From Natronospira bacteriovora (GTDB taxonomy: Bacteria > Pseudomonadota > Gammaproteobacteria > Natronospirales > Natronospiraceae), in assembly GCF_030848495.1 (NCBI RefSeq), contig NZ_JAVDDT010000007.1, positions 1-64,000 of the forward strand: a DNA stretch of 64,000 nucleotides, in the 5' to 3' direction. The notes under the pieces are model-generated. The model searched no databases, had not been told where the DNA came from, and saw nothing but the letters and a program-made list of their open reading frames with translations. Below, piece by piece: positions 1 to 64,000 of the stretch. The position numbers were made by a program, and so were the translations under genes. Every line of letters begins with the position of its first letter. Positions within the stretch are counted from its first letter, which is position 1.

Positions 1-2
1 CT

Positions 3-44
3 CAGCACTCAGCACTCAGCACTCAGCACTCAGCACTCAGCACT
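3..44. repeat. CAGCACT heptamer tandem array, 6 copies
   Basis: Six perfect head-to-tail copies of CAGCACT start the window; the array may continue upstream of it. Three more copies lie at 9226-9246, so this is a dispersed intergenic simple repeat. From 45 to about 144 I see no gene. Confidence 0.9.
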
Positions 45-144
45 CCCCCTACACCCCCTGTCAGCACCCTCCTACATCGCCACGGGCAATGCCCTGATTT
101 CGTCAGGCCCCTTCACGCCGTATCGTTACACCCAACGCAGAATG

Positions 145-420
145 ATGGAGCGACGAAAAGGGGGAGGATTGCCGGAGGGGCGTGCGTCAGGAAACACGTA
201 CGAAACCAGCCAGGAAGGCGAACCGGCAGAAGCAGCCCGCATTCTGTGAGGGTCGGGATGACCCGACCGGCCGTGGTCGGTGGATTCAGGAGGAGTCAGG
301 GGACAGGCTGGCCCAGGACGGGTCGCTTCAGGGAAGAAGTCGGGCAGGCGCCCGGGCAGGGCCGTCAGGGAGTGCGGTCGGGAAACCGCGGACAGACCTC
401 AGGCTGTCCGCGGTTTTTTC
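145..420 (+). ncRNA. Candidate CsrB/RsmZ-type CsrA-sequestering sRNA
   Basis: About 250 nt carry some sixteen GGA triplets, many in the CAGGA/CAGGG context bound by CsrA/RsmA (for example near 188, 211, 287, 299, 314, 330 and 367). The segment ends in a strong intrinsic terminator. No protein in any frame looks real. Known CsrB, CsrC and RsmX/Y/Z RNAs are arrays of GGA motifs in hairpin loops that titrate the translational repressor CsrA. The 5' end is a guess and I saw no convincing GacA/UvrY upstream box. RNase P RNA, tmRNA and SRP RNA signatures are absent. The identification rests on motif density plus terminator, not on homology. Confidence 0.5.
384..419 (+). terminator. Rho-independent terminator of the candidate sRNA
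   Basis: A perfect 12-bp GC-rich stem (384-395 with 404-415) has an 8-nt loop and is followed by a run of T to 419. It is a textbook intrinsic terminator on the plus strand. Confidence 0.88.
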
Positions 421-426
421 TTTGGA

Positions 427-467
427 GCCCCTGATTCGCCCCTGGACACCCAAGAGGAGTCAGGGGC
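427..467. terminator. Hairpin downstream of yihY-like gene
   Basis: An 11-bp stem (427-437 with 457-467, one G-T wobble) lies between the sRNA terminator and the end of the leftward operon. It could terminate that operon, but there is no clean U tract, so the role is uncertain. Confidence 0.35.
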
Positions 468-514
468 CCCGGCTTTTATAAGGCCCAGGTGATTGTTCGG
501 GCCGCAGGCGTTTT

Positions 515-1840
515 CTATTCCCTGTCTTCGACGAACGCACGCAGGCTCATGTCGGCCAGTTTGTCGTCCACCTGCCTGTCCAGGTCATCCAGCAGCTGTT
601 TCACCGGCGCGATGGACTTCATTTGCGCATCCGGGTCATCCGCTTGCTGGTATCCGCGGGTGGCATGGTGGATGCGTTTCAGCGTCATGCGCGCCAGGTC
701 CTGTCCTGGCAGAAACCCGGCCTGATGGCCCTCGGTGCTGAGTATCAGGCCGGCATCTTCCAGCCGCACGATGACCGATTCCAGTACATCGCCGCGCACA
801 TGCAGCTCACGACAGAGCGTTTCGAAGGTCCAGGGTGAATCACCGTTTAAATAGCTGCGGGCAATCAGATACATCACTGCCAGGCCCAGCTCTTCCTTCT
901 CCCGGTGGGTGGCCCCCATGGCCGACGGCAGGCGGGTGACGAACTGCGGGTTCTGGATATAGAAGCTGATCTTTCCGCCGAACAGCAGGATCAGCCAGCT
1001 CAGGTACAACCAGATGATGAAGAAGAGCAGGCTGGCAAAGCCCGAATAGATGGCGGTGTAACGGGCTGATGTGGCAATCACCTGCGCGAAGATCCAGCCG
1101 GTGGTCTGCCAGGCCAGCCCGGCAATGACGGCACCGGTCAGGGCGGCGCGGAGTTTTACCCGAGTGTTGGGCACGAAGACATAGATGAAGGTGAAGGCGG
1201 CTACAACCAGCAGGTAGGGCATGATGGTGCTGAACCACACCATCAGGGTGCCGAAGGGTTCCACCTGGGAAATGCGCTGGACAATCGTGTAGCTGGAGAA
1301 GGATGCCGTGACGCCCACCGCGGAAAAGACCAGCACCGGCCCCACCAGCACCACACTAACGTAGTTGCTGAATTTTTCGGCCATGCCCCGCTGACGGCGG
1401 ATGTGCCATGTCTCGTTCAGAGCGGCCTCGATCTTCTGCAGCAGGGAATAGACGATGTAGACCAGCAGCAGCAGGCCAACCGAGCCCAGTACCCCGACCT
1501 GAATGTTGTCCACGAAGCCGAGAATGTTGTCGGTGACTTCGGGCCCGCGTTCACCAAGCGGCTCCAGTGTTCTCAGCAGTACAGGCTCCAGCTGGTTGTG
1601 AACGCCGAAGCCCTTGAGCACCGAGAAGCTGAAAGCCAGCAACGGCACAATGGAGAGCAGGGAGGTATAGACCAGGCTCATGGCCCGAAGATTGATCTGG
1701 CCCACCGCGGCATCTCGGAATCCGGCATGGATAACCCGGGCGATACGCACCAGCCAGGCCATTTTGCGGCTGGGCAGATCCTGAATCTGTACGGACCACA
1801 GCCAGTGTAGAAAGCGATCCCTCGGGTTCACTGCATTCAT
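515..1840 (-). CDS. YihY/UPF0761 (BrkB) family inner-membrane protein
   Basis: The 441-residue protein has about six hydrophobic helices in its first 290 residues and the family pattern around LRAALTGAVIAGLAWQ. The family was once called RNase BN; it is now regarded as a membrane protein of unclear, possibly transport, function. After the membrane part comes a soluble C-terminal extension of about 140 residues that looks like a winged-helix fold followed by a helical acidic tail; E. coli YihY (about 290 residues) lacks it. It is the last gene of a leftward operon, with an ATGA overlap with the upstream ATP-grasp gene, so the three products are probably made together. Confidence 0.85.
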   Translation of the reverse strand: MNAVNPRDRFLHWLWSVQIQDLPSRKMAWLVRIARVIHAGFRDAAVGQINLRAMSLVYTSLLSIVPLLAFSFSVLKGFGVHNQLEPVLLRTLEPLGERGPEVTDNILGFVDNIQVGVLGSVGLLLLVYIVYSLLQKIEAALNETWHIRRQRGMAEKFSNYVSVVLVGPVLVFSAVGVTASFSSYTIVQRISQVEPFGTLMVWFSTIMPYLLVVAAFTFIYVFVPNTRVKLRAALTGAVIAGLAWQTTGWIFAQVIATSARYTAIYSGFASLLFFIIWLYLSWLILLFGGKISFYIQNPQFVTRLPSAMGATHREKEELGLAVMYLIARSYLNGDSPWTFETLCRELHVRGDVLESVIVRLEDAGLILSTEGHQAGFLPGQDLARMTLKRIHHATRGYQQADDPDAQMKSIAPVKQLLDDLDRQVDDKLADMSLRAFVEDRE

Positions 1841-3330
1841 GATCGGCGTCCCCTCTGCTGGTGACGGGCTTCGATGCGGTGCAGGAATGTCTGCATGATT
1901 TCATCGTACAGTGCCCGTCCAAGACAGGCATCTTCAATGCCATGGTCGATATTGGGGTTGTCATTGATCTCAATGACATAGACCCCGTGTTCATTCTGCT
2001 TCAGATCCACCCCGTAGAGGCCATTGCCGATGGGCGTGGCGGCGCGAACCGCGGTTTCGATCACTTCCGGCGGTGCATCTTCCACTCGCAGCGTGCGCGA
2101 TTCGCCCTCGCTGAAACCCTTGTCACTGTCATGATGATAGATCTGCCAGTGATTATCGGACATGAAGTACTGGCAGGCATACAGAGGCTTTCCATCCAGA
2201 ATGCCCACCCGCCAGTCAAAATTCGTGTACAGCCAGGACTGGGCCAGGAGCAGATCCGAGTCGTGGAACAGGCGCTTGCAAATGCGTTCGTACTCGGCCG
2301 GGTTCTCGGCCTTGAACACACCGGTGGAGAAGGCGCCATCGGGTACCTTCAAAACCACCGGCCAGCCCAGTGCCTCGGGCGCCGACTTCCAGTCGTCCCG
2401 GCTGATGACTCGGGTGCTGGGGTGGGGTACCCGATGGGCGGCCAGCAGCTCGGCCAGATACACCTTGTTCGTGCAGCGCAGAATGGACTGCGGATCATCG
2501 ATGACGGCGATGCCTTCCAGGGCCGCCTTGCGGGCAAAGCGGTAGGTGTAATGATCGATGCGCGTGGTGGTGCGAATGAACAGGGCATCGAACTCGGACA
2601 AGCGCCCGAAGTCCTTTTTCCGGATCATCTCTACCTGCAGGCCGAGCCGGCGTCCGGCGCGCACGAAATAGCGCAGGGCGGCATCATCGGAGGGGGGCAG
2701 TGCCTCGTCCGGATCCACCAGGATGGCCATGTCGTAGCGGTAGAGATCCGGATCCTTCGGCCGCCGCCAGCGTCGTCCCAGCCATTCCACCATGGCCTGG
2801 CCCACGAAGGAGGTTTCCTCCGCCGGCACTCCCCGCAGGCCAATGCCGCGAATGCGCTGGATGCGCCAGACGCCATCACGCTTGAGCTCCACGCGCAGAA
2901 TCGGACAGGCGAGGGATTCGAACAGGCGCCGGGCGAAGCCGCCCACACGCTCGTCGGGACAACGGCCGAAGGCAATCAGCAGTTGCAGGCGATCATTGGG
3001 CTCATCCGCCAGGCGAGCCTGCAGTCGCTGTTCCAGCCAGGCCGTATCCAGTCGTGGCAGGGCGGCACTGGAGAGACCGGTGATGGTGGCCACATTCGGG
3101 ATGATGCGATGGCCCCGGGCTTCGGCCAATAGTGAGGCGTAATAACCGGTGCCCAGGTAACGATAACTGTTGCAGAGGTTGATCAGCTTGAGGCCGCGGC
3201 GATTGTCGCTGTTACGAAGATATTCATCCACCGTCATGCGCGGAATGTCCGGCAGCTCGGGGCTCCAGTCGGAGGCCTTGTCCACCAGGGCCACCAGCCG
3301 AATGCTGTCTTTCTTCCGGTTTGCGTTCAT
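1837..3330 (-). CDS. RimK-like ATP-grasp ligase with RLAN N-terminal domain
   Basis: The 497-residue protein has an N-terminal RLAN-like region (residues about 1-160), a linker, and a C-terminal ATP-grasp domain. Visible ATP-grasp elements are the glycine-poor lysine segment VVLKVPDGAFSTGVF, the DWRVGILDGKPLY strand, and the Mg-binding E-x-N motif in VIEINDNPNIDHG. The family joins an amino acid to a carboxylate by an acyl-phosphate; the substrate here is unknown. The ATG at 3330 overlaps the stop of the upstream GNAT/C39 gene (ATGA), which fixes the start better than a longer reading frame to 3456. RimK proper modifies ribosomal protein S6, but the RLAN domain places this in a different subgroup. 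Confidence 0.85.
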   Translation of the reverse strand: MNANRKKDSIRLVALVDKASDWSPELPDIPRMTVDEYLRNSDNRRGLKLINLCNSYRYLGTGYYASLLAEARGHRIIPNVATITGLSSAALPRLDTAWLEQRLQARLADEPNDRLQLLIAFGRCPDERVGGFARRLFESLACPILRVELKRDGVWRIQRIRGIGLRGVPAEETSFVGQAMVEWLGRRWRRPKDPDLYRYDMAILVDPDEALPPSDDAALRYFVRAGRRLGLQVEMIRKKDFGRLSEFDALFIRTTTRIDHYTYRFARKAALEGIAVIDDPQSILRCTNKVYLAELLAAHRVPHPSTRVISRDDWKSAPEALGWPVVLKVPDGAFSTGVFKAENPAEYERICKRLFHDSDLLLAQSWLYTNFDWRVGILDGKPLYACQYFMSDNHWQIYHHDSDKGFSEGESRTLRVEDAPPEVIETAVRAATPIGNGLYGVDLKQNEHGVYVIEINDNPNIDHGIEDACLGRALYDEIMQTFLHRIEARHQQRGRRS

Positions 3331-4454
3331 GACAAGGGCCCCAGCAGAATCACGGCCCGCTGGGCACTGCGCCCGTAACGACTCATGCGCTCGAACTCGC
3401 CGGAAGGGATGGGCATGTCGATGCCGTCCAGGCGGTCCCGGTCGCCCGGCCGCCATCGGGCATTGCTGCGGCTCTTCAGATTGGTGTCCCAGGGGTCATG
3501 GACGAAGAAGAAGGGCTCGCTGTAGCCGGTCACCACCACCCAGTGAGGGGACTTCTCATTCCAGATGCGCCAGGAGCTGATCAGGACCAGGGCACGCCAG
3601 CCCCGGGCAAGCGATTTCTGCAGAACCTCCACCCCCGGCCAGCCATGATGCATCGGGACGTCGAGGCGCTCCAGTTCACGCTGAAAGTCCGCTTCCACCA
3701 TTTCGATCACCGCCTTCTTCTCCTCGTCGCGAACGGAATCCACGAAGAAGGGCCGGGGGCCGTCGGTCCACAGCTCCACCGCATGGCCCCGGTGGGCGGC
3801 GGCCACCGCCAGACCAAAGGGGCCACAGCCACCGTGCCCGGAGGTCATGAAGACGGTTGTGGCCTCACGCCAGAGCCGAATCTCCTCATTACGGTTGAGG
3901 GGTTGGCTGGCGTTCAGACTGGCCAGGGCCATCATCAGCGCGGCCGGGCCGCAGGTGAACTCCAGTGTCTGGCCATACCAAGGCACGCTGGAATGAGGCG
4001 GACGGATGACATCCGCCAACGATTTCTCCATGCGCAGGGCATCGGCATGGTCTTCATAATAGTCGGGATAACGGCCAAAAGGCTGGTAACCGGCAGACTG
4101 GTAGAGGGTGATGGCCGAGGCATTATCCTCGCGCACTTCCAGACGCATGGCCACGCAACCGTTTTCCACCGCCTGCTGCTCTCCATCCACCAGCAGCCGA
4201 CGCCCGAGGCCACGACCCTGGGCGTCGGAAGCCACTGCCATGGAGTACAAACGTGCCAGCGAAGTCCCACGACGGAATATCACAAGGACATAGCCCAGCA
4301 GCCGACCTTCTTCTTCAGCCACACGCAAAGCCGAACGGCCCTGCTGGATGAATCGCTGAAAACTGCGTCGGCTCAGACGATCCGAGTCAAAGACTGCGTT
4401 CTCCAGCGCCACCAGCACATCCAGATCGGATTGTCGGGCATCCCTGATGTCCAT
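3327..4454 (-). CDS. GNAT acetyltransferase fused to C39-like peptidase domain
   Basis: This is a two-domain protein of about 375 residues. Residues 1-150 are a GNAT domain with the acetyl-CoA loop segment AQGRGLGRRLL. The rest is a papain-like, peptidase-C39-type domain: the putative nucleophile lies in EFTCGPAALMMAL, and a histidine in SPHWVVVTGYSEPFFFVHDPW is the likely general base, with a downstream Asp. It forms an operon with the RLAN/RimK ligase and YihY protein; this GNAT/C39-RimK pairing recurs in other proteobacteria. A TTG at 4481 gives a longer form; ATG 4454 fits the usual GNAT N terminus. The target peptide is unknown. Confidence 0.82.
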   Translation of the reverse strand: MDIRDARQSDLDVLVALENAVFDSDRLSRRSFQRFIQQGRSALRVAEEEGRLLGYVLVIFRRGTSLARLYSMAVASDAQGRGLGRRLLVDGEQQAVENGCVAMRLEVREDNASAITLYQSAGYQPFGRYPDYYEDHADALRMEKSLADVIRPPHSSVPWYGQTLEFTCGPAALMMALASLNASQPLNRNEEIRLWREATTVFMTSGHGGCGPFGLAVAAAHRGHAVELWTDGPRPFFVDSVRDEEKKAVIEMVEADFQRELERLDVPMHHGWPGVEVLQKSLARGWRALVLISSWRIWNEKSPHWVVVTGYSEPFFFVHDPWDTNLKSRSNARWRPGDRDRLDGIDMPIPSGEFERMSRYGRSAQRAVILLGPLS

Positions 4455-4527
4455 GGGCGTACGATGATCTCCCCGGCTCAATGCCCCAATGATAGTGGCA
4501 CGAAAGGGGGGCAGGCCACCATAATCA

Positions 4528-4607
<80 letters not shown>

Positions 4608-4641
4608 CGAACCGCTTGTTGCCTGCTGGTATCATGAGGGC

Positions 4642-5439
4642 ATGACAAATTATCCCCAACGCATCGTCTGCCTCACCGAAGAGACCACCGAAACCCTCTA
4701 TCTGCTGGAAGAAGACTGGCGGATTGTGGGTATCTCCGGCTTTACCGTGCGCCCGGCCAAGGCGCGCAAGGAAAAGCCCAAGGTCTCGGCCTTTCTCAGC
4801 GCCAAGATCGACAAGATTCTCGATCTTGAACCGGATCTGGTGCTGGGCTTTTCCGATCTCCAGGCTGATATCGGCAGTGAGCTGGTCCGCCAGGGTGTGG
4901 AAGTACACATCTTCAACCACCGCAGTGTGGAAGAGATCTTTCGCATGATGGGCATGCTCGGCGGCATGATCGGCTGCCAGGCCAAGACCGAGCAACTGCT
5001 GGATGAGCTGCGTGCCGGTGTCGAGCGCATTCGCGAACAGGCCGCGTCACTGCCCCGGCGTCCCCGGGTCTATTTCGAGGAATGGGACGAGCCCATGATG
5101 TCGAGCATTCGCTGGGTGGCTGAGCTGGTGGAGATCGCCGGGGGCGATGATTGCTTCCCCGAGTTGCGGGACAAGGCTCTGGGCAAGGACCGCATCATTG
5201 CTGATTACGAAACCGTCATCGAACGTCAGCCGGACATCATCATCGGTTCCTGGTGCGGCAAGAAGTTCCGTCCGGAAAAAGTCCGGGAACGGCCCGGTTT
5301 CGACCGCATTCCTGCGGTACAGAACGGGGAGCTGCACGAGATCAAGTCCGTCAACATCCTGCAGCCGGGCCCCGCCGCCCTTACCGATGGCCTGCAGCAG
5401 CTGTACGCCATCATCAGCGACTGGGCCGGGCGCCAGTGA
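4642..5439 (+). CDS. BtuF-like cobalamin/siderophore-type substrate-binding protein
   Basis: The 265-residue protein is a helical-backbone-type periplasmic-binding fold, as in BtuF and FhuD. It starts with RIVCLTEETTETLYLL and contains the family elements ILDLEPDLVLGFSDLQ and an FEEWDEPMM segment near the interdomain region. I see no signal peptide, which is unusual for an ABC-transporter binding protein, although a subgroup annotated as cobalamin-binding proteins shares this. No permease or ATPase gene is adjacent. The start at 4642 follows a GAGGG sequence and avoids a longer frame that would translate the hexamer repeat. An SLC13/ArsB permease lies 34 bp downstream in the same direction. 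Confidence 0.75.
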   Translation: MTNYPQRIVCLTEETTETLYLLEEDWRIVGISGFTVRPAKARKEKPKVSAFLSAKIDKILDLEPDLVLGFSDLQADIGSELVRQGVEVHIFNHRSVEEIFRMMGMLGGMIGCQAKTEQLLDELRAGVERIREQAASLPRRPRVYFEEWDEPMMSSIRWVAELVEIAGGDDCFPELRDKALGKDRIIADYETVIERQPDIIIGSWCGKKFRPEKVRERPGFDRIPAVQNGELHEIKSVNILQPGPAALTDGLQQLYAIISDWAGRQ

Positions 5440-5473
5440 ATCGCGGCCGGGCGCCAGCCTGATGATCTGAATC

Positions 5474-6598
5474 ATGCGTCTGCCCTTTCGCCATGTGCTG
5501 AGCCGACTCGCCGAAGAAGGGCTGCTGCTGATTCTTCTGCTGGCCTTTGCCCTGCTGCTGCTCTTGCAACCAATCGGCATGCATGAGCTGGGTGCCCTGA
5601 TTCACTGGGAAACCATCTGGGTACTGGCCGGCCTGATGGTCCTCAGCCGGGGGCTGGAAGCCAGTGGTGGCCTGGCGCGGGCTGCTCAGTGGCTGCTCCA
5701 TCGCCTGCGTGGCGAGCGGCGCCTGGCCGTGGTGCTGATTCTCTTCTCCGCCGCCCTGTCGGCCGTGGTCACCAACGACGTGGCGCTTTTCATCGTCGTA
5801 CCCATGACCCTGGGCCTGCATTCGGTTGCTCGCCTGCCGATCGGCCGTCTGATCATCTTCGAGGCCTTCGCCGTCAATGCCGGGTCCACCCTCAGTCCGG
5901 TCGGCAATCCACAGAACCTCTTCCTCTGGCAATCCTCCGGGGCGGGCTTTCTCGAATTCACCGCCACCATGCTGCCGCTAGCTCTGGTGCTCACCGGCCT
6001 GTTGCTGGCCCTGGTGCCGCTGGCCTTTCCCGCCCGGCGGATCGAGGTCTCCGCCGGCAGTTACTTTCCCGCCTTCCAGCGCCCCATGCTGTGGCTGTCC
6101 CTGCTGCTTTATCCGATCTTCCTGCTCATGGTGGAACAGGGGCTGGTGAGCTTGGCTGCCCTGGCGGTGATCGGCCTGTTCCTGCTGCTGTGGCCGCGCA
6201 GTCTGCTGGGGGTCGACTGGCTGTTGCTGCTGGTCTTCCTGCTGATGTTTCTGGTGCTCGGACAACTGGCCCTGCTTCCGCCGGTGGCGGCACTTGCGGG
6301 GGGCATAACGGAGTGGCCCGGCGGCATGCTCAGCGGGGGCATCCTCCTGTCCCAGCTCATCTCCAACGTGCCGGCGGCGATCTTTCTGGAAGGGTTTACG
6401 GACGACTGGCGGTTTCTGGCCTGGGGTGTGAGTGTGGGCGGCTTTGGCCTGGCGATTGGCTCCATGGCCAATCTGATTGCCCTGCGTCTGGCTCGTCTGC
6501 CCGGTCTGTGGTGGCAGTTTCATCTCTGGTCACTGCCGGTACTGCTGCTCGCCATGCTGCTCAGCTACCCGCTTGCCTGGTGGTGGCTGGGGGCGTGA
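5474..6598 (+). CDS. SLC13/ArsB-NhaD family inner-membrane permease
   Basis: The 374-residue polytopic protein has about ten hydrophobic segments. The conserved TNDVALFIVVPMTLGL and NAGSTLSPVGNPQNLFLW segments are typical of the ion-transporter superfamily that includes ArsB, NhaD and citrate carriers. It presumably moves an anion or exchanges Na+/H+ across the inner membrane. It is slightly short for ArsB (about 430 residues), and no arsenic genes are nearby, so the substrate is undetermined. It may be co-transcribed with the binding-protein gene. It ends one base before the stop of the convergent PepSY gene. Confidence 0.8.
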   Translation: MRLPFRHVLSRLAEEGLLLILLLAFALLLLLQPIGMHELGALIHWETIWVLAGLMVLSRGLEASGGLARAAQWLLHRLRGERRLAVVLILFSAALSAVVTNDVALFIVVPMTLGLHSVARLPIGRLIIFEAFAVNAGSTLSPVGNPQNLFLWQSSGAGFLEFTATMLPLALVLTGLLLALVPLAFPARRIEVSAGSYFPAFQRPMLWLSLLLYPIFLLMVEQGLVSLAALAVIGLFLLLWPRSLLGVDWLLLLVFLLMFLVLGQLALLPPVAALAGGITEWPGGMLSGGILLSQLISNVPAAIFLEGFTDDWRFLAWGVSVGGFGLAIGSMANLIALRLARLPGLWWQFHLWSLPVLLLAMLLSYPLAWWWLGA

Positions 6599-6599
6599 A

Positions 6600-7655
6600 T
6601 CATGCCGATTGGCGACGTCTCAACCACAAGCGGATACCGGTGACATACAGCAACAGGGGCAGCATTCCCAAGGTGGCGACCAGTAGCCGTCCCGGCTGGC
6701 CCAGCGCGCGGCCATCGTGCAGGGGGCGCAGCCAGGCCATGAACCGGTCCCCGCCACTGGTCTGTGACCAGTGTCGCCGCTCCAGTATCTCGCCGCTGTA
6801 GCGATCCAGGACCAGATGGCCGCTGCCCGCCAGCCATCCGGCTGGATCGGCTTCCCGCATGCTGATGCGGTAGATGCCCTCCGGGCTTCGTGGCAGACCG
6901 ACGCTGCCTGTCACGCCATCCGGCATGTGAAGGCGGGCCAGCGACATGGCCCCGCTCAAACCGATGTCGGTGGCCGAATGGTTCCCCTCCGGGACCGTCG
7001 ACTGGTGGCCCAGTCCTAGACCGGAAAGGGGTGAGAACCGTTCCACGGCGGGTCGCGTGTACTGGGGCAGGGCCAGCATCACCCCTGTCACCACCACCAC
7101 AAGCAAAGGCAGGCCGGCATAGACACCCAGCCCATGATGCAGTGGTTGCTGCCGAAGCCGAAGGTGCCGGCGGCGCCACCACAGCAGACTCCCCGTGATC
7201 ATGGAGAACAGCAGGAAAAGGCCGGTGAAGCCGATGAGGGTCTGCCCGGAACGCCCCAGGTGCAGGCGGAAATGAAGTACATGCACGAAACGCATGATGC
7301 CTTCGCCCACCGGTCGTTCACCCAGGGCCCGTCCCGAAGCGGGGTCCACGGTCACCAGTCGATCGAACGTGCGTTCCGGGGTGCCCACATAGAAACGATA
7401 GACATCCCGGGAAGCGGCGGGCAGGGAAAGAAAGGAAACCACTTCCGATTCCCCGGTGAGTGCCTCGACGGAAGCCAGGGCTTCAGTGGCCGATACGGCT
7501 GTGCCGCTGGCCGTCCCGGCGCGCAGCAGATCCGGGTTCAGCCAGCGATCCAGTGTGGACTGGTACACCAGCAGGCAGCCGCTAAGGCCAATCAGCACGA
7601 ACAGCGCACCCAGGGAGAGCGCCACCCACAGGTGCACCCGATACAGCAGCCGCAT
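6600..7655 (-). CDS. PepSY-associated TM protein (PiuB-like)
   Basis: The 351-residue protein has four transmembrane helices: one N-terminal (after RVHLWVALSLGALFVLIG), two central, and one C-terminal ending in RLWLRRR. A large periplasmic PepSY-like region lies between the first two. The HVLHFRLHLG histidine-rich segment before the second helix is typical. Related proteins are iron-regulated or act as ferric/flavin reductases in the membrane. No iron-uptake receptor lies next to it and no Fur box was identified. The downstream amidohydrolase reads in the same direction but upstream of it, 11 bp away. Confidence 0.8.
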   Translation of the reverse strand: MRLLYRVHLWVALSLGALFVLIGLSGCLLVYQSTLDRWLNPDLLRAGTASGTAVSATEALASVEALTGESEVVSFLSLPAASRDVYRFYVGTPERTFDRLVTVDPASGRALGERPVGEGIMRFVHVLHFRLHLGRSGQTLIGFTGLFLLFSMITGSLLWWRRRHLRLRQQPLHHGLGVYAGLPLLVVVVTGVMLALPQYTRPAVERFSPLSGLGLGHQSTVPEGNHSATDIGLSGAMSLARLHMPDGVTGSVGLPRSPEGIYRISMREADPAGWLAGSGHLVLDRYSGEILERRHWSQTSGGDRFMAWLRPLHDGRALGQPGRLLVATLGMLPLLLYVTGIRLWLRRRQSA

Positions 7656-7666
7656 TCCTTTCCCCC

Positions 7667-9019
7667 TCAGTGGCGGTTCTTGTTGTTAGCCGGTGACAGC
7701 TTCTTCGCATCCGGAACCTTGTGCTCGACACCGCCCTTCATGACAAAAGCCACCGATTCCAGCTTGGTGACATCCTCCAGGGGGTTGCCTGACACGGCGA
7801 TGATGTCGGCATGAAAGCCCGGCGCAATGCGGCCAATGTCCTCGGCCCAGTCCAGCAGTTCGGCGGCGTGGATGGTGGCGGCCTGGATGGTCTCCAGGGG
7901 TGTCATGCCGGCGTCCACCATGCGCTCAAACTGCTTGCCGTTCTGGCCGTGGGGATAGACCCCGGCGTCGCTGCCGAAGACAATCCGCACCCCGGCCTCA
8001 TGGGCCCGGCGCAGGTTGTCCCGCTGGGTCTGGCCCACCTCCCGTTCCTTTTCCAGCGACTCTTCCAGAATGCCGATTTCCTCGCCCATGCCGAGGATGT
8101 AGTCGGAGACATAGACATCCATGACCAGCGCCGTACCGTATTCGCGTGCCAGGGCGATGCTGGCGGGGGAGATCAGGCTGGCATGCTCCACCGAGTCCAC
8201 CCCTGCCCGGATGGCCAGTTCGATGCCGGCATCTCCGTGGGCATGGGCCGCCACCCGCATGCCCAGGGCGTGGGCTTCTTCCACGATGGCCTGCATTTCT
8301 TCCAGGGTGTATTGCCGTGCGCCAGTGGCCGTGCCCTTGGACATGACCCCGCCCGTGGCGCAGAACTTGATGGTGTCGGCGCCGTACTTGAGATTCTTGC
8401 GCACCTGTTCACGCACCGCCCAGGGGCCATCGGCCACGCCGCCGCTGCGGTGCCCGAACTCCGGTGGCAGAAGGTTGTTGTCACAATGCCCGCCGGTCAT
8501 GCCCAGGGACTTACCCGCCACCCGCATGCGCGGGCCGGGAAAATCACCGGCCTCGATGGCGTCACGCAGGGCCAGATCGGCAAAGTTCGGCGCGCCCACA
8601 TTGCGTACCGTGGTAAATCCCGCCGCCAGGGTGTCCCGGGCTGCCCGCACGCCAAACAGGGCAGCCCGGTGGCTGCCGCGGCCCAGGCGCGTATGCCCCT
8701 GGATGGTGGCGTCGGAAGTGAGATGAACATGGGCATCGGTCAGGCCCGGCAGGACGAAGTGATCGGCAAGATCGATAACGCGGACTCCCTCGGGCACCCT
8801 GCTGTCCCCCCGCGGGGCCACCGAGACCACCCGGCCATTGGCTATGCCGATCAGTTGGTCGTCAAGAACCGAGCCAGTGGCCGTGTCCAGCATGTGGCCG
8901 GCGTGAATGAAATGCTCCGCCGCTTCGGCATCACCCTGGGCCCGATCACTCTCGGCACAGGCGGGCAGGGCGGAAAAGAGCAGGAACAGGGTGGTCACGA
9001 CAACAGGCAGGCGCGACAT
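7667..9019 (-). CDS. Exported amidohydrolase (imidazolonepropionase/prolidase-like)
   Basis: The 450-residue metal-dependent amidohydrolase has an N-terminal signal sequence. Its LPAC segment near residue 21 could be a lipobox, or signal peptidase I may cut at the following ACA. Metal and catalytic elements are visible in order: HxH in DAHVHL, the lysine-containing KFCATGGVMSKG, the histidines of AAHAHGDAG and SVEHASL, and the aspartate in VFGSDAGVYPHG. Such enzymes hydrolyse cyclic imides or Xaa-Pro/Xaa-Arg dipeptides in the periplasm; the substrate cannot be read from sequence. It fits a proteolytic lifestyle with the tricorn and subtilase genes elsewhere in the window. Confidence 0.85.
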   Translation of the reverse strand: MSRLPVVVTTLFLLFSALPACAESDRAQGDAEAAEHFIHAGHMLDTATGSVLDDQLIGIANGRVVSVAPRGDSRVPEGVRVIDLADHFVLPGLTDAHVHLTSDATIQGHTRLGRGSHRAALFGVRAARDTLAAGFTTVRNVGAPNFADLALRDAIEAGDFPGPRMRVAGKSLGMTGGHCDNNLLPPEFGHRSGGVADGPWAVREQVRKNLKYGADTIKFCATGGVMSKGTATGARQYTLEEMQAIVEEAHALGMRVAAHAHGDAGIELAIRAGVDSVEHASLISPASIALAREYGTALVMDVYVSDYILGMGEEIGILEESLEKEREVGQTQRDNLRRAHEAGVRIVFGSDAGVYPHGQNGKQFERMVDAGMTPLETIQAATIHAAELLDWAEDIGRIAPGFHADIIAVSGNPLEDVTKLESVAFVMKGGVEHKVPDAKKLSPANNKNRH

Positions 9020-9123
9020 GGCACTCTCCGGACAATGACAGGGCCGTCATTGTAGGGGATCGCGGGGGTTTATCCCATCTCGGCAACGAACCACGCCAGC
9101 CCGCAATCGTTGCTTCTATCTTT

Positions 9124-9211
9124 TCGTCGTTGTCGTAATCGTAATCGTAATCGGCTTTTCTCCCCCACCCGAAAAAGCCGATTACGACTACGACTACGAT
9201 TACGACAACGA
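9124..9211. repeat. TCGTNN-hexamer inverted repeat (copy 2)
   Basis: The left arm (9124-9159) is TCGTTG/TCGTAA hexamers ending in CGGCTTTT. The right arm (9172-9211) is AAAAAGCCG followed by ATTACG/ACTACG/ACAACG hexamers. The arms are complementary apart from one extra unit on the right. The result is a hairpin with a 12-nt loop between two gene ends. Confidence 0.9.
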
Positions 9212-9225
9212 GGGCACTGCCAACT

Positions 9226-9246
9226 CAGCACTCAGCACTCAGCACT
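9226..9246. repeat. CAGCACT heptamer array, 3 copies
   Basis: Three perfect CAGCACT copies sit directly after the hexamer hairpin and four bases before the CNB-protein stop codon. It is the same unit as at 3-44. Confidence 0.85.
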
Positions 9247-9249
9247 CAC

Positions 9250-9723
9250 TCAAGCAAACCCTGGCGGGTTCCACTCCTGCATCATCTTCTCGCGGGCGGA
9301 GCTGACGCGTTCGGACATCAGGCCGGCGAAACGCTTGAGCATGTCATAGCCGAAATCCGGGTCTTCCTCGCAGCGCTTGAAAATGACATCGCCGTCGAAG
9401 CGGATCACATTGGCATCTTCCAGGGCGCGGGCCTGGAAATGCCACTGGTAGGGCGGAATCAGCCAGGACCAACCGATGATGGCGCCCTCACCGAGGTTCT
9501 GCAGCTCCAGCGGAGGCCCCTCAATGGCGGCCACTTCCAGGCTAATGCGCCCGTCGGTGACCAGATAGAAGCTGTCCGCCTTGTTGCCGTGACGGAAGAT
9601 CACCTCGTCCCGGCTCACCTTCCGGCTGACGGCATGCTCGGCGAGAAAATCCAGCCAGTCGCTGTCCAGGTCAGCGAAGAAACGCTGGGATTCGATCAGT
9701 TTGCGAATGGCTTTCTTGTCCAT
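9250..9723 (-). CDS. Single-domain cyclic nucleotide-binding protein
   Basis: The 157-residue protein is a CNB (Crp-like) beta-barrel without a DNA-binding helix-turn-helix. RHGNKADSFYLVTDGRISLEV is the first part of the barrel and GEGAIIGWSWLIPPYQWHF covers the phosphate-binding cassette region. That cassette lacks the usual R-A-A arrangement, so cAMP binding is doubtful; it may sense another ligand or serve as an accessory subunit. A GGAG Shine-Dalgarno sequence lies seven bases before the ATG. It stands alone, divergent from the hotdog-protein gene. Confidence 0.75.
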   Translation of the reverse strand: MDKKAIRKLIESQRFFADLDSDWLDFLAEHAVSRKVSRDEVIFRHGNKADSFYLVTDGRISLEVAAIEGPPLELQNLGEGAIIGWSWLIPPYQWHFQARALEDANVIRFDGDVIFKRCEEDPDFGYDMLKRFAGLMSERVSSAREKMMQEWNPPGFA

Positions 9724-9888
9724 GTCCGTCTCCGCTACAGCCGTTGGCTAATCGAGCTTTCAGTCTAGCCGCCAGAGTGAGGCCCTCCTTGATCAAGGTC
9801 AACTACCCGACCGGCTATTTCCCAGAAATACTTCGGCCCGCTATGCTGTCGCTCCTTGCCCGCATCCGCAAAAAGAGGTCTATTCGGC

Positions 9889-10359
9889 ATGAGTCAGCAG
9901 AGCAGCACCCTGATCACCTGGCAGAAATTCAGCCGCCGCTGGGGCGGCCAGTGGTTGTTTTCCCGAGTGGTGTCCCATAGTGCGCCGTATTTTGCCACCA
10001 TTCGCCCGCGCATCACGGCGCTGGAGCCGGGCCTGTGCGAAGTGCGCATGAAAAAGCGGCGCAAGGTGCAGAACCACATCGGCACCGTGCATGCCATTGC
10101 CATCTGCAACCTGGCGGAGCTGGCCGCCGGCGTCATGACCGACGCCACCATCCCGCCCAGCCATCGCTGGATTCCCAAGGGCATGACGGTCGAATACCTG
10201 AAGAAGGCCGCCACCGATCTGGTCGGCCGTGCCGAGCTGGATCTGGTTCCGGCCTTCGATGAGGCCCGCGACCTGGCCGTCCCCGTCAGTGTGCGCGACA
10301 GCAATGGCGAGGAAGTGGTCCGGGCCACCATCACCATGTGGGTCACGCCAAGGAAGTGA
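9889..10359 (+). CDS. DUF4442 hotdog-fold thioesterase-like protein
   Basis: The 156-residue protein matches the DUF4442/YiiD-like hotdog family: HIGTVHAIAICNLAELAAG forms the central helix, followed by RWIPKGMTVEYLKKA and the closing strand VRATITMWVTPRK. Hotdog proteins of this size usually hydrolyse acyl-CoA thioesters in the cytoplasm. The chosen ATG begins MSQQSSTLITW, removing an 11-residue extension that has no ribosome-binding site. An intrinsic terminator follows. Confidence 0.78.
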   Translation: MSQQSSTLITWQKFSRRWGGQWLFSRVVSHSAPYFATIRPRITALEPGLCEVRMKKRRKVQNHIGTVHAIAICNLAELAAGVMTDATIPPSHRWIPKGMTVEYLKKAATDLVGRAELDLVPAFDEARDLAVPVSVRDSNGEEVVRATITMWVTPRK

Positions 10360-10395
10360 TAACGGATCCATCGCCTGAGTCCGGCGGGCATGAAA

Positions 10396-10425
10396 AAGGG
10401 CGCAACCGTTGCCGGTTGCGCCCTT
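10396..10425. terminator. Bidirectional terminator between hotdog gene and katG
   Basis: A perfect 13-bp stem (10396-10408 with 10413-10425) has a 4-nt loop. It has a short A run before and T-rich sequence after, and sits between two convergent genes, so it can serve both. Confidence 0.85.
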
Positions 10426-10461
10426 GTCGTTTTAACCGTCGCTTCCGACGGCAAGCAAGGC

Positions 10462-12849
<2,388 letters not shown>

Positions 12850-12927
12850 TCATTTGGATTAAATCAATGGGATTTATTTATCGGTACTTTCGCCCTTGTG
12901 CACCGCCGTGGTGCCGGGCATGGCATG

Positions 12928-13557
12928 ATGAGCCCCATGATCCGAAGCCTGCTCTACGACGCCCTCATTCCGCGCCTGACCGCACGCTGGTATGGCGCGG
13001 TCATCGACCGCCTGCCTGCCGGCTGCGAGCTGCTGGATGTGGGGATTGGTACCGCCAGCGCCCTGCTGGCCAACAGCGAGCGGCTGCGCGAGAAACGCAT
13101 CCGGGTCACTGGCGTGGACATTGATGCCGCCTATGTGGAGCGGGCGCAGCAACGTGTGGCCACATCATCGCTGGCCGATCAGGTGACGGTTCGTCTGCAG
13201 TCGGTCTACGACCACCAGGGCGGGCCTTATGACGCGGTCTATTTCTCGGCCAGCTTCATGCTGCTGCCCGACCCGGAGGCGGCCCTGCGCCATTGCCTGA
13301 CCCTGCTGAAGCCGGCGGGGCGAATCTATTTCACCCAGACCATTCAGACCCGCCGCTCCCCCTTCATGGAGCGCCTGAAACCCATGCTGAAACGAATCTC
13401 CAGCATCGACTTCGGCGGTGTGACTTATGAAGAAGACTTCAAGGCCCAGCTGCAGGCCGCCGGCCTGGTTCTGGAAAGCTTTGAGGAACTGGCCCGGCGG
13501 GGCCGCCAGGCCTACTGCCTGGCCGTGGCCCGGCCAGCCGGCGCAAAGGAGGGATGA
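12928..13557 (+). CDS. Class I SAM-dependent methyltransferase
   Basis: The protein of about 209 residues has a Rossmann-type methyltransferase core. Motif I is [14 protein letters not shown], the acidic ribose-binding end of strand 2 is [16 protein letters not shown], and motif IV region is [15 protein letters not shown]. The acceptor is unknown. Several in-frame starts (12925, 12928, 12937) are possible and none has a strong ribosome-binding site. It overlaps the DUF2200 gene by four bases, which suggests translational coupling. Confidence 0.78.
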
Positions 13558-13910
13558 ACATGTCCAGACACCCAATCTTCGATATGGCCTTTGCCAGGGT
13601 CTATCCCATGTATGTGCAGAAAGCGGAGAAGAAGGGGCGCAGCCAGGCGGAGGTCGACGAGGTGACCTGCTGGCTCACCGGCTACGATGAGGCCGGGCTT
13701 CGGCAGCAGATCGATCAGGGGAACAGCTTCGAGCAATTCTTCGCCGAAGCACCGGCCTTGAACCCCAATGCCTCCCTGATCAAGGGCGTGGTCTGCGGCG
13801 TGCGAGTGGAATCGGTGGAGGATCCCCTGATGCAGAAGATCCGCTATCTCGACAAGCTCGTGGATGAACTGGCCAAGGGCAAGGCCATGGAGAAGATATT
13901 GCGTCAGTAA
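13554..13910 (+). CDS. DUF2200 family protein
   Basis: The 118-residue protein matches DUF2200 over its whole length: [33 protein letters not shown], and the highly conserved end [20 protein letters not shown] followed by [21 protein letters not shown]. The function of the family is not known; it is a small soluble protein often found singly. The start overlaps the methyltransferase stop (ATGA); an ATG six bases later is an alternative. A hairpin terminator overlaps its stop codon. Confidence 0.85.
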
Positions 13911-13942
13911 TCGGGCATCGCCCAGAGGGCGGTGCCCGATTA
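13908..13942. terminator. Hairpin terminator after the DUF2200 gene
   Basis: A stem of about 15 bp (TAATCGGGCATCGCCC with GGGCGGTGCCCGATTA, one mismatch) has a 3-4 nt loop and begins at the DUF2200 stop. It lies between convergent genes and can act on both strands; it lacks a long U tract. Confidence 0.7.
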
Positions 13943-13949
13943 CCAGACT

Positions 13950-15485
13950 TCAGTTGGCCAGTTGTTCCCGGGCCTGCTGCATGCCGGCCAGGGTGTTCTT
14001 GCGGCCCGGCCAGATGTCGTCCCCCGCCTGGTAGGCGGCCAGGGCCTCATCCGGGCGGTCGAGGGCCAGCAGGAGATCACCCAGGGCTTCATAGGGCGGG
14101 TACAGCGCCCCCGGGGTAATCGGGTTCTTGTCCACGGTGCCTTCCAGCTCCGCGGCCGCTTCCATCAGGCGGATCGCCGAATCGGCGTTGCCCTGCTCGT
14201 GCTCGCTCCAGCCAGCAAGAATCTTGCGATCCACTTCAATGAAGATGGCAAAGTTCTCCTCGCCAGCCTCTTTTGCCCGGTCCCGCAGGGTGGCCAGGCG
14301 CGCCTCGGCCTCTTGAGCCGCCTCTCCATTACCGGCATGAATGGCGCCCAGGCCACGGGCGTACCAGCTCAGGCCCTCCGGCCAGAAACTGCCGTCCCAG
14401 GGCAGGTAATCCGGCTGGCGAGGCTCCAATGCACCGGCCTTTTCCCAGTCCCGCCGTTCCACGGCGATGCGGGCCGGAATGGCCGCCGCATGAAAGGCGG
14501 CGGCAAAGCCTGGCTGGTGGCGTTCCACCGCTTCGGCTTCTTTCTGCACCGCCTGGGCCCGGTCCACTTCACCCTTCTGCAGATAGCCATAGACCAGATA
14601 ATCGAGGGCGTGGATGTAATGAAAGGAGATGGCGTCATCGACCTCGTGATCCCGGGCCGCATCGGCCGAGCGCCGGTTCCATTCAATCACCTGATCCCAT
14701 TCGCCCAGCCGCACATAGATATGTGACGGCATGTGAAGGGCGTGCGGTACGCTGGGTGCGATGTCCGAATAGGCCTCCACCATGGCCAGGGCGTTCTCGG
14801 CCCGCCCATCCACGTCAGTGGCATGAATGGCGTAGTGGATGGCGCCGGGGTGCTGGTTCTCCTCTTCCCAGACACCGGCCAGAATGGCCTCGGCCTCATC
14901 ATGCAGTTCGTGGCGGGTCTCCGTGTCGGCCCGCATGCCCAGCACCAGACGGGACAGGGCATACAGGGCGGCGATGTCATGATCCTCCGGGTGGTTCGAG
15001 TAGGCCTCGGCCATGCCACTGGCCCAGGCGTCGATGCGATCGCCATAGCCCATGTCTTCATCGGCAAAGAATGCGCCCACCGCATCAATCAGGGCGTGCT
15101 CCCGCTCACCGCCAGGCCCGGCCTTGCGGGCCCGTTCAATGGCTTCACGGCCGGTGGCCAGGGCATCCGCGTCCGGGCGTTCCGGCCAAAGGGGCTGGAA
15201 CCAGGTGGCCGCCACCCCCCAGTGGGCCATGGCGCAGTCCGGGTCTTTCTCGACCAGGTCGCGGAAGGTCTCGCGCGCCTGTTGATACATCATGTGATGT
15301 TTCAGGGCCAGGCCCCGGTTGAAGGTCTCGGCCGAATCCGCAGCGCAATCGGGCCGAAAATCCACCACCCCGACCGATTCCCCGTCCTTCACATGCGCTT
15401 CGTCGTGATGATCGTGCTGGGCGCTTGCGGCCGCTGAATACACAAGCGCCAGTAGCAAAATGAGTCCTGAGAGCATCCTGTCCAT
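13950..15485 (-). CDS. Exported tetratricopeptide-repeat protein
   Basis: The 511-residue protein begins with a signal peptide (hydrophobic residues about 5-20, cut after AASAQ). A His/Asp patch HDHHDE follows immediately, then helical TPR-like repeats through the mature part (for example ETFNRGLALKHHMMYQQARE and DPDCAMAHWGVA). The C-terminal repeat PPYEALGDLLLALDRPDEAL is a clear TPR. It is probably a periplasmic scaffold; homologues are annotated only as TPR proteins. A GGAGG seven bases before the ATG at 15485 sets the start. It is monocistronic and convergent with the DUF2200 gene. Confidence 0.78.
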   Translation of the reverse strand: MDRMLSGLILLLALVYSAAASAQHDHHDEAHVKDGESVGVVDFRPDCAADSAETFNRGLALKHHMMYQQARETFRDLVEKDPDCAMAHWGVAATWFQPLWPERPDADALATGREAIERARKAGPGGEREHALIDAVGAFFADEDMGYGDRIDAWASGMAEAYSNHPEDHDIAALYALSRLVLGMRADTETRHELHDEAEAILAGVWEEENQHPGAIHYAIHATDVDGRAENALAMVEAYSDIAPSVPHALHMPSHIYVRLGEWDQVIEWNRRSADAARDHEVDDAISFHYIHALDYLVYGYLQKGEVDRAQAVQKEAEAVERHQPGFAAAFHAAAIPARIAVERRDWEKAGALEPRQPDYLPWDGSFWPEGLSWYARGLGAIHAGNGEAAQEAEARLATLRDRAKEAGEENFAIFIEVDRKILAGWSEHEQGNADSAIRLMEAAAELEGTVDKNPITPGALYPPYEALGDLLLALDRPDEALAAYQAGDDIWPGRKNTLAGMQQAREQLAN

Positions 15486-15673
15486 AATGATTCCTCCCCA
15501 CCGGGCGAGTGCACCCGGCTGCCGGATAAAATTCCCACGAATATCCCCCACAGCTCAGCCTAGGTCAGGCTCGCCGGCCTAACCAGCCGATTCCGGGTGA
15601 ATCAGACGGATGGCTTTAGGGGAGGGGAAATCCCGGTTAGGGCAGGCTGAAAGCGAGGCATCCCAAGCCGTGG

Positions 15674-16150
15674 CTACAGGAAAGCGATCCAGCGCCCGGC
15701 AATCAGGGCCGACAGCCAGAGCAGAAGTGACAGCACGGCGGTGATCTTCAGTGTGCGGGCAACCGGCGCCCCCGCCAGCATGGCCTTCCACTGGGGCAGC
15801 TGGTGCACCACCAGGGCATTCAGGACGGCCAGGGCCACCAGGCCCAGCTTGATCAAAAAGGCGCTGTTATCCAGGTAGTGGGAAGGCTGCACGCTGAACA
15901 GCAGTACGCCGGTGGTCACGGCCAGTAGCAGGCCACCTGCCGCCACCCGGCTGAGCAGGGGTGCCAGCTCACTGAGCCGGCCACGCCGGATCGCCCCCAG
16001 TATTCGAAGATCCAGCGTGATAATGCCACCGACCAGCAGGCCCAATCCGGTGATATGGGCCGAGCTGGCCAGTGGATAGGCAATGGTGGACTGACGCAGT
16101 GCCGAGGCCATGGCGGTCTCACCCAGCCACAGCAGCAGTGCCGTCAGCAT
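15674..16150 (-). CDS. DUF2214-like inner-membrane protein
   Basis: The 158-residue protein has four hydrophobic helices and the segment ASSAHITGLGLLVGGIITLDLRILG in its first half, typical of the DUF2214/DUF6644 group distantly related to CopD. The conserved His in the second helix could bind metal or haem. It lies seven bases downstream of the DUF6152 gene, so the two are likely co-transcribed. No experimental function is known for the family. Confidence 0.65.
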   Translation of the reverse strand: MLTALLLWLGETAMASALRQSTIAYPLASSAHITGLGLLVGGIITLDLRILGAIRRGRLSELAPLLSRVAAGGLLLAVTTGVLLFSVQPSHYLDNSAFLIKLGLVALAVLNALVVHQLPQWKAMLAGAPVARTLKITAVLSLLLWLSALIAGRWIAFL

Positions 16151-16156
16151 CCGCCC

Positions 16157-16540
16157 TTATTCCTCGAGCAGATCCGGATAGAAGGTGTAATGCTCGCCAT
16201 CAATGGTGGCGCGCACGGCCTTGATGATCTTCTCATCACTATCCTTGGAGCGGTGCCCGATGATGATGATCTCATCGCCTTCCTCGGCCACACCGTCCAC
16301 GAACCCGGCATCCCGGGTCTGACGCGGGTTGCCCAGATCGACCTGCCAGGGGCCGTCATCCGTGTCGATCATCAGGCGCGGATGGGGCGGGCCAATGTAA
16401 ATCTCGGTGATCACGCCGGTCATTTCGGTCTGTTTGTCTTCCGCCCACGCCCAGCCGTGGTGGGCCAGCGTGCTGGAGGCCCAGAAAAGCAGGCCGATCA
16501 GTGCGACGGGCATGCCGATACGAGCGATGGTCTTGTGCAT
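16157..16540 (-). CDS. DUF6152 periplasmic protein
   Basis: The 127-residue protein has a signal peptide cut after STLAHHG, so the mature N terminus starts with a His-His-Gly motif as in other DUF6152 members. The mature part is a small OB-like beta domain: TGVITEIYIGPPHPRLMID, WQVDLGNPRQ, and VAEEGDEIIIIGHRSKD. Family members are found near copper and cytochrome genes, and an N-terminal His-His could bind a metal (inference). GGAG before ATG 16540 sets the start. It is first gene of a two-gene operon with the DUF2214 protein. Confidence 0.72.
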   Translation of the reverse strand: MHKTIARIGMPVALIGLLFWASSTLAHHGWAWAEDKQTEMTGVITEIYIGPPHPRLMIDTDDGPWQVDLGNPRQTRDAGFVDGVAEEGDEIIIIGHRSKDSDEKIIKAVRATIDGEHYTFYPDLLEE

Positions 16541-16653
16541 GGCGGATCTCCTTGCTGCCTCGGGAACCAATAGGATGCCAGTATAGGATGTGATTGTTTC
16601 CCCGCCAGACGGTTCCAGCAATCAGGCAGGCCGAATCGCTTCGACGATTCGAC

Positions 16654-16682
16654 TTGTTGCGTGGTGCGCAACAGGCTATAAT
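16654..16682 (+). promoter_or_regulatory. higBA promoter with inverted-repeat operator
   Basis: A -35-like TTGTTG (16654-16659), a 17-bp spacer and a perfect TATAAT (16677-16682) precede higB. The spacer holds the inverted repeat GTTGCG-N5-CGCAAC (16656-16672), a good candidate operator for HigA autorepression. Transcription would start at about 16689, so higB at 16690 may be leaderless. Confidence 0.7.
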
Positions 16683-16689
16683 TCTGCCC

Positions 16690-16968
16690 ATGATCAAATC
16701 ATTCCGCCACAAGGGACTGAAGCGGTTCTATTCGACAGGCAGTATGGCAGGGATTCAATCCGCCCACGCTCAGCGCTTGCGTATGCAGCTGGCGGCATTG
16801 GATACAGCCATGCAGATTGAAGACATCGATATTCCGGGTTTTGGGCTGCACCCGCTTAAGGGCAAGCAGAAGGGCAGGTGGTCGATTCGAGTTAGCGGTA
16901 ACTGGCGTTTGACCTTCGAGTTCCGAGACGGACACGCCTACATTCTTGACTATGAGGATTATCACTGA
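16690..16968 (+). CDS. higB: HigB-type RelE-superfamily mRNA interferase toxin
   Basis: The 92-residue protein matches HigB: MIKSFRHKGLKRFY at the start, HPLKGKQKGRWSIRVSGNWR in the middle with the basic catalytic residues, and FRDGHAYILDYEDYH at the end. Toxins of this family cut ribosome-bound mRNA. Gene order toxin first, antitoxin second is normal for higBA. It shares its stop and the antitoxin start in TGATG. No Shine-Dalgarno sequence precedes the ATG, consistent with a leaderless message. Confidence 0.9.
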   Translation: MIKSFRHKGLKRFYSTGSMAGIQSAHAQRLRMQLAALDTAMQIEDIDIPGFGLHPLKGKQKGRWSIRVSGNWRLTFEFRDGHAYILDYEDYH

Positions 16969-17261
16969 TGAGCATGCACAACCCTCCGCATCCCGGTGAG
17001 TTCATCCTCACGGTTTACATGGAGCCTTTCGGCGTCAGTGCTCGAAAGCTTGCCGATCGTCTGGGTGTATCACCGTCCACCTTTTCGCGTCTGCTGCGCG
17101 GTGATAGCGGTGTCAGCCCGGAAATGGCGTTGCGGCTTTCCCGGGTCATTGGCCGCTCACCGGAAAGCTGGCTTGCCATGCAGGATGCCCACGACCTTTG
17201 GCTGGCCCGTAATCAGCTCGACGTCGAAAAACTCAAGCCCTTCGATTTCGAAGCCGCATAA
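16968..17261 (+). CDS. higA: HigA-type XRE antitoxin
   Basis: The 97-residue protein has a helix-turn-helix in ARKLADRLGVSPSTFSRLLR, preceded by the family signature HPGEFI and followed by SPEMALRLSRVIGRSPESWL. It neutralises HigB and binds the promoter operator. The start overlaps the toxin stop. Unlike the second higBA pair near 36.6 kb, this locus has no attC-like flanks. Confidence 0.9.
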   Translation: MSMHNPPHPGEFILTVYMEPFGVSARKLADRLGVSPSTFSRLLRGDSGVSPEMALRLSRVIGRSPESWLAMQDAHDLWLARNQLDVEKLKPFDFEAA

Positions 17262-17293
17262 TCAGGTCCGGCGGGTATTTCACTTCCAGGCCC

Positions 17294-18256
17294 TTACTGC
17301 GCCTCGTGTGACAGTTGCTGCCAGAAGGCCGGGGCGGCCAGGGCTTCCCAGAATTCCGGGGCGAAGCCCTGGGGCCGTCCGCCGTCCAGGCAGAAGGCGC
17401 CGTGGCGGAAGAAGTGGTCCAGGCCCTCGATGGTCTCGATCACCAGGCCGTCGTTGCCGCTGGCCTTGCCGAAGTGCGCCTTGAGGGGCGGGATATTGGT
17501 CTCGGGCATGACCATGATGTCGTTGCTTGCAAACAGGGCGAGCATGGGCTGCTGCAGGCGGGCCAGATCGTCGGCGGGGTCGTAGCGCACGATGCGGGAC
17601 AGATAACCCGCCGGCATGACGCGGCCAGCGGTACCGATCAGGGACAGGCTGCCGGCCAGTCCCGCTCGCCGCAGGCCCGGCAGGCGACGCTCCTCACAGC
17701 GCCAGCGGTTTTCCGTGTCCTCGATGATCTGCTGGCGCACACCGATGGCGGGGCCGGCCAGACTGATCACGAAGGCCACCTCATCGGGATGGTCAGCCGC
17801 GGCACTGACGGCAATCCATCCCCCCTGGCTGTGGCCCAGCAATCCGATGCGAGCCGGGTCGAGCTCGGTCCGGCCGCTCAGCGCGCGAACCGCCGCGATG
17901 GCATTGTCGGCCCGATCCTCGAAATCCTCCTTGCGCCAATCGCCTTCTGACCGACCCACGCCGGGCTTGTCGAAGACGTACACGGCGTAGCGCTGTTCAT
18001 CGAACCATTCCTGGAGTTGCGGCCAGAACCAGGAGCGGCGTTCGCCTTCCCAGCCGGTTCGGTAACTCTCATCACCGGAGCCGGCCAGAAAGACCACCAC
18101 CGGGAAGGGGCCCTCGCCCTCGGGAAGGAACAGGGTTCCAGACAGCTGCCCGCCTTTTGCCTCGAAGGCGAGATCAGTCCCGGGCAGCTCGGCGAAGGCC
18201 AGTGCCGGCAGAAGCAGGGCGGCCAGCACCAGGCACCGCAGATTGGACAGTTTCAC
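17294..18256 (-). CDS. Exported alpha/beta hydrolase
   Basis: The 320-residue protein has a cleavable signal peptide (cut near LAFAELPG). The alpha/beta fold shows an oxyanion-region sequence VVFLAGSGDESYR, the nucleophile elbow GLLGHSQGGWI, an aspartate in FASNDIMVMPE and the histidine in EGLDHFFRHG. It resembles secreted acyl-transfer or ester hydrolases of the DUF1100/dienelactone type. It starts with GTG after AGGGGG. The substrate is unknown. It is divergent from the oxidoreductase gene across about 100 bp. Confidence 0.82.
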   Translation of the reverse strand: MKLSNLRCLVLAALLLPALAFAELPGTDLAFEAKGGQLSGTLFLPEGEGPFPVVVFLAGSGDESYRTGWEGERRSWFWPQLQEWFDEQRYAVYVFDKPGVGRSEGDWRKEDFEDRADNAIAAVRALSGRTELDPARIGLLGHSQGGWIAVSAAADHPDEVAFVISLAGPAIGVRQQIIEDTENRWRCEERRLPGLRRAGLAGSLSLIGTAGRVMPAGYLSRIVRYDPADDLARLQQPMLALFASNDIMVMPETNIPPLKAHFGKASGNDGLVIETIEGLDHFFRHGAFCLDGGRPQGFAPEFWEALAAPAFWQQLSHEAQ

Positions 18257-18356
18257 GACTAATGCCCCCTTAAAGTGACATCTGCTTGATTCGGCTCAAG
18301 CCACCATTATTGCGGATAAACCTATTATTACCCGTCACGAACAGCAGGTCACCGTC

Positions 18357-18941
18357 ATGGCCAGCATTGTCATCATCCAGGGACACCCCGACTCGGCCGG
18401 TGGGCATTACTGTCATGCCCTGGCCGTGGCCTATCAGGACGCAGCGGAAGCCGCCGGGCACCAGGTCCGGCACATCGACGTGGCCGGGCTGGATTTCCCC
18501 TGGCTCAAAAACGCCGCCGACTTCGAGTCCGGTGATCCGCCCCCGGCCATTCGCCAGGCCCAGCAGGCCATTGAAGCGGCCGATCACCTGGTCTTTCTCT
18601 ATCCCCTCTGGCTGGGCGATATGCCGGCCATTCTCAAGGCCTTCCTGGAGCAGACCTTCCGCCCGGGTTTTGTCACCGAGCCGGGTCAGGACATGGGCAG
18701 TTTCGGCCCCCGTCGCCTCAAGGGGCGCTCGGCCCGTCTGATCGTCACCATGGGCATGCCGGCCCTGTTCTATCGTCTTATCTACCGCGCCCACAGCGTG
18801 AAAAGCTTCCGCCGAAACATCCTGCGTTTCTGCGGCTTCAAGCCCGTGCGCACCACCCTGATCAGCGCCTCCATGGGCGGTGACAAGGGCCGCGCCCAGT
18901 GGCTGGAGAAAATGAAGCACCTTGGGCGGGCATGTCGCTGA
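18357..18941 (+). CDS. NAD(P)H-dependent flavodoxin-fold oxidoreductase
   Basis: The 194-residue protein has the quinone-reductase/MdaB-type flavodoxin-like fold. The FMN/FAD phosphate loop is QGHPDSAGGHYCHAL, and the segments LVFLYPLWLGDMPAILKAFLEQTF and FRRNILRFCGFKPVRTTLI are typical of the family. It reduces quinones or similar acceptors by two electrons in the cytoplasm. A weak AGG precedes the ATG. It is followed after about 120 bp by an independent GNAT gene. Confidence 0.83.
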   Translation: MASIVIIQGHPDSAGGHYCHALAVAYQDAAEAAGHQVRHIDVAGLDFPWLKNAADFESGDPPPAIRQAQQAIEAADHLVFLYPLWLGDMPAILKAFLEQTFRPGFVTEPGQDMGSFGPRRLKGRSARLIVTMGMPALFYRLIYRAHSVKSFRRNILRFCGFKPVRTTLISASMGGDKGRAQWLEKMKHLGRACR

Positions 18942-19060
18942 GCGATTCACGGATACTCGGCTATCCTTATTACAAATGTTTAAGGGGACTGTTCGCTGCA
19001 ATGACGTTGCGCGATGATCCCGGCTTGATACCGAGTTCTTGGCGTTTCATTGAGGTTGCA

Positions 19061-19642
19061 ATGAATATCCAGCTGCGTAAAGCGAAGATTGAGGATGCCC
19101 CCGCCCTTGCCGAGCTGATGAATCTGGCAGGGGAGGGGATTCCGGCCTACCTGTGGGGGCAGATGGCTGATCCGGATGAAGACATCATGGCCTTCGGTGC
19201 GCGCCGGGTCGCTCGTACCGAAGGTGGTTTCAGCTACACAAACGCCTATGTCGCCACCGCCGGCGATGCCATTGCCGGCATGCTCCTGGCCTATCCGCTG
19301 CCCGATCCCTATGAGACCGGGCTCTTGGATGACATTCCGGCTGTCGTCCGCCCGCTCGTGGAGCTGGAATCACGGGTGCCCGGCGCCTGGTACGTCAACG
19401 CGGTCGCGACAGCCTCCGTCTATCGAGGCAAGGGAATTGGCCACCACCTCATGAAATTCGCGGAGCAGTTGGCCGACGAAGCCAATACAAGATCCGTTAC
19501 CCTGATCGTGGCGGAAGAGAACATCCCGGCGGTGAAGCTGTACCGGAAGCTTGGTTACAATGTTGTTGAGCGCCGGGGCATCGTCGATTACCCGGGCTGC
19601 TCGCACACCGGTGATTGGATTCTGATGCAAAAACAGTTGTAG
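19061..19642 (+). CDS. GNAT family N-acetyltransferase
   Basis: The 193-residue protein starts MNIQLRKAKIEDAPALAELM, the first strand and helix of GNAT enzymes. The acetyl-CoA pyrophosphate loop is VYRGKGIGHHLMKFAEQLA and the C-terminal segment NIPAVKLYRKLGYNVVERRG is characteristic. The substrate is not evident. A longer in-frame extension back to 18899 overlaps the previous gene and is not family-like. Confidence 0.85.
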   Translation: MNIQLRKAKIEDAPALAELMNLAGEGIPAYLWGQMADPDEDIMAFGARRVARTEGGFSYTNAYVATAGDAIAGMLLAYPLPDPYETGLLDDIPAVVRPLVELESRVPGAWYVNAVATASVYRGKGIGHHLMKFAEQLADEANTRSVTLIVAEENIPAVKLYRKLGYNVVERRGIVDYPGCSHTGDWILMQKQL

Positions 19643-19702
19643 CGGACACCGTGACTAACGCGCACACTGTTGCCGGTTGATACGCCTGGCAGGGAGCAAA
19701 AC

Positions 19703-20167
19703 TTGATCATTGAACGCCTGTTCATCAGCCCGGAAAGCGGTACCCCGCAATACGAGTGTGAGCGCATCGTGCTTGAGCGCGGCAAGGGCATCGTGGGTGA
19801 CCGCAACTTCGGTCTCAGCAAATACCCCGGCCAGAACCTCACCCTGGTGGAAGCCGAGGAGATCGAACGCTTCTGCACCAAGCAGGGGCGAGCAACGGAC
19901 CTCTCCATCACCCGCCGAAACCTCGTCACACGAGGCATACGCCTCAACGACCTGGTCAACACCGAATTCACCATCGGCAATGTACGCCTGCGCGGCGTCG
20001 AGCTCTGCGAACCCTGCGCCACCCTCGGCCGCGCCCTGAGCAATGAATCACTCAGCGCCGCCGCAGTGGTGAAGCACTGGGTCGGCCACGGCGGCCTCCG
20101 CGTGGACGTGCTCAGTGACGGCGAGATTGCCCGCGGGGCGGACATCGTCCTGGCCCAGGCGGAATAA
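19703..20167 (+). CDS. MOSC-domain protein
   Basis: The protein of about 154 residues is a single MOSC (Moco sulfurase C-terminal) domain: ERGKGIVGDRNFGLSKYPGQ, an LTLVEAEEIERF segment, NLVTRGIRLNDLVNTEF, and the conserved cysteine in LCEPCATLGRALS. MOSC domains bind molybdenum cofactor or persulfide sulfur. The start is probably TTG 19703, six bases after AGGGAG; another TTG at 19670 gives a longer form without a ribosome-binding site. Confidence 0.8.
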   Translation: MIIERLFISPESGTPQYECERIVLERGKGIVGDRNFGLSKYPGQNLTLVEAEEIERFCTKQGRATDLSITRRNLVTRGIRLNDLVNTEFTIGNVRLRGVELCEPCATLGRALSNESLSAAAVVKHWVGHGGLRVDVLSDGEIARGADIVLAQAE

Positions 20168-20478
20168 GCCGGATAGCAGCCGCTCCAGCCAGCCAGGCAG
20201 GGGTGAAAAAACCGAATATTGGACTATGCTTTTCTGCAAGCCACGGACAGGCGCGCCCGCCCCAGATCGCACCGCCTCCCCGTTCAGCTTCCACAGCCGC
20301 CAAGGTGGCCGTTGCCATGCCCAGCCCCGGAGAAGAGGGCACCTAGCACACATATATAAGAATGATTGAATTCACAAAAAGCGGAAGGCACGCGATTACG
20401 GTGAATATTGGGAGGGATTGGGGTAACTTTCTGATTATGCATGGAAAAGCGCGTTCTTCTTTTTGCCGGAAATCGGGA

Positions 20479-20537
20479 GTTATACCGCCGGCACGATATT
20501 GCGGTTATATCGCTTTCCACCTAATCAGCTGTTAGCC
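20479..20537 (-). other. Left attC-like element of module 1
   Basis: On the minus strand this 59-bp segment begins GGCTAACAGC and ends GCCGGCGGTATAAC. It contains a CGATAT/ATATCG stem. Its length, TAAC start and near-GTTA end resemble a 59-base element pointing left. The equivalent segment of module 2 (43823-43881) matches in both ends and in exact length. Confidence 0.5.
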
Positions 20538-20553
20538 AGACGAAGTTCTATCT

Positions 20554-20931
20554 ATGAGCAGCATCCTGAAGTACCAAAAAAAGCATGAGCATGAGCTCAT
20601 ATCCCTTCTGGGGAAAGAACCTGACTGGAGCTCGTTTCTGGGCGATGATGCAATTGATAAGTTCAAGGATGCATTGCTTGAGAGTGAGACCTTTCTCTGC
20701 GAGAGCGAAGGTAATATTTGCGGATATCTCCGGGCCTTGGTTGATGGTTTTGGCATCTATATCAGCGAGCTGTATGTCTCACCACAGTACAGAGGGGCCG
20801 GCTTTGGTGCGGAGCTTCTGGAAAGAATTAAGCAGGAATATCCGAAACAGGATGTTTACGTGCTGTCTGATGAGGACGCCTATTATGAGAAGCTCGGATA
20901 TGAGCGGGTCGGCTCAGTTTTCAAACTATAA
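20554..20931 (+). CDS. Cassette-borne GNAT N-acetyltransferase
   Basis: The 125-residue compact GNAT protein has the acetyl-CoA loop YRGAGFGAELLERIKQEYP after the strand FGIYISELYVSPQ, and ends with DAYYEKLGYERVGSVFKL. It is short but complete for the group. Base composition is clearly less GC-rich than the neighbours, consistent with recent transfer. It is the only gene between the two 7-mer cores, begins 17 bp after the left core and ends three bases before the right one, a typical cassette layout. The substrate is unknown; cassette GNATs can modify drugs or polyamines, but nothing here shows that. Confidence 0.85.
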   Translation: MSSILKYQKKHEHELISLLGKEPDWSSFLGDDAIDKFKDALLESETFLCESEGNICGYLRALVDGFGIYISELYVSPQYRGAGFGAELLERIKQEYPKQDVYVLSDEDAYYEKLGYERVGSVFKL

Positions 20932-20934
20932 AAT

Positions 20935-21006
20935 GGCTAACAAACGCATGTTGTCGGACTGGTTTTCCGCTGCGCTCCAAACCAGCCGCAAATGCGGGCG
21001 TTAACG
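20935..21006 (+). other. attC recombination site of module 1
   Basis: The inverse core GGCTAAC starts the site and GGGCGTTAACG ends it. In between, CGCAT pairs with ATGCG, then CGG with CCG, then CTGGTTT with AAACCAG, with unpaired bases on one side as in functional folded attC sites. The length is 72 bp. Confidence 0.75.
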
Positions 21007-21019
21007 GAGCACTGAAGAA

Positions 21020-21412
21020 ATGGCGAAGAGAAAGGCGTTAATAGTCGCGGTTTCTGTGGCTCATTTTCTCGCTGCCATCATACTCCTTGCCAGAACGGGT
21101 GCGGTGATGTCGGTGATCCAGTCCCCGGCGCTTAGTCCCGAGAGTGTGCGGATGATCTGGATCCAGACGGCCATCCTGTCCGTGCCGGCGCTTTTGCTTT
21201 TAGTTGGCGTTGTAGGGCTCTGGCTGGCACGGCCGTGGGGATGGATGGCGGCTGCGTTGGCGGATGCAATCCTTGTCGGGCTCGTCATCGGGGACTGGCT
21301 GTTGGGCGGTCAGCGGGTAGATCATGTTCCCGTGCTCGCGATTCTGGTGGTGCTTTTGCTGCCGTTCCTTGTGCCACATGTTCGGGCGCTCCTGACCTCT
21401 ACTCCCGACTGA
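21020..21412 (+). CDS. Small membrane protein, unrecognised
   Basis: The 130-residue protein has four predicted transmembrane helices (about residues 6-28, 48-66, 72-92 and 102-120). GGAG ten bases before the ATG is an acceptable ribosome-binding site. It begins only 14 bp after the core of the module 1 attC, so it may be a second cassette that has lost its own attC, or simply the resident gene at the insertion point. No matching inverse core (CGTTAAC) occurs downstream. The following 250 bp to the tricorn start hold nothing recognised. Confidence 0.6.
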   Translation: MAKRKALIVAVSVAHFLAAIILLARTGAVMSVIQSPALSPESVRMIWIQTAILSVPALLLLVGVVGLWLARPWGWMAAALADAILVGLVIGDWLLGGQRVDHVPVLAILVVLLLPFLVPHVRALLTSTPD

Positions 21413-21665
21413 ATGCCCCGGGCCGATTGCCTGCATCCGCCTGGTTCATTGGCTGGGCTTGCTAGGTTCGGGCGGTGCCATCTGAAATAGGGATGCGCCC
21501 GCCCATATTGAACGTTCCAGCCCAGCCGCGCTCTTATTCTTCTGGTCGCTGCTGGCACCCATCCGGGCATTCGCCCCCTGGATGGACAGCTCGCGCCCCT
21601 TTGCGCACAATCCCTCGCTGGCGCTCGCCGTCAGTCATCCGGATAGATCCTGCATGGAGAGATAC

Positions 21666-24600
21666 ATGGTTGCTCGCGGATTGCTCTTCCTTTTGCTCTT
21701 CTTCTGCTCCACCTCCCTTCTGGCCGGCTCCCTCGGCTACTACCAGTCACCCACCCTGCATGAGGACACCGTGGTCTTCGCCGCGGAAGGCGATCTGTGG
21801 GCGGTGTCGGTGGAGGGCGGCACGGCGCGGCGGCTGACCAGTCATGCCACCGAGGCCAGTGATCCCTACTTCTCGCCGGACGGGGAGTGGATTGCCTTCA
21901 CCGGGCGCTATGAGGGCGCGGCCGAGGTGTATGTCATGCCCGCCAGCGGTGGCGAGCCGCAGCGGCTGACCTGGAAGGGTGGTCATGTACAGGTGCAGGG
22001 CTGGACGCCGGCCGGCGAGGTGCTGTTTGCCTCCAATAACCGGGTGGGGCCGAGCTGGTACTGGCTGCTCAAGCGGGTCAATCCCGAGAGCCGGGTGGTG
22101 AGTGACCTGCCCCTGGCCGATGCCCGGGAAGGGGCCTTCCTGGATGAATCGCGGCTGGTGTTTACCCGCTTTGGCCTGGGCGTGACGATGGACAATGCCC
22201 GCGCCTACCGGGGCGGGGCCATGGCCCAGTTGTGGCAGTTCGATCTGGATGGCGATAATGAAGCCCGCCGTGTGGCCGCCAACCACGGCGCCAATCTGAC
22301 CCACCCCATGAGCCATGAGGGTGGCCTGTATGTGCGCAGTGACGAGAGCGGCCTGTTCAACCTGGGCCGTCTGGACCCGGACAGCGGCGAGTTCAGCGCC
22401 CTGACCGCGCATGAGGATTTCGAGGTGCGTCGCCCGGCCATGGGCGATCAGGGGCGCATCGTCTATCAGCACGGGGCGGACATCCGCCTGCTGGATGTGA
22501 GCAGCGGCGAGGATCGCCAGATCGACATCGTGCTTTCCAGTGACCGCGCCCATGCCCGTGAGCGCTGGCTGGACAGCCCCATGGACTATCTGGATTCGGT
22601 GAACGTCGCCCCGGAAGGTGACCGGGTGGCCCTGACCGCCCGTGGCCGCCTGGCCATCGTCGGCACCGGGGAACTGCGTCGCATCGAGATCGAGTTGCCG
22701 GAAGCGAGCCGCGCCCGCCAGGCGGTGATCGACCCCGACGGGGAGTGGGTGTATGCCTTCGTGGATGCCAGCGATGAAGTGGAACTGTGGCGCTTCCCGG
22801 CCAATGGCCGTGGCGAGGGCGAGCAGCTGACGGATGATGCCAGCACCCAGCGCATGGGACTGAGCATTTCCCCGGACGGACGTTACGTGGCCCACCATGA
22901 CATGGACGGGCGCCTGTTTCTCTTCGACACCCGCCGTGGCCGCAATCGCCAGATCGATGATTCCGACGGGGTCGGTTACCGGCAGGTGGTCTGGTCGCCG
23001 GATGGACAGGCCCTGGCGGTGGTGCGCCCGGACAGTGCCCAGCAACGGGTGCAGGTGCTCTTGTACGACGTGCGCCGGGGTGACATGCACACCCTGAGCA
23101 GTGATCGCTACGAAAGCCATTCGCCGGTCTTCAGCCCCGATGGGCGCTGGCTGTATTTCCTTTCCAACCGCCATTTCCAGGCCACGCCGGGTTCGCCCTG
23201 GGGCGACCGCAACATGGGTCCCATGTTCGATCGCCGCACCCAGATCTTTGCCCTGGCCCTGCAGCCCGGCAATGTCTTCCCCCTGCAGCCGCGGCATGAG
23301 CTGATTGATGAGCGCCCGGATCATGGCAAGACGGATGACATTGCCGGTATTCAGTGGGATGGCCTGGCCGATCGCCTGCACGAAGTGCCGGTGGACCCGG
23401 GCAACTACGACAGCCTGGTGGTGGGCAAGGATCGCCTCTTCCTGATCGACCGGCCCACCGGCGGCAGCCCGCGGGTGCAGACCCTCGACTTCGGCAAGGA
23501 TCGCCCGCGCCTGGAGACCTTTGGCGAGGGCCTGGATCTGCTGCAGGCCTCGGCCGAGCGTGACCGCCTGCTGCTGCGGCGCAATGGTGAGCTGTTCATC
23601 GTGCAGGCCGGTGGCCAGATGCGGGGCGATCTGGAGGAAGCCCGGGTGCGCATCGGCAACTGGCGTCTGCCCATCCGCCCGGCCGTGGAGTGGCAGCAGA
23701 TGTTCGCCGATGCCTGGCGCATGCAGCGTGACTTCCTCTTCGACCCGGCCATGCGCGGGGTGGACTGGGAAGGGGTGCGTGAAAAGTACGCGCCCTTCGT
23801 GGAGCGCATTGCCGATCGCCGTGAACTGGATGACCTGCTGAGCCAGATGGTGGCCGAACTGGGCGTGCTGCATTCCCAGGTGCGCGGCGGTGAGTACCGG
23901 GATGATCCGGAGACCGCCCGCCCGGCCTTCCTGGGTGCGGACTTCGAACCGGTCGACGCCGGGGCCCGCGTCACGCGCATCTATCGCAGTGATCCGGAGC
24001 TGCCCAGTCAGCGCTCCCCCCTGGCCCGGCCCGGCGTGGATCTGAGCGAGGGGGATGTGATCACCCACGTGAACGGCCGGGCCGTGAACGAGGTGAATCA
24101 CATCCACCAGCTGCTGGCCTGGCAGGCCGGCGAGCAGACCCGCCTGGATTACCGCCGTGGCCGTGACAGCGGTGCGGTGATCGTGCATCCCATCAATGGC
24201 TGGGAGAACGATGCCCTGCGTTATCGCGACTGGGTCAGTGGCCGCCGTGAAGTGGTGGAGCGGGCCTCCGACGGGCGCATCGGCTATCTGCATCTGCGTG
24301 CCATGGGCCCCAATGACATCGCCGACTTCGCCCGCGAGTTCTACGCCAATGTGGATCGGGAGGGCCTGATCATCGATGTGCGCCGCAATCGCGGTGGCAA
24401 CATCGATTCCTGGATCATCGAGAAGCTGCTGCGCCGGGCCTGGTCCTTCTGGCAGCCGCCGGGCCAGCCCGAGTTCTGGAACATGCAGAACACCTTCCGT
24501 GGCCATCTGGCGGTGTTGATCGATCCGCTTACCTATTCCGACGGCGAGACCTTCTCCGCCGGGGTGAAGTCCCTGGGCCTGGGTCCGCTGATCGGCCAGC

Positions 24601-24905
24601 AGACCGCCGGCGCCGGGGTCTGGCTGAGTGACCAGAACCGCCTGGTGGATCGGGGCCTGATGCGGGCCGCTTCCCTGCCGGTGTTCGATGCCGAGGGCAA
24701 CTGGATCGTGGAAGGGCGTGGTGTGGCCCCGGACATCCACGTGGAGAACCTGCCCCACGCCACCTTCCGCGGTGAAGACGCCCAGCTCCAGCGCGCGGTG
24801 CGTGAGTTGCTCGACACCCTGGAAGAGCAGCCCATCACCCGCCCGGAAGCACAGCCCATCCCGCCCCTGGGCACACCGGGCCGGGACGTCAGCCCGCTGG
24901 ACTGA
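21666..24905 (+). CDS. Tricorn-type S41 protease
   Basis: The 1079-residue protein has a signal peptide (hydrophobic residues 5-20), TolB-like beta-propeller repeats over roughly residues 25-650 (SPDGEWIAF, SPDGRYVAHHD, SPDGRWLYF), a helical segment, a PDZ domain (ARPGVDLSEGDVITHVNGR), and the C-terminal S41 core. The putative catalytic His is in ELGVLHSQVRGGEY and the Ser in LTYSDGETFSAG; GGNIDSW is the substrate-loop region. Archaeal tricorn degrades oligopeptides released by the proteasome. The bacterial homologue here seems exported, so it probably processes peptides in the periplasm. GGAGAG four bases before ATG 21666 sets the start. Confidence 0.93.
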   Translation: MVARGLLFLLLFFCSTSLLAGSLGYYQSPTLHEDTVVFAAEGDLWAVSVEGGTARRLTSHATEASDPYFSPDGEWIAFTGRYEGAAEVYVMPASGGEPQRLTWKGGHVQVQGWTPAGEVLFASNNRVGPSWYWLLKRVNPESRVVSDLPLADAREGAFLDESRLVFTRFGLGVTMDNARAYRGGAMAQLWQFDLDGDNEARRVAANHGANLTHPMSHEGGLYVRSDESGLFNLGRLDPDSGEFSALTAHEDFEVRRPAMGDQGRIVYQHGADIRLLDVSSGEDRQIDIVLSSDRAHARERWLDSPMDYLDSVNVAPEGDRVALTARGRLAIVGTGELRRIEIELPEASRARQAVIDPDGEWVYAFVDASDEVELWRFPANGRGEGEQLTDDASTQRMGLSISPDGRYVAHHDMDGRLFLFDTRRGRNRQIDDSDGVGYRQVVWSPDGQALAVVRPDSAQQRVQVLLYDVRRGDMHTLSSDRYESHSPVFSPDGRWLYFLSNRHFQATPGSPWGDRNMGPMFDRRTQIFALALQPGNVFPLQPRHELIDERPDHGKTDDIAGIQWDGLADRLHEVPVDPGNYDSLVVGKDRLFLIDRPTGGSPRVQTLDFGKDRPRLETFGEGLDLLQASAERDRLLLRRNGELFIVQAGGQMRGDLEEARVRIGNWRLPIRPAVEWQQMFADAWRMQRDFLFDPAMRGVDWEGVREKYAPFVERIADRRELDDLLSQMVAELGVLHSQVRGGEYRDDPETARPAFLGADFEPVDAGARVTRIYRSDPELPSQRSPLARPGVDLSEGDVITHVNGRAVNEVNHIHQLLAWQAGEQTRLDYRRGRDSGAVIVHPINGWENDALRYRDWVSGRREVVERASDGRIGYLHLRAMGPNDIADFAREFYANVDREGLIIDVRRNRGGNIDSWIIEKLLRRAWSFWQPPGQPEFWNMQNTFRGHLAVLIDPLTYSDGETFSAGVKSLGLGPLIGQQTAGAGVWLSDQNRLVDRGLMRAASLPVFDAEGNWIVEGRGVAPDIHVENLPHATFRGEDAQLQRAVRELLDTLEEQPITRPEAQPIPPLGTPGRDVSPLD

Positions 24906-24926
24906 AGCGGGAAAGCAAACCGGAGG

Positions 24927-24964
24927 AACGCATTCGGCCGCTCAATCGAGCGGCCGAATGCGTT
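24927..24964. terminator. Terminator after the tricorn gene
   Basis: A perfect 17-bp stem (24927-24943 with 24948-24964) with a 4-nt loop starts 22 bp after the stop. No U tract follows on the plus strand, so termination strength is uncertain. Confidence 0.7.
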
Positions 24965-25006
24965 CAGGGGGTGAGTGACGGAGATCTTCTGCCATCCCCC
25001 TGTGGT

Positions 25007-25282
25007 TCAGGTTGCTTCTGCACGAGCGCGCTGGAGCATCCAGCGCATGCTACTGAGCCACAGGAACAGGGCAAGGACCGCCACCAGATCCCAATGCGGT
25101 GGCGTGCCGGCGGACAGTGTGGAAAGCCCGAGCAAGGGTTCGATCACATCCCTGAACAGCTTGATCAAGAGAAAGAACTCAAGCGTATACAGATAGGGCG
25201 TCTGGAATGTCGGCATGGATATTCTGGCCATGCGGATGCTCAGGAAGGCACCCATCAGTATCGTTATGAAGATCAGATTCAT
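25007..25282 (-). CDS. Small membrane protein, unrecognised
   Basis: The 91-residue hydrophobic protein has three likely helices (residues about 2-20, 32-48 and 66-82). A weak GGGAAG lies before the ATG. I do not recognise a family. It lies between the convergent tricorn gene and the patatin gene. The 155 bp between it and the patatin stop contain nothing recognisable. Confidence 0.5.
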   Translation of the reverse strand: MNLIFITILMGAFLSIRMARISMPTFQTPYLYTLEFFLLIKLFRDVIEPLLGLSTLSAGTPPHWDLVAVLALFLWLSSMRWMLQRARAEAT

Positions 25283-25437
25283 GTCACTTCCCGGTGATTG
25301 TTACAAGGGACTCAATCCCATCGTCATCAAAGAAGAATTCGTATTGCCCCACAGGGAATTGAGGTAAGCCTTAACGCTGCGGGGAATGATAGAGAATGGG
25401 TGAGAGCACTTGAAGGGCGTATTGCTGTTATGGCCTG

Positions 25438-26496
25438 TCAGATTTGCCTTACAGAGTCGGTAATTTGATTCGATTCGCTCAGTTCCACAAAGGCCTCGCC
25501 CATGCGTTCGGAGGCTTCCACCACCTTCTCCCAGTAGGCGATGCGTTCGGCGTCGCTGAAGCGGTAGAAGTCCTTGCGGTCGGGAATCTTGCCGTGGGGC
25601 AGGCTGGCCACCAGTTCATTGGAGGGGGCGATGATGAGTGTGTTGTCGAGACCGTCGAGCTGGTTGCGGCGTTGGGGTTTGCGCTTGTCGAACCAGCCGG
25701 GGACGGCGAAGGGATAGAAGTGGGGGAAGAGGCGAATGCCGTCGGCCATGTCCTCGGGCAGGGCCGGGTGGTAATCCGTCAAACCGCCGTCGAGGTAGGT
25801 GCCCTGACTCCCGCCGGGAATGTCGTGGACCACTTCCATCACTCCCGGAATGGCGCCACTGGCCAGCAGGGCCGGGCGCAGGTTGTCTGTCATCAGGCGG
25901 AAGCGTTCGGTGGGCAGGTCCTGTGGCGTGGCCAGGGTGTGGGCGGCGGCCTCGCTTTCGAACAGGCTGCGATGCACCCAGCGGCCAAGCCGGGCGCGTT
26001 CACGACGGTTGGCCAGGGCGGCGGCCAGCAGGCGGCCATACAGGCCGGGCCCGGACAGGCGACGCCCGGGGGCCATGCGATTGGCGATGATGCGAAGCGG
26101 CCGCTGCGGGTTGGCCACGGCCTGACCGGGGCCGTCTTCACCCAGGGCCAGGTCCAGCAGCCGTTCACACTCGGCGGAAATGATCGCCGGGGTGGGCCGC
26201 TTCGGGTAGCGCTGCTCGTAGATGTAACTGTGCAGGAAGCGCTGGCGGGCCGCCTCGGGTTCGGCCACCGCCTGCATGGCCATGCGCCAGGCGCCGATGG
26301 AGGAGCCCGTCAGCGTGATGGGCTGCTCGGCCGCCGCCAGCCATTGGCCGAAGAAGTATTGGTCAAAGCCGGACAGGATCAGCCACTTCGGCCCGCCGGA
26401 GGCGGCGGACACCGCCCGCACATGCTGCGGCTTCAGGCCGTGTTCCCTTATGTGGGCCAGGGCCCGCGGCCCGGCTCTCATCTCCAGCACTTGCAT
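25438..26496 (-). CDS. Patatin-like phospholipase
   Basis: The 352-residue protein has a patatin fold. The serine nucleophile is in TLTGSSIGAWRMAM (GxSxG) and the Asp of the dyad in TYLDGGLTDYHPAL (DGG). The oxyanion-hole segment ASGGPKWLIL is less glycine-rich than in plant patatins, as usual for this bacterial subgroup. It probably hydrolyses lipid acyl esters. No signal peptide or autotransporter domain is present, so it is cytoplasmic or translocated by another route. Confidence 0.85.
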   Translation of the reverse strand: MQVLEMRAGPRALAHIREHGLKPQHVRAVSAASGGPKWLILSGFDQYFFGQWLAAAEQPITLTGSSIGAWRMAMQAVAEPEAARQRFLHSYIYEQRYPKRPTPAIISAECERLLDLALGEDGPGQAVANPQRPLRIIANRMAPGRRLSGPGLYGRLLAAALANRRERARLGRWVHRSLFESEAAAHTLATPQDLPTERFRLMTDNLRPALLASGAIPGVMEVVHDIPGGSQGTYLDGGLTDYHPALPEDMADGIRLFPHFYPFAVPGWFDKRKPQRRNQLDGLDNTLIIAPSNELVASLPHGKIPDRKDFYRFSDAERIAYWEKVVEASERMGEAFVELSESNQITDSVRQI

Positions 26497-26591
26497 GCCT
26501 GTACTCCCGTCCCGGCATTCCTGTTCCGTTCAGGCGCCTGATTGTAAACGACCACCCCTTATTAAAAGAGGTCTCGGGTCAGTCGCCGACC

Positions 26592-29500
26592 TCACGCGGC
26601 GGCCGTGTCCCGGAAGGCCAGGCGGTAGAGGGCCGGCACCACTGCCAGGGTCAGCAGGGTGGAGGCCAGCAGGCCGGAAATGATGGCCCAGGCCAGCGGT
26701 GGCCACAGGGTGGACTGGGTCAGGGTCAGCGGAAACAGGCCGGCCACGGTCGTGGCGGTGGTCAGCAGGATGGGCCGGGTGCGCCGGCCGACCGCCTCGG
26801 TGATGGCCTCGTCCAGACTCTGGCCCTGGCTGCGATTGAGGTTGATGCGGTCCAGCAGCACGATGGCGTTGTTGACCACGATGCCCACCAGGGCCACCAC
26901 GCCCAGCATGGCGGTGAAGCCGAAGGGCTGGCCGGCCAGCCACAGGCCCGGAATCACACCCACCACCGCCAGGGGCACGGTGATCAGCACCATGCCCATC
27001 ATGCGGAAGGAATTGAACTGCAGCAGCAGGAAGATGATCAGCAGCAGGCCGCCAATGGGCAGGGTTCGGAACAGTTCCGTGTTGGCATCACTGGCGCCTT
27101 CGGCCGCGCCGCCAATGGTGTAGCGGGTGCCCGGGGGCAGTTCCAGGGCCGCCAGCTTCGGTTCAATGCGCCGCAGCACGCTGGCGTAGGTTTCCTCGTC
27201 CGCTACCTGGGACAGGACCTGGGTCATGCGCTGCAGGTCCCAGTGCTGGATCACCGCCGGCTGCCAGCGTGTCTCGATGCGGGCCACTTCCGCCAGGGGG
27301 ATGCCGTCCGGGCCGAGGCCCAGGCCGGCCAGTCCCGAGAGGGGAAAGTTCTCGCCCTCGGGCGAGCGGATGCGCAGGGGCATGGCATCGCGTTCCACCC
27401 GCCAGGTGCTGACTTCCAGACCCCGGCTGGCGCTGGTCAGGGCACGCGCCAGGTCGCCGCGATCCAGGCCGTACTCGGCCGCGCGGGCATCATCCATCTC
27501 CACGAACAGGCTGCTCAGGCCCTGGCCCAGGGTGTGGCGGGCGTCGCGGCTGCCGGGGTCGTCCCGCACCACGGCCAGTACCTGCTCGGCCGCTTCGCTG
27601 AGGCCTGCCGGGTCCTCGCCAAACACCCGGATCTCCACCGGGGCGTCCACCGGCGGCCCCTGGCCCAGACGCCGTGCCACCACCTGGGCCTCGGGTACTT
27701 GTTCCCGGGCGGTGGCCCGCACCCAGGGGATCAGTTCCGCCAGGCGATCCACGCTGTCGGCCTGCACCACCAGGCGGGCCAGATGGGGCTGGCTGCTGAG
27801 TTCGATCAGGTTGTAGTAGAAGCGCGGGCCGCTGAAGCCGGCGAAGCGGTAGACCGCTTTCACACCAGGCTGCTCCTGGATGGCCGCGGCCAGAGCGGCG
27901 GCGGCGTGGTCGGTGTGCTCGAGGTGAGTGCCCTCGGGGAAATGCAGATCCACCACCAGCTGGTCGCGGTCGGTGTTGGGGAAGAAGGTCTTGTCCAGGG
28001 CGTCGAAGAAGGCGCTGGCCGTGAAGACCAGGACCGCGGCAATGCCCAGCACCGCCCAGGGTCGGCGCACGGCGAAACGCCCCAGTTGCTGGCCGTAGCG
28101 CAGGCTGAGGTCCTCGCGCCGGGCGGGCCTGGGCCGGAGAATGGCGCCGGCGAAGACGGGCGTGACCAGCAGGGCATAGATGAAGCTGATGCCCAGGGTG
28201 AGCATGACCATGACCGGGATGGCCCGCGTGAAGTCGGCGGTGTCGCCGGCGGACAGCAGCAGGGGCGTAAAGGCAGCCAGGGTGGTCCCGGTGGCGGCCA
28301 TCAGGGGCGTGGCCAGTTCCCGCACCGCCCGGGTGATCGACTCGCGCGCGTCCAGGCCCTGATCGCGATGCCACTGGATGTTCTCCGACATCACGATGGC
28401 GTTGTCCACCAGCATGCCGAGTGCGATCACCATGCCGGCCACGGCCATCTGGTGCAGCACGCCACCGCCCATGGCGTAGACCGCCAGGGCCGAGAAGGTC
28501 ACCAGCGGCACCAGCAGGCTGACGGTCAGTCCCAGCCGCAGGCCCATGGTGGCAAACAGGATGGCCGCCACCACGATGATGCCGAGCAGGAGGGAAAAGC
28601 CGAGTTCGCTCAGGCGGCGCTCTACCCAGTGGGGCTGGAAGAACAGCTCCTCGATCTCCAGCGGGGCGTAGTCCGCCCGCCGCTCGTCGATGAAGGCGCG
28701 CAGGGTGTTGCCGAAGGCCACCACGTTGAGGCGGTTGTCCGGCAGGATGATGCCCAGGCCCACCGCGGGGCGGCCGTTGAGACCGATGCGCTCAGCCACC
28801 GGTTCGTCGGGGGCGTGGCGGACGCTGGCCAGCTCGCCGAGGGGAATGAAGGCGCCATCGCGGGTGCGGATGGGCGTGGCCGCCAGTTCGGCCAGGGAGC
28901 GGAACTCGCTGGCTGGGTCGAGCACCACCGAGCGGCCGCTGACCCGCAGGTTGCCGCCCGGCAATGTCTGATTGCGGGCGGCCAGCTGCTGGCCCAGGCT
29001 GGCGGCGTCCAGGCCGGTCTGGCGCGCCACCGCCTCGTCCCAGCTGATGATGATGCTTTCGCCAGGGTCGCCCAGCAGATCGATGCGGGCGATGTCCTTG
29101 AGCTGGAAGAGGTCCCGCTTGAGACGCCGGGCCGCCTCGCGCAGCTCCAGCAGATCGTCACTGCCGCTGACGGCGAGCACGATGCCGTGGGCATCCATCT
29201 GGCGGTCGTCCACGGTGGCCGGCCCGGCACCGGCGGGAAACTCCCGCGCCGCCTCGTCCACCGCCACCCGGATGCGATCCCAGACGGCATCGGTGTCATA
29301 GACATGTTCCTGCATGGCGATCAGGACATGGGCGAAACCCAGGCGGGCGGTGCCGCGAATCTCGCGAATGTCCGCCACCTGGGCCAGGGATTCCTCCAGG
29401 GGATTGAGGATCAGCCGCTCCACCTGTTCCGGATCGGCCCCGGGGTAGGGCACCAGGACATCACCGTAGCGGTAGGGAAAGAAGGGGTCTTCCTGGCGAT

Positions 29501-29612
29501 CCATGTTCAGCCAGGCGAGCAGTCCGATCAGCGCCAGCAGCAGCACCAGGGTCATGATCAGCCGGCGCTGGCCGAGCAGGGCCAGCAGCAGGTTTTCGCC
29601 GCGCGTGCTCAT
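26592..29612 (-). CDS. RND efflux permease (AcrB/MexB superfamily)
   Basis: The 1006-residue protein has the full RND architecture: an N-terminal helix, a large periplasmic loop, six helices, a second loop and six helices. The charged helix segment GMVIALGMLVDNAIVMSENI and its repeat counterpart GVVALVGIVVNNAIVLLDRI are visible. The proton-motive-driven pump expels small molecules through a TolC partner encoded elsewhere. It overlaps the upstream adaptor gene by four bases and is controlled by the TetR gene upstream. The sequence is nearer to the drug-type than to the heavy-metal-type branch, but the substrate is undefined. Confidence 0.92.
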   Translation of the reverse strand: MSTRGENLLLALLGQRRLIMTLVLLLALIGLLAWLNMDRQEDPFFPYRYGDVLVPYPGADPEQVERLILNPLEESLAQVADIREIRGTARLGFAHVLIAMQEHVYDTDAVWDRIRVAVDEAAREFPAGAGPATVDDRQMDAHGIVLAVSGSDDLLELREAARRLKRDLFQLKDIARIDLLGDPGESIIISWDEAVARQTGLDAASLGQQLAARNQTLPGGNLRVSGRSVVLDPASEFRSLAELAATPIRTRDGAFIPLGELASVRHAPDEPVAERIGLNGRPAVGLGIILPDNRLNVVAFGNTLRAFIDERRADYAPLEIEELFFQPHWVERRLSELGFSLLLGIIVVAAILFATMGLRLGLTVSLLVPLVTFSALAVYAMGGGVLHQMAVAGMVIALGMLVDNAIVMSENIQWHRDQGLDARESITRAVRELATPLMAATGTTLAAFTPLLLSAGDTADFTRAIPVMVMLTLGISFIYALLVTPVFAGAILRPRPARREDLSLRYGQQLGRFAVRRPWAVLGIAAVLVFTASAFFDALDKTFFPNTDRDQLVVDLHFPEGTHLEHTDHAAAALAAAIQEQPGVKAVYRFAGFSGPRFYYNLIELSSQPHLARLVVQADSVDRLAELIPWVRATAREQVPEAQVVARRLGQGPPVDAPVEIRVFGEDPAGLSEAAEQVLAVVRDDPGSRDARHTLGQGLSSLFVEMDDARAAEYGLDRGDLARALTSASRGLEVSTWRVERDAMPLRIRSPEGENFPLSGLAGLGLGPDGIPLAEVARIETRWQPAVIQHWDLQRMTQVLSQVADEETYASVLRRIEPKLAALELPPGTRYTIGGAAEGASDANTELFRTLPIGGLLLIIFLLLQFNSFRMMGMVLITVPLAVVGVIPGLWLAGQPFGFTAMLGVVALVGIVVNNAIVLLDRINLNRSQGQSLDEAITEAVGRRTRPILLTTATTVAGLFPLTLTQSTLWPPLAWAIISGLLASTLLTLAVVPALYRLAFRDTAAA

Positions 29613-30706
29613 GGCAGCACCCGCACCGTGGCGCCGTCATACAGGCGATCCTGTCCGGCCGTCACCACCCGGTCTCCCTCGGACAGGCCCTGCTGCACAT
29701 CCACCCAGTCGCCGTGCAGACGACCGGGCACGATGGGAACCCACTCCACGGTCACCGCATCGTCGGATGCCTGCAGGCGGTAAACGGCCGGCTGGTGGCC
29801 GCCGGCGTCGATCACGGCGGTCAGCGGCACCTGCAGGCTGGGGCGGTGCGGGCGGCCGAAATGCACATGCACCACCTGGCCGGCAGCCAGATCCTGGTCG
29901 CTCTCGGGGCGGATGATGGCGGTGGCCATGTGGCGGTCGCCGCGGCTGATTCGCTCCAGCCGGGCCTCGAAATGGCCGCCCTGCAGGGGGCGGCTCAGGC
30001 GCAGCGGGGTGTCGTTCTGCAGTTCGCCGGCAAGCGTGGCGGGCAGGCGGATCTCCACTTCCAGGGCCTCCCGCCCGGCCAGGCGCAGCACCGGCTGGCC
30101 GGCGGCCAGGAAATCCCCCGGCTCGGCCATTACGCCTGCCACCCAGCCATCGAAGGGGGCACGGAGTTGCAGCTCGGCCAGTTGTTCACGGGCCTCGGCG
30201 AGCTGGGCTTCGGCCTGCTTGCGGGACTCCAGGCTGGCGTCCAGACGCGCCTGCAGGCGGTCCACTTCCTCTTCGGAGGTCAGATCACGCTCGCGCAGGG
30301 CCCGGGCGCGCTCCAGCGCCAGGCGGTGTTCGCGAATCACGGCATTGAGTTCTTCCACCCGCCCCTGGGCAGCGGCGGCGGCCGGCGCCAGGGCCGGATT
30401 GTGCAGGGTGGCGAGCAGCTGGCCGCGCTCGATGGCATCGCCCTCGGCGACGTGCCGCTCGGCCAGGGTGCCGGGATGGAGGAAGGCCGCCTGACTGCGT
30501 TCCCGCGCCTGCAACACACCGGGGAAGCGCTGCCAGTCCACCTCCGGCGCCGGGCGCACGGTGGCGGCCCGCACGGCCGGGCGGGCCTCTCTTGCGGTGA
30601 TGTCTTCCTCGTCGGCCGCGCCGCCCCAGGCCGTCACCAATATCGCACCCACGGCCAGCAGGCCGGTGGTCAGCAAGCCCGAACCCTTCCAACCCATCCC
30701 CTGCAT
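29609..30706 (-). CDS. RND periplasmic adaptor (membrane fusion protein)
   Basis: The 365-residue protein has an N-terminal membrane anchor or signal (residues about 8-28), lipoyl-like halves flanking a long alpha-helical hairpin (residues about 95-180, rich in Arg, Glu and Leu), and a beta-barrel. LRAPFDGWVAGVMAEPGDFL is the typical second lipoyl half. It links the inner-membrane pump to an outer-membrane channel. The gene is first in the efflux operon; its promoter region holds a TetR operator at 30731-30748. ATG 30697 is an alternative start. Confidence 0.9.
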   Translation of the reverse strand: MQGMGWKGSGLLTTGLLAVGAILVTAWGGAADEEDITAREARPAVRAATVRPAPEVDWQRFPGVLQARERSQAAFLHPGTLAERHVAEGDAIERGQLLATLHNPALAPAAAAAQGRVEELNAVIREHRLALERARALRERDLTSEEEVDRLQARLDASLESRKQAEAQLAEAREQLAELQLRAPFDGWVAGVMAEPGDFLAAGQPVLRLAGREALEVEIRLPATLAGELQNDTPLRLSRPLQGGHFEARLERISRGDRHMATAIIRPESDQDLAAGQVVHVHFGRPHRPSLQVPLTAVIDAGGHQPAVYRLQASDDAVTVEWVPIVPGRLHGDWVDVQQGLSEGDRVVTAGQDRLYDGATVRVLP

Positions 30707-30730
30707 GACGTCATCCCCTCGTCTTAGTAA

Positions 30731-30748
30731 ACTGGCCGACCGGTCAGT
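30731..30748. promoter_or_regulatory. TetR-type operator upstream of the RND operon
   Basis: The near-palindrome ACTGGCCGACCGGTCAGT lies 25 bp before the adaptor start. Its 14-bp core TGGCCGACCGGTCA is identical to the site upstream of the tetR gene (31427-31444), which is strong evidence for one repressor acting on both. Confidence 0.82.
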
Positions 30749-30761
30749 AATGGCGGCCAGA

Positions 30762-30784
30762 AAAACGGCGTTCGGCGCCGTTTT
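30762..30784 (-). terminator. Intrinsic terminator of the tetR gene
   Basis: AAAACGGCG, a 5-nt loop and CGCCGTTTT form a perfect 9-bp stem six bases after the tetR stop. On the minus strand it runs into TTTTTC, so it is a good Rho-independent terminator separating tetR from the efflux operon. Confidence 0.85.
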
Positions 30785-30789
30785 CCTTC

Positions 30790-31407
30790 TTAGTCGTCCC
30801 CGCTGCCGCGTGGCCGCAGGCCGTCGAGCAGCAGCTTCATGAAATCATCCAGAAAGGCCTCGTCATCGCCCATGCCCGGCCAGTGCTGATGGTGCGACTT
30901 GGCCTCGAACCACTGGGTGCAGGTCATGACGAAGGTGGCCACCACATGGCTCGGGTTCACGTCCTGGCGGAACAGGCCCTTGGCCTGGACCTGGCGAATG
31001 CGCTCGGCCCCGAGGGCCACCAGCTCGGTGTCCATCTCCAGGCAGCTTTCATCGCCTTCCAGGTGGGTCCAGGCGAACAGGCGCACCACCCCCGGATTGT
31101 CCTTGAGGAAACGGAAATACTCCTCCACCGAGGCCTTGAGCAGGGCCGGGTCCGGATCCTCGGCTTCCTCCAGCATCGCCATCTGGCCGGTGAAGTACTG
31201 GGTGAAGGCGGTCTCCTTGACCGTCTGCCACAGCTCCGCCTTGCTGCCGAAGTGATGGTGGATGAGGCTCTTGGTGACATTCGCCGCCCGGGCGATGGCA
31301 CTCATGGACACCGCCGAGACCCCGTGCTCGATGAACAGCGCGGAGGCCGCCTCGAGGATGGTCTCGCGGGTGCGTTCCGGGTCGCGTGTCTGGGTTTCCG
31401 CATTCAT
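30790..31407 (-). CDS. TetR/AcrR family repressor of the RND operon
   Basis: The 205-residue protein has an N-terminal helix-turn-helix (ETILEAASALFIEHGVSAVS, then MSAIARAANVTKSLIHHHFG) and a helical ligand-binding C-terminal domain. It sits immediately upstream of the efflux operon in the same direction but with its own terminator. Identical operator cores before this gene and before the adaptor gene indicate autorepression and control of the pump. ATG 31407 was chosen over a longer frame that would translate the operator. Confidence 0.92.
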   Translation of the reverse strand: MNAETQTRDPERTRETILEAASALFIEHGVSAVSMSAIARAANVTKSLIHHHFGSKAELWQTVKETAFTQYFTGQMAMLEEAEDPDPALLKASVEEYFRFLKDNPGVVRLFAWTHLEGDESCLEMDTELVALGAERIRQVQAKGLFRQDVNPSHVVATFVMTCTQWFEAKSHHQHWPGMGDDEAFLDDFMKLLLDGLRPRGSGDD

Positions 31408-31426
31408 GGCCCGCACTCTACAATTA

Positions 31427-31444
31427 ATTGGCCGACCGGTCAAT
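31427..31444. promoter_or_regulatory. TetR-type operator upstream of tetR
   Basis: ATTGGCCGACCGGTCAAT is a near-palindrome 20 bp before the tetR start, sharing its 14-bp core with the efflux-operon site. Confidence 0.82.
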
Positions 31445-31548
31445 TACCGGGTCGGATCAGGACATGCCTTGGTGCTGGTGCCTGGGCGACCGGTGATCCG
31501 CCAAAGATGGCAGAATAAGCATCGATTCTGGTCGTGGAGAGAGGGAAT

Positions 31549-32091
31549 ATGGAACAGGCCCGGCAGGTACTCGATTTCTGGTTCGAGGAGATTGAGCCGA
31601 AGCAGTGGTGGCAGAAGGATGCCGACTTCGATGCCCAGATTGCCGATCGCTTCGGCGAGTTGCATGCCCGGGCGGCGGCCTGTGAACTGTGGGATTGGCG
31701 GGCAACGCCCCGGGGTCGTCTGGCCGAGGTCATTGTGCTGGATCAGTTCTCCCGCAACATCCATCGTGACCGGCCGGAGGCTTTCGCCTGTGATGCCCTG
31801 GCGCTGGCCCTGGCCCAGGAAGCCGTGGCCTGCGGTGATGATCTGAAACTCGAGGCCATTGAGCGCAGCTTTCTCTACCTGCCCTACATGCACAGTGAAT
31901 CAGCCAGGATTCATGAAGAAGCGGTGCGCCTGTATGAGGCCAACGGCCTGCAAGAAAACTACGAATTCGAGCTCAAACACCAGGTGATCATCGACCGCTT
32001 CGGCCGCTACCCCCACCGCAATGCCATCCTCGGCCGCGAGTCCACCCCGGAAGAACTGGAATTCCTCAAGCAGCCCGGATCTTCGTTCTAG
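31549..32091 (+). CDS. DUF924 family protein
   Basis: The 180-residue all-helical protein matches DUF924 from end to end: VLDFWFEEIEPKQWWQKDADFD, IVLDQFSRNIHRDRPEAFA, FLYLPYMHSES and FGRYPHRNAILGRESTPEE. The fold is TPR-like and the function is unknown. An AGAGGG precedes the ATG. It ends four bases inside the convergent PII-like gene. Confidence 0.88.
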   Translation: MEQARQVLDFWFEEIEPKQWWQKDADFDAQIADRFGELHARAAACELWDWRATPRGRLAEVIVLDQFSRNIHRDRPEAFACDALALALAQEAVACGDDLKLEAIERSFLYLPYMHSESARIHEEAVRLYEANGLQENYEFELKHQVIIDRFGRYPHRNAILGRESTPEELEFLKQPGSSF

Positions 32092-32438
32092 TCCTTCGGT
32101 CCATCCTGCGCCAGCATGGCCTCCAGTTGGCCATCCAGGCCGATGGCATGCTCCACGGCAAGCTGGAAGGCCATGCCCGCGCCGGATTCGGAATCAAAAC
32201 GCCCGCTTGCATTGATGGCATCCAGCACCCGGCTGGCCAGGTGCTCTTCGGCCAGAAACAGCAGCACATCACACTGGGAGACGAGTTCCAGGCCGAAGAA
32301 GGTCTTGTGGCGATGACGCCCCTCACCTCGAGCATTGTTGATGACCGTGCTGCCGGTCGCCCCGGCATCCCGGGCGGCATCCAGCACCTGTTCGGTGAAG
32401 TCATCATTCACCAGCGCGATGATCAGTTTCAGATTCAT
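32088..32438 (-). CDS. PII-like signalling protein linked to DUF1538
   Basis: The 116-residue ferredoxin-like protein has a PII-type layout (strand LKLIIALVNDDFTEQVLDAARDAGATGSTVIN, a T-loop-like GRHRHKTFFG, then a second beta-alpha-beta unit). The classical PII uridylylation tyrosine motif is not apparent. It overlaps the DUF1538 gene by 35 bp and has GGAGG eight bases before its ATG. The arrangement suggests it regulates the DUF1538 membrane pair, in the way GlnK controls AmtB (inference). Confidence 0.68.
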   Translation of the reverse strand: MNLKLIIALVNDDFTEQVLDAARDAGATGSTVINNARGEGRHRHKTFFGLELVSQCDVLLFLAEEHLASRVLDAINASGRFDSESGAGMAFQLAVEHAIGLDGQLEAMLAQDGPKD

Positions 32439-33234
32439 GCTGACGACCTCCATTGTTTTGACGCCGTTCCTGCCATTGGGCGATCTGGGCAAAGGCGAGA
32501 ACGGAAATGATGGGAAAGACCACGGCAAAGGCGATCATGCCGAAGCCGTCCATCAATGGGCTGCGATCGGGCAGGTTGGTGGCCAGGCCCAGGCCCAGGG
32601 CTGCGACGATGGGCACCGTGACGGTGGAAGTGGAGACACCTCCGGAATCATAGGCCAGCGGGATCATGTGTCTGGGGGCGAACAGGGTCTGAATGATTAC
32701 GATGCAGTAGGCACCCAGGATGAAATAGTGCAGTGAGCCGCCCGTGATGATGCGGAAAGAACCGATGGCAATGCCGATGCCCACGCCCACCGCAATGGCA
32801 ATGCGCAGGCGATTGGCATTGATGGCGCCACCGGACAATTGATTGGCCTTCATGGCGACGGCAATCACGGCCGGTTCCACCATGACGGCCGCCGCCCCCA
32901 TGCTGAAGGCAAACAGGTAGACGCCGTAGTAGGCGCTCCAGTGGGCAATGGTCTCGCCTGTGCCCGATTTGCCGGGTACGAAGTCGGCTGCCGTGAGTTG
33001 CTCCGCCATGGAACGGCCCAGGGGAAAGAGGGCCTGTTCCAGGCCCATCAGAAAGAACACCAGACCGGCGACCACGAACACGCCGCCCTTGAAGAGGCGC
33101 CAGGGGTTGGGCAGGCGGCGGCGCAGTACCAGAAACTGGAAAACGAGAATGACCAGCAGGATGGGGGCCACGTCCCGCAGGGTTTCCAGCAGGGTCAGCT
33201 GCAGCACATCGCCGAATGCCGGCAAGCCGTCCAT
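32404..33234 (-). CDS. DUF1538 membrane protein, second half
   Basis: The 276-residue polytopic protein has a re-entrant-like glycine-rich end PLAYDSGGVSTSTVTVPIVA and VMVEPAVIAVAMKA, both diagnostic of DUF1538. The other gene product (33234-33968) carries the matching [20 protein letters not shown]. Elsewhere the two repeats are often fused in one protein of about 500 residues, so the two half-genes probably make a heterodimeric transporter. The substrate is unknown. The start and the upstream stop share a base (TAATG). Confidence 0.8.
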   Translation of the reverse strand: MDGLPAFGDVLQLTLLETLRDVAPILLVILVFQFLVLRRRLPNPWRLFKGGVFVVAGLVFFLMGLEQALFPLGRSMAEQLTAADFVPGKSGTGETIAHWSAYYGVYLFAFSMGAAAVMVEPAVIAVAMKANQLSGGAINANRLRIAIAVGVGIGIAIGSFRIITGGSLHYFILGAYCIVIIQTLFAPRHMIPLAYDSGGVSTSTVTVPIVAALGLGLATNLPDRSPLMDGFGMIAFAVVFPIISVLAFAQIAQWQERRQNNGGRQHESETDHRAGE

Positions 33235-33968
33235 TAGCTGAGTACTCCATAGACCATGACGAAGATCATGGGCGTCAGTGAGGCAAAGGCGATCAGGCCG
33301 AAGCCATCAACGGCGGGGTTGCGTCCCCGTATGGCCATGGACAGTCCCACCCCCAGCGCCGTGACCAGGGGAACGGTAATGGTGGAGGTGGTCACCCCGC
33401 CGGCATCGTAGGCGATGCCGACAATCTCTTCCGGGGCAAAGCCGGTCATGGCCACCACCAGCACATAGCCGGAGATGATCAGATAATGCAGTGGCCAGCC
33501 TTTCAGGATGCGGATCACCCCGAGTACGATGGCAAAGCCAACCGCCAGCCCAACGGTAATCCGCAGTCCCAGTGCCCAGGCCGCCATGCTGGCCGCATCC
33601 GAGGCGATGCGGCCTTCCTCGGCGGCCACGGCGGCCGCTTCACCGGCAATGGCAATCAGCGCCGGCTCGGCAATGGTGGTGGCAAAGCCCAGGGAGAAGC
33701 CGAACAGCAATAACCAGAACACGCTGCCCTTGCGGGCAAAGGCCTGGGCCATGGATTCACCGATGGGAAAGAGGCCCGTCTCCAGGCCGTGAACGAACAG
33801 CGTCAGGCCAAGGATCACGAACAGCATGCCCTGGAGCAGGGCGAGGGCATCCGGCAGGGGCTCACCAATCACGATGAGCTGAAAGAAAGCGACAACAGCA
33901 ACGATGGGCAGAATATCGCGGCTGCTTTGCAGCAGGCTTCGGGCGATGCCCTGGCGGAAAGCTTTCAA
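33234..33968 (-). CDS. DUF1538 membrane protein, first half
   Basis: The 244-residue protein has about seven hydrophobic segments. It carries the repeat signatures [16 protein letters not shown] and [19 protein letters not shown]. It is the first gene of the DUF1538-DUF1538-PII operon. The ATG 33968 is followed by a short basic stretch, then the first helix. Both halves end in a similar [17 protein letters not shown] segment, showing they arose by duplication. Confidence 0.82.
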
Positions 33969-34054
33969 GCGCGGCCCTCCCTGGGTCTGTCCTGCTTGGG
34001 TTGTTTAACAGGCACGGCTATAGTCAGACAAAGTCTAGCCAAGGAGGCCACTTC

Positions 34055-34915
34055 ATGCCGACTTTCTCCCGCATTCTGGCGGCCACTGATTTTTCCGAGC
34101 CCTCGCTGAACGCGCTTCGCCGTGCAGCGGCCCTGCTCAAGGCCGGGCAGGCCGCCTCCGGGTGTCTGCTGCATGTGACCGAGGCTCGGTTGGTGGAGCG
34201 TCTTCGGCAGCTGCTGGCTGAATCACCGGATGTCTCCGAAGCGCTCAGGCAGCGTCTCGATACCCTGGCGGCGGATATTGCCACTGAAAGCGGTGTGACC
34301 TTGAGTAGTGAGTTGTTGTCCGGCTCCATTCCCCACGCCCTGGCTGAGGCCATGACGGCGGATGATCTGCTGGTGCTTGGCGCTCAGGGCAGTCACCGCA
34401 GTCGGGAGCGGCTGCTGGGAACCACGGCCCAGCGACTGGTCTACCACAGCCCGGGTGCTGCCCTGGTGGTGCGCAAGCCGGCTGACGGGCCCTGGCGGAA
34501 GGTACTGGTGGCGACGGACTTCTCCGAGGCGTCACAGCGTGCGCTTGAGCGGGCCATTCAGCTGGCGCCTGATGCCGAAATCGAACTGCTGCATGTCTAT
34601 GCTTCGAGCTTCGAGCCTAGCATGCACTACGCGGGGGTGGATGAGGGGCTGATTCAGGAATACCGGCAACGGGCCGGCCGCGAGGCCGAGCGCAACATGC
34701 GTGATTTTCTGCAGGCCTGCGGGCAGCCGGCCGTTGCCCAGCGACTGGAGGCCGGCTACGCCCCCCACCGACTGAAGGATCGGCTGGGGGAGCAGGGCGT
34801 GGATCTGGTGGTGGCGGGCAAGCAGGGGCAGTCCATGGTGCGGGACATGCTGGTGGGCAGTGTCACCATGTCACTGCTGCAGGACGCTGACTGCGACGTG
34901 CTGGTGGTCAGCTAG
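34055..34915 (+). CDS. Tandem universal stress protein
   Basis: The 286-residue protein has two UspA domains. The first has the start [20 protein letters not shown] and the nucleotide loop [18 protein letters not shown]; the second has [20 protein letters not shown] and [19 protein letters not shown]. Both G-x2-G-x9-G(S/T) motifs are present, so both domains may bind ATP. AAGGAGG before the ATG is a strong ribosome-binding site. It is divergent from the DUF1538 operon and overlaps the convergent purC by four bases. Confidence 0.92.
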
Positions 34916-35811
34916 TCACCCCGGGTCAGCAGGCGCTGGGCCTCGCGGTATTTCTCGGCGGTCTTCTCGATGATCTCGGCCGGCAGCTCGGGGCCGGGCG
35001 GGGTCTTGTCCCAGTCCAGGGTCTCCAGGTAATCGCGCACGAACTGCTTGTCGAAGCTGGGCGGGCTCATGCCGGGCTGGTACTGGTCCGCCGGCCAGAA
35101 GCGGGAGGAATCCGGGGTCAGGGCCTCGTCGATCAGGTGCAGTTTGCCGTTTTCGTCCAGGCCGAACTCGAATTTGGTGTCGGCGATGATCAGGCCACGG
35201 CTTTCGGCGTGCTTCACCGCGTAGGTGTAGAGGGCGATACTGGTTTCCCTGACCTCTTGCGCCAGCTTCTCGCCAATCAGCTTCTCCACTTCCTCGAAAC
35301 TGATGTTCTCGTCGTGGTCGCCCACGGCGGCCTTGGTGGAGGGCGTGAACAGGGGCTGGGGCAGCACATCCGCCTGGCGCAGGCCGGCCGGCAGCTCGAT
35401 GCCGCAGACGGTGCCGGTCTTCTGGTAATCCTTCCAGCCCGAGCCGATCAGATAGCCGCGCACGATGGCCTCGATGGGCAGGGGCTTGAGGCGGCGCACC
35501 ACCATGGCCCGGCTGGCCACGGGCTCACGCTCGGCAGCATCGGGCAAAGACTGTTCCAGGCTCATCTCGGCAATGTGATTGGGCACGATGCCTTTGGTGC
35601 GCTGGAACCAGAAGTTGGAAATGGCGGTGAGCACCTCGCCCTTGCCGGGGATGGGGTCGGGCAGGATGACATCGAAGGCGGACAGGCGATCGGAGGCCAC
35701 CACCAGCAGGTGCTGATCATCCACGGCATACAGGTCCCGCACCTTGCCACTGTGGATCTTCTCCAGACTCTGGATATCGGCGGAATACAGTGCCTTGTCA
35801 GCGCGGCTCAT
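34912..35811 (-). CDS. purC: SAICAR synthetase PurC
   Basis: The 299-residue phosphoribosylaminoimidazole-succinocarboxamide synthase joins CAIR and aspartate with ATP in purine synthesis. [20 protein letters not shown] is the ATP-binding N-terminal part, [19 protein letters not shown] the signature, and [20 protein letters not shown] the second signature. It is the longer (about 300 residue) bacterial/yeast type, not the short 237-residue E. coli type. ATG 35811 avoids an unsupported extension. Confidence 0.95.
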
Positions 35812-35999
35812 GGCAGGCCCTCTTGCGGTGATGTTTCCCCGGGAAAGGCGCGTATCTTGGGCCAGCGGCCCGTTTCTGTCCAGTGATTCGGCTGGGCGTG
35901 CCCACTCGGCAGCCAATCTTCGTCAGCGCCCGGCCTCCCAGCCGGTGGATGTGCCGCATGCCCCTACCAACTGGCCGGAGGTGTGCGGCTCTGGCTGTC

Positions 36000-36294
36000 C
36001 CCGCTGACGTCGCCCGGGGTGTTGAGGGCATACAGCAGGGAGCCGGTGCGGCCCAGATCCTCCGGTTGTCGAATCCGCTGCTGACCCATCATGGGTAGGG
36101 TGCCGCCCCCAGAACCAGCCCCCCGCCGCAATCCCGGCAAAGAACACGGCAATGGTCGACGCGGCGGCCTGGGCCGTAGCCCCGAACAACACGCCCAGCT
36201 CCCGCAGCCACAGCACCTGATACACCAGCGCGGCAAAACCTGAAACAAATAGCAGCCCCAGGGCGGCAAGGAACAGAGGGGATTGGCGGCCCAT
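36000..36294 (-). pseudogene. Remnant of a membrane spermidine-synthase-like protein
   Basis: The first 63 codons encode a clean N terminus (FLAALGLLFVSGFAALVYQV, then LWLRELGVLFGATAQAAAST and FFAGIAAGGWFWG) typical of the fused MFS/spermidine-synthase family. The frame then degenerates; a short LLYALNTPG fragment of the same family is recognisable in another frame. The rest of the gene (usually several hundred codons) is gone. The broken gene lies just left of cassette-like module 3. The stretch 36295-36484 holds nothing else I recognise. Confidence 0.7.
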
Positions 36295-36484
36295 GGAGAT
36301 CTCGAAAGCATCGGACGGTTGGAGGCGTTACATAGTAACAAACCATGACCGGGGTGGGGGCGTTGGAGGACGGGACCAACGGCAATCCAGTCACAGCGAG
36401 GAGCGCAAGCCTCAGCGCGTCAGCGTCCCACCGAACCTGCCGGACCGAGTTCGAGTCGCTACCCGCTTCTTCCTGATCCGACCG

Positions 36485-36544
36485 TAGCAACGATTACCAG
36501 TGGGTGCCTTCCCGCTCCCCGGGCGGTCCATTTAGCTGTTATGC
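36485..36544 (-). other. Left attC-like element of module 3
   Basis: On the minus strand this 60-bp segment begins GCATAACAGCTAAATGGACC and ends ATCGTTGCTA. Its first 25 bases are close to the matching element of module 2 (GTTTAACAGCAGAATGGACC), including the TGGACCGC block. The outer end is less conserved than in modules 1 and 2. Confidence 0.45.
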
Positions 36545-36562
36545 AGTCATCCCTAGGTCTGC

Positions 36563-36596
36563 TTGACAAGTGTCACGTGATGCATGACGCTATGAA
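36563..36596 (+). promoter_or_regulatory. Candidate promoter/operator of the second higBA
   Basis: A consensus TTGACA (36563-36568) is followed by the palindrome TCACGTGA (36573-36580). The -10 element is weak (several imperfect candidates between 36586 and 36596). The palindrome is a candidate HigA operator. Confidence 0.4.
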
Positions 36597-36598
36597 TC

Positions 36599-36880
36599 AT
36601 GATCAAATCGTTCGCTGATAAACGGACACAAGAGCTGTACTCCAAAGGTAAGTCAAAGAAGTTTCCTGCGGATGTCGCTCCGAGAGCCGCCAGAAAGCTT
36701 GAATACGTCAACTTGGCTGAACGGTTGGAAGATTTGAAGGTGCCGCCCGGTAATCGCCTTCACCCGTTATCGGGAAACAGGCAGGGGCAGCATGCAATTT
36801 CAATAAACGATCAGTGGCGCATTTGTTTTCGTTTTGAAGATGGCGATGCGTATGAGGTCGAAGTGTGTGACTACCACTGA
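36599..36880 (+). CDS. higB: HigB-type toxin, second locus
   Basis: The 93-residue protein has the same layout as the first HigB: MIKSFADKRTQELYSKGK, RLHPLSGNRQGQHAISINDQWR, FRFEDGDAYEVEVCDYH. The two toxins are clearly different sequences, so this is not a local duplication. It is carried by cassette-like module 3. It should act as a ribosome-dependent mRNA interferase. Confidence 0.9.
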   Translation: MIKSFADKRTQELYSKGKSKKFPADVAPRAARKLEYVNLAERLEDLKVPPGNRLHPLSGNRQGQHAISINDQWRICFRFEDGDAYEVEVCDYH

Positions 36881-36894
36881 GTGAGGTGACGACA

Positions 36895-37209
36895 ATGGCC
36901 ATACTTAATACTGTCGGCATGCAGCGTAAGCCGACTCACCCTGGTGAAATGCTGAGAGAGGATTTTCTGCCCGACTATGGCCTGACCGTTGCGGGATTGG
37001 CAGAGTGTCTGGGTGTCTCTCGCCAGTCAGTGAATGAATTACTGCGCGAGCGCCGTGCTGTCAGTCCCGAAATGGCGCTTAGGCTTGCCCGTTTGTTTGG
37101 GAACTCTCCGGAGTTCTGGCTGAATGCACAGCGATCTGTTGATCTTTGGAGGGCGGCCCAGTCAGTGAAGAAAGAAGTGAGTCGGATCAAGCCGCTAAAT
37201 GCTGCATAA
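36895..37209 (+). CDS. higA: HigA-type antitoxin, second locus
   Basis: The 104-residue XRE protein has signature THPGEMLREDFLPDYG and helix-turn-helix LAECLGVSRQSVNELLRERR, then SPEMALRLARLFGNSPEFWL. GAGGTG before ATG 36895 favours that start over a GTG at 36886. Its last codons overlap the first bases of the module 3 attC site, a compact arrangement seen in integron cassettes. Confidence 0.9.
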   Translation: MAILNTVGMQRKPTHPGEMLREDFLPDYGLTVAGLAECLGVSRQSVNELLRERRAVSPEMALRLARLFGNSPEFWLNAQRSVDLWRAAQSVKKEVSRIKPLNAA

Positions 37210-37281
37210 CCATGCCATGCACCGGATGCCAAAACCTCTGCTCCGCACTGGTTTTGTCACCGGTGATGGCAAGCGTTCTAC
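37204..37281 (+). other. attC recombination site of module 3
   Basis: The inverse core GCATAAC begins the site and AAGCGTTCTAC ends it. Between them TGCCAT pairs with ATGGCA, CACCGG with CCGGTG, and CAAAACC with GGTTTTG, giving a long hairpin with unpaired bases in one arm. Length 78 bp. This is the best-folding of the three sites. Confidence 0.8.
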
Positions 37282-37320
37282 CCCGCGCCGGACCTCTGAT
37301 TGACCTTGATTCATGGCAAA

Positions 37321-37354
37321 GTGCACCAGGCTTCATTGATGGAGCCTGGTGCAC
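37321..37354. terminator. Hairpin downstream of module 3
   Basis: A perfect 12-bp inverted repeat, GTGCACCAGGCT and AGCCTGGTGCAC, with a 10-nt loop. It may terminate higBA transcription or protect the subtilase gene from read-through. There is no U tract. The rest of 37282-37596 contains no gene. Confidence 0.55.
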
Positions 37355-37596
37355 CTCTCCTTGTATTCCTTCAGTGAATCCCGCCCCATTGCCTGACTGA
37401 TAAAGCCGTCCGGCGTTTGCCGAAGAACCGTCCGAAATGAATCGTAGTCGAGTGCGGGGCTTGAGCTCACCGTGCGGGGGTACCCTGTTCGGGGGGTGGT
37501 GGCTCTCGGCAAGTGGGCATAGATTCTGGCGGTAAAAGGGCCCTAGTGAGGGCAAGGGAGAATCGTCGTCGTCAGACGACGACCGGGAGGGTAGTC

Positions 37597-40500
37597 ATGT
37601 TTGGGCAGCAGTCGTACTGGCGCCGGCGTGTCGCCGGTGTTGTGGTGTGTTTTTCCGTTCTGATCTTGCCGCAGGCCATTGTGGCTCAGACCGAGGGCTT
37701 AGAAACCGCGCCGGAAAGCGGACGCTACATCGTCTACCTCGACGAGGCCCCGGTGGTTCATTATCGCGGCGGAATACCCGGCCTGCCGGCCACGAGCCCC
37801 CAGGCGACCGGCGATGCCCGCCTTCAGGCCGCCCGCCCGGCGGTCATCCAGTACAGCGACTTTCTCGCCCAGCGACAGACTGAGCTTGTCGGCACCATCG
37901 AACGGCAACTGGGCCGCAAGGTGCCGGTGGTGCAGGCATTCCGGCTCGCCACCAATGGTTTCTCCCTTGAGATCTCACCGCAAGAGGCCGCCAGGGTCGC
38001 GACCTTGTCCGGCGTCAAGCGCATCGAGCCGGTGGAATTGCTGGAACTGATGACCGATGCCGGACCGGCCTGGATATCCGCCGACACCATCTGGAGTGAC
38101 AGCGGCGAGCATCAGTTCAAGGGGGAAGGCGTGGTGGTGGGGGTGTTGGACACCGGCATCAACCCCGATCATCCCTCCTTTGCTGAAACCGACCCCAGTG
38201 ACGGCTACCAGCACATCAACCCCCTGGGCAGTGGCAACTATCTGGGGGTCTGTGATCCCTCAAGCTATGGTCAGCCCTATGACCCGTCAGCGGGCTGCAA
38301 TGACAAGCTGATCGGCATTTACGACTACACCGGCGACGGCAATACGGATGACAACGGCCATGGCAGTCATGTGGCGGCTACCGTGGCGGGGAATCATGTC
38401 GAGCTTGATCTGTCACCGGCCTATGTGCTTGATGAGCCTTTGATCGCACCACCGGGATCTGGTGTCGCGCCCCGGGCCAATATTGTCGCCTACCGGATTT
38501 GTGACGAAGGTGGTAGCTGCGCCAGTGACAGTATGCTCAGGGCCGTGGACGATATCCTGCAGGCGGGCGTGGTGGATGTGGTCAACTTCTCCATTGGCCG
38601 CCCCGGCGGTGGTCGAGACCCCTGGAGCGCCGAACCCTTTAACGGATTCCTCGGTCTCCATGCTGCCGGCGTACTTGTCATTGCCTCCGCCGGCAATAGC
38701 AGCAACCCGGGAACGGTTGGCAATTTTGCCCCATGGATCGGAACGATTGCGGCCAGTACTCACAACAGACAACTGCGTGCCGAAACGACCCTGACCACAA
38801 GCGGTGGCAACGCTGCCGCCCCCGGCGAGATCGATGCCATGGGGCTGACGTTCGGGACCGAGTCCGCGCAGATCGTGTCCGGTCGCCATTTGAGCAACGT
38901 TAACCCCACCTGCACGAATCCCTCGCAATCACAGGTGCAGGGCAGGATCGTGGTTTGCCAGTTGCAGTTTTTGTTTTCGGGGCCAAGCTGGGTGACTGCC
39001 TCCGAGGAGCTGGCCAGTCGCGGGGCGGTGGGCATGATCGTCCATAACACCGATTCCTCCTATTACGAGGATGCCGACGGCAATCCCACCCTGTTCAATG
39101 TGCGCGGCGCCCTGCCGACCATCCATGTGCTGGAAGAAGACGGCGAAGCCCTGCATGACTGGATTGAAGAAGGGGGTGTCACGGTCGCCAGTTTTGGTGG
39201 CGCGAATATGGTTCGTGAGCTGGATGATGCCGCCGGCGATATTCTCGCCGGCTTCAGTTCCCAGGGCCCGGCGGTGGCGCCTTTTGATGTGCTGATCGGG
39301 CCCAACCTTACCGCGCCGGGTGTGAATATCCTTGCCGCAAGACACAGCACGGACGACACCGTGGCCAACGAGAACATGGTGATCAGTGGCACCTCCATGT
39401 CCTCACCCCATGTGGCGGGCGCCGCGGCGCTCCTGCGCGGTCTCAATCCCGACTGGACACCCTCCGAGGTTCTCTCCGCCCTGATGCTGACCGCCGAGGC
39501 CGACGGCCACCTGTCCGATGACCAGGTCAGCCAGGCGACCCCGTTCCAGATTGGCAGCGGGCGGGTGAATCTGGAGAAGGCGGCACAAAGCGGCCTGGTG
39601 CTTGACGAGACGTCGGAGCGCTTTGCAAGTGCCGACGGTATCGGCGACGGGCTGAGTTTGCCCGAGCTCAACCTGGCCAGTCTGGGCCAGACCGGCTGCT
39701 TTATGACTTGCCGATGGACCCGAACCCTTCGTGCCACCCGCGACGGTCAGTGGCAGGCCAGTGTCTCGGCTGACAGCGGTGTGACGGTAGAGGTTGAACC
39801 GGCATCCTTTACCCTGGCGGCGGGTGAGACCCAGACCATCACGGTCACGGCAAGCGGTTCCCTTGGCGTTGATGATTGGGCCTTTGGCGAGCTGCTGCTC
39901 GTGGATAGCAGCGGCAACGCCGCGGACGCCCGCCTGCCTATCGCGGTCCGAAACATCAGGGGGCCGGTCAGCCGGGCGGTCGGCTGGGTCAATTCCGGAC
40001 TCGAGGCACCGTGGGGGATGACCACCCTGCCTGACGGGCGCGCCTGGGTGTCCGACCCCGACGATCTTGGCGGCGACGGGGCGGTTCATGAGCTGAACCC
40101 CGGCAGCTTCAGCTTTACCGGCGAGACCGTGAGCAATGACTGGGCCGTCACGGCTCGTGGCAGCACCTTCGCCGACATCACGGGCACCGCCTGGCAGCTG
40201 GATCGCGATGGCGACAATTGCCTTCATGCCTGGACCCCCGATGGCGCCACCGGCGACACCCTTTGCCCCGACTGGCCGGCCCCGGTTCAGGCAGTGACGT
40301 ATGACTTTGATGCGCAGACATTCTGGGCCGGCGCGGAAACCGGTGAGCTGATCCAGTTTGACCTTGAGGGTGAGGTACTGGACATCATCGAAACCGACTA
40401 CCTGATTACCGGCCTGGCCATGCTCCCAAATCAACGCGTCCTGGCCCTGGGTGAGATGGTGGAAGGTAGCGACCTGGCAGTCCTCGACCTGCGCGCCGAG

Positions 40501-42936
40501 GCGCGCCCCGAGGATGCCTGGTACCTCATCCATATCATGGGGCCGCCGGCATTCAATCCGGGTGCCCATGGTGACCTGACCCTGCTTTGTGATGGCCGCC
40601 TGCTCACCAGCAATATTGAACAGGGCCACATTTATTGGGTGCACCCCGGCGTGGATGCCACGGCCTGCGGCGATACCTACATGGATCTGGACGACTACTG
40701 GATTCCCTCAGCCCGCCCGGCACAGGCGCGAGAGCTGCATTTCCGTGTGCCAGGAGATACCCGGGTCAGCGGCCTGGAGTGGGATATTCATTACGACGCC
40801 AGTGAGAATGACAACAGGACCTACTATCTGCGCATGCAGATCGTGTCGCCGACGGGTGAGAGCATTATCGCCGGATCGTACACGCCGAATCTGTTTTCGA
40901 GCGGTTCCTGGGCAGGGCCTGTGGACCACAACTTTGATTGGTCCATCTGGTCGGCTATCAGTACGGATGCGCGCGCCATCACCGACTTCAATGGCCAGCA
41001 AGCGGGCGGGTACTGGACGGTTCGACTCTGGCACGCCCGGTCCGGGGATGAGCACATGGGGCAGTTGCTCGAGAACAGCCACATCCAGCTAAACCTGGTC
41101 AGCGATGCGCCCTTGATCGAGCCGGGTGGCGGTGCCTTTGTGGATTCCGAGCTGCCATTGGAGGTCCGACTCTCCAGTGGCCCGCCGGACCGCTTTATTC
41201 GTTACAGCCTGGACGGCAGTGATCCGGAGGACAGCATCTCGGTAATCCAGAGCCGCGAGACCATCACCGTGGACGCTGACACCGAACTGAGAGCCATTGC
41301 GGAATCCGCGGAATTCGGCACGTCCCACGAGTCCGGGGCCGTATTCCAGTTCTTCCCGGCGGTGGGCATCGTGGACCAGGACGGCAGTCCCATGGACGAT
41401 CCGGTGATCGCTGCCGGGCAAAGCCTTGATTTCGATGTAAGCGGGGGCAGTGGCGACATCGCCCTTGAGCTCTTGCCCAATAGCGTCTCCGGCGTGGAAG
41501 CGGATCTGAGCTTTGATGCCGGCAGTGGCACAGTCACCATCCCGGAAACCGGCGCCTTCGCCGGTGATTACCAGCTCCTGGTCATCGACGAGAATACCGG
41601 CAGCGCCGAATGGGTCACCATCACCGTGCCCCTGGGCACGCAAAGCGAGCTGACCCATCTCATTCCCGAGCAAAGCAGTGCCTTCTCGGTCCACGGCGCG
41701 ACACCGGGCTATGGTTTCAGCTTCCAGGTCATGCAGGATGACATGCCTTCCTCCCTGGCCAGTCTGGACCCCGACCAGGCCATTGCCGAGGGTGATGAAG
41801 GGGCGGCCAACCCCGCTGTTTCCAACGTGACCCTGGCCACACCGGATGCCATACAGAACTTCGACGTTTTGGTGACCCCGGAGGACGGCAGCTACGATGC
41901 CGTCAGCCACGAGTGGCTGGCGGACCCCGGCCGCCACTACAGCGGCTGGGTGGAAGACGCCCTCGGCAGCCGACTGCAAGCCGCCACCGTACGGGCCGAC
42001 AATCTGCTCGGCGAGGACGAAAGCGTCTATACCGCCAGCAGCGACCCGGACGGCGTGTTCAGCCTGCGCACACCCAGCCCCCTGCAAGCCACCGAGCACA
42101 ACCTGACGGCCCTTAAGCAGGGCTATCTGACGCGCGGCATTGCGGGTGCGGACTGTGCCGGTGCCGACCCCACCTGCACGGTGGTCATGGAAGCGGCCTC
42201 CGCCAAGATCCATGGCAGCCTCGAGGGACTACAAGCCGGTGACCGGGTCGAGTTCATGCTGCTGCATGAGGAGGGCGGGATAGTCACGGAGCTCGGCCCC
42301 CATGTCTTCCACGCCGAGGAAGATGCCGCCCTGAGCTACCGCCTGCCGGCCGATTACAGCCGCATCTATCAGGCGATCCTCGCCACCGCCGTGGGCTACG
42401 AAGATCACCTGGAAGACCGTGGCGGCCAGGGTTTCGGTTTCACTGCCCCCGGCGATGAAATCGAGCAGGTGGATTTCACCATGAACCCCACCACCCCGGC
42501 CCTGCTTTCAGTGGATGCACAGGCCGCTGATGACGGCAGCCTGGATTTGAGCGTCATGCTTGAGCCCATGGCCCGCGATGGATCGGTCCACCTGGAGTGG
42601 GGCTATCTGCCCGACAGCCTGGACCAGAGCACCGAGCCGCAGGCCTACAGCGGCGAGGACAGCATATTTGAGGCAGAATGGACCCTGAGCGATCTCGCCT
42701 GTGGCGGCGCGCTTCATTACCGAGCCGTTGCGAGCAACGACCGGGGTATGACCGCCACATCAGAGACCACTCAAACCGCCCTGGCGGCCTGTGCAAGCCC
42801 CTTCGGCAGTGGCTCGGGCTGCAGCCTCGGACAGGGCAGCCAGCGCCCGGACCCCCTCTGGCTGTTCCTCGTGCTCCTTCTGCTGGCCCACCAGCGCCAG
42901 CGCCAACGGCCAACAAAGCGGAACGAAACAGGATAA
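37597..42936 (+). CDS. Large exported subtilase with JDVT-CTERM-like C terminus
   Basis: The 1779-residue S8 serine protease has a signal peptide, an I9-like propeptide (to about residue 150), and a catalytic domain with Asp185 in VGVLDTGINPDHPSF, His255 in DNGHGSHVAATVAG and Ser600 in ISGTSMSSPHVAGAAALL. A PA domain is inserted before the Ser. An Fn3-like domain, a proprotein-convertase P-like region (about residue 1050-1160), a chitobiase-C-like repeat (RYSLDGSDPEDS) and Ig/carboxypeptidase-regulatory-like modules follow. The end GSGCSLGQG plus RPDPLWLFLVLLLLA and a basic tail resembles JDVT-CTERM sorting signals, processed by a membrane protease. It likely digests proteins at the cell surface. 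GGAGGG precedes ATG 37597. Confidence 0.9.
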   Translation: MFGQQSYWRRRVAGVVVCFSVLILPQAIVAQTEGLETAPESGRYIVYLDEAPVVHYRGGIPGLPATSPQATGDARLQAARPAVIQYSDFLAQRQTELVGTIERQLGRKVPVVQAFRLATNGFSLEISPQEAARVATLSGVKRIEPVELLELMTDAGPAWISADTIWSDSGEHQFKGEGVVVGVLDTGINPDHPSFAETDPSDGYQHINPLGSGNYLGVCDPSSYGQPYDPSAGCNDKLIGIYDYTGDGNTDDNGHGSHVAATVAGNHVELDLSPAYVLDEPLIAPPGSGVAPRANIVAYRICDEGGSCASDSMLRAVDDILQAGVVDVVNFSIGRPGGGRDPWSAEPFNGFLGLHAAGVLVIASAGNSSNPGTVGNFAPWIGTIAASTHNRQLRAETTLTTSGGNAAAPGEIDAMGLTFGTESAQIVSGRHLSNVNPTCTNPSQSQVQGRIVVCQLQFLFSGPSWVTASEELASRGAVGMIVHNTDSSYYEDADGNPTLFNVRGALPTIHVLEEDGEALHDWIEEGGVTVASFGGANMVRELDDAAGDILAGFSSQGPAVAPFDVLIGPNLTAPGVNILAARHSTDDTVANENMVISGTSMSSPHVAGAAALLRGLNPDWTPSEVLSALMLTAEADGHLSDDQVSQATPFQIGSGRVNLEKAAQSGLVLDETSERFASADGIGDGLSLPELNLASLGQTGCFMTCRWTRTLRATRDGQWQASVSADSGVTVEVEPASFTLAAGETQTITVTASGSLGVDDWAFGELLLVDSSGNAADARLPIAVRNIRGPVSRAVGWVNSGLEAPWGMTTLPDGRAWVSDPDDLGGDGAVHELNPGSFSFTGETVSNDWAVTARGSTFADITGTAWQLDRDGDNCLHAWTPDGATGDTLCPDWPAPVQAVTYDFDAQTFWAGAETGELIQFDLEGEVLDIIETDYLITGLAMLPNQRVLALGEMVEGSDLAVLDLRAEARPEDAWYLIHIMGPPAFNPGAHGDLTLLCDGRLLTSNIEQGHIYWVHPGVDATACGDTYMDLDDYWIPSARPAQARELHFRVPGDTRVSGLEWDIHYDASENDNRTYYLRMQIVSPTGESIIAGSYTPNLFSSGSWAGPVDHNFDWSIWSAISTDARAITDFNGQQAGGYWTVRLWHARSGDEHMGQLLENSHIQLNLVSDAPLIEPGGGAFVDSELPLEVRLSSGPPDRFIRYSLDGSDPEDSISVIQSRETITVDADTELRAIAESAEFGTSHESGAVFQFFPAVGIVDQDGSPMDDPVIAAGQSLDFDVSGGSGDIALELLPNSVSGVEADLSFDAGSGTVTIPETGAFAGDYQLLVIDENTGSAEWVTITVPLGTQSELTHLIPEQSSAFSVHGATPGYGFSFQVMQDDMPSSLASLDPDQAIAEGDEGAANPAVSNVTLATPDAIQNFDVLVTPEDGSYDAVSHEWLADPGRHYSGWVEDALGSRLQAATVRADNLLGEDESVYTASSDPDGVFSLRTPSPLQATEHNLTALKQGYLTRGIAGADCAGADPTCTVVMEAASAKIHGSLEGLQAGDRVEFMLLHEEGGIVTELGPHVFHAEEDAALSYRLPADYSRIYQAILATAVGYEDHLEDRGGQGFGFTAPGDEIEQVDFTMNPTTPALLSVDAQAADDGSLDLSVMLEPMARDGSVHLEWGYLPDSLDQSTEPQAYSGEDSIFEAEWTLSDLACGGALHYRAVASNDRGMTATSETTQTALAACASPFGSGSGCSLGQGSQRPDPLWLFLVLLLLAHQRQRQRPTKRNETG

Positions 42937-42942
42937 GCCCCA

Positions 42943-43452
42943 GTGATAAGCAAGGCTGAGATAAACAGGACTGAAATCAAAGCCCACAAAGGCCTTCGAT
43001 CTCACCCGCCGCGGCCGGCCCCCAACGGGCCGGCCCGCGCATTGGCCATCATCGCCCTGGCTTTTCTCGCCGCCTGCTTCCCACGACCCGCCGAGGAAAC
43101 CTTCCACAGCCACATCCGCAGCGGCAACTACCACGAGGCCTACCAAATGGTCGACCTGGACGCCGTAGGCCGGGAGGGCCAGACCTACTCATTCCTGGCC
43201 ACATTCGACCTGGTCAACATTCATGTCCACGGCCGCGAAGTGGACAAGCTCCACTGCCGCAGCGTCCATGACGCCCACCCCAATTCCTACTCCTACAGCG
43301 TCCGCCTGTGCGCGATATTGATCCAGTATCTGGACCAGGGAGAGGTCGACCAGAAACGCATCGACGCCATGGCAGAAGTAATCGAAGACAACTACCGCCG
43401 CCTGCGTTTTCTCATCGACGCGGCCGAAGACCTCAACCGCCGAAAGCCCTAG
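42943..43452 (+). CDS. Putative lipoprotein, unrecognised
   Basis: The 169-residue frame starts at a GTG six bases after the subtilase stop. A hydrophobic stretch ALAIIALAFLAACFPRP at about residues 34-50 contains a good lipobox (LAAC), so the real start may be downstream of the GTG. The mature part is helical and polar, with a His and Cys in DKLHCRSVHDAHPN. No family is recognised. It may be co-transcribed with the subtilase gene. Confidence 0.6.
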   Translation: MISKAEINRTEIKAHKGLRSHPPRPAPNGPARALAIIALAFLAACFPRPAEETFHSHIRSGNYHEAYQMVDLDAVGREGQTYSFLATFDLVNIHVHGREVDKLHCRSVHDAHPNSYSYSVRLCAILIQYLDQGEVDQKRIDAMAEVIEDNYRRLRFLIDAAEDLNRRKP

Positions 43453-43728
43453 GCGCGGCTAGTCTGCCGCTCATGGGCCGAAAAAAACGGCGTTCCGTCC
43501 CCAAGTCGCTCCTCTGAAGCTGGCAGATTCCTGCCCTGTTCTCAGCGCTCGGATATTACCGACTCCGCCTCAGCCACTGGAAAGCTCCCCCTCTGTCACC
43601 TACGCTAAGACCCATAGCCAAGGAGCAGGCCCCGCCATGCCCGTATTTTCCATAAGCCAATCGCATCCCGCCGCGCCCGCGACAGACCGGTGCGAGCGCT
43701 GTGTGTTATTGAGCGCGCAAAATATAGA

Positions 43729-43834
43729 CGGCGGTATAACACCGTGTCTTTCTGCCCGTCAGGTCAATAAGCAATTGAAATTGCGCGGGATTCATCAAAC
43801 GAAGAACGTTGGCTGGCGCGGTGTTATAACGCCG
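43729..43834. repeat. Palindromic element upstream of module 2
   Basis: CGGCGGTATAACACCG (43729-43744) and CGGTGTTATAACGCCG (43819-43834) are inverted 16-mers with one mismatch, separated by 74 bp; GCAATTGAAATTGC (43771-43784) lies near the centre. It looks like a small MITE-like unit, or an attC-type R' end with a mirrored copy. Its right arm overlaps the left attC-like element of module 2. The rest of 43453-43728 holds no gene I can support. Confidence 0.6.
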
Positions 43835-43881
43835 GCAAATCATCGCAATAAAAACGCCAGCGGTCCATTCTGCTGTTAAAC
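43823..43881 (-). other. Left attC-like element of module 2
   Basis: On the minus strand it starts GTTTAACAGCAGAATGGACC, ends GCCGGCGTTATAAC and is 59 bp. CGCTGGC pairs with GCCGGCG to give a stem. Inverse-core and core-like ends are in attC order. Confidence 0.55.
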
Positions 43882-43903
43882 GGATGAAGCGAGTCGACAT
43901 CCA

Positions 43904-44578
43904 ATGAGTCATGACCTTCTAATTAAATTTGGCGCCGAAAAGTACATGCAGAGGTTTCTTGAGCAAGGAGAGCTCTACATGAATACGCTCGCATCGTACC
44001 GTGGTAACGAACACGATTCGGAGCGGCACGATCCAAATGAAGGGCTAGAGCGCATCTTGCAGATGAAAGGCGCGAAGATCACCAGAAAGTGCTCTGATGC
44101 AGGAAGAGGCGAGGAGATTGCAAGGCTCACCGGTGGAGTTGGGCGGATAAAGAACAGCAATCTCGACAAGATCAACGTCTACTGCATGTTTCACTTCGTT
44201 ATTCCATTTGATGAAAATGTCCCATTGGGCGAAGTAGTGGATGAGCGGGTTTGGAGAGGATTTGGGGATACGGCAGTTATTATCGGAGACGCAGCGGATT
44301 TTGTGTCCCGCGTAAAGGATGAAGCTCATCGTCGTGGGTTAAGTCATTGGCGTAGTAGTGTTGAGTACGTGGATATGAACAAAAGGCATGATGAAGTGGG
44401 CCCGTTTGTGAAAGACCTAGCTTACTCTCACCAGCATGAGCTACGCATCGCGGTATTTGATGAGGCCACCAATCCCGGCCCGCTTAGTTTATCCCTCGGG
44501 AGCATTGCTGATATTGCATGCCTTGTTCCTGCCAGCGACGTGGGGAGGATAACAGTCCAATCATGTGCCAATACCTAA
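43904..44578 (+). CDS. Cassette-borne protein of unknown function
   Basis: The 224-residue soluble protein starts MSHDLLIKFGAEKYMQRFLE, then GELYMNTLASYRGNE and a DPNEGLERI segment; the middle has NVYCMFHFVIPFDENV and the end SYSHQHELRIAVFDE-like sequence (residues about 180-200). The pattern of an N-terminal KFG, then 'YMNTL..YR', then an acidic EG motif recurs in uncharacterised accessory-genome proteins I recall, but I cannot name a domain or function. No signal peptide or membrane helix. GC is lower than the surrounding genome and the gene is exactly framed by cassette cores, five bases separating stop and attC. Confidence 0.75.
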   Translation: MSHDLLIKFGAEKYMQRFLEQGELYMNTLASYRGNEHDSERHDPNEGLERILQMKGAKITRKCSDAGRGEEIARLTGGVGRIKNSNLDKINVYCMFHFVIPFDENVPLGEVVDERVWRGFGDTAVIIGDAADFVSRVKDEAHRRGLSHWRSSVEYVDMNKRHDEVGPFVKDLAYSHQHELRIAVFDEATNPGPLSLSLGSIADIACLVPASDVGRITVQSCANT

Positions 44579-44582
44579 AACC

Positions 44583-44642
44583 GTTTAACAAAGCCATGCA
44601 GCCGACGCTTGTTCCTCGCGCGGCTGATGGCGGGCGTTGAAA
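44583..44642 (+). other. attC recombination site of module 2
   Basis: The inverse core GTTTAAC begins the site and GGGCGTTGAAA ends it. GCCAT pairs with ATGGC and CAGCCG with CGGCTG, with a single unpaired G between the two stems in one arm, as in functional folded attC sites. Length about 60 bp. Confidence 0.75.
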
Positions 44643-44707
44643 TATGACATTCCCCTGTGTGTTTCGCGCCCTCTGGACGATACCATATTCTGAATTCTGC
44701 TTCTCCG

Positions 44708-44784
44708 CGTCTCAGCGCCTCTGCGCGAGGCAATAATTCCCTCTTTTGAATTCCTTTGCACCTTAGCGTCTTTGTGCGAGGCCG
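44708..44784. repeat. Two direct copies of an 'AGCGYCTYTGYGCGAGGC' repeat
   Basis: CTCAGCGCCTCTGCGCGAGG (near 44710-44732) and CTTAGCGTCTTTGTGCGAGG (near 44762-44784) are two diverged copies of one unit, with GAATTC before each. This simple intergenic repeat type is common in environmental proteobacteria. No gene lies between module 2 and copA. Confidence 0.65.
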
Positions 44785-44791
44785 CTTTTTC

Positions 44792-47248
44792 TCAAACAGC
44801 AAACCGCCGCAACCTCAAAGCATTACTCAACACACAGATACTGGACGCCGCCATGGCCAGGGCCGCGAACATGGGTGAGAGCAGCAGACCCATGACGGGA
44901 TAGAGCACACCGGCCGCAACCGGGATCAGTGCGGAGTTATAGGCAAAGGCCCAGAACAGATTCTGTCGAATATTCCTCAGCGTTGCCCGGGACAGGCGGA
45001 TGGCGCGGTGCACACCGGCCAGCTCTTCCCCCATCAGCACCACATCCGCACTTTCGATGGCCACATCCGTGCCACTGCCGATGGCGATGCCGACATCGGC
45101 CTGGGCCAGGGCGGGGGCGTCGTTGATGCCGTCGCCGACGAAGGCGATCTTTTTTCCTTCCTTCTGTAGGGCCTCGACGGCGTCGACCTTGCCGTCCGGG
45201 CGGACTTCGGCCAGGACGCGGTCGATGCCGACTTCTTTTGCCACGGCATTGGCGGTGCGCTGGTTGTCGCCGGTGATCATGACGGTTTCCAGGCCGAGGT
45301 CATGCAGGCGGCGGATGGTGTCGGCGGTGTCGGCTTTGATGGGGTCGGCCACGGCCAGGACGGCGGCGAGTTGGCCGTCGATCAGGGCGAAGATGGGGGT
45401 CTTGCCCTGGTCGGCGAGCGTATCCACGCGGGATTGGATGGCGGAGAGGTCGATCTTCTCGTCCTTCATCAGGCCCGGGCCACCGATGGTGACGGTCTTG
45501 CCGTTCACGGTGGCGGTGACGCCTCGGCCGGTGTGGCTGTCGAAGTTCTCTGCCTTGGGCAGGGTCAGATTCTTGTCCTCGGCGGCGGCGACGATGGCGC
45601 GGGCAATGGGGTGTTCGGAATGATCTTCCACGGCCGCGACCAGGGCCAGGGTTTCTTTCTCGTCGAACCCCTCGATCATTTCCATGTCGGTCAGAGCCGG
45701 GCCACCTTCGGTGAGGGTGCCGGTCTTGTCGAAGGCGACCACATCCACATTGCGCAGGAGCTGCAGGGCTTCGCCCTGGCGGAAGAGGGTGCCCATTTCC
45801 GCGCCGCGGCCGGTGCCCACCATGATGGAGGTGGGGGTGGCCAGGCCCATGGCGCAGGGGCAGGCGATGATGAGTACGGCCACGGCATTGACCAGTGCCA
45901 GGCTGAGCGCGGGTTGCGGGCCGATGAAGTACCAGACCAGGAAGGTCAGCAGAGCGACGGCAATCACAATGGGGACAAAGACAGCCGTGACCCGATCCAC
46001 CAGGGCCTGGATGGGCAGTTTGGCGCTCTGGGCCCGTTCCACCATGCGGATGATCTGGGCCAGGACGGTATCGCCGCCCACGCGGGTGGCGCGAAAACGC
46101 AGACTGCCGCTGTCGTTGATGGTGCCGCCCACCACTTCGTCTCCGGCGGTCTTTTTCACGGGCACGGGTTCGCCGGTGACCATGGATACGTCCACGTGGG
46201 ATTGGCCGTCGATGACTTCGCCGTCCACCGGGATGCGCTCGCCGGGGCGGACCTGGATTTCATCACCGGGCTGGACCTGTTCGATGGGCAGCTCCAGGGT
46301 TTCGCCATCTCGTATGACGCGGGCGGTCTTGGCCTGGAGTTTCATCAGGCGGCGGATGGCCTCGCTGGTGCGGCCCTTGGCGATGGCTTCCATGAAGCGC
46401 CCGGCGAGGATCAGGGTGATGATCACCGCCGAGGCCTCGAAGTACACATGGGCGGTGCCCTCGGGGAGGATGCCCGGCAGGAAGGTGGCGACGACGGAAT
46501 AGGACCAGGCCGCCGTGGTGCCCAGCATCACCAGGGAGTTCATGTCCGGCGCGCCGCGCAGCAGGGTGGGAAAGCCCTGCTTGTAGAAGCGCAGGCCGGG
46601 GCCGAACTGCACGATGCTGGCCAGCACGAAGAAAAGGTAATAGATGTTCTGCTGGCCGAAGGTCTCGTGCAGCCAGTGGTGGAAGGGCGGGATGAAATGC
46701 CCGCCCATGTCCAGGATGAAGATGGGCAGGGTCAGGGCGGCGGCCAGGATCAGGCTGCGCTTGAGCTTGCCTCGCTGGGCCTCCCGCTCGGCCTCGGCGG
46801 CATCGCCGTCCCCTTCATTGCGTCGGTGAGCGGTATAGCCTACAGAGGCGACGGCTTGTTCCAGGGCGCCCTCGGCCACGGCCCCGCGCAACAGGCGCAC
46901 ATGGGCGGATTCGGCGGCCAGGTTGACGTTGGCCTCCAGCACGCCCGGCACCTGCATCAAGGCCTTTTCCACCTTGCCCACGCAGGAGGCGCAGTGCATG
47001 CCCTCGATGGCCAGTTCCAGTTCATCTTCAATGGCCGGGTAGCCGGCCTTTCGCAGCGCCCCCAGCAGCCCGGGAAGCGATTCGGCGATCTCCCGGGTGG
47101 AGACTTCCGCCGATTCCGTGGCCAGATTCACGCTGACCGACTCCACGCCTGGCACGGCCGCCATGGCCTGCTCGGCGCGGCGCACGCAGCCGGCACAGCT
47201 CAGTCCCTGCAGCTGGAAGCGAAGTGTGGATTCGGCGCTGTGGAACAT
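44792..47248 (-). CDS. copA: Copper-exporting P1B-type ATPase CopA
   Basis: The 818-residue protein pumps Cu(I) out of the cytoplasm with ATP. Two N-terminal heavy-metal-associated domains carry CxxC (GLSCAGC near residue 18, GMHCASC near residue 88). The membrane metal site is [11 protein letters not shown], the phosphorylated aspartate is in [12 protein letters not shown], and [20 protein letters not shown] is the hinge. Eight helices are visible. It lies at the left edge of a copper gene region, divergent from a winged-helix regulator. I did not find a convincing CueR box in the 104-bp gap. Confidence 0.96.
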
Positions 47249-47352
47249 GCGAAGGCCTCGTCGTTTCGAAAGGGTGGAGGGGCATTATGACGGCAGGGTG
47301 AATCTGCGTGCTAATCTTCCCCCTTCAAGGGGCGCAGGGGTTCGGAAGTGAC

Positions 47353-48282
47353 ATGAGTCAGGCGGTGAAGTTCGGGGAGTTTGTCTACGAGGCCGACAGC
47401 GGGCGGCTGACAGGGCCGTCCGGTGAGCAGAATCTGCGCCCCCAGGTGGCCCGTCTGCTGGATTATCTGCTTCGGCATCCCGGTGAGATCATCGGCCGGG
47501 AGGGCCTGGCTCGCGAGGTTTGGGGTGAAGATCGGGTGGTGGCTTTCGATACCGGTCTCTCGGCCCTGCTCAAGGAACTGCGTGCCGCCCTGGGTGACCG
47601 CGCGGATGAGCCGCATTACCTGGAGACCATTCCCCGCCGCGGGGTGCGCTGGCTGGTGACACCGGAATCAGGCAGCGATTCGACATCTGGCGAGACAGGC
47701 GGCAAAGCGAACGGGCGGCAGGGCGCGCTCATTCTGATCGCGGCCGCCGTCATGCTGGCCGGTTTCGTCGGCCTGTTGCTGGTGGCCGAAATGAGCCCCG
47801 ATGACCCCCTGCCCGACATGCCGGCCCAGCCTGCCGTTCCCCGGGTGGCGGTTCTGCCCTTTCTTTCCATCGCCGATGACGATCGTGAGCAGCGTGCTTC
47901 CCTGTTGCTGGCCGACAGCACCATTGCTGCTCTGGCCGCCGTGGTTGCCCCGCCCCAGTTGGGAGAGGACGAATCGCCGCCCATGGCCGTGATCGGGCGC
48001 ACCTCCATCAGCGGTTATCCGGAGGGTGAGGCACTGTTGCCGGCCCTGGCCCGCGACCTGGGCGTGGATCTGGTGGTGGAGGGGAGTTTCCGCGAGGAGG
48101 GTGACTACTGGCTGGTCACGGTCAGTGCCGTGCGGGCGGACGCCCAGACCATTCTTCTTTCTCGCAGCTTCCTGGTGAGCGAACTCTCGTCACGGGCCGT
48201 GCGCGAGCATCTGCAGGGTTTTGCCATTGAACTGGCAATGGCCATCGAGCGTTGCGGCGAGGATTGCCTGAGTCCGCGGTGA
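47353..48282 (+). CDS. CadC/ToxR-like membrane-anchored winged-helix regulator
   Basis: The 309-residue protein has an N-terminal OmpR-type winged helix (residues about 5-100; RPQVARLLDYLLRHPGEIIG and YLETIPRRGVRWLV), a linker, one transmembrane helix (ALILIAAAVMLAGFVGLLLV, about 126-146) and a periplasmic domain with VAVLPFLSIADDD and LGVDLVVEGSFREEGDYW, the FlgO-like part of many such regulators. It should sense an extracytoplasmic signal and control transcription directly. It is divergent from copA, but whether copper is its signal is not shown. Confidence 0.85.
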   Translation: MSQAVKFGEFVYEADSGRLTGPSGEQNLRPQVARLLDYLLRHPGEIIGREGLAREVWGEDRVVAFDTGLSALLKELRAALGDRADEPHYLETIPRRGVRWLVTPESGSDSTSGETGGKANGRQGALILIAAAVMLAGFVGLLLVAEMSPDDPLPDMPAQPAVPRVAVLPFLSIADDDREQRASLLLADSTIAALAAVVAPPQLGEDESPPMAVIGRTSISGYPEGEALLPALARDLGVDLVVEGSFREEGDYWLVTVSAVRADAQTILLSRSFLVSELSSRAVREHLQGFAIELAMAIERCGEDCLSPR

Positions 48283-48288
48283 AAGAAA

Positions 48289-48326
48289 GGCCCATCCATG
48301 ATCATGGGGTGATCTTGGACGGGCCA
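48289..48326. terminator. Hairpin between convergent genes
   Basis: GGCCC-TCCA-GATCA pairs with TGATC-TGGA-GGGCC with small mismatches around a short loop, between the regulator stop and the convergent 48340-48864 gene. A T run begins about 11 bases later on the plus strand. Confidence 0.45.
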
Positions 48327-48339
48327 GGCCAGTGCTTTT

Positions 48340-48864
48340 TTACAGGGAGACGCCTTCTTCCTCCTCCTCTTCCTCATCTTCCTTCAGCGGATAACGGGTT
48401 TCACCGTTGCCATCCTCCACTTTCCACAGTACCAGGCGCCAGGCCTGGCGGCGCGAACTTTCCTTGTCGTGCACGTGCAGGGCACCAATGTGATAGTTGT
48501 AGCCTTCCTCGATCACCACCTCCAGCGGTTCGATGGGATCACGGTGCCCCGGTGGGCGGGTGCGGCTGCCGCCGGGAATGGCCCGCAACAGCGGACTGGC
48601 GAAGACGGCGGCTTCGATGCGGTACTCGCCCGGTTTCAGCCACAGCACGCTGCGGGAGCCGGTGACACGCTGGCCATTGATGTAGGTGAAACGCACCGGG
48701 TAGATGTCCTGTGTTACCCGGGTAATGTCACCCACGATCTTGCCATGGGGCTGTCGCGGCGAGGTGGTGTAATCACTCAGATTGCCGCCGGCCAGCACCG
48801 GTGCCGGCAGGATGAGGGCGCAGGCCGCGAGGCCAAGCAGGGTGGTTTTCATTGTGGTTTTCAT
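48340..48864 (-). CDS. Exported protein of unknown function
   Basis: The 174-residue protein has a signal peptide (cut after PAPVLAGG) and a mature beta-rich domain (RSVLWLKPGEYRIEAAVF, PLEVVIEEGYNYHIGALHVHD), similar to small periplasmic PEGA-like proteins. The C terminus is a run of eight consecutive glutamates plus flanking acidic residues. GGAGGG lies six bases before ATG 48864. No specific family is recognised; the acidic tail could bind metal ions (inference). Confidence 0.65.
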   Translation of the reverse strand: MKTTMKTTLLGLAACALILPAPVLAGGNLSDYTTSPRQPHGKIVGDITRVTQDIYPVRFTYINGQRVTGSRSVLWLKPGEYRIEAAVFASPLLRAIPGGSRTRPPGHRDPIEPLEVVIEEGYNYHIGALHVHDKESSRRQAWRLVLWKVEDGNGETRYPLKEDEEEEEEEGVSL

Positions 48865-49038
48865 GCTGATCCCTCCTTTATTGAAGATCGGCGCCCTGGA
48901 TGATGGTGGAGGGGAGCGGCCGTCGCCATGTGAGGCGTCTGAAATTTGTCTGAAATCGCCCTGAAAGCCACCGGGGTAGCGCGTTTCACCACCGGGCCGC
49001 CGGCTCTGCTAGAATTGCCTTAGCCGTGGAGGAAGTGC

Positions 49039-49428
49039 ATGCAACCGGTGGATACCCGACGACAACTGGCCGCGATGATGCTGAGCCTGCTGGCCCTGGT
49101 GGCCTTCAGCGGCTCGGTGCTGGCTGATTGCGTCGACGCTCTGAGTGAGCCGTCCGTCGGGGATTGCCATGAAGCGGCCATGGTGGATTGCCCCCACCAC
49201 CATGCGGGCGAGGCCTGCATGGAGGCGGCCGATTGCCATGGTGGCGAGGAGGCGCTGATTCCGGGGGAGCGCAAGCAGGATCGTGACGCCCAGCCGGATC
49301 TGCTCCCCCTGTTGCCGGCCACCGGGCCACCCCCAACCCCGGTGCGGATCTCCGAACACCCCCGAAGTCCCTCTTATCGACTTTCTCAGCAGCAGTGCTA
49401 TCTCGCCTGCTGCCGTTTCCTGGAATAA
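49039..49428 (+). CDS. His/Cys-rich exported protein ahead of the cus operon
   Basis: The 129-residue protein has an N-terminal hydrophobic signal (residues about 10-28, cut near VLADC) and a mature part full of Cys and His (DCHEAAMVDCPHHHAGEACM, then EAADCHGGEE), ending QQCYLACCRFLE. The composition suggests copper or other metal binding outside the cytoplasm (inference). GGAGG seven bases before the ATG. It lies 75 bp upstream of cusC in the same direction and is probably part of the copper operon. Confidence 0.62.
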   Translation: MQPVDTRRQLAAMMLSLLALVAFSGSVLADCVDALSEPSVGDCHEAAMVDCPHHHAGEACMEAADCHGGEEALIPGERKQDRDAQPDLLPLLPATGPPPTPVRISEHPRSPSYRLSQQQCYLACCRFLE

Positions 49429-49503
49429 ACCTCTCGCCCGTACCGACTACCGCCGGTGCTGACCGGCGTGCGTGTGTTTGTGTTTGCGAGAGGGATGGCT
49501 CCC

Positions 49504-50796
49504 ATGAAAGTTCGATGCCTTGATGCCCTGGTGCCGCTGGTACTGGCGGTGATGCTGTTGTCGGGTTCGGCCTGGGCCACGGCCCGTGACGATAGCCCTG
49601 AAGTGCCCGATCAAACCCTGAACCTGTCGCTGGCCGAACGGCTGGCCCTGGCGCGGGATGCCGGCCTGTCCGAGCTGGCCCAGCGGGGCGAGGCGGCGCG
49701 CGACAGCGCGGTGGCCGCCGGAGCCCTGCCGGATCCCCAGCTCAACCTGGGGCTGTCCAATCTGCCGGTGGACAGCTTCGACCTGGAAGACGACATGATG
49801 GCCATGTTGATGGTTGGCGTCCGCCAGAGTTTTCCGGCCGGCCAGAGCCGGCAGCTCTCCCGCGAACAGGGGGAGCTGGCGGGGCGTCGTTTCGATGCCG
49901 AGTACCAGGCCCGGGAGCGGGAAGTGAAGCGCCAGCTGCGTCTTGCCTGGACCGGCTGGGCTTACGCCGAGCGCCAGCTCGCGCTGGCGCGGGAGGAGGC
50001 CGAGAGCTTCGAGGAACTGGTCAATATCACCCGCAGCCGTTATCGCAGCGGCCTGGGCAGCCAGCGGGATCTTTCCCGGGCCAGCCTGGAGCTGGCCGCC
50101 GTGGAAGAGCGCATCCTGAGCCTGGAGACCGACCGGGATATGGCTCGGGCGGAATTGCAGCGATGGACCGGGCGGTTGCCTGCGGACATCCGGCCCGGCG
50201 AAGGTCAGCTGCCCGCGATTGCCTCACTCAACCGCCTGAGCGAGCGGCTTGTCGATCACCCGCTGCTGGAAGCCGCCCGTCACCAGATTGAGGTGGCGGA
50301 CAAGGGTGTGGAGATTGCCCGCCAGGGCTATCGCCCGTCCTGGATGCTGGAGGCCTCTTATGGCTACCGGCAGGCGCGGGAGATGGATGGCAGCCGGGCC
50401 AGTGACAGTGTCTCGATGATGGTGGGGCTGAGCCTGCCCCTGTTCACGGGTGATCGTCAGGACCGGGAACTGTCGGCGGCGCGTGCCGACGCCCGTGCCG
50501 ATCACTATCGCCGCATGGATCGCCTGCATGAAATGCAGGGCCAACTGGAACGGGAATATGCCCGCTATCAGCGTCGCCTGGAACTGGAGAGCCTGTTCGA
50601 GGAACGACTGCTGGCGGAGGCCGGGCAATACCTGGAACTGGAATTTTCTGCCTACCGGGCCGACCGCGGCGATTTTCGCGATCTGATTCGTGCCCGCGTG
50701 GATGAACTGGATTACCGACTGCGATTGCTGCAGGTGCAGCAGCAACTGGCCGAGAGCCGGATTGAGCTGAACTACCTGGCTGGAGATGAATCATGA
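49504..50796 (+). CDS. CusC/CzcC-type outer-membrane efflux channel
   Basis: The 430-residue TolC-family protein has a signal peptide (residues 1-25) and two outer-membrane-factor repeats of long helices (LSLAERLALARDAGLSELAQ and LNRLSERLVDHPLLEAARHQ start the two halves). It forms the trimeric duct through the outer membrane for the CusBA pump. GAGAGGG nine bases before ATG 49504 selects that start. It overlaps cusB by four bases (ATGA). Confidence 0.88.
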   Translation: MKVRCLDALVPLVLAVMLLSGSAWATARDDSPEVPDQTLNLSLAERLALARDAGLSELAQRGEAARDSAVAAGALPDPQLNLGLSNLPVDSFDLEDDMMAMLMVGVRQSFPAGQSRQLSREQGELAGRRFDAEYQAREREVKRQLRLAWTGWAYAERQLALAREEAESFEELVNITRSRYRSGLGSQRDLSRASLELAAVEERILSLETDRDMARAELQRWTGRLPADIRPGEGQLPAIASLNRLSERLVDHPLLEAARHQIEVADKGVEIARQGYRPSWMLEASYGYRQAREMDGSRASDSVSMMVGLSLPLFTGDRQDRELSAARADARADHYRRMDRLHEMQGQLEREYARYQRRLELESLFEERLLAEAGQYLELEFSAYRADRGDFRDLIRARVDELDYRLRLLQVQQQLAESRIELNYLAGDES

Positions 50797-52217
50797 AGGC
50801 AACAACGATCTGGCGCTCCCTCGTCACGATGATGACCGTGCTGGCCCTGGTGCTGGTGGTCGCCTGTGGTGACAACAATGGGCACGATGATCATGACCAC
50901 CACGACCATGATCACCATCAGCATGAGAACGACCACGACCACGACCACGGTGACGGGGAGAAGTGGTACTGCCCCATGCACCCGGAAGTCACTGACGATG
51001 AACCGGGCCGCTGCCCGATCTGTGGCATGGACCTGGTGACGGACGAGGATGATGATCATGCCCATCATGGTCATGATCACCATCACCAAGACGACAATCA
51101 CGATCACGATCACGATCACGAGAACGGCGATGAGCTGTGGACCTGCCCCATGCATCCCCAGGTTGAACGGGATGAACCCGGTCGCTGCCCCATCTGCGGC
51201 ATGGACCTGGTTCAGCGCGATGCCCATGACCTGGATCATGATCAGGTTCATGTGCCGGCCGGTATCCAGCAGACCATCAACGTGCGCACCACTTCGGCCG
51301 ACCGCGGGCGCCTGATGCGCCATGTCGAGACAGTGGGCCGGGTGAGCTACGACGAAAGCCGCCTAAAGCACATCCATCCCCGCGTTGAAGGCTGGATTCA
51401 GGCACTGGACGTGAAGGCCGAAGGTGACCGGGTGGAAGCCGGTCAGCGTCTGTTCACCTTGTATTCTCCGGAACTGGTCAATGCCCAGGAGGAATTCCTT
51501 CAGGCACTGCGCCGGGGCGAAACCGAGGTGATCAATGCCGCCCGCTCCCGCCTGCGGGCCCTGGACGTCCAGTCATCCGTGATTGACACCATCGAGCGGT
51601 CCCGCGAGGTCAAGCAGTACCTGCCCTGGTACGCGCCCCATGATGCCTATGTCACGGCGCTGGGTGTGCGTTACGGCATGTATGTTTCTCCGGGCCTGGA
51701 GATCATGGAGCTGGCCGATCTTTCCAGCGTCTGGGTCATTGCCGATGTCTTTGAATCCCAGGCCAGCTGGGTTGAAGTGGGTCAGCACGCCATGATCGGC
51801 CTGCCGTTCAGCCCCGGTGAGCAGGCCCACTCGGACATCAGTCATGTCTATCCGGTATTGGATGAGCGTACTCGCTCCCTGCGGGTTCGCCTGCCGGTAG
51901 ATAACGGTAATCGGCATTTGCGCCCCGGCATGTGGACGGCCGTGTCCATTCACGCCGCACCGTCGGATGAAGGCGTGATCATTCCTCTGGAAGCCCTTAT
52001 CCGGACGGGCCGTGCCAATCGGGTGGTGATTCGCGAGGACGGGGAGCACTTCCGTGTCCGCGAGGTGACCCCCGGCATGGTCAGTGGCGATCGGGTGATG
52101 ATCCGCGATGGTATCGAGGCGGGCGATGAAGTGGTGGTGTCCGGTCACTTCCTGATTGACTCGGAAGCCAGCATCCGCGGCGGGCACGCCCGCATTGAGG
52201 ATCATGCCAATCATTGA
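50793..52217 (+). CDS. cusB: CusB-type periplasmic adaptor with two heavy-metal-binding domains
   Basis: The 474-residue protein is probably a lipoprotein (lipobox LVVAC near residue 25). A His/Asp-rich stretch follows. Then come two copies of the heavy-metal-binding motif (WYCPMHPEV to RCPICGMDLV, and WTCPMHPQV to RCPICGMDLV) separated by a second His-rich linker. The rest is a standard RND adaptor (barrel-sandwich, beta-barrel, membrane-proximal). Most CusB proteins have one such domain at most; two plus two His-rich segments is heavy decoration, consistent with capturing copper or silver in the periplasm and feeding CusA. Confidence 0.92.
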   Translation: MKATTIWRSLVTMMTVLALVLVVACGDNNGHDDHDHHDHDHHQHENDHDHDHGDGEKWYCPMHPEVTDDEPGRCPICGMDLVTDEDDDHAHHGHDHHHQDDNHDHDHDHENGDELWTCPMHPQVERDEPGRCPICGMDLVQRDAHDLDHDQVHVPAGIQQTINVRTTSADRGRLMRHVETVGRVSYDESRLKHIHPRVEGWIQALDVKAEGDRVEAGQRLFTLYSPELVNAQEEFLQALRRGETEVINAARSRLRALDVQSSVIDTIERSREVKQYLPWYAPHDAYVTALGVRYGMYVSPGLEIMELADLSSVWVIADVFESQASWVEVGQHAMIGLPFSPGEQAHSDISHVYPVLDERTRSLRVRLPVDNGNRHLRPGMWTAVSIHAAPSDEGVIIPLEALIRTGRANRVVIREDGEHFRVREVTPGMVSGDRVMIRDGIEAGDEVVVSGHFLIDSEASIRGGHARIEDHANH

Positions 52218-52229
52218 TGGGCATGATCC

Positions 52230-52347
52230 GTGAACAGTTCCCAGTTCCCAGTGAACAGTGGGATTGGGTCCAGCCTGATGTGGGAGAGGCTTTAGCCTCG
52301 ATCAGGTGGCTTATCGAAGCCTAATCGCGGCTAAAGCCGCTCCCACA
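52230..52347. repeat. Composite repeat 1: GAACAGTTCCCAG unit plus REP doublet
   Basis: GTGAACAGTTCCCAGTTCCC (from 52230) is followed by a REP pair: GTGGGAGAGGCTTTAGCCTC (52280-52302) and the inverted ATCGCGGCTAAAGCCGCTCC (52324-52346). The whole unit separates cusB from cusA (169-bp gap). Two similar composites lie at 55497-55618 and 57612-57776. Confidence 0.85.
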
Positions 52348-52386
52348 GAAGTGGTTCGAGGTCGCGAGGCCATCCGGAGTTAAAAC

Positions 52387-55300
52387 ATGGTTGAAAATCT
52401 GATTCGATGGTCCATTGCCAACCGGGTGTTGGTGCTGATTCTGGCGCTGGTGATCGGTGCAGTGGGCCTGTATGCCGTCAAGCACACGCCGGTGGATGCC
52501 ATCCCGGATCTTTCCGATACCCAGGTGATCGTGCGTGCCGAGGCGCCGGGTCTGGCACCGGAAGTGGTCGAAGCCCAGGTTACCTATCCCCTCACCACGG
52601 CCCTGATGGCAGTGCCGGGGGCGGAGACCGTGCGTGGTTTTTCCATGTACGGCGATGCCTTCATCAATGTGCTGTTCGATGATGCCACCGATCTCTATTG
52701 GGCCCGCAGCCGGGTACAGGAATACCTGAGCCAGGTGGAAGGGCAGTTGCCCGATGGGGTGACGGTCTCCCTGGGGCCGGATGCCACCGGGGTCGGCTGG
52801 ATCTACAAATACGCCCTGGTGGATCGTAGCGGTGAACACGACCTGGCCCAGCTGCGCGCCTTGCAGGACTGGTATCTGAAGTTTGAACTGCAGTCCGTGC
52901 CGGGCGTGGCCGAAGTGGCCACCGTCGGCGGCATGGTGCGTCAGTACCAGGTAGTGATGGATCCTGACCGCATGCGGGCCTATGGCTTGTCCATCAGCCA
53001 GGTACGTCAGGCGATCCAGGCCGGCAATGCGGAAGCCGGTGGGTCCATTCTGGAAATGGCGGAAGCCGAGTACATGGTGCGGGCGTCGGGTTACGTCCAG
53101 AGTCTGGATGATCTGCGTCTGATTCCGGTGGGCGTCGATGCCAATGGCGTGCCGGTGATGCTGGAGAACGTGGCCGACATCCGGCGCGGCCCGGCTGCCC
53201 GCCGAGGGATCGCCGAGCTGGACGGCGAAGGCGAGGTAGTGGGCGGCATCGTGGTCATGCGCGATGGCGAAAATGCCCGGGAGACCATCCGTGCGGTCCG
53301 CTCCCGGCTGGATGAGCTCAAGTCCGGTCTGCCGGCCGGCGTGGAAATCGTCGAAACCTATGACCGTTCGGCCCTGATTGGCCGCGCCATTGCCACCCTG
53401 TGGGAGAAGCTGGCTCTGGAGTTCGCGGTGGTGGTGCTCATCATCGGCCTCTTCCTGTGGCATATGCGATCGTCCCTGGTGGTGCTGATCAGCCTGCCGC
53501 TGGGTGTACTGGCGGCCTACATCATCATGTACTTCCAGGGCATCAACGCCAACATCATGTCCCTGGGGGGCATTGCCATCTCCATCGGGGTGATGGTGGA
53601 TGCGGCCATCGTACTGATCGAGAATGTTCACCGACGATTCGAGAAAGACCCGCCACCGCCCGAGAAGCACTGGGCGGCCATTGAAGAGGCGACGCTGGAA
53701 GTGGGCCGCCCCATCTTCTTCAGCCTGCTGGTGGTGGCCCTGAGCTTCCTGCCCGTGTTTGCCCTGGAGGCGCAGGAAGGACGCCTGTTTGCGCCGCTTG
53801 CCTTTACCAAGACCTATGCCATGGCCGCGGCAGCGGGCATTGCCGTCACCCTGGTACCGGTGCTGATGGGTTATTTCATTCGTGGGCATATCCGGCCCCA
53901 GGAGGCCAACCCCTTCAGTCGCGGAGTGCATTGGCTGTATCGCCCCATCATCCATGGCGTACTGCGTCATCCGGTCTGGGTGCTGGTGGGGACGCTCATC
54001 ATTGCCGCCACCACATTCTGGCCGGTGGATCGCATGGGCAGTGAGTTTATGCCGGAACTGGATGAAGGCGACCTGATGTACATGCCCACCACCCTGCCGG
54101 GGATTTCGCCCGACAAGGCACGTGAGCTGCTGCAGCAGACCGATGCCCTGATCAAGCAGGTGCCGGAGGTGAAGCGGGTCTTCGGCAAGGTGGGTCGGGC
54201 CGACACGGCTACGGACCCGGCCCCCATGACCATGATTGAAACTTTCATCATGCTCAAGCCGCGCAACGAGTGGCGGGACGGGGTCACCACCCAGGACATC
54301 AAGGATGAGCTGGATGCGCTGGTTCAGTTTCCGGGTCTGACCAATGCCTGGGTCTTCCCCATCCAGACCCGCATCGACATGCTGGCGACCGGGATTCGAA
54401 CGGATCTGGGTATCGGCATCAGTGGGCCGGATCTGGCCGTCATCGAAGAAATCGGTCAGCAGATCGAGGCCGTGGTCAACGAGATTCCCGGCACGCAATC
54501 GGCGTTGGCGGACCGTACCGCCTCCGGTCGCTATCTTGATGTGCATGTGGATCGCCGTGCCGCGGCCCGTTTCGGGCTCAATATCGATGACGTGCACGAA
54601 GTGGTGCGCTATGCCATTGGCGGCATGAATGTGGGGGAGACCGTGGAAGGTCTGGAACGTTTCCCCATCAACATTCGTTATCCCCATGACTGGCGTGATT
54701 CGCCCGAGAAACTCGAGCAACTGCCTTTCGTGGCACCCAATGGCACGGAACTGGCGCTCGGCCAGGTGGCCCACATCGGCGTCTCCGACGGCCCGGCCAT
54801 GATCCGCACCGAGAACACCCGGCCCACCGGCTTTGTCTTCGTCGAAATCGGTGATCGTTCCCTGGGGGACTATGTGGCCGAGGCCCGGGCGCGGGTGGCC
54901 GAGGAAGTGGACTTGCCGGCCGGTTATTCCCTCAGCTGGGGCGGGCAGTACCAGTACATGGAGCGGGCCATGGAGCGCCTCTCCGTGCTGATCCCGATTG
55001 TGCTGGCTATCATCGTGGTGTTGCTGATGATGACCTTCAATCGGCTGTCTGATGTGTTCATGGTGCTGTTGACCGTCCCCCTGTCGCTGGTGGGTGGCTT
55101 CTGGCTCATGTGGCTGCTTGGTTTCGACATGTCCATTGCCGTGGCGGTGGGTTTCATCGCCCTTGGCGGCCTGGCGGTGGAGACCGGGGTGATCATGCTG
55201 GTCTATCTCAACCAGGCCTTCCGCGACTGGCAGGAGTCGGTGGGAGAGAACATGACCCGCGCCAATCTGCGTGAAGCCATCACGGAAGGGGCGCTGAGGC

Positions 55301-55500
55301 GCGTACGCCCCATCACCATGACTGAAACCACGGTGTTCCTGGGTCTGCTGCCGATCATGATCGGTACCGGCACCGGCGCCGAAGTGATGCAGCGCATTGC
55401 CGCACCCATGGTGGGCGGTGTCTTCAGCGTCTGGGTCACGGCCCTGGTGGTGCTGCCGGTGGTGTTTTATCTCGTTCGTTCCCGCGGGTTGAGAGAGTGA
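52387..55500 (+). CDS. cusA: CusA-type heavy-metal RND efflux permease
   Basis: The 1037-residue protein belongs to the heavy-metal efflux branch of RND pumps: N-terminal helix, HTPVDAIPDLSDTQVIV, two large periplasmic loops and twelve helices, with DAAIVLIENVHRRFEKD in helix 4 and the second-half GVIMLVYLNQAF. Methionines used for the Cu(I)/Ag(I) relay are expected in the periplasmic cleft; I did not map them all. It works with the CusC and CusB proteins encoded upstream. The REP composite between cusB and cusA could weaken read-through. The stop codon lies inside the next composite repeat. Confidence 0.95.
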   Translation: MVENLIRWSIANRVLVLILALVIGAVGLYAVKHTPVDAIPDLSDTQVIVRAEAPGLAPEVVEAQVTYPLTTALMAVPGAETVRGFSMYGDAFINVLFDDATDLYWARSRVQEYLSQVEGQLPDGVTVSLGPDATGVGWIYKYALVDRSGEHDLAQLRALQDWYLKFELQSVPGVAEVATVGGMVRQYQVVMDPDRMRAYGLSISQVRQAIQAGNAEAGGSILEMAEAEYMVRASGYVQSLDDLRLIPVGVDANGVPVMLENVADIRRGPAARRGIAELDGEGEVVGGIVVMRDGENARETIRAVRSRLDELKSGLPAGVEIVETYDRSALIGRAIATLWEKLALEFAVVVLIIGLFLWHMRSSLVVLISLPLGVLAAYIIMYFQGINANIMSLGGIAISIGVMVDAAIVLIENVHRRFEKDPPPPEKHWAAIEEATLEVGRPIFFSLLVVALSFLPVFALEAQEGRLFAPLAFTKTYAMAAAAGIAVTLVPVLMGYFIRGHIRPQEANPFSRGVHWLYRPIIHGVLRHPVWVLVGTLIIAATTFWPVDRMGSEFMPELDEGDLMYMPTTLPGISPDKARELLQQTDALIKQVPEVKRVFGKVGRADTATDPAPMTMIETFIMLKPRNEWRDGVTTQDIKDELDALVQFPGLTNAWVFPIQTRIDMLATGIRTDLGIGISGPDLAVIEEIGQQIEAVVNEIPGTQSALADRTASGRYLDVHVDRRAAARFGLNIDDVHEVVRYAIGGMNVGETVEGLERFPINIRYPHDWRDSPEKLEQLPFVAPNGTELALGQVAHIGVSDGPAMIRTENTRPTGFVFVEIGDRSLGDYVAEARARVAEEVDLPAGYSLSWGGQYQYMERAMERLSVLIPIVLAIIVVLLMMTFNRLSDVFMVLLTVPLSLVGGFWLMWLLGFDMSIAVAVGFIALGGLAVETGVIMLVYLNQAFRDWQESVGENMTRANLREAITEGALRRVRPITMTETTVFLGLLPIMIGTGTGAEVMQRIAAPMVGGVFSVWVTALVVLPVVFYLVRSRGLRE

Positions 55501-55618
55501 ACAGTTCCCAGTTCCCAGTGAACAGAAAAACCGGGCTTTCCAGGTCTCCTGTGGGAGCGGCGTCCGCCGCGATCAAGGCTTCGATTACCTTTGGTTCGCG
55601 GCGGACGCCGCTCCCACA
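55497..55618. repeat. Composite repeat 2: GAACAGTTCCCAG unit plus REP doublet
   Basis: The unit begins inside the cusA stop region (GTGAACAGTTCCC from 55497). The REP pair is GTGGGAGCGGCGTCCGCCGC (55551-55573) and its inverted partner TCGCGGCGGACGCCGCTCCC (55596-55617). The palindrome core differs from composite 1 (GTCC against TTTA), so the REPs belong to related subtypes. Confidence 0.85.
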
Positions 55619-55700
55619 GAAAACAGGCACCAGCCTGCTGCCCACTCTCCCGGCCAAAGCCGCAAATCGTGAAATCTGAAATGCACAATCGGAGCTAATC

Positions 55701-56279
<579 letters not shown>

Positions 56280-56306
56280 GGGTGGAACTGGCCTGGCCTG
56301 ATTGAT

Positions 56307-56331
56307 GTGGGAGCGGCATTCTTGCCGCGAT
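56307..56331. repeat. Single REP-like palindrome
   Basis: GTGGGAGCGGCATTCTTGCC, ending GCGAT, is a lone REP of the same family as in the composites, just after the His-Asp tail gene. Confidence 0.8.
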
Positions 56332-56342
56332 CCGATTTGTCG

Positions 56343-56579
56343 GTGTCGTTAGCGGGTGGGGTGGCACCGCCGGTTCCCCGGCTCCGAAAGTGAGGTGTGA
56401 GGTGTAAGGCGCGAGGTGAAAACCCGGGCGCCTTCGGCGCCCAACGGCCGGCCGTCGGCCGGCCTGAGTCGCGCGCAGCGCGGAAGCCGAAGGCTTCGAC
56501 CTTCCCCTCACACCTCACCCCTCACACCTCACTTTCGGAGCCGACGGACCGACGGTGCCACTCCGAGGGCTAACGACAC
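56343..56579. repeat. 237-bp imperfect palindrome
   Basis: The outer arms (56343-56403 and 56519-56579) are inverted with about 80% identity (GTGTCGTTAGC ... GCTAACGACAC; CCGAAAGTGAGGTGTG ... CACACCTCACTTTCGG). Inside are four more short palindromes (GGGCGCCTTCGGCGCCC, a GGCCGGCC pair, CGCGCGCAGCGCG, GCCGAAGGCTTCGAC). The unit fills most of the gap 56280-56771, which has no gene. Confidence 0.85.
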
Positions 56580-56771
56580 CCACCGCCCACCCATCGCGGC
56601 GGACGCCGCTGCCACAGCCGAAGAGCCAGCTCCAGGCCGGGAATCATTGGCACAGAACCGCTTGAAGCTTGTCGCTTGAGGCTTGCAGCTGGCCGACCTC
56701 AGGAGGCCCAATGGTTCCCTTCCGGCGCCGGCTGACGGACAATAGGCCTTTTTGCGGATTCCCGAACCTCC

Positions 56772-57587
56772 ATGGCCGAGACGCAGGCGAACATCAACAA
56801 CTGGTGGGGCAAGATCCTTGGCGGTGGCCTGGGCTGGGTGGCCGGTGGCCCCTGGGGTGTGCTCGTGGGCCTGCTGGTGGGGCATGCCTTCGATCGTCGT
56901 CAGGCCGGGCTGACCCGTTTCCGCCAGCAGGGCAGCGACCCCGAGCGTTTTCCGGACACCGTGTTTCAGGTCATGGGCTATCTGGCCAAGGTGGACGGGC
57001 GGGTCTCCGAAGCGGAGATTGCCGCCGCCCGCCAGGCCATTTCACAGCTTGGCCTCAACCAGGCCAGTGCGGAGCGGGTCAAGCAGTGCTTCAATGAGGG
57101 CAAGGCCGGCACCTTTCCCCTGGATGCCGCCTTGCGCCGTGCTCGCCAGATCTGCGGGCGGCGAACCGACCGGGCGCGCATCTTTGTCGAGCTGCTGGCC
57201 CAGATCGCTCTGGCGGATGGCCACATTCGGGCCGCCGAGCAGCGAGTGCTGGAACAGGCCTGCCATCACCTCGGCTTCAAGCGGCGAGAGCTCAACCAGA
57301 TCATTGCCATCATCTCGGCCCAGCAGAGCCGATCCAGCAGTCACTGGCAACCGCGGAGACCGCCCCCCGTGCACGATGTACACAGCGCCTATTCCGTGCT
57401 CGGTGTGGAGCGCAGCAGCAGTGACGAGGCCGTCAAGAAGGCCTACCGCCGTCTGATGAGCCAGCATCACCCGGATAAGCTGGCCGCCCGCGGCCTGTCG
57501 CCGGAGATGCTCAAGCTGGCCGAGGAAAAGACCGTGGAGATTCGCGCCGCCTACGACCGGATTCGCGAAGCGCGGGGGATGCGCTGA
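56772..57587 (+). CDS. djlA: DjlA-like co-chaperone (TerB plus J domain)
   Basis: The 271-residue protein has an N-terminal glycine-rich hydrophobic segment (residues about 13-35, LGGGLGWVAGGPWGVLVGLL), which anchors it to the inner membrane, a TerB-like helical domain (about 45-180), and a C-terminal J domain with the HPD motif in MSQHHPDKLAARG. J proteins stimulate DnaK ATPase; DjlA works at the membrane. No clear ribosome-binding site; the length is as in E. coli. Confidence 0.9.
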   Translation: MAETQANINNWWGKILGGGLGWVAGGPWGVLVGLLVGHAFDRRQAGLTRFRQQGSDPERFPDTVFQVMGYLAKVDGRVSEAEIAAARQAISQLGLNQASAERVKQCFNEGKAGTFPLDAALRRARQICGRRTDRARIFVELLAQIALADGHIRAAEQRVLEQACHHLGFKRRELNQIIAIISAQQSRSSSHWQPRRPPPVHDVHSAYSVLGVERSSSDEAVKKAYRRLMSQHHPDKLAARGLSPEMLKLAEEKTVEIRAAYDRIREARGMR

Positions 57588-57611
57588 GGCAGCGGAGCTG
57601 CCTTGGCGCTA

Positions 57612-57776
57612 GTGAACAGTTCCCAGTTCCCAGTGAACAGCGGGTTTGTGCCTGCTTTTTTGTGGGAGAGGCTTTAGCCTCGATAGGGGAGTAATCGGAG
57701 CCTTGATCGCGGCTAAAGCCGCTCCCATAGAAGGTCTGGAAAAGCTGGCTTTTTCTGTTCACTGGGAACTGTTCAC
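57612..57776. repeat. Composite repeat 3, closed at both ends
   Basis: The direct GTGAACAGTTCCCAG unit (57612-57640) and an inverted copy (57755-57776) enclose a REP doublet (57662-57684 and 57706-57729). Nested inverted repeats of two families make this the most complete of the three composites. It fills the gap between djlA and rpe. Confidence 0.85.
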
Positions 57777-57836
57777 TTATCGTTTTTCGAAGCCTATATG
57801 CGGAAATTTCAGCAAAACGCTTAAGGACTGAAAACC

Positions 57837-58511
57837 ATGCTCAAACCCGTCATCGCCCCGTCCATCCTGTCCGCCGATTTTGCCCGTCTGGGAGAGGAAG
57901 TCGACAATGTGCTTGCCGCCGGCGCGGACTGGGTGCATTTCGACGTGATGGACAATCACTATGTGCCCAATCTCACCATCGGGCCCATGGTCTGCGAGGC
58001 CCTGCGCAAGCATGGGGTGACCGCGCCCATTGATGTGCATCTGATGATTCAGCCGGTGGATCGCATCATCCCGGACTTCGCCAAGGCCGGTGCCAGCACC
58101 ATCAGTTTCCATCCCGAGGCCAGCGAACATCCCCATCGCACCATTCAGGCCATCCGCGACGCGGGTTGTCAGCCGGGGCTGGTGTTCAATCCGGGCACTT
58201 CCCTGAGTCACCTGGACTGGCTGCTGGATGAGATCGACCTGGTGCTGCTGATGTCGGTGAACCCGGGCTTCGGTGGTCAGAAGTTCATTCCGTCCACGCT
58301 GGACAAGCTGCGCGAAGCCCGCCAGCGCATCGACGCCAGCGGCCGTGAAGTGCGTCTGGAAGTGGATGGCGGCATCAAGGCCGACAACATCGCCGAGGTG
58401 GCGGCCGCCGGTGCCGATACCTTCGTGGCCGGCTCGGCCATCTTCGGCGCGGACGATTACGCTGGCGTGATTCGCGACATGCGCGAGGCCATTGCCGGGG
58501 TGGCCCGGTGA
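57837..58511 (+). CDS. rpe: Ribulose-phosphate 3-epimerase
   Basis: The 224-residue TIM-barrel enzyme interconverts ribulose-5-P and xylulose-5-[18 protein letters not shown] and [19 protein letters not shown] (metal His/Asp) are at the N terminus; [20 protein letters not shown] and [11 protein letters not shown] follow. It begins the rpe-gph-trpE cluster known from Pseudomonas and Xanthomonas. AAGGA lies before the ATG. The GTG start of gph overlaps its stop. Confidence 0.96.
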
Positions 58512-59209
58512 GCGAAGCCCTGGCCCTGGCGGTCAATGGTCATCGATTCGACACCGCCCTGCTGATCTTCGATCTGGACGGCACCCTGGTGGACAGTGTG
58601 CCGGACATTGCCGCCGCCGTGGATGCCACGGCGATTGCGGCGGATCTGCCGCCACCCGGGGAGGCGCAGGTGCGTCAGTGGGTGGGCAGTGGCGCCCGTC
58701 GGCTGGTGCGCCGCATGCTGGAGCATGGTCATGGGCGTCCGGTTACGGATGGGAAGCTGTCCGAGGCCCACGAGCTGTTTCTGGCCGCTTACGCGGCCCG
58801 TCTGGTCAAGGACAGCCGCCTCTATCCGGGTGCCGAGGATCTCCTGCAGACTCTGGGCAAGCACGATATTCCCATCGCCTGTGTCACCAACAAGCCCGAG
58901 GATCTGGCCCGGGGCGTACTGGCGGGTATGGGTATCGAGAACCGTTTCCACTGGCTGCTCGGCGGAGACAGTCTGGAAGAGCGCAAACCCTCGGCTCGCC
59001 CGCTGGCGTGGGTAATGCAGCAGGCCGGGGTGCCGGCCACGCAGGCATTGCTGGTGGGCGACTCGGAAACCGATGTGGCAGCCGCCCGCAATGCGGGCTG
59101 TTCCATTGTGGCGGCCCGTTATGGTTATAATCGAGGCTTCGTGTCGGAGAGCGATCAGCCGGACGCCTGGTTCGATGCCCTCTCCGAGATCCGGATTCTG
59201 GAGTCCTGA
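58508..59209 (+). CDS. gph: Phosphoglycolate phosphatase
   Basis: The 233-residue HAD-family hydrolase has motif I in [20 protein letters not shown], motif II in [10 protein letters not shown], the lysine in [12 protein letters not shown] and motif IV in [17 protein letters not shown]. It removes phosphate from 2-phosphoglycolate. The GTG start overlaps rpe (GTGA), and its stop overlaps the start of the Trp-rich leader frame (TGATG). Confidence 0.93.
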
Positions 59210-59403
59210 TGCGTCATGCCGGCCCACAATCAGCCCATGCTTCCGCCCACCATTGGTGGCTGGCGGCCGCTGGCTGGTGGTGGCGTCCCATGACCACTGC
59301 CAGCAGCCAGCACGGGGCCACTTCTGCCCTGGGGACCCACGAAACCGGAATCCGTCTTCATGAATCACAGTCAGTTTCAGCAGCTCGCCAGCCACGGTCA
59401 TAA
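59209..59403 (+). CDS. Candidate trp leader peptide with five Trp codons
   Basis: A 64-codon frame begins at an ATG overlapping the gph stop. It contains HHWWLAAAGWWWRP: Trp codons at 59254-59259 and 59275-59283. Five of the first twenty-five codons being Trp directly upstream of trpE is the hallmark of a trp attenuation leader. CTGGCTGGTGGTGG (59270-59283) can pair with CCACTGCCAGCAG (59292-59304), overlapping the Trp codons. The frame is longer than classical leaders and ends 44 bases inside trpE in another frame, so control may be translational rather than by a terminator; I found no U-tract terminator. Confidence 0.65.
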   Translation: MRHAGPQSAHASAHHWWLAAAGWWWRPMTTASSQHGATSALGTHETGIRLHESQSVSAARQPRS

Positions 59404-60847
59404 CCGCATCCCGGTTTACCGCGAAATCCTCGCGGATCTGGAAACCCCCCTCAGCACCTATCTGAAACTCGCCCATGGACGAGGCCCGGGTACCTATCTG
59501 TTCGAGTCCGTGCAGGGCGGCGAGCGCTGGGGCCGCTATTCCATCATCGGTCTGCCGGCTCGTGACTGTATCGAAGTCACTGAGGGCCGCTTTCGCCATC
59601 TTCGGGATGGCGTGTTGCAGGCCGAGGAAACCCTGAGTGACCCCCTGGCCCACATTGCCGAGTGGCAGGCTGCCTTCAGTGCGCCGCGACTGCCCCAGCT
59701 GCCGCGCTTTACCGGTGGCCTGGTGGGCTATTTCGGCTATGACACCATCGGCTACATCGAGCCGCGCCTGACCGGCCGTCATCAGGCCGATGAAAGCGGT
59801 TTGCCGGACATCCAGCTCTGGTTGTCGGAAGAAGTGGTGGTCTTCGACAATCTCACGGGGCGTCTCTTTCTCATCGTCAATGTGGATCCGGGACAGGATC
59901 AGGCCTGGACGAAGGCCAATGAGCGCCTGGATGAACTCACGGCTCAGCTCAACACGCCCCTGTCGCCGCGACCGCTGCCGCCGGACACCCCGTTTCCGGA
60001 GCCGGAGGCGCGCTTCCCTGAAGCGGATTTCCTGGCGGCCGTGGAAAAGGTGCGTGGTCTGATCCGCGATGGCGATGCCATGCAGGTGGTGCTGTCGCAG
60101 CGCCTGTCCCTGCCCTGGGACGGAGATGCCCTGGATATCTACCGGGCCCTGCGTTGTTTCAATCCCTCTCCCTATCTTTATTACCTGGATCTGGGTGACG
60201 TGGAGATTGCCGGCTCGTCACCGGAAATCCTGGTGCGCGTGGAAGAGGGTGAAGTCACCGTGCGGCCGATTGCCGGCACCCGGCCACGGGGAGCGACCGA
60301 CGCGGCCGACCTGGCCCTGGAGCAGGAGCTGCTGGCCGACCCCAAGGAATTGGCCGAGCATCTGATGCTGATCGACCTGGGGCGCAACGATGTGGGTCGT
60401 ATCAGCGAGCCGGGCAGTGTGCGCCTGACGGAGCGCATGCGCATCGAGCGCTACTCCCATGTGATGCATATCGTCTCGGCGGTCACCGGCCGCCTGCAGC
60501 CGGAGCTGTCCGCCATGGATGCCCTGCGCGCCTGTTTCCCCGCCGGCACGGTCAGCGGGGCGCCCAAGGTGCGCGCCCTGGAAATCATCGATGAGCTGGA
60601 GCCGGTGCGTCGGGGGGTGTACTCCGGCGCCATCGGCTATCTCGGCTGGCAGGGCGACATGGATACCGCGATCGCCATTCGCACGGCCCTTCTCAAGGAC
60701 GGCCGCCTGGACATCCAGGCCGGCGCCGGCATCGTGCATGACTCTGTGCCGGAGAAGGAATGGGAAGAAACCCTGAACAAGGGGCGCGCCTTGATCAAGG
60801 CCGCGGAGCTGGCACGCAAGGGTTTGCATCGGGGTGATCTCTTCTAG
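59360..60847 (+). CDS. trpE: Anthranilate synthase component I TrpE
   Basis: The 495-residue protein converts chorismate plus ammonia to anthranilate. The N-terminal part has the tryptophan feedback site region (YLFESVQGGERWGRYSIIG); the catalytic C-terminal part has SSPEILVRVEEGEVTVRPIA, the HLMLIDLGRNDVGRI segment and PAGTVSGAPKVRALEIIDEL. It is full-length. Its start lies inside the leader frame; the ribosome-binding site is weak. TrpG is encoded 85 bp downstream beyond a hexamer repeat. Confidence 0.97.
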   Translation: MNHSQFQQLASHGHNRIPVYREILADLETPLSTYLKLAHGRGPGTYLFESVQGGERWGRYSIIGLPARDCIEVTEGRFRHLRDGVLQAEETLSDPLAHIAEWQAAFSAPRLPQLPRFTGGLVGYFGYDTIGYIEPRLTGRHQADESGLPDIQLWLSEEVVVFDNLTGRLFLIVNVDPGQDQAWTKANERLDELTAQLNTPLSPRPLPPDTPFPEPEARFPEADFLAAVEKVRGLIRDGDAMQVVLSQRLSLPWDGDALDIYRALRCFNPSPYLYYLDLGDVEIAGSSPEILVRVEEGEVTVRPIAGTRPRGATDAADLALEQELLADPKELAEHLMLIDLGRNDVGRISEPGSVRLTERMRIERYSHVMHIVSAVTGRLQPELSAMDALRACFPAGTVSGAPKVRALEIIDELEPVRRGVYSGAIGYLGWQGDMDTAIAIRTALLKDGRLDIQAGAGIVHDSVPEKEWEETLNKGRALIKAAELARKGLHRGDLF

Positions 60848-60864
60848 TTCGTTGCTGGAGAATT

Positions 60865-60898
<34 letters not shown>

Positions 60899-60932
60899 TT
60901 GCGAATGCAAGGTAGAGACAGGATAGAAACCC

Positions 60933-61523
60933 ATGGTCTTGATGATCGATAACTATGACTCCTTCACCTACAACCTGGTCCAGTACCTGCTGGAGTTGGG
61001 TGAGGAGGTGGCGGTGCACCGCAATGACGAGATCACGGTGGCGGAGGCCATGGCCCTGAAGCCGGATCACATCGTCATCTCGCCGGGTCCGTGTACGCCC
61101 AATGAAGCGGGAATCTCCATGGATCTGATTCGTGAAGCCGCCGGTGTGATTCCTCTGCTGGGGGTCTGCCTCGGGCATCAGTCCATCGGGCAGGTGTTCG
61201 GTGGCCGGGTGGTGCATGCCCGGGACGTGATGCACGGCAAGACCTCCATGATGCATCACAACAGCCAGGGGATCTTTAGAGACTTGCCCAACCCCTTCGA
61301 GGCGACCCGTTATCACTCTCTGATCGTGGCGGCTGACGACCTGCCCGAGTGCCTGGAAGTCACGGCGTGGACCGAGACCGAGGATGGCGAGCGCGACGAG
61401 ATCATGGGTTTCCGTCATCGGGAGCTGGCGGTGGAGGGGGTTCAGTTTCACCCTGAATCCATTCTCACCCAGCACGGGCACGACATGTTGCGAAACTTCC
61501 TCCACGAACACGATGGAAGATGA
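60933..61523 (+). CDS. trpG: Anthranilate synthase component II (glutamine amidotransferase)
   Basis: The 196-residue class I amidotransferase feeds ammonia from glutamine to TrpE. The catalytic cysteine is in [15 protein letters not shown] and the His-Glu pair in [31 protein letters not shown] is the standard start. It may also serve para-aminobenzoate synthesis, as in many bacteria with one trpG/pabA gene. Confidence 0.96.
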
Positions 61524-61547
61524 TGGAGAACCCCCCTCGGGCTGCCA

Positions 61548-61645
61548 GTCGTAATCGTAGTCGTAATCGTAATCGGCTTTTCGAAAGGTTTAAGGAGCAA
61601 GGAGCAAAAACCCGATTACGACTACGACTACGATTACGACTACGA
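61548..61645. repeat. TCGTNN-hexamer inverted repeat (copy 4)
   Basis: The left arm (61548-61581) is GTCGTAATCGTAGTCGTAAT and on to CGGCTTTT. The right arm (61606-61645) begins AAAAACCCGATTACGACTAC. The 24-nt loop contains two AAGGAGCAA/AGGAGCAAA copies. It lies between trpG and trpD. Confidence 0.88.
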
Positions 61646-61705
61646 GGTCAGTTGGATGGTTGGGTTCTGTGACTCAGGTTCTGCGGTTTCTTTCTAGGGG
61701 TTGGG

Positions 61706-62719
61706 ATGGATATCAAACAGGCGATAGCGGCAGTGCTGGACGGGGTGAACCTGTCCGGTGATGAGATGACAGCGGTCATGCGTCAGATCATGCAGGGCGA
61801 GGCCACGCTGGCGCAGATCGGCGGCTTTCTCGTTGGCCTGCGTGGCAAGGGCGAGACCGTGGAAGAGATTGCCGCGGCGGCCCGGGTCATGCGGGACTTT
61901 GCCACCCGGGTCGAGGTGGCCACGGATCATCTGGTGGATACGGCCGGCACCGGCGGGGACGGTCGGTCCCTGTTCAATGTGTCCACCGCCGCCTGCTTTG
62001 TCATTTCTGCCGCCGGCGGGCGTGTGGCCAAGCACGGCAATCGGGCCCAGTCCGGCAGTAGCGGCAGTGCCGATGTGCTGGAGAGCCTGGGGGTTCGCAT
62101 CGACATGAGCCCGGAAGAAAGCGCGGCCTGCATTGATGGTATCGGTGTCGGCTTTCTGTTCGCTCCCAGTCACCACGCGGCGACCCGCCATGCGGCGGGA
62201 CCGCGACGCGAACTGGGAACCCGGACCGTCTTCAATCTGCTCGGCCCCCTGACCAACCCGGCGGGCGCACCCCATCAGATCATGGGCGTGTACGGGCCCG
62301 AGTGGGTCGAGCCGATTGCGCGTGTTTTTCAGAATCTGGGTAGCAAGCATGTGCTGGTTTTCCATTCCGAGGATGGCCTGGACGAAATCAGCATTGCAGC
62401 GCCCACCCGGATTGCCGAATTGCAGCATGGCGAGGTGAAGACCTGGCGCCTGGATCCGCGGGAATACGGCATTGAGCATGCGAGTCTGGATGCGCTTGTC
62501 GTGGACGGGCCGGAGGCCAGCGCTGAGTTGATTCGTCGCGTGCTGGCCGGTGAGTCCGGCCCGGCCAGTGACATGGTGGCGCTGAATGCGGCGGCCGGGA
62601 TTCAAGCCTGTGATCGTGCGGCGAGCTTCGGGGAAGCCCTGACGCTGGCCCGAGCGGTGCTGGCGGACGGACGGGCACTGGCTCGGCTGGATGCCCTGCG
62701 GGAAAGGAGTGCGGCATGA
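61706..62719 (+). CDS. trpD: Anthranilate phosphoribosyltransferase TrpD
   Basis: The 337-residue enzyme attaches the phosphoribosyl group from PRPP to anthranilate. The glycine loop [19 protein letters not shown], the segment [20 protein letters not shown], and [20 protein letters not shown] are complete. It overlaps trpC by four bases (ATGA). It is separated from trpG by the hexamer hairpin. Confidence 0.97.
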
Positions 62720-63513
62720 AGGATACGCCGGATGTGCTGGTCAAGATTCTCGATCGCAAGGCCGAAGAGATTGCCCAGGGCAAGCAGCAATACAGCCTGA
62801 GCGCACTGGAGGCCCTGGCCGGCGAGGCGGATGCCGTGCGCAAATTCGTCGAGCCCATTGCGGCGCGTGTTCGTGCATCGCGGCCGGCGGTCATTGCCGA
62901 AGTAAAGAAGGCTTCACCCAGCAAGGGCGTACTGCGCGAGAACTTTGACCCGGCCGCCATTGCCGCCAGTTATGCCGACGCCGGTGCCGCCTGCCTGTCG
63001 GTGCTCACCGATCGTGACTTCTTCCAGGGCGATGCCCGCTACCTGCAGCAGGCCCGGGCGGCCTGCGAGCTGCCGGTACTGCGCAAGGACTTTCTCATTG
63101 ACCCCTGGCAGGTGGTGGAAAGCCGCGCCATGGGCGCCGACTGCATTCTGCTGATCGTCGCGGCCCTGTCCGACGGGCAGATGGCCGAACTGGCCGATGT
63201 GGCCCACGCCCAGGGCATGGATGTGCTGGTGGAAGTGCATGATCAGCCAGAGCTTGAACGGGCACTGAAACTGGATCTGCCCCTGCTGGGCATCAACAAC
63301 CGCGACCTGCGCCGTTTCGAAACCCGTCTGGAGACGACCCTGGACCTGCTCGCGCACATCCCGGATGAGCGCATCGTGGTGAGTGAGTCGGGGATTCATG
63401 CTCCGGCCGATGTCCAGCGCCTGAGCGCGGCCGGCGTGCACGCCTACCTGATCGGCGAAGCCTTCATGCGGGCTGAAGACCCGGGGCAGGCCCTGGGGGC
63501 GTTGCTGGATTGA
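62716..63513 (+). CDS. trpC: Indole-3-glycerol phosphate synthase TrpC
   Basis: The 265-residue TIM barrel is monofunctional (no PRAI domain fused). Catalytic elements are [55 protein letters not shown] and [17 protein letters not shown]. It ends the operon; trpF, trpB and trpA are not in the window, as in the split trp arrangement of related bacteria. Confidence 0.97.
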
Positions 63514-63522
63514 AGAGATTGG

Positions 63523-64000
63523 GACCACGAGATGGACACGAAATGGACACTAGATAAAAACCTTAAAAATCTAGCCGCGAGATGCACGCGAAATGGACGC
63601 AAGATGAAAGGCGACAAGATTTTTGGCCACAGATGAACACGGATGGACGCAGATGTGGGCCGTGCCTGGTGGGCCGGCGTGCCGCTTCGGAGGGGCCGTG
63701 CGTGACGGTGAGACAGGGTTGGCTACAGGCAGCGTGGGAGCGGATTTATCCGCGATTTCAATCACTCGGTTGGCAGGCCGTGTGTTTCCTGAGAGATCCG
63801 TGCCGAGGTCGAGCCGGCATTTTTTTCACAGAGATCACGGAGCGGGAGATTGTTTCGGTTTCGATAAAGCTTGCGTGTCGTCGATGGTGATTTGGCGCTG
63901 GATGGCTTGATCGCGGCTGAAAGCCGCTCCCACAGGGGGGCAGTCAGCACCCGCAGTGCCAAGCCTTATCTTGTGTCCATTTAGTGTTCATTTCGTGGTC
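63523..64000. repeat. Terminal repeat region with inverted ends and REPs
   Basis: After trpC no gene is seen. GACCACGAGATGGACACGAA (63523-63557 in full) recurs inverted at 63966-64000, with about 31 of 35 matching bases; a diverged direct copy lies at 63573-63609 and a shorter CACAGATGAACACGGATGGA version near 63633. Two REP palindromes (63734-63756 and, inverted, 63910-63933) lie inside. Confidence 0.75.

Follow-up and report, generated by a model that had tools for sequence, protein, structure and literature searches.

A predicted GacA/UvrY-controlled, CsrB/RsmZ-type small RNA beside yihY in haloalkaliphilic Natronospira, with a second GGA-hairpin RNA in the same genome

Studies have shown that CsrA attaches to GGA displayed in the loops of short hairpins and that the small RNAs CsrB and CsrC sequester it (PMC3856055), for which several GGA motifs are needed (PMC2375449). 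The UvrY/GacA box has the consensus TGTAAGN6CTTACA (PMC3171408). For example, CsrB1 and CsrB2 of Shewanella oneidensis were predicted from AGGA/ARGGA loops and this box, and were then verified by Northern blot and through their dependence on uvrY (PMC3171408). The searched literature held nothing on Csr RNAs of Natronospira. In this study, we analysed the 64 kb with which contig C7 of a 3.0-Mb Natronospira genome begins (the window; Gammaproteobacteria, order Natronospirales), and we believe that positions 133-420 of its plus strand very probably encode a small regulatory RNA not listed before, which would be switched on by GacA/UvrY and would soak up CsrA through GGA loops. The sequence, its conservation, the predicted structure and the presence of partner genes are in hand; from these we infer that the RNA is transcribed under GacA control and that it binds and titrates CsrA. 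The locus is laid out as follows, the three species being that of the window and those of the two other Natronospira genomes (G001 and G002).

59 to 76, plus strand: GacA/UvrY-box-like palindrome TGTCAG-N6-CCTACA, 41-42 nt upstream of CGTATCGT in all three species
119 to 126, plus strand: CGTATCGT, candidate -10 region (TATCGT), an identical octamer in three species at fixed spacing from the box
133 to 420, plus strand: predicted CsrB-like small RNA of about 288 nt, its 5' end estimated to within a few nt
384 to 423, plus strand: intrinsic terminator with a 12-bp stem (384-395/404-415), loop (396-403) and T-run (416-423)
515 to 1840, minus strand: yihY/RNase BN-like gene, the neighbour and synteny anchor, outside the RNA

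The stretch of about 470 nt from the contig start to yihY holds no credible gene, and the yihY-like protein has 83% identity to its counterpart in one Natronospira genome. The first-pass annotation had let the transcript begin at 145; a start near 131-134 is likelier, and the regulatory region extends back to 59.

The predicted RNA is like CsrB (RF00018, of E. coli and its relatives) in its repeated CAGGA/CAGGGA loops, its upstream palindromic UvrY-type box and its intrinsic terminator, and the densities of GGA are 5.6 and 6.0 per 100 nt in the window RNA and E. coli CsrB, respectively. It differs from CsrB in length (288 vs 369 nt), GGA number (16 vs 22), extended motifs (6 vs 16) and its higher G+C, and it has no match to RF00018. 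CsrC (RF00084) comes nearest in length and number of GGA (246 nt and 14 GGA by the identical script), but neither its sequence nor its model matches, and its neighbours are other genes. The RNA shares ANGGA loops and an upstream GacA box with RsmX, RsmY and RsmZ of Pseudomonas (PMC2375449, PMC3171408), which also give no Rfam match, and it differs in sequence from CsrB1 and CsrB2 of Shewanella oneidensis. The first-pass annotation had proposed a check against the Rfam CsrB, CsrC and RsmX-Z models; the functional kind that it named stood, but no Rfam Csr/Rsm model reached its gathering score. None of clan CL00106 (CsrB, CsrC, RsmX/Y/Z, RsmW) did so for the window RNA, and permissive thresholds assigned no family to it either, while E. 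coli CsrB and CsrC were found by the identical search. The best match was RsmW (RF02809) at 302-420, over the full model length, with 23.5 bits against a gathering score of 52 and an E-value of 0.07; the resemblance to this Pseudomonas RNA, well below the gathering score, lies mainly in the terminator and an AGGA loop. Because all these models stay below gathering level, Rfam-style annotation would miss the RNA, as had been foreseen, and Rfam models miss RNAs of such kind. Typical Rsm RNAs are shorter than this one. CsrB/Rsm-type RNAs drift quickly in sequence, and therefore it can be placed in the known functional class despite its Rfam scores. Judged by its sequence features, it very probably works like CsrB yet lies outside the current Rfam Csr/Rsm families by score, that is, it would be of a known type and not a new one.

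The box at 59-76 has one mismatch per half against TGTAAGN6CTTACA. Its counterparts stand at an equal upstream position with small changes, as CGTCAGCATATCCCTACA in G001 and TGTCGGCAATGTCCTACA in G002, and E. coli csrB has TGTGAGAGATCTCTTACA upstream. The presumed promoter with CGTATCGT as its candidate -10 (119-126) shows no good -35 element, which is expected of an activator-dependent promoter. In the 3.0-Mb genome, the box pattern occurs at six places, and the reversed-pattern control at one. Those with neither of the two GGA RNAs discussed here are the following.

25436 to 25453 of the window: box match without a GGA RNA
C1:159660, C2:294840 and C11:28999: box matches without a GGA RNA

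These four exact matches were rejected as Csr-like loci because no GGA-hairpin RNA lies behind them. The matches in C1, C2 and C11 have apparent protein genes downstream of them and may be chance occurrences or direct GacA targets. In other families of the order, palindromes resembling the box (L014 and L015) were likewise rejected as RNA promoters, with protein genes behind them.

The plus strand of 133-420 holds 16 GGA and 8 CAGG[A/G], which agrees with the earlier counts of about sixteen GGA in some 250 nt and at least seven CAGG(A/G). The 16 GGA also fit within 250 nt, and no 250-nt window on either strand of the 64 kb has more. GGA is common in G+C-rich sequence, and against dinucleotide shuffles plain GGA is a weak signal only mildly above chance (16 vs 11.4, p=0.04). 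In the orthologues, it is near the shuffle expectation (p 0.55 in G001 and 0.28 in G002). Such counts would suit a conserved structured small RNA that is not a CsrA sponge but acts, for example, by base-pairing with mRNA, with GGA as a by-product of purine-rich, G+C-rich loops. We consider this reading quite improbable, since the three species all show enrichment of the extended motif CAG(G)GA, which forms the most conserved part and is placed in loops, and since the upstream box is of the type controlling csrB/rsm genes. Against the same kind of shuffles, CAGGR (8 vs 2.3, p<0.001) and CAG(G)GA (6 vs 1.2, p=0.001) both stand out in the window RNA, and CAG(G)GA is enriched in each of the three species (p<=0.001). 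At least six CAG(G)GA per 288-nt window were found in only a handful of places among 65,802 windows from 82 loci, and two of these places are the window RNA and an orthologue.

Each of the two other Natronospira genomes carries an orthologue, flanked by yihY and a protease-like gene.

L012, about 1070 to 1365, minus strand: G001 orthologue, the same sequence also being in L049
L009, about 9502 to 9785, minus strand: G002 orthologue, a BLAST match

BLAST with the RNA alone gave a weak match in G002 and missed the G001 copy, so that yihY synteny was needed to find the RNA there. In G001, the orientation of the RNA to yihY is inverted relative to the window and G002. The alignment of 336 columns places five CAG(G)GA in common columns in all three species (window 188, 211, 287, 314 and 366); 52% of the motif columns are invariant, vs 27% elsewhere (shift test, p=0.014). 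The five motifs, the terminator and the -10-like CGTATCGT are kept in three species, and the surrounding stems drift with compensatory changes. In the consensus structure of 84 pairs, derived from those same three sequences, changes on both sides occur in 22 pairs, vs 8.5 in shuffled and 4-7 in slid controls. A model built from the three orthologues matches all three genomes at full length with E-values of 1e-72 to 1e-88, partly by construction. Outside the genus it gave weak partial matches only, none convincing, and no comparable RNA was seen in the yihY neighbourhoods of other families of the order. One could also read the region as an intergenic sequence that is G-rich by chance and whose terminator serves the convergent neighbour, as GGA is common at high G+C and terminator hairpins are palindromic. 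Conservation that is centred on the motifs, and compensatory changes across the three species, together with the model matches, which are confined to the genus and arise partly by construction, leave this reading hardly any probability. G002 has two copies of the RNA's 3' end with its terminator (L009, 7828-7869 and 9501-9550, the second copy about 1.7 kb away), and between them lies an inserted gene whose protein has 386 aa. By description, this is like csrB1 and csrB2 of Shewanella, which flank an inserted transposase gene (PMC3171408).

The extended motifs of the window RNA and their predicted probabilities of being unpaired are as follows.

188 to 192, plus strand: CsrA-type motif CAGGA, predicted loop (0.94), aligned in all three species
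211 to 215, plus strand: CsrA-type motif CAGGA, predicted loop (1.00), aligned in all three species
287 to 291, plus strand: CsrA-type motif CAGGA, predicted loop (0.99), aligned in all three species
314 to 318, plus strand: CsrA-type motif CAGGA in the GCCCAGGANGGG hairpin (0.71), aligned in all three species
329 to 334, plus strand: CsrA-type motif CAGGGA, predicted loop (0.74), in the window species only
366 to 371, plus strand: CsrA-type motif CAGGGA, predicted paired in the window RNA (0.11), aligned in all three species

The stem GAUUC/GAGUC around the motif at 287-291 is compensated in G001, and the counterparts of the motif at 366-371 are predicted open in G001 (0.67) and G002 (0.98). 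The first-pass annotation held that GGA motifs mostly buried in stems would refute its proposal. In the window RNA, 5/6 CAG(G)GA are predicted accessible, in favour of the proposal, but only 8/16 of all GGA are. The mean accessibility of all GGA is no better than in shuffles (p=0.37), and only the extended motifs are clearly exposed. For the two orthologues, the accessibility of GGA significantly exceeds that in shuffles (p=0.013 and 0.007, respectively). With 6/7 and 6/6 CAG(G)GA predicted unpaired in the orthologues, the total is 17/19, and the identical script gave 15/16 for E. coli CsrB and 6/8 for CsrC. The fold z-scores of the three RNAs, from -3.4 to -4.3, are better than those of shuffles. 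In the predicted structures, several A(N)GGA lie mostly in hairpin loops, as in the CsrB/Rsm class.

The RNA would end at a hairpin formed by AACCGCGGACAG (384-395), the 8-nt loop ACCTCAGG and CTGTCCGCGGTT (404-415), followed by TTTTCTTT. The perfect 12-bp stem claimed earlier is exact on reading, and stem and T-run are kept in three species; a simple consensus terminator scan did not list the 384-415 hairpin. One long frame of about 100 codons is open in all three species, which might point to a short protein-coding gene or a long 3' UTR instead of a small RNA. This is very hard to credit: the amino-acid identity of the shared frame (31-37%) is lower than its nucleotide identity, most gaps have lengths not divisible by three, codon-position periodicity is not consistent, and the frame continues through the terminator. 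Besides, the region has its own promoter-like elements, and its orientation is opposite to yihY in 2/3 genomes. The frame tests in three species thus come out noncoding, in line with the earlier view that no credible protein is encoded, and we return to the small RNA.

Arginine 44 is a key RNA-binding residue of CsrA (PMC3856055). The genome has one CsrA (E-value 2.5e-25), which carries its RNA-binding residues, R44 included, and is near-identical to E. coli CsrA. The GacA/UvrY of the genome scores above the NCBIfam cut-off, and its gene lies upstream of two genes that we recognised as presumably UdgX-like and uvrC. A BarA-like hybrid kinase of 925 aa covers the whole profile, with 578 bits against a cut-off of 890. 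As in the CsrB/Rsm class, an upstream GacA/UvrY-type box goes together with a GacA/UvrY-BarA/GacS-type two-component system in the genome, the kinase being below its family cut-off.

The orthologues with kept motif loops and terminator, the box at fixed spacing, csrA, gacA/uvrY and the barA-like gene all favour the CsrA-titrating RNA that the first-pass annotation had proposed. With all the required parts present in the RNA, CsrA titration under GacA control is by far the likeliest function. From sequence and modelled structure, we are confident that 133-420 is a CsrB/RsmZ-type RNA, driven by GacA/UvrY and titrating CsrA, with the second RNA probably acting in parallel. In the mechanism that we propose, the BarA-like kinase would drive the phosphorylation of GacA/UvrY, which would then bind the box at 59-76, so that transcription would start near 131-134. 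The RNA would fold into a row of short hairpins showing A(N)GGA in their loops and would end at the 384-415 hairpin. CsrA dimers would bind these loops and be removed from their mRNA targets, and CsrA-repressed genes would be translated again. The RNA would complete a predicted BarA/UvrY-CsrA circuit in Natronospira, and the shorter box-driven GGA RNA beside dtd would probably act in parallel, like CsrC or RsmY.

The recipe of GacA-type box, GGA loops, terminator and synteny also yielded this second, much more widespread RNA. One of the six box places in the genome, C4:256-273, stands before a GGA-hairpin RNA that has a strong terminator and is divergent from dtd.

G000:C4, about 30 to 273 (L131 reverse), minus strand: second GGA-hairpin RNA of about 170 nt, with relatives L142, L155, L144 and L145-L153

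In most of the order, its orthologues lie beside dtd or a proline iminopeptidase-like gene (pip), and the model derived from these orthologues matches in other gammaproteobacterial families; no match was found among Rfam families. Just before the terminator, it has a near-invariant 3' segment, CUCAAUCACCUC(C), seen at about 1676-1690 of L148 (plus strand) and also in L160, L165, L167 and others, which has AUCACCUCC in common with the anti-Shine-Dalgarno end of 16S rRNA. We speculated that Natronospira has two unrelated GacA-box-driven CsrA sponges, one CsrB-like and restricted to the genus, the other short, order-wide and beside pip/dtd with an anti-Shine-Dalgarno-like 3' segment CUCAAUCACCUCC; taken as a whole, this picture is unlikely. 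If the tail of the second RNA has a function, the two RNAs together might act on CsrA as well as on the access of ribosomes, and the second one would constitute a family not described before, with members in other gammaproteobacterial orders.

Both Csr-like RNAs of the genome lie less than 450 bp from a contig end. The contig of the window opens in a perfect 7-bp tandem repeat (positions 1-45, CTCAGCA x6.4). Another simple-sequence repeat occupies about 4480-4600, at the start of a gene at 4531, and reads as Ser-Leu, Thr or Val runs depending on the frame.
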